Below the pieces are notes generated by a model. The model was not told the DNA's origin. It was given only the letters and a program-made list of their open reading frames with translations, and did not search any database. Shown here piece after piece: positions 1-28,027 of a stretch of 28,027 bases of DNA. A program made the translations under genes and the position numbers. Numbering within the stretch: the first letter of the stretch is position 1; each line of letters starts with the position of its first letter. The DNA is taken from positions 1 to 28,027 of IMG/VR virus record IMGVR_UViG_3300009127_000025; one strand, given 5' to 3'. The stretch comes from a virus.

Positions 1-2
1 CT

Positions 3-164
3 CTGGTCTGGAAGCGCCGGGCGGGACTCGCCGGCAAGGAAAAAGAAGCAAGCCGAACACTGGCCCAGCAGCTCTACCCTGCGGCGCCATTGAGCCGGGT
101 CAAGGACATAGGCCGGGCCGATGCCATACTGATAGCCCGGTTTGGTTCACAGAAGGAGGATTAA
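3..164 (+). CDS. RuvC-like Holliday junction resolvase, C-terminal end (partial)
   Basis: The frame is open from the window edge and ends with TAA at 162-164, giving the last 53 residues of a gene that begins upstream. The segment KDIGRADAILIARFG matches the C-terminal helix of RuvC-type resolvases, where the Asp in a DAADA/GRADA-like motif is one of the metal-binding catalytic residues. The preceding WKRRAGLAGKEKEASR followed by LYP also resembles phage RuvC-like resolvases. Such enzymes cut branched DNA made during replication and recombination, and in phages often clear DNA before packaging. The stop lies 3 bases before the next ATG, and the AGAAGGAGG at its end serves as the ribosome binding site of that gene, so the two are cotranscribed. 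The family call rests on a short fragment from memory of the family. Confidence 0.62.
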   Translation: MVWKRRAGLAGKEKEASRTLAQQLYPAAPLSRVKDIGRADAILIARFGSQKED

Positions 165-167
165 GAG

Positions 168-950
168 ATGAAATCGACAATCTATCTGACCAGAGGACGA
201 GCCAAAGAGTTCTGTGAGCTGGCCATGAATCACTATACCGGGTGTGGTCACCAGTGCGTGTACTGCTACGGGCCGGCGGTCACCAAGACCGAGCGGACGG
301 AATGGTATCAGCATCCCCATGCCCGGCTGAACCCCAATGAGATACGGAATGGCATCAAGGCATGGCGTGGGGACAAGGGCCCGGTGCTACTGTGCTTCGT
401 GACTGACCCATACCAGCCTATCGATGCAACCAGTGGACTGACTCGCCGGGCAATCCAGTTGCTCAATGAGGCTGGCTTCCCGGTCCACATCTTGACCAAG
501 GCCGGGAGCCTGGCACAGAGAGACTTCGACCTGTTGAAGCAACGCACGGATAACGCCTTCGCCACGACGCTGACGTCCCTTGATCTCGATCATCAGCGGC
601 AATGGGAGCCGAAGGCTGGCAGTCCTGGTGAGCGGATGATAAACCTCGATCTGGCTCAGCGTACAGGCATACCGACTTGGGTGAGCCTTGAACCAGTGAT
701 TGACCCTGACTGGACACTGAATGTCATTCACGCAGTGCATCGCATAGCGGGCCACTTCAAGGTCGGCAAGATGAACTATCATTACCTGCCCGGTAAGATC
801 GATTGGCGAGAGTTTGCCGTCGAGGTACAGATATTGCTGGATAGACTCGGGGCGCGGTACTACATCAAGAAGGACCTGGCGAAGTACCTGGGATACAGCG
901 AGGGCTTCTGGAAGAATCACGCAGCGCTGCCGGAGAAAGGGGGCAACTGA
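168..950 (+). CDS. Radical SAM protein, spore-photoproduct-lyase-like (SplB/COG1533 type)
   Basis: A 260-residue protein with the cysteine motif C26-x3-C30-x2-C33 (CGHQCVYC) preceded by NHYTG. This is the [4Fe-4S]/S-adenosylmethionine site in the arrangement typical of SplB-like radical SAM proteins, whose usual lead-in is NPYxGCxHxCxYCY. Later segments such as VLLCFVTDPYQPID, VHILTKAG and WVSLEPVID fit the beta strands of a radical SAM barrel and are characteristic of this subfamily. The protein is shorter than true spore photoproduct lyases, so thymine-dimer repair cannot be assumed; the substrate is unknown. The ATG has a strong AGAAGGAGG upstream. Its stop overlaps the next start (TGATG), so it is translationally coupled to the ASCH-like gene and shares an operon with a DNA methyltransferase. 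A role in nucleic-acid repair or modification is inferred from this context. Confidence 0.85.
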   Translation: MKSTIYLTRGRAKEFCELAMNHYTGCGHQCVYCYGPAVTKTERTEWYQHPHARLNPNEIRNGIKAWRGDKGPVLLCFVTDPYQPIDATSGLTRRAIQLLNEAGFPVHILTKAGSLAQRDFDLLKQRTDNAFATTLTSLDLDHQRQWEPKAGSPGERMINLDLAQRTGIPTWVSLEPVIDPDWTLNVIHAVHRIAGHFKVGKMNYHYLPGKIDWREFAVEVQILLDRLGARYYIKKDLAKYLGYSEGFWKNHAALPEKGGN

Positions 951-1351
951 TGAGGATATTAGGTTTCTCAAAGCTCGACTGGATGAACTACAACATGCAG
1001 GTGCCCAAGCTCGTCGTCCCGACGTTCACCACCTTCAGGATGCCCCGGCGAGACAAAGACTGGCAGGCCGGGGAAGAGGTTAAGGTCGTACTGCGACCTC
1101 GCACGAAAGACCGCGAGTACCTGGGCCAGGCGACGATAACCGTCGTGCAGGCGTTCGAGCAGCATCAGTTCACCGATGCCATGGCTCGGCAGGATGGCTT
1201 CCTGCGCAAGACTGATCTCTACCTCTATCTGGTCAAGGCGCACCGTGGCCGCCTGCTCCAGGAGAAGGTCAACCGGCTGACACTTACATGGAACCTGTGG
1301 CAAGAGCCGTTGATACGCTTCTCAAGGGACTGGAGAAGGCTCGGGCTATGA
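950..1351 (+). CDS. ASCH/PUA-like domain protein (putative)
   Basis: A 133-residue basic protein starting at an ATG that overlaps the previous stop (TGATG at 948-952). The order of short strands and turns (VKVVLRPRTKDREYLGQATI, then FTDAMARQDGF, LYLYLVKAH, NRLTLTWN) resembles the ASCH fold, a PUA-related barrel that binds RNA or modified nucleotides. In these proteins a strand carrying the genome-wide parameter (size limit, ion or base) is followed by an 'A..DGF' segment. I see no catalytic triad I can place with certainty. Sitting between a radical SAM enzyme and a DNA methyltransferase, it could recognise or process a modified base, but that is inference. The fold call is by eye and should be treated as tentative. 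Confidence 0.5.
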   Translation: MRILGFSKLDWMNYNMQVPKLVVPTFTTFRMPRRDKDWQAGEEVKVVLRPRTKDREYLGQATITVVQAFEQHQFTDAMARQDGFLRKTDLYLYLVKAHRGRLLQEKVNRLTLTWNLWQEPLIRFSRDWRRLGL

Positions 1352-1554
1352 GAATGTCCTGGCCGCTCTGGTACTGCATAACTGTTGAGGCCCAGGCCGC
1401 CCTCATGGTCTATCAGTATGACCTCTACGGTGTGAAACTTGACCTCCTCTTCTCAGAAAGCGGGGCTATAACGTGGCAGTCCCGCATAGAGCGACTTCCA
1501 GAGATAGAGCGCCTGATGAAGATGCCGCCCACCAAGTCCAGAGGGCTGTACTGA
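1348..1554 (+). CDS. Small hypothetical protein (68 aa)
   Basis: The frame is open from 1288, but I chose the ATG at 1348 because it overlaps the upstream stop as ATGA and has GGAGAAGG eight bases before it. The product begins MRMSWPLWYCITVEAQAAL and ends MKMPPTKSRGLY. It has a mildly hydrophobic start followed by a charged C-terminal part (WQSRIERLPEIERL). No family is recognised. Its stop overlaps the methyltransferase start (TGATG at 1552-1556), so it is locked into the same operon on both sides. Confidence 0.6.
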   Translation: MRMSWPLWYCITVEAQAALMVYQYDLYGVKLDLLFSESGAITWQSRIERLPEIERLMKMPPTKSRGLY

Positions 1555-2390
1555 TGGAGATAGCATTCAAGTCAGACACGTCATATCGTAAGGACTTCTT
1601 TGTGCCAGAGTCGTTTGCTCATCCTGCCAAGATGGTAGCGCCTCTTCTCCTGTGGATTGTTGACCGCTATACCAAGCTTGGGGAGACTATATTGGATCCG
1701 ATGGCAGGAAGCGGCACAATGATGCTGGCCTGTCCACTTGGCAGGAACGTGGTCATGGTGGAGCTTGAGGATAAGTTTTGCCAGATGCAAAGGGACAACT
1801 GGGAGAAGGTCAGGCAGATGCCCCAACTCGGGTACTCTATGGGAGAATGCACGATAGTCCAGGGTGACGCTCGTAATCTTGAGGGGCTGTTTGATTCAGT
1901 GGTTACCAGTCCACCGTATGCGTCGGGAGGCCATCATGCTGACCAGACAGGAGCATGGGGAGGGCAAGCACAGGCCAACACCCAAGAACAAGCTAACTAC
2001 GGTAGCACCCAGGGGCAGATTGGGCAACTTCATTATGTAGAGAACTCCCAGCCGGTAGCAGCTGCGAGGTATGACCCCTCTGCTGAGAACATCGGCAACC
2101 TGAAATCAGACTCATATCTTCAGGCCATGCTCACTGTATATCAAAAGTGCCATTCCGTACTCAAACCTAGCGGTATCATGGTGCTGGTTACTAAGGATTT
2201 TATCCGGAACCAGAAGCGGATAGACCTAGCAGGTGACACGATAAAGCTCTGTGAAGAGGCCGGGTTTACTTTTATCGAGAGACACTATCGTAAGCTGACA
2301 GCCGTTAGCTTCTGGCGGACCATCTACAAACAGAAGTATCCCGATGCCCCGGTAATAAACACTGAGGATATTCTGGTATTCAGGAAGTGA
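1554..2390 (+). CDS. DNA methyltransferase, N6-adenine or N4-cytosine type
   Basis: 278 residues from the ATG at 1554, which overlaps the preceding stop; the longer open frame from 1473 runs through the upstream gene and has no reason to be used. The SAM-binding motif DPMAGSGT lies at residues 48-55, with an acidic strand end VMVELEDKF just after. The catalytic motif TSPPYA lies at residues 118-123, which is the SPPY form common in N4-cytosine enzymes but also seen in N6-adenine ones. The HPAKM segment near residue 23 resembles the motif that precedes the SAM site in this family. A long Gln/Asn/Gly-rich insertion (about 125-170) follows the catalytic loop and may be the target-recognition region. 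No restriction nuclease accompanies it, so it is probably an orphan phage enzyme protecting or marking phage DNA. It lies in the operon with the radical SAM and ASCH-like genes. Confidence 0.88.
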   Translation: MEIAFKSDTSYRKDFFVPESFAHPAKMVAPLLLWIVDRYTKLGETILDPMAGSGTMMLACPLGRNVVMVELEDKFCQMQRDNWEKVRQMPQLGYSMGECTIVQGDARNLEGLFDSVVTSPPYASGGHHADQTGAWGGQAQANTQEQANYGSTQGQIGQLHYVENSQPVAAARYDPSAENIGNLKSDSYLQAMLTVYQKCHSVLKPSGIMVLVTKDFIRNQKRIDLAGDTIKLCEEAGFTFIERHYRKLTAVSFWRTIYKQKYPDAPVINTEDILVFRK

Positions 2391-2403
2391 AAGGGCGATT
2401 CCG

Positions 2404-2811
2404 ATGACCGAGTGGTATTCACCAGGACAGATAGCCTTCACTGAAGAGCAGACCCTATGGCTCCTGGAGAACTTCGATACCCTGCGGAATGGGGCTTGGC
2501 CTGCTGAAGCCGGGAGCTATGTGGACCCTTCTATCTCCAAGCCGTCGCCGTCTAGTCATGCTCCATTCGAGAGCGCCGTCCAGGTCAGTGCCGAGCTGCA
2601 GCGCCGGCTTGAGGACTGCGGCTATGACGGGGCTATCACCCTGCTATATTACGCCTACGACCACAGTACCGAGGCGCTGGCCAGGTATTTCCGGTTGCCC
2701 GAGGACGTGGTAAAGCACCGGGCCAAGGTAGTGCTACGGCGTATCAGCCGGCGGAACTATCGGGTGGGCCGGTACCGCAGGTGGAACGTATCAAGAGGGC
2801 GCAAGCTATGA
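2404..2811 (+). CDS. HTH protein, possible phage late-transcription regulator
   Basis: A 135-residue protein with AAAGGGCG before its ATG. The C-terminal half contains ALARYFRLPEDVVKHRAKV, which reads like a sigma-region-4-type helix-turn-helix, followed by a very basic tail (RRISRRNYRVGRYRRW). The N-terminal part is acidic, with a Pro/Ser-rich linker. In size, and in its position at the end of an early or middle operon ahead of late genes, it resembles RinA/ArpU-type late regulators of phages, but I see no diagnostic motif. It ends in an ATGA overlap with the zinc-ribbon gene. Confidence 0.5.
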   Translation: MTEWYSPGQIAFTEEQTLWLLENFDTLRNGAWPAEAGSYVDPSISKPSPSSHAPFESAVQVSAELQRRLEDCGYDGAITLLYYAYDHSTEALARYFRLPEDVVKHRAKVVLRRISRRNYRVGRYRRWNVSRGRKL

Positions 2812-3326
2812 GTGATATGTGGTTCGTGGACTGCGTCAACTGCGGGAAGCAGGTTATGATAGGCGGACCTGCAGATAAGTGCCTGTGGTGTGGCAAGTAC
2901 CCGAGCGCGAAAGAGCCGCCGGCTGGTAGTAGTAGTGTTGTGAGTAGTAGTAGTGAAAGTAATCATCTCGAAGAGGAGGTTGCCGTGTCAGAAACAGACG
3001 AGGTAGAAGAGGTAAAGGTAGTGAACCATCGTAATAAATCGCCTATGGCAGTGAAGGCCATCCGGAAGTACCGCAAAGAGAACAAAGCGGCGATGCTCCA
3101 CGACTACTATACCATGACCTTAAAGGATTTCTTTCAGAAGTGGAGTATCAGCAGTGCTACGTGGTCGGGCCTCAAGAAGGATTGGGAAGTGACCGGCAAG
3201 GGATGGGGCCATAGCATGCCGAAGGAACCGCCGGTTGCCGGCTCGGAGCCGGACCAACTGACCGAACACGACCACTACCTCATGCTGCTGGGTTATCAGA
3301 TGGCGGTAAGGGAGATATTTGAATAG
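2808..3326 (+). CDS. Zinc-ribbon protein with acidic linker and possible HTH
   Basis: 172 residues from the ATG at 2808. I preferred this over the frame-mate at 2781 because it makes an ATGA overlap with the upstream stop and has AAGAGGGCG before it. The N-terminus has two CxxC knuckles (CVNCGK and CLWCGK, about 17 residues apart), a compact zinc ribbon. A low-complexity Ser then Glu/Val-rich linker follows, encoded by repeated AGTAGT triplets near 2927-2953. The C-terminal part (TLKDFFQKWSISSATWSGL) looks like a helix-turn-helix. A DNA-binding role is likely but its target is unknown. It is the last gene of the rightward operon. Confidence 0.6.
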   Translation: MSDMWFVDCVNCGKQVMIGGPADKCLWCGKYPSAKEPPAGSSSVVSSSSESNHLEEEVAVSETDEVEEVKVVNHRNKSPMAVKAIRKYRKENKAAMLHDYYTMTLKDFFQKWSISSATWSGLKKDWEVTGKGWGHSMPKEPPVAGSEPDQLTEHDHYLMLLGYQMAVREIFE

Positions 3327-3327
3327 A

Positions 3328-3360
3328 GAAGGGGCAGGCCGTGTGACCTGCCCCTCTTGG
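3328..3360 (+). terminator. Bidirectional terminator-like hairpin between convergent operons
   Basis: GGGGCAGG (3331-3338) and CCTGCCCC (3347-3354) form a perfect 8-bp stem with an 8-base loop. It sits just after the last rightward stop (3324-3326) and just before the last leftward stop (3379). Short T- or A-rich flanks (CTCTTGGTT on plus, CTTCTC on minus) give only a weak U-tract, so termination strength is uncertain. Confidence 0.6.
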
Positions 3361-3378
3361 TTCCCCGGGTCCGCTCGG

Positions 3379-3570
3379 TTACGCCTTTCCCTGGTGAGTC
3401 TCCCTGGCGTACTCCTCCCTGTCCAGCTTCTCCTTACCTGCCTCAGACCACCACTCGCCGAGTAGTTTCTTCTTTCCGGTACTGAGTCTGTGCTGTGCGA
3501 CGCTTACCCTGGCCCCGTCAGCCACGTCGCTGTCTACCCCGCGGATGAATAAGTCTTTCTTATCCGCCAT
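3379..3570 (-). CDS. Small protein, possible ribbon-helix-helix
   Basis: A 63-residue protein beginning MADKKDLFIRGVDSDVADG. The start resembles the beta strand and first helix of FitA/Arc-type ribbon-helix-helix proteins (a pattern like 'ITIRNVPDEV'), and the rest is basic with two predicted helices. It overlaps the end of the upstream gene by 11 bases, so it is translationally coupled, and it is the last gene of the leftward operon. It could be a small DNA-binding regulator. The fold call is a guess from a short sequence. Confidence 0.5.
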   Translation of the reverse strand: MADKKDLFIRGVDSDVADGARVSVAQHRLSTGKKKLLGEWWSEAGKEKLDREEYARETHQGKA

Positions 3571-4162
3571 CGACCTTTACCTCCTTCTTGGCAATCTCGC
3601 TGTACGCCTGCACCTGGAGACACCGGGTAATGTGACCCTGCAGCTCCGCCTCGGCACCGTCTATCTGCCCGAGTATCGACTCGTTCAGTTCCCATACTCG
3701 CTTAGTAACGTGCGAGTCAAACCATGCCCACCCATCTGAGGGCGGGAACTGCTTGGCGATGCGGTCGAGAAACTCCTGGTCGAAAAGTCCTTTCAGCTTG
3801 GGCACAAAGGATACGATAAAGTCCGCACGGTTGGTAGCGCCGCCCACGAAACCGAACTGCACTGTGGCCTCACGCTTACCGAGGCCCACGAAGAGACTAA
3901 CATACATCATTCGTACTTGGTCGGCTCTCAGTAGTGCCTCGTTCCGGGCCTTGTTCATGCCCTGGTTGGCTGTCTCCATCTCTCCGGCGTGGCTCTCAAG
4001 GTGCTCTTTGTCCCTCTGAAGTGTGGCAACCTGGCCCATGAACCTTTCAATCTCTTCCCGCTCCTCTGCTAACCAGTTTTCAACCTTGGTCTGACTCTCT
4101 GACATCACCAATAAGATGCCTTTGAGCCTCTCAATCTCAGCCCTCTCTTTTCTGTTGAACAT
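3560..4162 (-). CDS. Coiled-coil phage protein of unknown function
   Basis: A 200-residue protein with a strong site (AAGAAGGAGAGGACGA) ahead of its ATG. Residues 1 to about 80 are a continuous charged heptad-like coiled coil (EIERLKGILL, REEIERFMGQV, QRDKEHLESH). The second half is mixed and includes VGGATNRADFIVSF and PKLKGLFDQEF. I do not recognise a family. The 11-base overlap with the small gene downstream suggests the two products are made together. Confidence 0.6.
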   Translation of the reverse strand: MFNRKERAEIERLKGILLVMSESQTKVENWLAEEREEIERFMGQVATLQRDKEHLESHAGEMETANQGMNKARNEALLRADQVRMMYVSLFVGLGKREATVQFGFVGGATNRADFIVSFVPKLKGLFDQEFLDRIAKQFPPSDGWAWFDSHVTKRVWELNESILGQIDGAEAELQGHITRCLQVQAYSEIAKKEVKVDGG

Positions 4163-4189
4163 TCGTCCTCTCCTTCTTGTATTCTGTTT

Positions 4190-4554
4190 CTACCTGGGCA
4201 AGACGCGCCAGGGTCCTGAAGACATCACGAGCCTTGCCTGCCAATAGTAGTCGTACCTTCGTATCATCCTCACCTGGGTCGGTGTGTCTGCCTGCCAATC
4301 GCCATCGACCACGACCTCATCCTCATTGGCCAGGAAAAGCTTGAGCAATCGACCGGCTCAAGCATCCGGAGCACTTGCTCCGCCCGCTCATCTCCTTGCC
4401 AGACTGACAGGATTTGGTTCCCCCAGGCGACCACCGCCTTCTGACAGCGGGCCCGAATGACGCGCAGCACCGGCGGATGGTCGGGTCGTCCTTTCCTTTG
4501 GCCTCATCAGTACCTCTCGGTAGACCGCCCGTAGGCGGTTTCGGCCTCTAGCAT
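4190..4554 (-). pseudogene. Possible decayed or frameshifted gene
   Basis: Gene-like sequence continues on the minus strand but the reading frame is broken. It starts with ATG at 4554 (MLEAETAYGRSTERY) and hits two consecutive TGA codons at about 4504-4509. The same frame then reads convincing protein (VLRVIRARCQKAVVAWGNQ, then LSVWQGDERAEQVLRMLE) to about 4350. After that a -1 shift gives RLLKLFLANEDEVVVDGDW and so on to a TAG at 4190-4192. A piece in the third frame (VRLLLAGKARDVFRTLARL) also looks coding near 4180-4260. Alternatives are several tiny overlapping ORFs, a GTG-started 66-residue protein at 4270-4470, or assembly errors. None has a good ribosome binding site in register. Confidence 0.35.
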
Positions 4555-4558
4555 ATCA

Positions 4559-4732
4559 CTAGACTGCTATGCCGTCATCGTCATAAACCTCTAGACTCTC
4601 TAGGGGAACCTGGCACTCAGGGCATTCTGTTCTATCTTGATTGAACCCCTGTTCTACATCATCGCATCGTCGGACCACTCCACACTCTGGGCAATACCAG
4701 TGTAAATGTGTTCCTGTCGCTTCCTTCGTCAT
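4559..4732 (-). CDS. Small zinc-ribbon protein (57 aa)
   Basis: The ATG at 4732 follows GGAGGGGGAAAGGAACG, one of the strongest ribosome binding sites in the window. The product has a pair of CPEC knuckles (WYCPECGVVRRC near residue 14 and RTECPECQV near 37), then an acidic tail (EVYDDDGIAV). This is a classic minimal four-cysteine zinc ribbon. It is the first gene downstream of the promoter at 4801-4829, about 70 bases after the -10 box. Its partner is unknown; small zinc ribbons in phages often bind nucleic acid or host proteins. Confidence 0.72.
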   Translation of the reverse strand: MTKEATGTHLHWYCPECGVVRRCDDVEQGFNQDRTECPECQVPLESLEVYDDDGIAV

Positions 4733-4745
4733 CGTTCCTTTCCCC

Positions 4746-4835
4746 CTCCTTTCTCTCTTTCTCTGTTCTCTCTAGTCACCTTTTCCGTGTCTCTACTAAC
4801 ATTGTAGACTATGTTGACAAGTCTGTCAAGTACCA
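4746..4835 (-). repeat. Duplicated promoter/leader, copy 1
   Basis: This 90-bp block is repeated at 6865-6954 with 86 identical bases; the differences are single substitutions at four sites and there are no gaps. It includes the promoter, the inverted repeat and a leader rich in GA on the transcribed strand, ending in the ribosome binding site region of the downstream gene. Confidence 0.9.
4801..4829 (-). promoter_or_regulatory. Sigma70-type promoter with overlapping inverted repeat (copy 1)
   Basis: On the minus strand TTGACA (4829-4824) is a perfect -35 box, followed by a 17-base spacer and TACAAT (4806-4801), a near-perfect -10 box. The -35 is one arm of an inverted repeat, TTGACA-N4-TGTCAA (4814-4829), which would place a dimeric repressor directly on RNA polymerase's site. 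It drives the zinc-ribbon gene at 4732. Confidence 0.8.
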
Positions 4836-4860
4836 GGAGCGCACTATTTCCAAACTCGTT

Positions 4861-5190
4861 TCAATATCCCTCACGCATCAGCCCGACAATAACCTGTCTA
4901 CCCGGCCGCACTAGCTCGCTCCAGTGAGGACCCGACGGCTGCCGCATGTCCTCCGGGCGGACCTCTTGGTGATTGAGCCGAGCCAAGTAGCTGTTGTAGA
5001 CCGGGGCCCGGCCCTCTTCCCGGTCAAGCTCCATGTCGACCTCGTCGTCCGCGTCCGGCCTTGGTGCCCCGAGACGCCAGCCGCAGAAGTAGCAGACTCC
5101 GTCCCCTCGGTCCGAACACCCACGGTCACACCGGGCCTCAAGCGGGTGTCCCCATGCTAGGGTAAAAGGCTTCGTCTTCCGCCCACTCAT
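4861..5190 (-). CDS. Cysteine-rich hypothetical protein (109 aa)
   Basis: I chose the ATG at 5190, which overlaps the upstream stop as ATGA and lies eight bases after AGGAG; an in-frame ATG at 5199 sits too close to that site. The product has four cysteines in CDRGCSDRGDGVCYFCGW (residues about 20-36), consistent with a zinc-binding loop, and an acidic middle (DADDEVDMELDREEG). The C-terminal half is not recognisable. Its stop is about 30 bases ahead of the second leftward promoter. Confidence 0.6.
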   Translation of the reverse strand: MSGRKTKPFTLAWGHPLEARCDRGCSDRGDGVCYFCGWRLGAPRPDADDEVDMELDREEGRAPVYNSYLARLNHQEVRPEDMRQPSGPHWSELVRPGRQVIVGLMREGY

Positions 5191-5369
5191 ATCATGCACT
5201 CCTGCTGGTTCGGTACCGGGGCAAGGTCAAGGTCAAGCTCGGGCGGCCTGTCAAGTATTTTCCAGCCGATGCCTCTCCAATATCCCCGGTAGTCGGAAAG
5301 CGTGGTCTGAATTAGCTGGCCTGCTGGGTCATCCAGGTAGATGACTACCTGGCGCTGCTCATCGCTCAT
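5187..5369 (-). CDS. Small hypothetical protein (60 aa)
   Basis: The ATG follows AAAGGAAAGGAG at good spacing. The product begins MSDEQRQVVIYLDDPAGQL and is acidic, with alternating hydrophobic residues suggesting a small beta-alpha fold. No family is recognised. It overlaps both neighbours: the upstream membrane microprotein runs 11 bases into it, and the next gene starts inside its stop. Confidence 0.55.
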   Translation of the reverse strand: MSDEQRQVVIYLDDPAGQLIQTTLSDYRGYWRGIGWKILDRPPELDLDLAPVPNQQECMI

Positions 5370-5472
5370 ACTCTCTGTACTCCTTTCCTTTCGCTATCAT
5401 GTCCCTCAGGCTGTACGGTCCCATTACGCAAAAGAGAAACAATAGCCACCACCATCTAATCCTCTTCATCAT
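5359..5472 (-). CDS. Membrane microprotein (37 aa)
   Basis: A short open frame with MMKRIRWWWLLFLFCVMG at its start. It has a positively charged tip, three consecutive tryptophans and a hydrophobic run of about 13 residues, then a charged tail ending EYREYER. This is the layout of a single-pass membrane peptide. GAGGAG lies nine bases before the chosen ATG at 5472; an in-frame ATG at 5481 would add three residues but is too close to that site. Its stop falls inside the next gene, indicating coupling. It may be a toxin-like, superinfection-exclusion or lysis-related peptide, but nothing specific can be assigned. Confidence 0.5.
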   Translation of the reverse strand: MMKRIRWWWLLFLFCVMGPYSLRDMIAKGKEYREYER

Positions 5473-5485
5473 CGTCCACATCTCC

Positions 5486-5989
5486 TCAGAATAGTGCTGC
5501 CTGGCCGGTGGTTACTTGCCGCCGTGGTGAACCAACAAGACCTCGGTGGCTTCTCTGTTGGGGTGTACCTCTGTGACCACATCCCCGCTGCACAGCCACC
5601 ACAGTTGGCACTCGTCTTGCCGGCACGTTACTTGTGCCTCTGTGACGATTCGGCCTTCTACCCTGTAGGTTTTCCAGATTTCGGTCATTACTCCTGCCGT
5701 CAGTAGTGGGCACATCTTTTCGTCTGTCATTGTCTTCGCTCCTTTCCTCTGTCGTTCCGTTCTTGGCCCTCGGCGCTGACCGCTCGAGCTCCTCGGCTAT
5801 CAGGCTGATGACATCCTGGAGTTGCCCGTCCGACCTGATGCGCTTCGGGTTGACCTGCACGGCGACGGTGTTGTCCGTGGCCCGGATACTCACACGTACC
5901 GGCAGGCTGTGGTTTAGCTTGAGCTTATACCGTGCTCCCGGCACGGCCTCCTCAAGCTGCCTCGTGATGTCTCCCTTCTCTACCTGCAT
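5486..5989 (-). CDS. Hypothetical protein with long out-of-frame overlap
   Basis: 167 residues from an ATG with AGAAAGGAGAGCGA upstream. Residues 1 to about 80 look like a compact folded domain (LPVRVSIRATDNTVAVQVN, then LQDVISLIAEELERS). From about residue 87 the sequence turns Arg/Asn/Gly-rich and low in hydrophobics, exactly where the 72-residue gene in another frame begins. The C-terminal half may therefore be a passive consequence of a missing stop, or a 3' frameshift. The functional protein may be only the first 80-90 residues. No family is recognised. Confidence 0.55.
   Translation of the reverse strand: MQVEKGDITRQLEEAVPGARYKLKLNHSLPVRVSIRATDNTVAVQVNPKRIRSDGQLQDVISLIAEELERSAPRAKNGTTEERSEDNDRRKDVPTTDGRSNDRNLENLQGRRPNRHRGTSNVPARRVPTVVAVQRGCGHRGTPQQRSHRGLVGSPRRQVTTGQAALF
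5512..5730 (-). CDS. Small cysteine-containing phage protein (72 aa)
   Basis: The ATG follows GGAAAGGAGCGAAGACA, a strong ribosome binding site. The product has MCPLLTAG near the start and CRQDECQLWWLCSGD in the middle. The four cysteines and the C-x4-C-x2-WW pattern are like small metal- or disulfide-holding phage proteins that begin with 'CPLL' and end with 'CAWW'. The whole gene lies inside the 3' half of the overlapping frame of the upstream gene; its own start site and protein-like composition argue that this is the frame used here. Confidence 0.65.
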   Translation of the reverse strand: MTDEKMCPLLTAGVMTEIWKTYRVEGRIVTEAQVTCRQDECQLWWLCSGDVVTEVHPNREATEVLLVHHGGK

Positions 5990-6062
5990 TCGCTCTCCTT
6001 TCTAGCGGTTCCAGCCAGGGAACAAAGTGGTCGGCCTTATCCCCTGACGGGTGCCGGGCTAG

Positions 6063-6212
6063 CTATAACCCTGCATCTATCAATCTTAAATAGGCTGGTG
6101 TTTCACCAAAGAAAAACACTAGGTTTTCAAGCTCCTTATATTCAGTAGGTGTGATTGTCTGTTCCTTGCGTTTCTGGATTAAATCGTTCATTCTTTGTAT
6201 TCGTTTCTCCAT
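6063..6212 (-). CDS. AT-rich small protein (49 aa), possible recent acquisition
   Basis: The ATG at 6212 is eight bases after a perfect AAGGAGGG. The product is MEKRIQRMNDLIQKRKEQT, then a helical stretch containing PTEYKELENLVFFFGETP, ending LIDAGL. By my count it is about 37 % GC, far below its neighbours, and uses TTA, ATA and AAA freely, which suggests entry from another source. Function is unknown; size and composition resemble small helical phage accessory proteins. About 60 bases without features separate it from the next gene. Confidence 0.65.
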   Translation of the reverse strand: MEKRIQRMNDLIQKRKEQTITPTEYKELENLVFFFGETPAYLRLIDAGL

Positions 6213-6262
6213 TTCTCATACCCTCCTTAATCTATGGTTAGACTTTCGGCCTGTCTCATCAG

Positions 6263-6304
6263 TGCCGGGCGGCCATTCCCGGCATACGCGCCATTGCCGG
6301 CGCG
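6263..6304 (-). other. Two hairpins in the intergenic gap after the 180-aa gene
   Basis: TGCCGGG (6263-6269) pairs with CCCGGCA (6278-6284), and CGCGCC (6287-6292) with GGCGCG (6299-6304). They lie just downstream of the minus-strand stop at 6311-6313. There is no U-tract, so they are more likely mRNA-stability or pausing structures than an intrinsic terminator. Confidence 0.45.
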
Positions 6305-6310
6305 TTTCGA

Positions 6311-6853
6311 CTACATCAGGGGTCGCTGTACTACTACCACTGCTGCCACGGGTTCCGGTTCCGGTGGCCATCCCCAGGGCGCTTCATCATACCCCGGCAC
6401 TAACCTAGCGCTGGTTCCCTCAAGGGCCCGGCAAAACCGCCTTGCTTCGCTGTCCTTCCAGCCGTCATGCTCGCAGCTCTGGTAGATGTAACAGTGCACG
6501 AGCTTCAGAGTTTCGACCGGGGACGGTGCGCTGCAACCTGGCCCCTCGCCGGCGCGCCGGTCGTACTTGTAGGGTATTAGCCAGTAGGCGTCAATCGGCC
6601 CCGGCAGATCCGTTATGCCGTCGTCCTGGTAGCGGTCACCGACGCTGGCAACGCACTCGTCAAGGAGCATTTGGCCAACTTCGTCAAGGTCGCTATGGTC
6701 AAGACGCCGGTATGCTGCCTGCCTCTCCTGGTCGGTCATGCCAGCCGGATCCCGGGCATACCACGTCAAGCCGTAGCCTGCCCGCTGCAATAGTGCCTCG
6801 GCCGCCCTTAGTATGGCGTCGATGTGTGCCTTGTCTACCACGTATGCGCTCAT
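6311..6853 (-). CDS. Conserved phage/actinobacterial-type hypothetical protein (MSAYVVDKAHID family)
   Basis: 180 residues from the ATG at 6853, which follows AAAGGAGAGCGAGAGAG; the frame stays open through the promoter to 6955, but that is no reason to start there. The start MSAYVVDKAHIDAIL, the middle VGQMLLDECVASVGDRY and the pair LVHCYIYQSCEHDGW and EARRFCRALEG form a pattern I recognise from a widespread uncharacterised family, in which a 'YQSCEH..W..SEA' motif is conserved. Function is unknown. It is the first gene behind the leftward promoter at 6920-6948, so it is probably expressed early. Confidence 0.7.
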   Translation of the reverse strand: MSAYVVDKAHIDAILRAAEALLQRAGYGLTWYARDPAGMTDQERQAAYRRLDHSDLDEVGQMLLDECVASVGDRYQDDGITDLPGPIDAYWLIPYKYDRRAGEGPGCSAPSPVETLKLVHCYIYQSCEHDGWKDSEARRFCRALEGTSARLVPGYDEAPWGWPPEPEPVAAVVVVQRPLM

Positions 6854-6864
6854 CCTCTCTCGCT

Positions 6865-6954
6865 CTCCTTTCTCTCTTTCTCTGTTGTCTCTAGTCACCC
6901 TTTCCGTGTCTGTACTCACATTGTAGACTATGTTGACAAGTCTGTCAAGTACCA
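6865..6954 (-). repeat. Duplicated promoter/leader, copy 2
   Basis: Second copy of the 90-bp block at 4746-4835, 86 of 90 bases identical. The conservation extends past the promoter through the untranslated leader, which suggests that the leader is also under constraint or that the duplication is recent. Confidence 0.9.
6920..6948 (-). promoter_or_regulatory. Sigma70-type promoter with overlapping inverted repeat (copy 2)
   Basis: Same elements as copy 1: TTGACA (6948-6943), 17-base spacer, TACAAT (6925-6920), and the inverted repeat TTGACA-N4-TGTCAA at 6933-6948. It drives the 180-residue gene starting at 6853 and probably the leftward genes behind it. Confidence 0.8.
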
Positions 6955-7013
6955 TTCCCTAGAACGGTTCGTAAAGTTTTACTCTCCCCTCTGTTCTATT
7001 TTACCCTCACCCG

Positions 7014-7031
7014 TTGTGAGTCAATTCACAC
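7014..7031. promoter_or_regulatory. CRP/FNR-like palindrome
   Basis: TTGTGAGTCAATTCACAC contains TGTGA-N6-TCACA, the consensus half-sites and spacing of CRP-type regulators. It lies about 70 bases upstream of the leftward -35 box. A host CRP-family factor or a phage protein could bind; one perfect match can also arise by chance. Confidence 0.4.
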
Positions 7032-7095
7032 TCTTTTCTACTCCTTTCTACTCCACTTGACAGTCATATCACTTCTGTGCTACCTTTCTTCCCGT

Positions 7096-7232
7096 GGGTC
7101 CTGTGCGCTCTGCAGCCACCAGCGCCAGGACCCTTCTCGCTTTCTTCTCCTCTCCTTTCCCAGGGCCCGGGCGCTCAACATCGGCTTACCGAGGGATTTT
7201 CCTTTCTCCTCGGTACCGTTGTCCCGGGCCCT
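7096..7232. other. Two large hairpins in polypyrimidine-rich control region
   Basis: Hairpin one: GGGTCCTG-T-GCGC (7096-7108) pairs with GCGC-CAGGACCC (7122-7133), a 12-bp stem with one bulge. Hairpin two: AGGGCCCGGG (7162-7171) pairs perfectly with CCCGGGCCCT (7223-7232), and inside it TACCGAGG (7187-7194) pairs with CCTCGGTA (7208-7215). The surrounding plus strand is almost all C and T. No gene is supported here; the short open frames are artefacts of the skewed composition. Candidate roles are replication origin, packaging site or structured RNA. Confidence 0.6.
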
Positions 7233-7286
7233 CCCCTCCTCTTCCTTCCTCCCCAGAGGTAACTAGGGTAACCGGGGCGCCCCCGC

Positions 7287-7311
7287 CCTCAGGGTATTAC
7301 ATACCCTGAGG
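7287..7311. repeat. Perfect 11-bp inverted repeat
   Basis: CCTCAGGGTAT-TAC-ATACCCTGAGG is perfectly symmetric with a 3-base centre and lies two bases before the first GGTGAC motif. The short centre fits a dimer binding site or a cruciform better than a transcription terminator. Confidence 0.7.
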
Positions 7312-7312
7312 T

Positions 7313-7528
7313 GGTGACGGTGACCCTTTGAGCTGCACGGTGACCCCCGGTGACCCCTGCGGTGACCCCTATTTTACACACAAAAAGGGTCACCAAAGCG
7401 TCACCGACATTAGAGTGATTATCATGTACTACCACGTTACCGGTGACCCCTGTCATCAAAATCTCTAGGCTCAAAGTGGTAGACATAACTCCAATAATGG
7501 GTCACCAAGCGTCACCAGAGGGGTCACC
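7313..7528. repeat. Array of eleven GGTGAC/GTCACC motifs (iteron-like)
   Basis: Six GGTGAC motifs start at 7313, 7319, 7339, 7349, 7361 and 7442. Five in the opposite orientation (GTCACC) are near 7389, 7400, 7501, 7511 and 7523. Most are extended to GGTGACCC or GGGTCACC. Two inverted-orientation pairs have nearly the same layout: GGGTCACCAAAGCGTCACC (7387-7405) and GGGTCACCAAGCGTCACC (7499-7516). An A/T-rich stretch (7370-7386) separates the two orientations. Such clusters are typical of initiator- or terminase-binding sites. The array ends about 85 bases before the first late gene. Confidence 0.75.
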
Positions 7529-7614
7529 ACGTCCTCGCAGGCGTGGGAAAACGAGCTTTTTCCGATTGTCCTGCCGCTATTCTACGTTTTGTCAAGTTGT
7601 TTTGGAGTTTTAAA

Positions 7615-8169
7615 GTGTCAATGTCAATGAACCGCTATGGTCGCCGTCCCCGGACGGTGCAATACAACCAGGCCCGGGACGTCCTGATGCAGTCAGCCAG
7701 GGATGCGGCGAATTATCTATGTGGCTGCTTCACAGTTCAACGGCACGGCTACGAGGTAGGCAAGCCGTCGCCGACGCGTATCAAGGCGGCCATGTACTGT
7801 TTGGACCAGGTGCTAGGGAAGCCGGTGATGCGTGTTGAGGGCGTCGACGGGGCGACGGTGACATACAACCAGATAATCGTCCAGGCCCGGGAGAGAGCGA
7901 GAGAGCTGGCGGACGGCGAGTACCCGGCCGTGATGCCTGGAGAGAGTGCACCGGGTATAGCTGAGAGAGTGGCTGGTGAGGAACATGACGGTGAGCCGGC
8001 AGGGGTTCCCCGGGTTCGTGCCGTGAGTCGCCCGGCTACCGGTCCTCTTCTGGACCCTAAGGCGAGAGTAATACATAGAGGTGATGATGATGGCGATGGC
8101 AGGGTTAGCGAAGTGCTGGCGGACGCTCGCTTGCCAGGGCACGAAGACGCGCAAGCGGGTAGACGGTAA
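7615..8169 (+). CDS. Putative DNA-binding protein, small-terminase candidate
   Basis: 184 residues from a GTG at 7615, seven bases after GGAG; ATG codons at 7621 and 7627 are alternatives, and the open frame back to 7543 lacks a site. Residues about 10-100 are helical and basic (RRPRTVQYNQARDVLMQSA, then PTRIKAAMYCLDQVLGKPV). The 'RIKAA...LD.VLGKP' segment is like phage small-terminase or replication-associated proteins that precede the terminase. The C-terminal part is disordered and Pro/Gly/Asp-rich. It is the first gene of the late operon and sits beside the repeat array, as expected for a protein that binds a packaging site; this assignment is inference. Confidence 0.45.
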   Translation: MSMSMNRYGRRPRTVQYNQARDVLMQSARDAANYLCGCFTVQRHGYEVGKPSPTRIKAAMYCLDQVLGKPVMRVEGVDGATVTYNQIIVQARERARELADGEYPAVMPGESAPGIAERVAGEEHDGEPAGVPRVRAVSRPATGPLLDPKARVIHRGDDDGDGRVSEVLADARLPGHEDAQAGRR

Positions 8170-8506
8170 GCCGATATGCCATGACTGTTTCGTGGCTGAT
8201 GCTGCGGAGAACCGGGGCCGAGCCATGGACTATACCGAGCTGACGCCGCCCAAGGGGTACAAAGAGCCGGCGCCGGAGCCAGAAGAGACCGAGCCGGCAG
8301 CCTCGACCCCAGCCGAGGACACCGGGCAGACTGAGCCGGACACCGGAGAGCCGAGCCAGGTGGGACCCGGGGAGAGTGACAACATCGGGATAGGATTACC
8401 AGATACCGCCGGGCCTGATGACGGAGGTACCGGAGACGAGCCGCCACCCTCCGGCGATGTCGACACCGGGACAGGACCCGATGACACAGCCGTTGTGCCT
8501 GAGTAA
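8090..8506 (+). CDS. Zinc-finger protein with acidic low-complexity tail
   Basis: 138 residues from the ATG at 8090, eight bases after AGAGG; four start codons follow one another here (8081-8092) so the exact start is uncertain. Cysteines in CWRTLACQ and, after a basic loop, ICHDC could hold one zinc. The remaining 90 residues are Glu/Pro/Gly/Thr-rich and strongly acidic, without hydrophobic core. It overlaps the previous gene by 80 bases in another frame. The tail is encoded by codons as GC-rich as its neighbours. Function is unknown. Confidence 0.5.
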   Translation: MAMAGLAKCWRTLACQGTKTRKRVDGKPICHDCFVADAAENRGRAMDYTELTPPKGYKEPAPEPEETEPAASTPAEDTGQTEPDTGEPSQVGPGESDNIGIGLPDTAGPDDGGTGDEPPPSGDVDTGTGPDDTAVVPE

Positions 8507-8531
8507 GGCTACATAACATAAATAGTGCGCT

Positions 8532-8699
8532 CCTCTAGGCGTGGCACCGGCCGGCAACGGAGCACCGGCGCCCGTCCAGGCGCGTGTCCCTAACGAGGTA
8601 CCCGGTACTGAGGCAGTGGTAGTGCTGGGTAGGGCGGCTGGCCTGGTGGCCAGCGCCCCTACCCATGCCCCTCGTTGTCGTACCTGGTACTGCTAGAGG
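8532..8699 (+). ncRNA. Candidate structured RNA or packaging element
   Basis: Three helices nest correctly. CCTCTAG (8532-8538) pairs with CTAGAGG (8693-8699), and AACGAGG (8592-8598) with CCTCGTT (8670-8676). A 17-base arm at 8627-8643 pairs with 8648-8664 around a TGGT loop, with only a two-base internal mismatch. Near-repeats TACCCGGTACTG (8600-8611) and TACCTGGTACTG (8681-8692) flank the big hairpin. A T-rich stretch (TTTTGTTGCTTTGTTGGTTTTT, in part) follows from 8704. It lies in a gap without a supported gene (8507-8836). It may be a structured RNA ending in a terminator, or DNA used in packaging. Confidence 0.5.
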
Positions 8700-8836
8700 G
8701 TATATTTTGTTGCTTTGTTGGTTTTTCTGCTGGGTACGGGGCTTATCCTCACACGCTCAAAAGGGGGGTTAGGAGGGGGCTCATACAACGGGGCATGGTA
8801 GAAGCTGGTTAGAGGTGATGGGATGCCGACGTGCGG

Positions 8837-9004
8837 ATGGTTATTTGGGATGATGTTCAGGGAAGGGGAGCGAGGATACCGAGGGATACGGAGTCGAAGC
8901 CAGAGGCAGAGGCGGAGAGCGAGGCGACGCAGGTGACAGTGAAGAGGAAGGGTAGCCTGCGGGCTGGGGTACAAGGTGGATTGACGTTACAGGTGCTGTG
9001 CTGA
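8837..9004 (+). CDS. Possible small protein (55 aa)
   Basis: An open frame from ATG 8837 (or GTG 8831) to TGA 9002-9004. It reads MVIWDDVQGRGARIPRDTE, then a Glu/Ala-rich stretch and VTVKRKGSLRAGVQGG. Composition is protein-like, but the ribosome binding site is weak, and another frame from ATG 8823 (37 residues, Arg-rich) has a better-placed AGAGGTG. Treat as uncertain. Confidence 0.35.
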   Translation: MVIWDDVQGRGARIPRDTESKPEAEAESEATQVTVKRKGSLRAGVQGGLTLQVLC

Positions 9005-9048
9005 GGGGTACTCTGGCCCGTGGGTCGTTCAAGAAAGGAGTGAGGGCG

Positions 9049-9306
9049 ATGGTTGCAGAGGAAGTGACGGTTGACGAGATAGTAGGCATCATCAAGAAGT
9101 ACAACCTGTGGTGGCAGGTGTCACCGAGGACGGACCCGGCGGGGCGGGACGATGCGGCGGTAAGGGCGTCGGCGATGAACGGATTGCTGGTGAACGTCTG
9201 CCGTGATGTAGCGGCGCTCCAGAGGTCGAGGATGGCCGGGGAACTGGTTGAGTCGGACATTGAGGAGCACCTGGGGATACCGATGGTAAAAGAGGGTAGC
9301 GGATGA
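9049..9306 (+). CDS. Hypothetical protein directly upstream of terminase (85 aa)
   Basis: The ATG at 9049 follows AAGAAAGGAG; the frame is open from 8998, but without a site. The product starts MVAEEVTVDEIVGIIKKYN and is largely helical (VNVCRDVAALQRSRMAGEL), ending with an ATGA overlap into the terminase gene. Its position, small size and tight coupling make it an alternative candidate for the small terminase or a terminase accessory protein. No family motif is recognised. Confidence 0.55.
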   Translation: MVAEEVTVDEIVGIIKKYNLWWQVSPRTDPAGRDDAAVRASAMNGLLVNVCRDVAALQRSRMAGELVESDIEEHLGIPMVKEGSG

Positions 9307-10739
9307 AGCCGATAGAGGTACCGGTCCAGGACTATACTGAAGAAGTGCTGGAGCTTCAGAAGCTGGGTCAGACGAGGCCGGACTTATGGATAGAACAGGT
9401 GTTCCGGTGTCGGTTGTGGGGGAAGCAGGCAGAGGTAGCCCGGAGCGTCATGGAGAATACGAGGACTGCCGTGAGGAGCTGCTCGGGTAGTGGCAAGAGT
9501 TTCATCGCGGCGAGGGTAGCCCTGGCGTTTCTCCACAACTTTGAGCCGAGTACAGTCATATCGACGGCGCCGACATTCAGGCAGGTTGAGCTCATACTGT
9601 GGCGTGAGATTGCTGCGGCGCAGGGTCAGGCGAGCATACGTCTTGGTGGGGATTTGACGAATGTCCGCCTGGACATTACGGAAAACTGGTTTGCTGTGGG
9701 TCTGTCGACGGACCACCCGGAGCGTTTCCAGGGTTTCCATAATGAGAACATTCTGGTGATTGGCGATGAGGCGAGCGGTTTGCCGGAGACCATCTACTCT
9801 GCACTGGAGAACCCGATGGCAACGGGAAACGCCCACGAGTTGCTCATCGGTAATCCGACGCAGCCGGTAGGACCTTTCCGGGACTGCTTCACATCGCCAC
9901 TCTATCAGACGTTCCACATCTCGGCGTTCGATACACCGAACTTCACCGCCCTGGGGATAACGCGGGAAGACATCAGAGACGGGGCCTGGGAGAAGAAGGT
10001 CGGCGATAAGGTCATGCCCTATCCTGGTCTGGTATCTCCGCGGTGGGTGGCCGAGAGACTCATTGAGTGGGGAGAAGGTTCGTACCTGTGGCTGGTGTAC
10101 GTCGAGGGAGAGTTTCCCGGTAGCGGTGTCAACACACTCTTCCACCTGCCTGACGTTGAGGCTGCCGTAGAGAGGACTATCGAGTCGGAAGGCGACAAGA
10201 TAAGTAGCCTCGATGTCAGCCGGTACGGTGACAGTGAGACGGTGTTTGCCGTGCGCCAGGGTGACCATGTCTTCGAGATGGCCGCTTGGAGCCATGCTGA
10301 TACCACCCATACCGCCGGCCGGACGGCCCGGCATATCCGGTTGAATAATCCGACGTACAACTTCGTCGACTCGGTCGGAGTCGGCGGTGGCGTTGCCGAT
10401 ATGCTCAAAGCCGAGGACATTTCGATAACCGACTTCAATGCCGGGGCGGTGGCGGTCGATAAGGAAAGGTACGGCAACCGGCGGGCCGAACTCTTCTGGT
10501 ATCTTTCACGGAAGTTTGTCGAGGGTACTATTGATATACCTGATGATGGCAAGCTCAAGAGCCAGCTCTGCGACATTCGGTACCGCTATGACCAGAGGGG
10601 CAGAATGTGGATTGAGACGAAGGAAGAGGCCAAGGCGCGGGGCAGCCGGTCGCCGGACCGGGCGGACGCACTGATGATGACTTACGCTCCCGCGAAGTCG
10701 CGGGGTAAAAAGGGTAGACCCAATCAGAAAATATACTAA
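9303..10739 (+). CDS. terL: Terminase large subunit
   Basis: 478 residues. The ATPase half has Walker A SCSGSGKS (residues 59-66), a coupling-type STAPTFRQVE segment near 87 and Walker B ILVIGDEASG with D155-E156. The nuclease half has the RNase-H-like strand SSLDVSRYGDSETVFAV near residue 300, a second acidic strand in NFVDSVGVGGG and the C-terminal SPDRADALMMTYA. These are the usual landmarks of phage packaging motors, which pump DNA into the empty head and cut it. Full-length with no visible break. The start overlaps the upstream stop (ATGA), so it is translated in coupling with the 85-residue gene. Confidence 0.93.
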   Translation: MKPIEVPVQDYTEEVLELQKLGQTRPDLWIEQVFRCRLWGKQAEVARSVMENTRTAVRSCSGSGKSFIAARVALAFLHNFEPSTVISTAPTFRQVELILWREIAAAQGQASIRLGGDLTNVRLDITENWFAVGLSTDHPERFQGFHNENILVIGDEASGLPETIYSALENPMATGNAHELLIGNPTQPVGPFRDCFTSPLYQTFHISAFDTPNFTALGITREDIRDGAWEKKVGDKVMPYPGLVSPRWVAERLIEWGEGSYLWLVYVEGEFPGSGVNTLFHLPDVEAAVERTIESEGDKISSLDVSRYGDSETVFAVRQGDHVFEMAAWSHADTTHTAGRTARHIRLNNPTYNFVDSVGVGGGVADMLKAEDISITDFNAGAVAVDKERYGNRRAELFWYLSRKFVEGTIDIPDDGKLKSQLCDIRYRYDQRGRMWIETKEEAKARGSRSPDRADALMMTYAPAKSRGKKGRPNQKIY

Positions 10740-10761
10740 GGTGGGGAGGTAAGGAAGGATG
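10740..10761 (+). promoter_or_regulatory. Duplicated strong ribosome binding region, copy 1
   Basis: A 22-base stretch starting GGTGGGGAGGTAAGG and ending in the ATG of the 124-residue gene. It is identical to 11142-11163 ahead of the fibre gene. Both GGGGAGG and AAGGAAGG can act as Shine-Dalgarno sites, which suggests high-level translation of two virion proteins. Confidence 0.75.
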
Positions 10762-11133
10762 CCAGCACCAACGAAGACAGACATCAAGGACGTAAGGGCA
10801 ATATCGCCGCATGACATCTCGGGTCATGTAGAGGGCACCACGGTTGATGCCTATGCAAATGCGCTTGACCTGGACACCAGAGGACAGAGGAGCAAGACCA
10901 TCATCCTCAAGAATACAGCCGGCGCTAACGGGCTGAAGTATAAGCTGCTCATCAGTGCGTTCTTTGAGGCAGGTGAGCAGGCGGAAGAGGTTGCCGAGAC
11001 GACGCTGGCGGCCGGAGCAACGGCCAAGTTTCGGTATGTCGGTGCCTACGGGCGCATGATACTCCAGGTGAAAGCGGCTGTCGGGTCTGCCCAGGCCACG
11101 TACACGGCCGACTACACGATGAGCGGGATATAG
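10759..11133 (+). CDS. Putative capsid decoration or small virion protein (124 aa)
   Basis: A beta-rich, Ala/Thr/Gly-rich protein, with segments such as SKTIILKNTAGANGLKYKL and RMILQVKAAVGSAQATYTA that read as alternating strands of a jelly-roll or immunoglobulin-like fold. It has no signal peptide or catalytic motif. Its place between terminase and fibre, and the strong duplicated ribosome binding region, suggest a multi-copy outer-head protein. The role is inferred from context and composition. Confidence 0.5.
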   Translation: MPAPTKTDIKDVRAISPHDISGHVEGTTVDAYANALDLDTRGQRSKTIILKNTAGANGLKYKLLISAFFEAGEQAEEVAETTLAAGATAKFRYVGAYGRMILQVKAAVGSAQATYTADYTMSGI

Positions 11134-11141
11134 AATTAGCT

Positions 11142-11163
11142 GGTGGGGAGGTAAGGAAGGATG
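11142..11163 (+). promoter_or_regulatory. Duplicated strong ribosome binding region, copy 2
   Basis: Identical over 22 bases, including the ATG, to 10740-10761. The identical copy ahead of the next gene may reflect duplication of the gene start or selection for equal expression. Confidence 0.75.
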
Positions 11164-12348
11164 GCTATTTCCGCATATCACACAGATACAATCGAGGAGC
11201 TGTTTCGGATAAGCGGCTTCGACCTACTGCCACCGACCGATAACGAGTTTTCTATCGGTTCTGTGGCCTTCAGTCTGAAGGACATACACGTCCAGAACAT
11301 CGTCTACGCCGGGGCTCTGGCGGGGAATTGGGAGCCGTCGGCCGATGACACGTATCTCCTGGGGAGTGCAACAAAGGGGTGGATTGGTCTGCACCTGCCG
11401 GACACGTTCATAGTGGACGATCCCGGGGTGGTGAAGCTCCGAAACAGTGTCAATGATGCCTACGTTGACCTGGAAGCCATGGACATCCAGCTGGCAGGAA
11501 CAACGACTGCCTTGACCTTTTCCAATGCGGCTACAATAGTGGCAGGTTCTGGCCTGACTCTGCCTGCGTTTGCTATGGGTGGACAGATAACTGGCGGTGG
11601 ACAGAGTATTACAGGTTTAGCTTCTCTGTCTTTTGCAACAGGAGCCAACCGTATTATATTTATGGAGGACGTGGCAGAAGATAAGGAATTAACACTCAGA
11701 GGTGGCCCTAATGCAGGAGGTTCGGGAGGACTGATACTAATTCACGGTCACGCCGATGCTACTCAGCCGGGAGCTATCCGGATGGGTACTTCGAATGCAG
11801 CTGGGAATGCCGATGTTATCAGAATAGATTTGTCAGGTGCAGCAGCAACAGCTGAACTCGCTCTAACCAACGTGACTGTTACTGGCATAGTCCTATCAGG
11901 TGACCTAGAGTTCGGTCCCTCATCTCTTGACCTTTTGGGGCCGTCTACTGATGATGGTTTCTTTGAGATAAAGGCAAAGGACTCTGGTGTTGGTATGGTA
12001 GCTGTGGCTAGTGTTCGCGGGGCTTCTGACCCCTTTATTGCGTTAGGTGGTGGACAAGAGTTCAAGTTTACCAACGCCGGCCTAGTTGGCTTCTTCGGAG
12101 CGACCCCGGTTGCCCAGCCCTCAGCCTACACACAGACCTACGCCACGGCTGACAAGACCATCGCGAACCCGACCTGTACTTCGATGGGTGACCTGGGAGC
12201 TACCGATGCTGGATGGGGTGCTTCGAGCGAGGCCAACTTCGACAAGATTACCACGGCCATCGACCAGATAATCGCTGACAACCTGGACTTGAGACAGGCG
12301 TTGACCGCCCTGGTCGATGACCTGCAAAGTCTGGGACTGTTGCAGTAG
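11161..12348 (+). CDS. Head fibre or tail-fibre-like virion protein
   Basis: 395 residues. The N-terminal part has the 'IGS...KDIHVQNIVYAG' and 'LLGSATKGWIGLHL' pattern found in phage fibres, where short beta repeats link trimeric segments. The middle (about 115-300) is Gly/Ala/Ser/Thr-rich beta structure, and its DNA is visibly lower in GC (about 45-47 % in two 60-base samples) than its flanks. The C-terminus reads VGFFGATPVAQPSAY, and a helical end (NFDKITTAIDQIIADNLDL, then LVDDLQSLGLL) forms a coiled-coil tip typical of this fibre type. The gene is placed among head genes rather than tail genes, so a capsid-attached fibre is likely. The central segment probably varies with host receptor. 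Confidence 0.68.
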   Translation: MAISAYHTDTIEELFRISGFDLLPPTDNEFSIGSVAFSLKDIHVQNIVYAGALAGNWEPSADDTYLLGSATKGWIGLHLPDTFIVDDPGVVKLRNSVNDAYVDLEAMDIQLAGTTTALTFSNAATIVAGSGLTLPAFAMGGQITGGGQSITGLASLSFATGANRIIFMEDVAEDKELTLRGGPNAGGSGGLILIHGHADATQPGAIRMGTSNAAGNADVIRIDLSGAAATAELALTNVTVTGIVLSGDLEFGPSSLDLLGPSTDDGFFEIKAKDSGVGMVAVASVRGASDPFIALGGGQEFKFTNAGLVGFFGATPVAQPSAYTQTYATADKTIANPTCTSMGDLGATDAGWGASSEANFDKITTAIDQIIADNLDLRQALTALVDDLQSLGLLQ

Positions 12349-12358
12349 GGGGCTTGAA

Positions 12359-12574
12359 GTGGAAGACAGACGCACAGTGAGTTACCCAGGCGACGCCCGG
12401 GTTATCCGAGACAAACGCACCGGCGTCTTTCGCCGGAACCGCGAGAGAGTCATCTCACCAGAGGACATAGTGCCGCTTGGTGAGCACGTCTGGGTTTGCC
12501 GTATCGCTGATGCAGAAGGCAGGCCCAGACCAGGGCACCCCATTATGGCGTTCGACCGCGTGGCGATAGAATAG
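12359..12574 (+). CDS. Small basic hypothetical protein (71 aa)
   Basis: The GTG at 12359 lies six bases after AGGGGG; the frame is open further back to 12317 but overlaps the fibre gene with no site. The product has a basic stretch (RVIRDKRTGVFRRNRERVI) followed by strands (HVWVCRIADAEGRPRPGHP). No family is recognised. It sits between fibre and a coiled-coil gene. Confidence 0.55.
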   Translation: MEDRRTVSYPGDARVIRDKRTGVFRRNRERVISPEDIVPLGEHVWVCRIADAEGRPRPGHPIMAFDRVAIE

Positions 12575-12590
12575 AAAGGAGAAGAGAAAC

Positions 12591-13019
12591 ATGCCAGGAA
12601 AAGAAGAAGAAACACCTGGGCTGGAGAGTGGAACAAAGTCACCTGACTCTTCGGCAGAACCGACAGTACCCGATGTGGAAAACGCTGTCGAGGAACACGT
12701 AGACCCTGAGGACTTGGGCGATGTCGACATTGGTCTTGACGGCACTTACGTCCTGACACTGGTGGCCAGTCAGAGGTTTCAGTTGGCCAGAAACTACCAG
12801 GCCAATGCCCTTGCCCTCCAGCATCTCAGGCTCTCAGTCACGGCTAACAAGGCTGTCGGCAATGAGAGGAGCACCAGGGATTACGAGAAGAGGATTGAGG
12901 ACTTGGAGCCCGAGGTCAAGCATATACTCCGTAGCATTAAGGCAATCGACAAGGAGTATCCGAAAGCCAAGGCCGAGATGCAGAAGCAGGTGGAAAAGGC
13001 TAACCGCGAGCAAAAGTAG
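12591..13019 (+). CDS. Coiled-coil protein (142 aa), head-associated
   Basis: A Shine-Dalgarno AAAGGAGAAG precedes the ATG. Residues 1-45 are acidic and disordered; residues about 80-142 form a charged coiled coil (TRDYEKRIEDLEPEVKHIL, then EMQKQVEKANREQ). It lies immediately before the portal gene. It could be an assembly chaperone or a minor head protein. No family is recognised. Confidence 0.55.
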   Translation: MPGKEEETPGLESGTKSPDSSAEPTVPDVENAVEEHVDPEDLGDVDIGLDGTYVLTLVASQRFQLARNYQANALALQHLRLSVTANKAVGNERSTRDYEKRIEDLEPEVKHILRSIKAIDKEYPKAKAEMQKQVEKANREQK

Positions 13020-13037
13020 GTAAGGTGGAGGCTGCCG

Positions 13038-14786
13038 ATGGCAGACATAGATTGGAAGAGGCGGATAGCAGACAGGGAAGGTGAGCTCAACGCCTTGAGA
13101 AGCCGTTGGAAAACCGACGAGGACCTCTTGTACTTGAAAGAGTATAAGATGAAGCGCCTCGATGGGCAAGAAGAACCTGGTGAGAGGACGTATAACATCA
13201 CTCTCAATGACCCGGCCACTTTCGCAGCCCGTGTGATCGCTGTCCTTATGGGTGCTTACCAACAGGAGCTCGTCGAGGGAGATGGTCTCAGTGACAGGGA
13301 CACAACCGAGATTGAGACACTACTCCGACATGCGGAAGAAGAGGCAGCCGAAAGGCTGGTCAACCGTGGGCTGTGGCCTGCGTACGCACATGCGGTCGAA
13401 CAAATGTGCATGAGAGGTCGTGCCGCTTCGAGGCTCCTTGTACGGCTGAAGGACGGTAAGGCCATCATAGACGATACTCCACTCGATGCCCGGTATGTCG
13501 TATGGCAGTTTGACTCTGAGGGGTTGGAGTATATCGCATATAAGGTAACAAGACGCCGGTCGGAACTTGAGGCGGAGTATCCTGATTATGACCTGGCATC
13601 TACGGCGGATACGGCTGAACTAACTGACCTATGGACCCGGAGGCACAACCAGATATGGGTCAATGACATCGATGTCAGGAACGAGAAACACCAATATGGA
13701 GAGTGTCCAGGTGTCTACACTATCTGCCCGGCCGGGTCTATGCTCGCTGGTGATGGCTCTATCGCTCACCACGGAGAGGGCATCTTTGCCGCTGACCGGG
13801 GTCTGTGGCCAGAGATGAACCGTGCTGCGTCTATACTCCAGACTCTCAATGTTACCTCATTCAATCAGGGCCTTCAGTTGGAAAGTGATGCTGGAGCAGA
13901 GGGCGCACTGCCAGAGAAGGACCCGAGGACACCATGGGCGATAACGGCGGTTGAGAAGAGGGGCGGCTTTAAGCTCATTCCAGTCGCGGATATCAGGAAC
14001 GCAACAAGGCATCTACTCTCAATGCTGGAGGGGCGCATTCAGCGTGGTGCTCTCCCGGCAATCGACTATGGTAACCTTACTTTCCCCTTGTCGGCGGTGG
14101 CAATAGCACGGTTGACGGAAGGACGGGACCAGATATTCGTACCCCGCATACAAGGACTGGCGTTGCACCAGCAGGCCAAGAGTCGTCTCATCATCCGGCA
14201 ACTGAAAAGGCTCGGTGGTGAGATTGAGTTAGGGGCCGAAGGGCACAGGCGCACGTTCAGCGTGGCGATACTCAATAAATCCTTCTCCATTAAGTACCGC
14301 TACTTCAGTGAGGCACCGGAGCAGAAGATAGCCAACTACGCCGTTGCCGAGGCAGCGAAAGCGGCCGGCCTTTCAGACGACACGATATTCCGTGACATAC
14401 TCAGACTGCCCGACCCAAACGGTGAGCACCGTAAGAGGCGAGCAGAGAACGCCGAGCGTTTGGACCCGGTGCTGTCTCTGTACCGGCATTGCCACAACCT
14501 GATTGAAGAGGGCAAGGACGTTGAGGCTAGGCTGATGAAGACCTCTCTCCTCAGGATGCTACGTGAGCGGGGTATTGGCAAGGAAGAGGAGTCTGTCCAG
14601 GCCGGTCCGCCGGCGATACAGTCTGCACCTTTGGTGCCCTTGCTTTCCCGGGGGGAGTCGACAGGAGCGAGGGGTCCGAACCGTGATGTCGAAGACATAT
14701 CAGAGGCGCTCCAACAAGCCGAGGACAACAACGAAAAACAGGCCGATATTATGAGAGCGGCGAGGGAGGTGGAGGCTCGTGGTTGA
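13038..14786 (+). CDS. Portal protein (putative)
   Basis: 582 residues with the overall pattern of podovirus-like portals. A helical N-terminus (MADIDWKRRIADREGELNA) leads to a segment on the capsid wall side (NDPATFAARVIAVLMGAYQ), then a mixed stem/wing region with the HHGEGIFAADRGLWPEMNR motif, and a long helical crown (about 350-480). A Glu/Gln-rich disordered tail ends EVEARG. It has the expected size and position: downstream of the terminase, upstream of a giant protein, scaffold and coat. As a dodecameric ring it would form the DNA channel. No single motif proves it; the assignment rests on size, order and overall pattern. Confidence 0.75.
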   Translation: MADIDWKRRIADREGELNALRSRWKTDEDLLYLKEYKMKRLDGQEEPGERTYNITLNDPATFAARVIAVLMGAYQQELVEGDGLSDRDTTEIETLLRHAEEEAAERLVNRGLWPAYAHAVEQMCMRGRAASRLLVRLKDGKAIIDDTPLDARYVVWQFDSEGLEYIAYKVTRRRSELEAEYPDYDLASTADTAELTDLWTRRHNQIWVNDIDVRNEKHQYGECPGVYTICPAGSMLAGDGSIAHHGEGIFAADRGLWPEMNRAASILQTLNVTSFNQGLQLESDAGAEGALPEKDPRTPWAITAVEKRGGFKLIPVADIRNATRHLLSMLEGRIQRGALPAIDYGNLTFPLSAVAIARLTEGRDQIFVPRIQGLALHQQAKSRLIIRQLKRLGGEIELGAEGHRRTFSVAILNKSFSIKYRYFSEAPEQKIANYAVAEAAKAAGLSDDTIFRDILRLPDPNGEHRKRRAENAERLDPVLSLYRHCHNLIEEGKDVEARLMKTSLLRMLRERGIGKEEESVQAGPPAIQSAPLVPLLSRGESTGARGPNRDVEDISEALQQAEDNNEKQADIMRAAREVEARG

Positions 14787-14964
14787 AAACCTTACGCATG
14801 AAGAGCTGGATAGCGAAGTAATGGAAGCTCTGGCTGACTACGAGAAGGCTCAGAAGGCAAAGGGCGGGGCCCGGAGTGCCTTGAGTGCCTTCACGGAAAA
14901 GCTCAGCCGTAAGCCCAAGGTAAATCTACCCGTATTGCAAAGAGGACAGCGAGGGCAGCAGTGA
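14779..14964 (+). CDS. Small helical protein between portal and giant protein (61 aa)
   Basis: Starts at a GTG (14779) that overlaps the portal stop by eight bases, after GGAGGTGGAGG. The product has a helix (LTHEELDSEVMEALADYEK) and a basic tail (KLSRKPKVNLPVLQRGQRG). It ends with a GTGA overlap into the 2218-residue gene, so all three are translationally linked. Function is unknown. Confidence 0.6.
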   Translation: MVENLTHEELDSEVMEALADYEKAQKAKGGARSALSAFTEKLSRKPKVNLPVLQRGQRGQQ

Positions 14965-17900
14965 CACTACCAACCCACGTAGTAGAAATTGACCCGGCGA
15001 GAAAAGCGGCAGAGGCTCAGAGGGCGCTATCGAAGAAAAAGAAGCCGGCGGCGGAGCAGGAACCGGAGATTAAGATAGGTCCTGAGGGCGAAGTCGTCCC
15101 TGAAGTCAGCTGGCTTCGGCAGCCCGAGAAGAGGGCCAGGTGGGCAGAGAGATGGAGAGCGGAAAGAAGGCCGACTGCCGAGGAACCGGCGGTTGGTCCG
15201 CCCCTGGTTGCTGTGCCCGAACCCCTTTGGGGCGGTGGCGGCGGCATCAGTGAACCGGGGGAAGGTGCCGAGCAGCCGCCAGTCGTACCAACCGAACCTG
15301 ACTTGCCTACCAGAGCACGTGAGGCCCTGACTGAGGTCTTCCCGGAGAGAGACGTAGAAGAGCTCGTGCTTGACCTGGAGAGTGCCTATGCCCGTATCGC
15401 TGAGATTGCGTCGACTCTCGAAGGCGTAGTGCCGCCGTTTGAGAAGCAGCCCATGGAGATAGAGCGGGCCGGTCTTGAAGCTGACCTTGACAAGTTTTTC
15501 ATGGCGATATTCGAGTACGGTCGGACGTCCGGTACCGAGTCCCTCCTCCGTGCTATGGGAGCTACCAGGGAAGAGGTTGAAGGCTTCTTTGCCGTAGCAA
15601 AGCAGGCCATACCGGAAGAAGGCTCACCCGTTGAAATGGAGACTGTGGACGGTGAGATAGTCCACGCGACCATCTTCCCGGACTTCTCCGTTTCTGTCGA
15701 GGGCCGCATTGTCGGCAGGTTTGACCCGAGCACTGGAGATTGGGAGGAGCAATACGTCCCGACATCTCGGAAGGAAGCGTGGGAGCGTTATCAGGTCCGG
15801 CTTGTCGAGGTCGCCAATGAGTATGAGGACGTGGCCGACTGGACGCGGAAAGGATGGGAGGATAGGCGGAAGCAGAACCCCGAGAGAGTGCAGGCTTGGT
15901 GGGATGCCAAGAATAAGGCTTGGGACGAATACCTGGTAGAGTACGGTCTGACCTTCGGCGCTTTGTCATTCAGGAAGTTACTGGCTCCGGCGGCGGAGTG
16001 GGGAGAGAGGTATCTTGGTCGGCCCTGGGAAGTCCTGCTTATGGAGGTTGCCGCTCGTACGGCGCAGGCCAACAATGCCATCAACAGGGCGTTGGGTATG
16101 GAGGAGTTTGGAGCTAACCTCGACGAGGAAATCCAGGCTGTCCGCCAGATGGACGAGTTGTATGAGACATACGGCTGGCAGGCCATCTTTGCCGATGAGG
16201 TACATGGGGTGTGGGAAGACTTCAAGGAAGTTGCCGAGGAGAAACGTGGTACTGGCGGTTTCCTTACTGCGCTGGAATGGGCCAATCCTGTCTATCTTAT
16301 CCCGATAGGCCGATTTTTCGGGTGGGGTTCAAGGCTCTCCAGCAGGGTGCCGGTGATCGGCAAGGGTATGGAGCGCACCGCAGCCGCCGTGCAGTATCTT
16401 GAGTTGCAGGCCGGTAAAGCCATAGCATACCCGATTGTGAAGACACTCCGAGCTCCCGGGCGGGTACTGGAGAATGTAGGCGAGAAGCTCGGCAAGAAGT
16501 ATGTCCAGCAGTCCGTCAAGAGGAGCAGGTACCTGGAGCTCGCTATCGACTTGCCCGCCAATGAAGAGCTGCTCAATGGGGTCTTGGTCGATAACTGGAT
16601 GAAGAGGGTTATCATCAATGCCTCGAAGGTCAAGCCGGTAAGGGTGGGTGTCGAGAAGGCACTCGGCTGGCGAATACTCGTCGAGCGGCAAGGTACTCTC
16701 ATTGATGACATCGTTGGTCGTGGTGCTGTTGTTCATGCCGAAGTAATGAGACGCGGGCCCAATGTGGCTAGGGTCAAGGTCAACGAACTCCGCAGCCTAG
16801 TGAAGGACCCGGTCAAATACTTCGGCTTCGATGACGCAGCCTTCTCTACCAGCATGGCCAAGCGTTTAAGGAAAGGCGAGACGGTGACTCCAGAGGTCGG
16901 CACACTGGAGCACGTCTTCACCAGACCGGAAGCCTACAACTGGAAAGGCATGGACTTGGGGCTGGAGTATGTGACTCGTGTCCACGAGGTCAATACCCAG
17001 GTGCTCAACTTCCTCAAGAAGCAGGGCGTCCCGCCTGAGGGTGTGCTCGAAGACTGGTGGATACACCGGGTGGTAACAGGCAGGGTGGATGCCGAGGGGG
17101 AGCTGCTCGCTCTCCGTGGACGGCCCGGTCGTGGTGGCTTTGCCATCGGCAAGCGAGCGTCCTATGACTTCAAGAGAAAGGCTCCCACGATGGCTGAGGG
17201 CATGGCGTGGGGGGTCAAGTACAGCCCGAACATTGAGGACTCCGTCGGTACATACATTCAGGAAGCGTATAAGAAGGTAGCCGACCATCGGTTTATTGAC
17301 TATGTGGCGACGTTCCCTGAGATTAGTGCCGTCACGCCTGCGGAGCGTTTCGTCAGCCAGTTCCCCGAGTTGGCGGCAGAAGTCGTGCAGACAGCCAAGC
17401 TCAAGGCCGATGCGGAGATATTCCGGGGCCATATTCAGAAAGCGATTGAGGGCTGGCGTCCAAACAAGCAGACACTCAATGCCATTGATAGGCGCTTCCC
17501 ACAATGGAGTGCTGAGTTCCGCCGTCTGATAGCCAAGCCTGCCCAGGTCGAGGAGGAGTTGCGAAAGCTACTACTCCAAAACAGGAGGATAATCGACGAC
17601 CTTCAGAAGCGCCTTGTCGTTGCCGAGAAGGTTGACGTCCGGGCCACTGCCGAACGTGCGCGCCAGGAAGGTTACCGCATGGCTCGCCAAGAAGTGCCTC
17701 CAGACTTCAAGCTGCGTGAGGCTTTCGAGGTCATGGACCATAGCGATAAGCTGGCCTTTCGAGAGGCTATGGAAGGGCAGATAGTCGACCTTGACCAGTT
17801 GTTTGCTGAACAGGCTGCGGAACTAGAGGTGCTGTCGTCTTTCCTGAAGGACGATGTACTCTGGCACCATCAGATGATGCTCGGGCGGCGTAAGGTAGGG

Positions 17901-20900
17901 TGGGCATATTTCTTCGGTAAGAAAGAGGGTCTGCTCCGTGAGACAATCACGGTAAAGGAAGCGCAGGCGCTCCTCGGACGGGATACGCCCGTGGGCTGGG
18001 CTCTCGATGCAAAGGGTCGTGTCAAGACTGATGTTCTACTGCCCGATGTGGTCGAGCGCCTGGAAGATACACTCGGTATAAAGATAGGCACGGCTGACGA
18101 CTTCGTTGAGCGGCTGGTCAAGGCTAATGAGATGGAGAACACCGTCGCTGACCTTGATTTGCTCATGGGCATAAGCAAGGAACGGATGCAAGCCGTCGAG
18201 CGCATGATACACATACTCGACGATGTGACCGTGAAACCTGGCCAACTTGCTGAGTTCAGACCGATAGAGCCCGAACCGACTGTGCCAAAGGCCGAACCTG
18301 GTATGCCGGAGGCCGGACTCCAGAGGGACATCTTCGGCTACGAGCATCCGGTCTACCCAAAGGGTAAGGGTGAGGTCACACAAATCAGCATGGATGACGC
18401 TGTTAAGCTGGCCAAGGCGTATGATGACGCCGGGCTTCCTCCTCCTCGGGACGTGGTTATCAAGCCTAAGATTGAGGGTGTGCCGGAGTTGTCAGCAGCG
18501 ACGAGCTTCGAGAGAATTACATTGAAGGTCCCGTCTGAGCTCACTGAGGCGCAGAGGAAAGCTGCGCTCAAGAAGCTCAAGGTAGATGTCGGTGACCTGC
18601 TCAATACAAGGAAAGCCAGGCTTGCTCTGGTAAAGGCCAGGAAAGCAAAGGAGATGGCCATGTCCAGGCAGCCGCAGATTGGCGAGGGCTACCTGATGCA
18701 GCCGTTCGCCGGCGGTAAGATATACGAGCGGACATTCATCGACTCTTTCAACAGGTTCTTCGGACATGAGGGCGGGCTGCCGGGACTGACGGTTGTCGCG
18801 GATACTGCGGGCATACTGCGAATTACTAAGGCGGCGCTGGACTTCTCTATCATGTCCATTCAGGGATTGCCGGCGTGGGGTATTGCTCACGCCTATATGG
18901 TTACTAACCCTGCAATCGGCTCGAAGCTGATGGCTTCATGGTACAAAGCCTTCGCTATGTCTATTGAGGCTGCATTTGCTCCGGAGACGATGGCCAAGTA
19001 TATGACGAAGCACCAGAAGACGGTCATGCAGCGTGTCAATATGGGTGGCAGTGTGGCCAGCGTGGACTTCTTCGCAACTCTCGAAGCCAGGGCCGGGCTT
19101 GGTGGGTGGGCAGAAAAAGCAATGGGCAAGATACCACTGAGGCCATACCATCGTGCCGAGGCTGCCTTCTTTGCAGGCGGTGAAGTCGTACGTGACGAGT
19201 TCTGGAAGATACTCTCTCCGAAGGCCATCGCTCAAGGAAAAGAGTATGAGTTGGCCCGTTTCCTCGACCGCATTACTGGTATCTTCGACAGCAAGGCGGC
19301 GGGTGTACCTTTATCTGTCCGCCAACTTGAGCAGTCTTTCGTATGGTTCGCTCCCAACTATACAAGGGCTTGCCTCACTGTTGTCGGGGACATCTTCAGG
19401 GGTGGCTATACAGGCTCAGAGACTCGGAAAGCTCTCGGTGGCCTGATTGCTGCCGGCGCCTCCTACTACACCGGTGTCCAGTATGCCCTTGCCACTGCCG
19501 AAGGCCAGTCACACGAGGACGCCATGGAGACTGTCCTCGAAGGTTTCGGTGTCGTGAAAGACCCGATTACAGGAGAAACCAAGTGGGCCCCCACAGGTCG
19601 GTTTATGACTATTCAGGTGGGCAACTACCGTATGGGCGTGGGCGGCTTCTGGTACGGCCTGGTGAGGTTGGCAGGGAACATTATGGCCACGGCTACGGAG
19701 GCTGGCGACCGTGAGCGTGTAGACTTCGTCAAGATTATCAAGGATGGTGAGGCCAACCGCGACAATCCTTTCGTCTACTGGTGGTACACAAGGTCATCGC
19801 CGATAGTAGGCACAGGCATAGAACTGGCGACCGGCAAGGACTTTCTGGGCTATCCTTTGGAGAGCCCGATGGATTACGCCCGGTACGTGGCGACACGGTT
19901 CGAGCCTATCTGGATGGAGCAAGGCATAAACTGGATGATACCGGGCATGGCCCGTGACCATGAGGTGCCAGAGGATAAGGCGAAGTATCTTGTGCCTCTG
20001 GGCGAGCTCTTCGGTCTGAGGACCTTCCCTGACAGTGCGTGGACTGACTTCTATGACAAGGCCAGCGAACTCATCAAGCACATAGAGAGGAGTGCGCTTG
20101 ACCCGAAGCAGGTCGAGGCATGGCAGAGAGGCAATCTGGAGTGGCGCTACCTGACGAAATCCCAGCAGATACAATTATTGTCTCGCTACCCTGAGCTGCA
20201 GGAACTCTACGAGACTGCACAGACAGACAGCTTCGTTAGGGACTCGGAGGAGTGGAAGGCGTGGGGTATGCGGACTGACGAAGAGCAGACTGTCTACTAC
20301 GGACGGGGTGCCAGCATAGTCGAGCGTCTGAAGGCGGGCGACCTCAACACCAGGGCTCTCCGGGAGAAGTGGGGAGACGCTGGTCAGAATTACGGCGTGG
20401 CGCTTGACTCCATAGCTCGGGACCCTCATTACCAGAACATTTACGACTACTTCGAGGAGAAAGAAGCCAACGGTGATAAGTACGGCTTCATGGATGACCT
20501 GGCTCTCTCGGAGTATGAGTTGCTGATGTTCTCGGACTTCACGGATAGCCATGGCGAACCCGATTGGGATGAGAGAGACCGGCGCATAGATGATTTCATC
20601 GAGAAGTGGGGCGAGGACACATACCTCCGTATCCGACAGATGTACGCGGACAAGAAGGCGATGGCGGGGCTTGACCCGATGCTCCTCCGTCTCTCTGACG
20701 ATAAGGACAAGCTCGGCCGGACATACTGGAGGCTACCACGAGCTCCGTACATTGAGCTCGATGAGAGCGAAGTGCCGGCTGAGTCGGTCGCACTCTGGAA
20801 GCAGGCTCAAGGGCTGGAAGATAACGAACTTGAAGCCTTCCTGGGCGCCCACCCGGAATTAAATAAGGACTGGCGGGCCGAGTACCGCAAGGCCAATCCT

Positions 20901-21617
20901 GAGCATGATGCCATGTTGTCTCTGTGGGGATACGGTGGCAAGCTTCACAGTAGAGAAGCATATGACCTGGTCCTCAAATGGGCTGGTGAGTTGGGTATCC
21001 CCCTCGCTCAGATAGGTCTTGGTCTACCTCCGGAGAGCCTCATTGACGACTACTTCGGTCTGAATGCCGTCGTGTCTGAACACAGTGGAAATAGCGCCGA
21101 GGCCAAGTTATTCAAGCTCCAGCATCCCCGGTACCTGGAGTGGGGCTTGGAGCAAGGTATATGGAGTGATGACCTGTCAGATGAGAGCGTTGAGGCGCTG
21201 AAACTCAAGGTGGAGATGGGTACATTGCCAGAGGGCTCAGTCGAACGAGCTCAGATGTCAAAGAGGATTGAGGCATACGAGAACGATATGCCAGAGGCTA
21301 TGATAGAGACCTATGTCGACTGGTACATGGTCGACCGGTCCGGGTATGAAGATGACTGGTATCTGCTCTCGAATGGAGCATTTTACAAAGAGATGGTCAG
21401 GAGCGGTATATGGCAGGACCGGGACTTCTCAAAGGTGCCCACTCGTGAGGTCTTCGCTCTCTATGAGGAGTACCAGACTCTCGGTAAGGGTGCTCCGCGG
21501 ACTGCCTTCAGGATACTTCACCCTGCGCTCGATAATTGGTTCCATGTGACCAAGGGGTACAAGCTCTTAACTGAGCTTATTGATAAGGCAGAATATCTCG
21601 CTGCCGAACAGAAATGA
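14961..21617 (+). CDS. Giant polyvalent/internal virion protein (2218 aa)
   Basis: One uninterrupted frame of 6.7 kb starting at GTG 14961 (GTGA overlap), nearly a quarter of the window. Residues 1-120 are disordered and charged. Residues about 695-710 hold EDWWIHRVVTGRV, followed by a GxxxxG basic stretch and GMAWGVKYSPNIEDSVGTY (about 745-765), a pattern I associate with large phage 'polyvalent' proteins. Hydrophobic helices occur near 1277-1320, 1490-1515 and 1555-1580, with FAPNYTRA near 1463. The last 600 residues contain recurring Trp/Pro helical units such as AHPELNKDWRAEYRKANPE. No lysozyme, protease or polymerase motif was seen. The location between portal and scaffold suits an internal protein packaged in the head and ejected with the DNA, forming a conduit across the envelope. 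Confidence 0.7.
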   Translation: MTLPTHVVEIDPARKAAEAQRALSKKKKPAAEQEPEIKIGPEGEVVPEVSWLRQPEKRARWAERWRAERRPTAEEPAVGPPLVAVPEPLWGGGGGISEPGEGAEQPPVVPTEPDLPTRAREALTEVFPERDVEELVLDLESAYARIAEIASTLEGVVPPFEKQPMEIERAGLEADLDKFFMAIFEYGRTSGTESLLRAMGATREEVEGFFAVAKQAIPEEGSPVEMETVDGEIVHATIFPDFSVSVEGRIVGRFDPSTGDWEEQYVPTSRKEAWERYQVRLVEVANEYEDVADWTRKGWEDRRKQNPERVQAWWDAKNKAWDEYLVEYGLTFGALSFRKLLAPAAEWGERYLGRPWEVLLMEVAARTAQANNAINRALGMEEFGANLDEEIQAVRQMDELYETYGWQAIFADEVHGVWEDFKEVAEEKRGTGGFLTALEWANPVYLIPIGRFFGWGSRLSSRVPVIGKGMERTAAAVQYLELQAGKAIAYPIVKTLRAPGRVLENVGEKLGKKYVQQSVKRSRYLELAIDLPANEELLNGVLVDNWMKRVIINASKVKPVRVGVEKALGWRILVERQGTLIDDIVGRGAVVHAEVMRRGPNVARVKVNELRSLVKDPVKYFGFDDAAFSTSMAKRLRKGETVTPEVGTLEHVFTRPEAYNWKGMDLGLEYVTRVHEVNTQVLNFLKKQGVPPEGVLEDWWIHRVVTGRVDAEGELLALRGRPGRGGFAIGKRASYDFKRKAPTMAEGMAWGVKYSPNIEDSVGTYIQEAYKKVADHRFIDYVATFPEISAVTPAERFVSQFPELAAEVVQTAKLKADAEIFRGHIQKAIEGWRPNKQTLNAIDRRFPQWSAEFRRLIAKPAQVEEELRKLLLQNRRIIDDLQKRLVVAEKVDVRATAERARQEGYRMARQEVPPDFKLREAFEVMDHSDKLAFREAMEGQIVDLDQLFAEQAAELEVLSSFLKDDVLWHHQMMLGRRKVGWAYFFGKKEGLLRETITVKEAQALLGRDTPVGWALDAKGRVKTDVLLPDVVERLEDTLGIKIGTADDFVERLVKANEMENTVADLDLLMGISKERMQAVERMIHILDDVTVKPGQLAEFRPIEPEPTVPKAEPGMPEAGLQRDIFGYEHPVYPKGKGEVTQISMDDAVKLAKAYDDAGLPPPRDVVIKPKIEGVPELSAATSFERITLKVPSELTEAQRKAALKKLKVDVGDLLNTRKARLALVKARKAKEMAMSRQPQIGEGYLMQPFAGGKIYERTFIDSFNRFFGHEGGLPGLTVVADTAGILRITKAALDFSIMSIQGLPAWGIAHAYMVTNPAIGSKLMASWYKAFAMSIEAAFAPETMAKYMTKHQKTVMQRVNMGGSVASVDFFATLEARAGLGGWAEKAMGKIPLRPYHRAEAAFFAGGEVVRDEFWKILSPKAIAQGKEYELARFLDRITGIFDSKAAGVPLSVRQLEQSFVWFAPNYTRACLTVVGDIFRGGYTGSETRKALGGLIAAGASYYTGVQYALATAEGQSHEDAMETVLEGFGVVKDPITGETKWAPTGRFMTIQVGNYRMGVGGFWYGLVRLAGNIMATATEAGDRERVDFVKIIKDGEANRDNPFVYWWYTRSSPIVGTGIELATGKDFLGYPLESPMDYARYVATRFEPIWMEQGINWMIPGMARDHEVPEDKAKYLVPLGELFGLRTFPDSAWTDFYDKASELIKHIERSALDPKQVEAWQRGNLEWRYLTKSQQIQLLSRYPELQELYETAQTDSFVRDSEEWKAWGMRTDEEQTVYYGRGASIVERLKAGDLNTRALREKWGDAGQNYGVALDSIARDPHYQNIYDYFEEKEANGDKYGFMDDLALSEYELLMFSDFTDSHGEPDWDERDRRIDDFIEKWGEDTYLRIRQMYADKKAMAGLDPMLLRLSDDKDKLGRTYWRLPRAPYIELDESEVPAESVALWKQAQGLEDNELEAFLGAHPELNKDWRAEYRKANPEHDAMLSLWGYGGKLHSREAYDLVLKWAGELGIPLAQIGLGLPPESLIDDYFGLNAVVSEHSGNSAEAKLFKLQHPRYLEWGLEQGIWSDDLSDESVEALKLKVEMGTLPEGSVERAQMSKRIEAYENDMPEAMIETYVDWYMVDRSGYEDDWYLLSNGAFYKEMVRSGIWQDRDFSKVPTREVFALYEEYQTLGKGAPRTAFRILHPALDNWFHVTKGYKLLTELIDKAEYLAAEQK

Positions 21618-21698
21618 TATTACCCGCCCTTCGCAGCTATGGTAGGCAGGTGTGTATGGGTAGCGCCGACGGGCAAGGAATAATCAAGGGGGTTTGTA

Positions 21699-22442
21699 AT
21701 GTTGGACGAAACCAAACCTGATGACCGGGACACTTCTGATACACAGGAGCCTTCTGGTGAGAAGGAGGGCGGTACTTCGACGCCTGCCGCATCCAAAGAA
21801 GCGGACAAAACAAAGGAGCTCAACGACCGACTTTCATCTCAAGGTCGAGAGGTGAAGGCGCTCGGAGAGCAGGTTACCCAACTCACCACCGAGAGAGACG
21901 CTGCGGTTGCACAGGCCACGACAGCCCGCACGGACGTCGACGATGTCCGCAAGCAAATCCGCGAGCTGAAACGTGAGGGTATCGGTGATAACGCCGAAGC
22001 CATCAAACTGTTTCAGCTTGAGGAGGACCTTGTGGGAAGAGAGCGAACGCTCCGTGATGCTGAAGCGGCCTTGACCACCAGGGAGACGTCTGTCAAAGCA
22101 CGAGAGGCTGTTTTGGGTGTTACGGCACTCGGAGCGACCATAACTCGCCTGGCCAAGGACCACGGTGTCACTGAAAAAGAACTGGAAGACACCGGCATCA
22201 CAGATGCTACCCAGTTGGAGAAAGTGGCTCGTGTGATAGGGCAACGGGGCAAACCGAGAGACCCTCAGCCCCGGAAAGAAAATGACGCAAAAGGTGATGA
22301 CAAGGGAGACGAAACCGAGCCCGCCTCAGTGGATGGTCCAGGTGGGACAGCTACTCCTAGCATCGAGCAACTGGATGAAATGCCGATTGCTGATTACTTT
22401 GCGGCTAGGCGGAAGCAAGACCCTACTCTAAAAATCGGATAG
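21699..22442 (+). CDS. Scaffold protein
   Basis: 247 residues after AAGGGGG. The N-terminus is acidic and disordered (DETKPDDRDTSDTQEPSGE). The middle (about 40-150) is a long coiled coil (LNDRLSSQGREVKALGEQV, then LVGRERTLRDAEAALTTRE). The C-terminus is again acidic, closing with MPIADYFAARRKQDPTLKI, a short helix of the kind that binds coat protein. This composition and its place immediately before the coat gene are typical of scaffolds. The 80-base gap upstream holds no gene. Confidence 0.78.
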   Translation: MLDETKPDDRDTSDTQEPSGEKEGGTSTPAASKEADKTKELNDRLSSQGREVKALGEQVTQLTTERDAAVAQATTARTDVDDVRKQIRELKREGIGDNAEAIKLFQLEEDLVGRERTLRDAEAALTTRETSVKAREAVLGVTALGATITRLAKDHGVTEKELEDTGITDATQLEKVARVIGQRGKPRDPQPRKENDAKGDDKGDETEPASVDGPGGTATPSIEQLDEMPIADYFAARRKQDPTLKIG

Positions 22443-22446
22443 GTAA

Positions 22447-23553
22447 GTGACACAGACTCTTATTACTCCTAGCATTGTAGCGAAAGAGGCCCTGCTCCAG
22501 CTCGAAAACAACACGGTCATGGCCAATCTCGTTCACAGGGACTTCTCCAAAGAGTTCAAGAAGGTTGGTTCCACAGTCACCATTCGCAAGCCGGCTACTT
22601 TCACTGCAACTGCGGTCTCGTCCACAGTAGCAGTGCAGGAAGTCGTTGAGGGAAGCGTCCAGGTCGTACTCAACCAGCTCCTCGATGTCTCCGTAGAGGT
22701 TACGGCAAGCGAGTTGACCCTGCAAATCGTCAGCTTCTCCGAGCAGGTCATCCGGCCTGCCATGATTGCCCTGGCTGACAAGGTGGATACACTGCTCACG
22801 GCCCTCTTCGTTGACATCGCAGGCCATTCGGCGGTATCGTCCACTGCTGCGGTGAGTGACGTCGCCAACCTGAGAGCTCAGCTCAATATCCAGAAGGTCC
22901 CGTTCTCTGAGAGACGTGTGGTACTGCACCCGGTCACAGACGCCAGGTACGTCCCCCTGGACTCCTTCCTCAACGCTGACAAGCGCGGAAAACCCCTCAC
23001 CATCGACGATGCTTGGCTCGGTCGTGTCCTGGGTATGGACTTCTACGTTGACCAGAATATCGCCACTCACACCAGCGAGGTCGTGGATACGGCCGGTGCC
23101 ATGAAGGGTGCGGCTGCTGCGGCTGCTACGGCGGCTACGGTGGACGGCCTGACCGACAATGAGGTCATCGCTGCGGGCGACGTGTTCAAGGTTGCCGGAA
23201 ACGACCGGGGCTATCTCATCCTCACCGGTGGTACGGTAGCATCCAACACGGCCACAATCACCTTCACCCCTGCCGCGACTGGTGCCTTTGCCGACAACGC
23301 AGTCGTGACCTTCCAGGCTACTCACGACGCGAGCCTGGCGTTCCACAAGAACGCCTTTGCCCTGGTGTCGGCACCCCTGGAGCCGCCTCTCGGCGGAGCA
23401 AGCTACGCTGTGGAGTCGTACAAAGGGCTGTCCTGCCGGGTCGTGTTCGATTACAACATCACCAGCAAGACGAACCAGATGTCCATCGACTTCTTGTGTG
23501 GTGTGAAGACACTCGACAAGGAACTGGCAGCGCGGTTCTGCGACGCTCAGTAG
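22447..23553 (+). CDS. Major capsid protein, P22 coat-like (HK97 fold)
   Basis: 368 residues from a GTG at 22447, after AGGTAA. The N-terminal arm and segment FSKEFKKVGSTVTIRKPAT, the middle SLFVD-like helices, a Thr/Ala/Gly-rich insertion near 215-290 (DNEVIAAGDVFKVAGNDRG, then NTATITFTPAATGAF), and the closing LSCRVVFDYNITSKTNQMS and FLCGVKTLDKELAARF form the layout of the P22 coat family. The insertion corresponds to the extra domain of that family. It is the shell subunit and directly follows the scaffold gene. Translation is tightly coupled (four bases between genes), and a hairpin terminator follows. Confidence 0.85.
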   Translation: MTQTLITPSIVAKEALLQLENNTVMANLVHRDFSKEFKKVGSTVTIRKPATFTATAVSSTVAVQEVVEGSVQVVLNQLLDVSVEVTASELTLQIVSFSEQVIRPAMIALADKVDTLLTALFVDIAGHSAVSSTAAVSDVANLRAQLNIQKVPFSERRVVLHPVTDARYVPLDSFLNADKRGKPLTIDDAWLGRVLGMDFYVDQNIATHTSEVVDTAGAMKGAAAAAATAATVDGLTDNEVIAAGDVFKVAGNDRGYLILTGGTVASNTATITFTPAATGAFADNAVVTFQATHDASLAFHKNAFALVSAPLEPPLGGASYAVESYKGLSCRVVFDYNITSKTNQMSIDFLCGVKTLDKELAARFCDAQ

Positions 23554-23578
23554 ACGTAGTGCACAAGGAAAAACAGGT

Positions 23579-23605
23579 ACGGGGAGCTTCGCAAAGGCTC
23601 CCCGT
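23579..23605 (+). terminator. Terminator-like hairpin after the capsid gene
   Basis: ACGGGGAGC (23579-23587) and GCTCCCCGT (23597-23605) form a perfect 9-bp stem with a 9-base loop. The following CCTCATAACG is not a U-tract, so it may attenuate rather than stop, or protect the 3' end of abundant capsid mRNA. Confidence 0.65.
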
Positions 23606-23631
23606 CCTCATAACGAATAGAAAGGAGTATC

Positions 23632-25197
23632 ATGCGAATACTATGGCTATCAAACTCGCCATTCTGTAATACCGGCTACGGCCAGCAGACGGCCACCATC
23701 AGTAAGTATCTGAGGGAAAGCGGGCATGACCCGGCTGTCTTTGCCTTTGTCGGACTCCTCGGCAGTATGATTGATTGGGGTCCAATTCCCATCTTCCCGA
23801 ATGACAAGGATGACTTCGGCCTTACTCACTGCGAAAAGTATTATGACCATTGGGAAGCCGAGGCTCTGATTACCCTGGTCGATGTATGGGTGCTCAAGAA
23901 CCTACCCCCGGCGTTAAAGTGGTTCCCATGGACGCCTATCGACCACGAGCCTATACCACCACTCGTCCGAGATGTACTCAAGACTCATTCCGGCCTTATC
24001 AAGCCGATAGCCATGTCTCAGTACGGCCTAAAGGAGATGAAGAAACACGAAATCGAAGCCTTCTACGTGCCTCATAGCGTAGACTGTGAGAGCTTCATCG
24101 TCTCACCAGAGCGCCGGGCAGCAGCCCGGAAACTCTACGAGTGGGAGAATACCTTTGTCATCGGCTGCGTCGGGACTAACGTGCGAGAACGTAAGAACTG
24201 GCAGGCATCCTTCATGGCTATTCAGAAGTTTGCTAAGAAGCACGATAATGTGGTCATGTACTGCCACACTGATGCCTTCGATGACCGGGGTCGAAACCTG
24301 CACTCTCTAAGGGAATCCCTCGGTATCACCGACTACACTCGGTTCCCCAGCATCAGTGAGATGGCAATAGGCATCAGCAAAGACGCTATGGCCAGCATGT
24401 ATAACACTCTCGATGTCTTTCTCCTGCCCAGCAAAGGGGAGGGTTTCGGTATCCCAATCATCGAAGCTCAAGCCTGCGGGGTACCGGTCATTGTGAGTAA
24501 CAACACGGCCATGCCCGAGCTCTGCGGTAGTGGCTGGCTCCTGAAGGATATGCGGCCTGAGTACACCATGCAGAACTCATGGGAAGGGGCGGCCAATCCC
24601 GATGAGATTGCCGAGTATCTCGAAGAGGCGTACGCTCTTTGGGAAGACAACGGCGATGCCTGGAAGGCTAAGAGGGCCAAGGCCCGAACCTTCGCCTTAG
24701 ATTACGATGACGCTTTGGTCTTTAAGGACTATTGGATGCCGACCTTGGAAGAGATGGGCAGGCTCATCAAAGCTCCGCGGTGCATGGAGGGACACAGGAC
24801 ACAGGACTGGCGGCAGGTCCTTATACCGCCAAGCTGCAAGCCTACGAAGGTGCTTGACATCGGCTGCGGTATCAAGCAATCGTGGCGGCCTCAACTGGCA
24901 CACCTGGGCGAGTACGTCGGCATAGACACGCGCGAGGCAGAGGGCGTCACGGTAATGGATGCTCACAATCTGCGCTACCGGGCGAAAGAGTTTGGCTTTG
25001 CCTGGTGCTGTGATGTGCTGGAGCATGTAGACGATCCTCGTCGGGTGGTGGACGAGGCAAAGAGAGTGGCGAAGCACGGGGTTGTCATCTTCACGTCGCC
25101 GGCGAGCAAGGACTTCAAGGCTGACCCTGGACACAAGAGGGTTACCAATGTGAAGTACACCATAAACACCACTGGCCAGGGTATGATTATCTGGTAG
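23632..25197 (+). CDS. Glycosyltransferase (GT4-like) fused to SAM-dependent methyltransferase
   Basis: 521 residues, with AGAAAGGAG ahead of the ATG. Residues 1 to about 385 form a GT-B-type glycosyltransferase: a nucleotide-binding start (ILWLSNSPFCNTGYGQQT), the second domain (FVIGCVGTNVRERKNWQAS) and the E-x7-E sugar-nucleotide motif EGFGIPIIE with E270 and E278. Residues about 390-521 form a class I methyltransferase with VLDIGCGIK (from 407), YVGIDTRE and CDVLEHVDDPRRVV (from about 460). Neither half shows a missing key residue. A fusion suggests that a sugar is added and then methylated, or that one product is passed to the other. The gene lies immediately behind the capsid gene, so virion glycosylation is a natural guess; host surface or DNA modification are alternatives. 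Confidence 0.82.
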   Translation: MRILWLSNSPFCNTGYGQQTATISKYLRESGHDPAVFAFVGLLGSMIDWGPIPIFPNDKDDFGLTHCEKYYDHWEAEALITLVDVWVLKNLPPALKWFPWTPIDHEPIPPLVRDVLKTHSGLIKPIAMSQYGLKEMKKHEIEAFYVPHSVDCESFIVSPERRAAARKLYEWENTFVIGCVGTNVRERKNWQASFMAIQKFAKKHDNVVMYCHTDAFDDRGRNLHSLRESLGITDYTRFPSISEMAIGISKDAMASMYNTLDVFLLPSKGEGFGIPIIEAQACGVPVIVSNNTAMPELCGSGWLLKDMRPEYTMQNSWEGAANPDEIAEYLEEAYALWEDNGDAWKAKRAKARTFALDYDDALVFKDYWMPTLEEMGRLIKAPRCMEGHRTQDWRQVLIPPSCKPTKVLDIGCGIKQSWRPQLAHLGEYVGIDTREAEGVTVMDAHNLRYRAKEFGFAWCCDVLEHVDDPRRVVDEAKRVAKHGVVIFTSPASKDFKADPGHKRVTNVKYTINTTGQGMIIW

Positions 25198-25206
25198 GGG
25201 GATACC

Positions 25207-25374
25207 ATGCCGGCTGAGAGCGAAAGACAGAGGAAAGCGGCTGGAATTGCCCTCAGAGCGAGGCGTGGTGAAGTGCCTATGTCGAGCCTGAAGGGGCCGG
25301 CAAAGCAGATGGCGAAGTCAATGGAGATTAAAGAGCTTGAGGACTTCGCTCGTAAGCAGACAGGCGGGAGATAA
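25207..25374 (+). CDS. DUF3008-like small basic protein (55 aa)
   Basis: Opens at an ATG ten bases after the previous stop, with TAGGGGGAT before it, and ends TAA 25372-25374. The sequence MPAESERQRKAAGIALRAR, then GEVPMSSLKGPAKQMAKSM and ELEDFARKQTGGR matches the layout of DUF3008 proteins: MPAKS start, 'KSM' segment and FA-basic tail. Family function is unknown. Small and basic, it may bind nucleic acid. It lies between a glycosyltransferase fusion and the SpeD-like gene. Confidence 0.68.
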   Translation: MPAESERQRKAAGIALRARRGEVPMSSLKGPAKQMAKSMEIKELEDFARKQTGGR

Positions 25375-25394
25375 CGTCGTGAAGGGAGACGGCG

Positions 25395-25787
25395 ATGCAC
25401 CTGATAATGGACGGGCCGTGCAAGAACACGGCACTAATGCGTGACCCCGGGCTCCTCTCCAGGTGGCTCCATGACACCGCTATAAAGGCGGACATGACTC
25501 CCCACGGCGAGCCTTTCATTGATGGCTTCGCATGGCCTGGCTCCGATGACAAGGACGCTCTCTCTGGCGTTCAGTTCCTTAAGGAGTCAGCCATAATGAT
25601 ACACACCTGGCCTGAAGTACCATACGCTTTCGTTGATGTATTCAGTTGCCGGGACTTCGATGCTCTGACTCTGGAGCGGCATATCAGGGAGACGTTGGGG
25701 ATGGGTCCGGCCAAGCCGCTCATCCTCGAACGGGGAGTAAATCCTACGACGGGCGTCATAGTGTCAACTCGTCTAAGGAGGCCGTAA
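25395..25787 (+). CDS. speD: S-adenosylmethionine decarboxylase-like protein (SpeD/SpeH type)
   Basis: 130 residues, the usual size of the short bacterial proenzyme. The block LKESAIMIHTWPEVPYAFV followed by DVFSC carries the family's functional residues. E64-S65 is the self-cleavage pair that makes the pyruvoyl group, H70 is the processing histidine and C85 the proton-donor cysteine. The S-to-H spacing (5) and H-to-C spacing (15) equal those of the Thermotoga maritima enzyme. One change is A66, where most homologues have His (ESH). Such enzymes turn SAM into decarboxylated SAM for spermidine synthesis; related proteins have switched to ornithine or arginine. No spermidine synthase is nearby. 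Within a phage structural cassette it may supply polyamine for DNA condensation or lower SAM; both are inference. It ends in a TAATG overlap with the adaptor gene. Confidence 0.8.
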   Translation: MHLIMDGPCKNTALMRDPGLLSRWLHDTAIKADMTPHGEPFIDGFAWPGSDDKDALSGVQFLKESAIMIHTWPEVPYAFVDVFSCRDFDALTLERHIRETLGMGPAKPLILERGVNPTTGVIVSTRLRRP

Positions 25788-26563
25788 TGGCGATGACTCA
25801 TACAGAGATGGTAGACCGGATTGAAGAGATACTCCACGATAGCAGCAACGCTATCTGGTCGGCGTCCTTGATTGGAGCTGGTATTACTGAAGTTCTTAAA
25901 GAGATTAGCCGGTACGTGCCGGTGCTTATCAAGGAGACACTCACGACCACCGATGGTGAAAGGACCCTCGACGTGAGTACCTTGGTCGATGTTATCGACA
26001 TCGTAGAGGTCGAGTATAAGGTCGACAAAGACCCGCGTCAGCTCCGTAACATCATCTGGATTGACCTGAATACTATCAGGCTCGACATCGCCTTCGACTG
26101 CGATGGTGGTAGTGCCTACCTCTTCTGCAAGAAAGGACATCGCCTCGACGCAGATTGGGTGGCGAGCACAGTCTACTCACTGACAAACATGGTCGCTCCC
26201 ACCACCAAGAACGCCTATCACTATGAGTGTACGACTGCCGGTACCTCGCACAGCTCTGAACCGACCTGGCCCACAACTGTCGGGGATACTGTCAGCGACG
26301 GGAGTGTGACGTGGACCTGCCGGAACGTACCGAGTAACAGTCTGAAGTACGGCCGGGTAGACTTGGAAGACCTGTTTGCTCGGCTCGTGGCGGCTCGCCT
26401 TGCTGAAGCTAAGGGCGTTGACAACATCAACAAGGTGAACGTCGGCGGCAAGGGCGTCATGCGGGACTACGCAGGATGGGCCGGACTCACTCTGGGGCAG
26501 GTCATGGCCGACCTTAAGAAGCTCCGACCGCCAAATCAGAAGGTGTGGTTACCTGACACATGA
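25787..26563 (+). CDS. Head-tail adaptor-like protein with inserted carbohydrate-binding-like domain
   Basis: 258 residues from the ATG at 25787, which overlaps the upstream stop (TAATG) after AAGGAGG. Residues 1-120 resemble phage head-tail adaptors (helices, then DVSTLVDVIDIVEVEYKVD and LYFC-like strands ending KKGHRLD). Residues about 122-180 look inserted: W-x5-Y-x-L, then YHYECTTAGTSHSSEPTWP and DGSVTWTCRN. That is the aromatic, 'EP.WP' and 'DG..TW' pattern of small carbohydrate-binding-like domains found in phage virion proteins. The helical C-terminus (LEDLFARLVAARLAEAKGV) then completes the adaptor. It would join portal to tail and expose the extra domain outside. Confidence 0.6.
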   Translation: MAMTHTEMVDRIEEILHDSSNAIWSASLIGAGITEVLKEISRYVPVLIKETLTTTDGERTLDVSTLVDVIDIVEVEYKVDKDPRQLRNIIWIDLNTIRLDIAFDCDGGSAYLFCKKGHRLDADWVASTVYSLTNMVAPTTKNAYHYECTTAGTSHSSEPTWPTTVGDTVSDGSVTWTCRNVPSNSLKYGRVDLEDLFARLVAARLAEAKGVDNINKVNVGGKGVMRDYAGWAGLTLGQVMADLKKLRPPNQKVWLPDT

Positions 26564-28027
26564 GGACTCTCTCGGCGAAACTAACGGCGGGCCAGAAGGC
26601 CGCCAGTATAGACGCCCTCTGGAAGGTAGTCTTGACCAAGTCAGGTCAAGCTACCCGGACGTATGAGCTTGACCGGGTCCTCGACATAGATGACCCTGAG
26701 CAGCCGACCAGCCGCAAGGCCGTGGTTATGCTGGACAACTCGGATGGCGCTCTCACGTCTCTATCTCTACAAGGGTATAAGGCCGTCATCAGCTACGGCG
26801 CCGTCACGAGTGACGGCGATGAGTATTCGTCTACTGCCCCTCTATGGGTTGTTGGCCAGGAGTTCGACAGCATGGAGGGGCGGCTCGTTTGCGTTCTCCA
26901 ACTGTGGTCTATCCCTGACCTGCTGGCAGAAGACAGGGCCCGGACACCATACTTGCCTGATGATACCGACACGAAGACGGTCAAGACCATCATTCAGGAT
27001 ATGTTCGATGGCACCATGCCGGCCTTCGATGCTTGCCCTAACTATACCGTCACCTTCGACTCTGAGGACGCCCTCATAGATGTCTACATACCGAAGGACA
27101 GCTTTCGCGTGTACGTCAATAGCACCAGGATGGCGGCGTTCCGCAAGCTGATTGACTGGACCGGCTGCGTCGTTCGATACGAGGATGACGGGGAGATACA
27201 CATATTCGTGCCTACGACAACGGGCACGACCTATGACTACGACTATTCTCTGGCGACGGGCCATACGTTCTTCTCTGAAGCGTACCGAAATCGCCTTGTT
27301 ATACCGAACAAGATTGTAGTCGAGTCGGAGCCCGACGCCGCCAGTCCGTTCACCGGGAACGCTGCCGACAGTGCCTCTTACACTGCCCTCGGCTTCTATA
27401 TCACTCAGTATGAACAGACATACCTTGCCAGCGACGCCCAGGGTACGGCGGTTGCTACGGCTATTCTACTGAAGTACCAAATTAACGCCGAGAGGGGCAA
27501 GGCCGTCGTACCTATGAACGTCGGCGCGGAGCTCTTCGACTACGTCAACGTCGTTGACGCCAGGCAGAGTACGGAACGTGCAGGCAACATCGGCAGTATC
27601 CGTCGCCGGGTCAGCACTCTCAAGTCTCCGACTACCTGGACCATGACGTTCTCGTTCGGCGGGTGGCTGACAGCTCGGGAGCAAATGGCAAACCTTGAGA
27701 TACTCTCTTCGGGCTTTGGCAGTATGGGTCAAGACCTAGGCCGCATGGAAGTCAAGAACCTGTATGCTGAGAACATTCAGGCGGATAACATCAACTTCAG
27801 CCTATTCGACCTCGACGACCTGCCGGATGGCAGCTCGTATGCTCGTGTGCTGGGTGCTCACCTGGACACGGGCAAGATACAACTCATCGACGCAACTGTT
27901 GTTGACGATGCCTTCACGACGGACAAGATAGGTGAGGGTGTTACCAATGAGTATTTCAGTGGGAAGACTCTCGATGACCTCGTCGATGGAGCAAGCTACT
28001 CTAAGGTGCTGGCCACGGACATAACTG
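26560..28027 (+). CDS. Tail protein, host-contact region (partial at window end)
   Basis: The ATG at 26560 overlaps the adaptor stop (ATGA). The frame is open to the last base, giving at least 489 residues. The first part is beta-rich (RTYELDRVLDIDDPEQPTS, then YKAVISYGAVTSDGDEYSS). The middle contains SIPDLLAEDRAR and DWTGCVVRYEDDGEIHIF, patterns like baseplate-hub or tail-tip proteins. Near the end, two repeats occur: LDDLPDGSSYARVLGAHLD and LDDLVDGASYSKVLATDIT, about 45 residues apart, likely the start of a longer beta-repeat array. It probably contacts the host surface. The full length is unknown. Confidence 0.65.
   Translation, partial: MRTLSAKLTAGQKAASIDALWKVVLTKSGQATRTYELDRVLDIDDPEQPTSRKAVVMLDNSDGALTSLSLQGYKAVISYGAVTSDGDEYSSTAPLWVVGQEFDSMEGRLVCVLQLWSIPDLLAEDRARTPYLPDDTDTKTVKTIIQDMFDGTMPAFDACPNYTVTFDSEDALIDVYIPKDSFRVYVNSTRMAAFRKLIDWTGCVVRYEDDGEIHIFVPTTTGTTYDYDYSLATGHTFFSEAYRNRLVIPNKIVVESEPDAASPFTGNAADSASYTALGFYITQYEQTYLASDAQGTAVATAILLKYQINAERGKAVVPMNVGAELFDYVNVVDARQSTERAGNIGSIRRRVSTLKSPTTWTMTFSFGGWLTAREQMANLEILSSGFGSMGQDLGRMEVKNLYAENIQADNINFSLFDLDDLPDGSSYARVLGAHLDTGKIQLIDATVVDDAFTTDKIGEGVTNEYFSGKTLDDLVDGASYSKVLATDIT

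Follow-up and report, generated by a model that had tools for sequence, protein, structure and literature searches.

The origin of satellite phage P4 carries type I iterons, GGTGAACAGT, which are short, have a GGTGA core and are used both near and away from the initiator gene. For phages of uncultured hosts, Chloroflexota among them, few replication origins have been described. In PICI origins, an AT-rich region is flanked by two sets of iterons (PMC6092414), and the origin of lambda combines iterons with an AT-rich tract (PMC7466680). At oriV of RSF1010, the iterons are read by RepC for the RepA helicase (PMC4234260, PMC8965321). Repeats also occur near terminase genes: the pac site of SPP1 covers repeats together with the start of the small terminase gene, and recognition of pac by SF6 TerS depends little on sequence (PMC4737164). 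Here, we describe a dense array of GGTGAC sites in both orientations upstream of the late genes of an uncultured phage. We consider it probable that this array is an iteron-type replication origin, to which the AAA_25 helicase of the phage itself would probably bind.

The phage and its circular map

The window, by which we mean the whole stretch of 28,027 nucleotides that was analysed (positions 1 to 28,027 of IMG/VR record IMGVR_UViG_3300009127_000025), is essentially identical to a second IMG/VR contig, 3300009311_000016, with one mismatch in 11,943 bp. The second contig starts at window position 8794, passes the window end and returns to window position 2840, so that together the two contigs close to a circular map of 36,826 bp. 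The part of the map outside the window encodes a tyrosine integrase adjoining a tRNA-like attP piece, a CI-like repressor, a RecT-like protein and an AAA_25 helicase, as well as a RuvC-like protein recognised by eye. The virus is a temperate tailed phage. Its nearest terminase relatives belong to uncultured phages, and many bacterial homologues are found in Chloroflexota, which may include the host. The piece beside the integrase (L007 9993-10045) resembles a tRNA gene lacking its 5' part and is probably the attachment site; when a host tRNA match was sought in six genomes, the only hit had 3 mismatches. Two further ORFs of the window stand out, one resembling the S-adenosylmethionine decarboxylase SpeD by eye (25395-25787) and a single ORF of 2218 codons (14961-21617), very large for a 36.8-kb phage.

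Structure of the GGTGAC array

The array comprises 11 copies of GGTGAC, six on the plus strand and five on the minus strand (reading GTCACC), within 216 bp of non-coding DNA (7313-7528; Table 1). GGTGAC is the densest hexamer in the window, where the top unrelated hexamer reaches 5 copies per 220 bp. The maximum hexamer count was 4-5 per 220 bp in 30 dinucleotide shuffles of the whole window and did not exceed 5 in 500 shuffles of the local 242 bp. Outside the cluster the window holds 19 further copies, about as many as chance would give (18.3 for the whole window), so the excess of GGTGAC is a local cluster and not genome-wide. Nowhere else in the map do six or more identical hexamers form an array. 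The original prediction, made from the letters alone, had the copy number, the division between orientations and the excess over chance right, and it had also correctly described the perfect inverted repeat ahead of the array and two near-identical paired units (7387-7405, GGGTCACCAAAGCGTCACC; 7499-7516, GGGTCACCAAGCGTCACC). Its hexamers are real, but conservation extends beyond them: the unit is about 11 bp long and reads YGGTGACSCYT over the 11 copies; the second base after GGTGAC is C in 10 of the 11 and the fourth is T in 9.

Table 1. Features of the array and its surroundings (window coordinates)
Feature	Position	Strand	Remarks
Probable late promoter, TTGACA...TGTGCTACC	7057-7084	+	upstream of the array
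Perfect palindrome, CCTCAGGGTAT-TAC-ATACCCTGAGG	7287-7311	.	11-bp arms, TAC centre; left edge of the array
Left iteron group, five copies	7313-7366	+	GGTGAC at 7313, 7319, 7339, 7349, 7361
AT-richer core	7368-7500	.	GC 0.43 vs 0.563 in the window; holds three iterons
Inner iteron pair	7389-7405	-	GTCACC at 7389 and 7400
Single iteron inside the AT-rich core	7442-7447	+	GGTGAC
Right iteron group, three copies	7501-7528	-	GTCACC at 7501, 7511, 7523
TerS-like 184-aa protein	7615-8169	+	family upstream of TerL in six phages
Large terminase	9303-10739	+	PHROG phrog_2, E 3.5e-34

Neighbouring copies on the same strand start 6, 20, 10 and 12 bp apart in the left group, 11 bp apart in the inner pair, and 10 and 12 bp apart in the right group. 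Copies within the tandem groups are thus mostly separated by 10-12 bp, one turn of DNA, and lie on the same DNA face. The palindrome is exact, ends one base ahead of the first iteron, and forms the longest perfect stem with a short loop anywhere in the map. Within the AT-richer core, the GC content of 7406-7500 is among the lowest 1% of 95-bp stretches. The locus thus has the repeated and regularly spaced motif, the AT-rich region beside the iterons and the helicase encoded by the same replicon that characterise iteron origins. No plausible gene crosses the array (7313-7528), and its flanks are divergent, the leftward gene starting at 6955 and the rightward late genes at about 7615, in agreement with the gene-free divergent setting that had been predicted. 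The GC-skew plot proposed as a check has its cumulative minimum at 7-8 kb; this is not decisive, because gene orientation switches at the same place.

The array and the terminase genes

The array ends about 90 bp before the gene of the TerS-like protein, with TerL following, where a packaging start site (pac or cosB) might be expected: the neighbouring small terminase would bind the repeats and direct the large terminase to cut nearby. In SPP1, too, pac takes in repeats along with the beginning of the gene for the small terminase (PMC4737164), sites on one DNA face would suit a ring-shaped TerS, and a circular map with no fixed end is compatible with headful packaging. By position, the 184-aa protein is a fair candidate for the small terminase. 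Its predicted fold is uninformative (AlphaFold pTM 0.40, no informative fold match), and the absence of a visible helix-turn-helix from this modest model speaks against the packaging reading. A direct scan found no relatives of the protein; they were recovered by synteny and a profile. In the five other phages of the family (L252, L253, L254, L257 and L258), no hexamer array of more than 5 copies was found upstream of or near the TerS-like gene. Among 11 terminase relatives, some of them recorded as short fragments, one has a single GGTGAC pair and none has more, and AAA_25 is absent from these relatives too. Since both the array and the helicase are missing from phages sharing the terminase, the TerS-like protein is probably not the binder of the array. 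It had been proposed as such, together with the 85-residue product, for which no family matched convincingly and which is probably also a wrong choice. The low sequence specificity of SF6 TerS (PMC4737164) and the continuity of the window contig through the array also argue against a packaging site. Given that the packaging relatives do without the array, we consider a pac or cosB site unlikely.

Other elements were seen near terminase genes. In L253 (6174-6248) and L257 (6415-6489), tRNA-Met (CAT) genes lie near the terminase genes. In L271 and L274, 10 or 11 copies of TGCACA occur within about 200 bp, some 0.8-1.0 kb upstream of TerL, so that a terminase gene of the same family has a hexamer array nearby in these contigs too.

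Promoters and leader around the array

The probable late promoter element, in the form TTGACA...TSTGCTAYC, recurs ahead of the TerS-like gene in L253 and L254, and inspection by eye showed similar elements in L257 and L258. A promoter-like stretch, TTGACAGACTTGTCAACATAGTCTACAAT, occurs identically at the head of two groups of leftward genes, at 6948-6920 and at a near-identical site at about 4829-4801 (both on the minus strand), and the sequence surrounding the two sites is similar.

Lying between the probable late promoter and the late genes, with the strong leftward promoter at 6948 nearby, the repeats could be operators through which a transcription factor, from the phage or the host, controls the late promoter or the leftward genes. 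Dimeric activators often have tandem sites with a spacing of about 11 bp. However, eleven sites downstream of a promoter would be unusual for an operator, and no comparable cluster accompanies the near-identical leftward promoter at about 4829. Because the motif is not clustered at the CI/Cro immunity region, where copies are scattered, or elsewhere in the map, we regard a regulator cluster as improbable, somewhat more so than a packaging site.

Strong GC-rich hairpins are present at 7096-7134 and 7162-7232 of the window, in the presumed late leader ahead of the array. As RNA, the leader (7084-7233) has a folding z of -7.9, and the leaders found at the equivalent place in L253 and L254 are structured as well. 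The array region (7287-7530) also folds far below shuffled energy (z -7.0), as it would if the opposed repeats paired in the transcript and acted in antitermination or translation control. Yet inverted copies pair automatically, and an Rfam search gave matches at chance level only. Stems need complementary arms, and not one word five or six times per strand; for this reason a structured leader RNA appears very improbable as the function of the array.

AAA_25 helicases and adjoining arrays

The helicase of the phage is a 434-aa AAA_25 (RepA-like) protein (L007:14537-15841; Pfam E 1.2e-15). The map places the end of its gene 7.6 kb ahead of the array, and the stop codon is overlapped by the next ORF. 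Apart from the same virus, IMG/VR gave no close relative of the protein, and the phage collection yielded two distant AAA_25 relatives and no more. A PDB sequence search with the helicase returned no match, and its AlphaFold model was too poor to use (pLDDT 36).

We searched 400 Chloroflexota genomes with the AAA_25 protein and obtained 16 homologous places at E <= 0.001. At 7 of the 16, a two-orientation hexamer array of at least six copies starts at the stop codon of the homologue. The seven arrays use six different words, namely ACTTAC, CGGACA (twice), ATTAGC, GACGCA, GGACAA and GGGACA. As a background, 11 of 773 windows of the fetched contigs reach six copies, the AAA_25 arrays included, which gives P ~1e-9 for 7 of 16. 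The elements with AAA_25-linked arrays are L484, L492, L493 (AAA_25 stop at 11925), L462, L463, L467 and L472, together with the phage contig L361. Several of the Chloroflexota arrays have a hairpin between mirrored repeats. In L361, which is unrelated to the phage described here, GGTGAC itself surrounds a hairpin at the 3' end of the AAA_25 gene, reading GGTGAC-CCTACTCTCTTTAGAGTAG-GTCACC. The palindrome is flanked by iterons on both sides in L361, L463 and L492, and on one side in our phage.

All 11 aligned proteins carry AAA_25, and most share a C-terminal stretch with winged-helix spacing that ends near a W-G motif. Pfam matches to winged-helix or HTH families were weak and came from few of these proteins, and Pfam detected no winged helix in the phage's own. 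Judged from the sequence pattern, the phage helicase may nevertheless have a C-terminal winged-helix-like tail.

GGTGAC arrays in other phages

Two IMG/VR scans for GGTGACC in opposed orientations, blind to gene content, and one earlier direct-repeat scan returned phage contigs unrelated to this phage. In many of them the array lies in or just after a replication gene: VapE-like genes in L331, L333, L027 and L412, D5/DUF5906 helicase genes in L334, L376 and L373, the AAA_25 gene in L361, HTH_36 initiators in L124 and L023, and genes of O-like or DUF1376 proteins in L435, L437 and L391. Of the 22 two-orientation GGTGAC arrays, nine have a gene for a replication helicase or initiator no more than 500 bp away, against 2.4 expected, and none of 2000 random placements did as well. 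Random positions were drawn within the same loci, which is the fair control because the query proteins came from these loci. For the last IMG/VR scan alone, with the criterion fixed beforehand, 2 of 6 arrays were near replication genes (about 0.7 expected), which is not significant. Several arrays outside this distance are located in GC-rich coding repeats. In L331, L333 and L334, where the array follows the helicase, the gene order is replication - array - terS - terL, the terminase genes being recognised by eye. Opposed GGTGACC triples gave 11 matches in 400 Chloroflexota genomes. A DNA similarity search with the array found no phage match, and its plasmid matches were at chance level.

GGTGAC arrays also occur beside or near phage integrase genes in L384 (659-797) and L439 (1759-2006), possibly as integrase arm sites; the L384 array is the smaller one, and that of L439 is among the arrays outside the 500-bp distance from replication genes. 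For our phage, the corresponding idea of integrase arm sites was rejected; its integrase and attP-like tRNA piece are elsewhere in the map.

We found no report in the literature of GGTGACC repeats in phages, none that links AAA_25 or RepA-like phage helicases to iteron origins, and no paper on the AAA_25-linked arrays of the Chloroflexota elements and L361.

A proposed replication origin

An origin, a pac/cos site and a regulator cluster had all been offered as functions of the array. The comparative evidence favours the origin, and the other two are less supported. The array has its palindrome and AT-rich core, and both the AAA_25 family and two-orientation GGTGAC arrays are associated with replication loci. 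We propose an iteron-type origin because related helicases in other mobile elements adjoin arrays that are built alike. That the array is bound and melted, which protein initiates and that this phage uses the site as its origin are inferences. The initiator would bind about eleven 11-bp iterons, YGGTGACSCYT, on one DNA face. The iterons would act in two groups of opposite orientation, between which the initiator would open the AT-rich core, and the perfect hairpin lies at the left edge. The most likely initiator is the 434-aa AAA_25 helicase, which would recognise the iterons through its winged-helix-like tail and would also serve as the replicative helicase at the array. Distance is the chief argument against this reading: with the helicase gene 7.6 kb away and the next ORF overlapping its stop codon, the origin would have moved away from the gene. 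The suggested co-variation of array and helicase draws on distant homologues and a one-sided absence, and the initiator may be another protein, even one of the host.

A broader generalisation seems to us about evenly balanced between right and wrong. RepA-like AAA_25 proteins with a C-terminal winged helix would be widespread, uncharacterised origin-reading helicases of Chloroflexota mobile elements and phages, most with an iteron word of their own in both orientations around a hairpin. In the present phage the origin would have shifted into the leader of the late operon, and GGTGAC would recur at the origins of unrelated initiators (VapE, D5, HTH_36, O-like and AAA_25). If so, a single helicase family would predict where to look for an origin and what kind of motif to expect, and minimal replicons could be obtained for vectors in hosts without genetics. 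GGTGAC recurs beside initiators that are unrelated to one another, and a host factor, properties of the DNA or exchange of origins may lie behind this.

Comparison with known systems

The P4 initiator, alpha, is a primase with an SF3-type helicase, unlike the AAA_25 protein. The pac sites of SPP1 and SF6 resemble the locus in having repeats near the small terminase gene (PMC4737164), whereas they contain few direct repeats of low specificity and no dense two-orientation array. Lambda-type origins likewise combine iterons and an AT-rich tract in a temperate phage; the lambda iterons, however, lie within the O gene and are imperfect inverted repeats of 19 bp, and no O-like gene was found here. 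As in PICI origins, two opposite iteron groups flank an AT-rich region (7368-7500), here with further copies inside the core. PICI and SaPI origins lie directly 3' of a rep/primase gene, whereas the array has no such neighbour, the helicase gene ending 7.6 kb before it. RSF1010 oriV shares a RepA-type hexameric helicase at an iteron origin, but RSF1010 has a separate iteron-binding RepC, whereas the helicase of this phage may itself carry the DNA-binding tail. A helicase fused to an iteron reader would make initiation simpler than with the separate RepC and RepA.

The closest resemblance is to the AAA_25-linked arrays of the Chloroflexota elements and L361. These share an AAA_25 protein with a winged-helix-like tail in the same element, a two-orientation hexamer array and, in most cases, a perfect hairpin at or in the array, as with the hairpin 1 bp from the first iteron here; L361 shares even the word GGTGAC. 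Their arrays lie directly after the helicase stop codon, often with the hairpin between mirrored repeats, whereas ours is distant from that stop codon and has the palindrome at one edge. We therefore place the array beside these arrays as one that would work like them, without counting it as a member of the group, and regard it as a likely variant of the known iteron-type origins.
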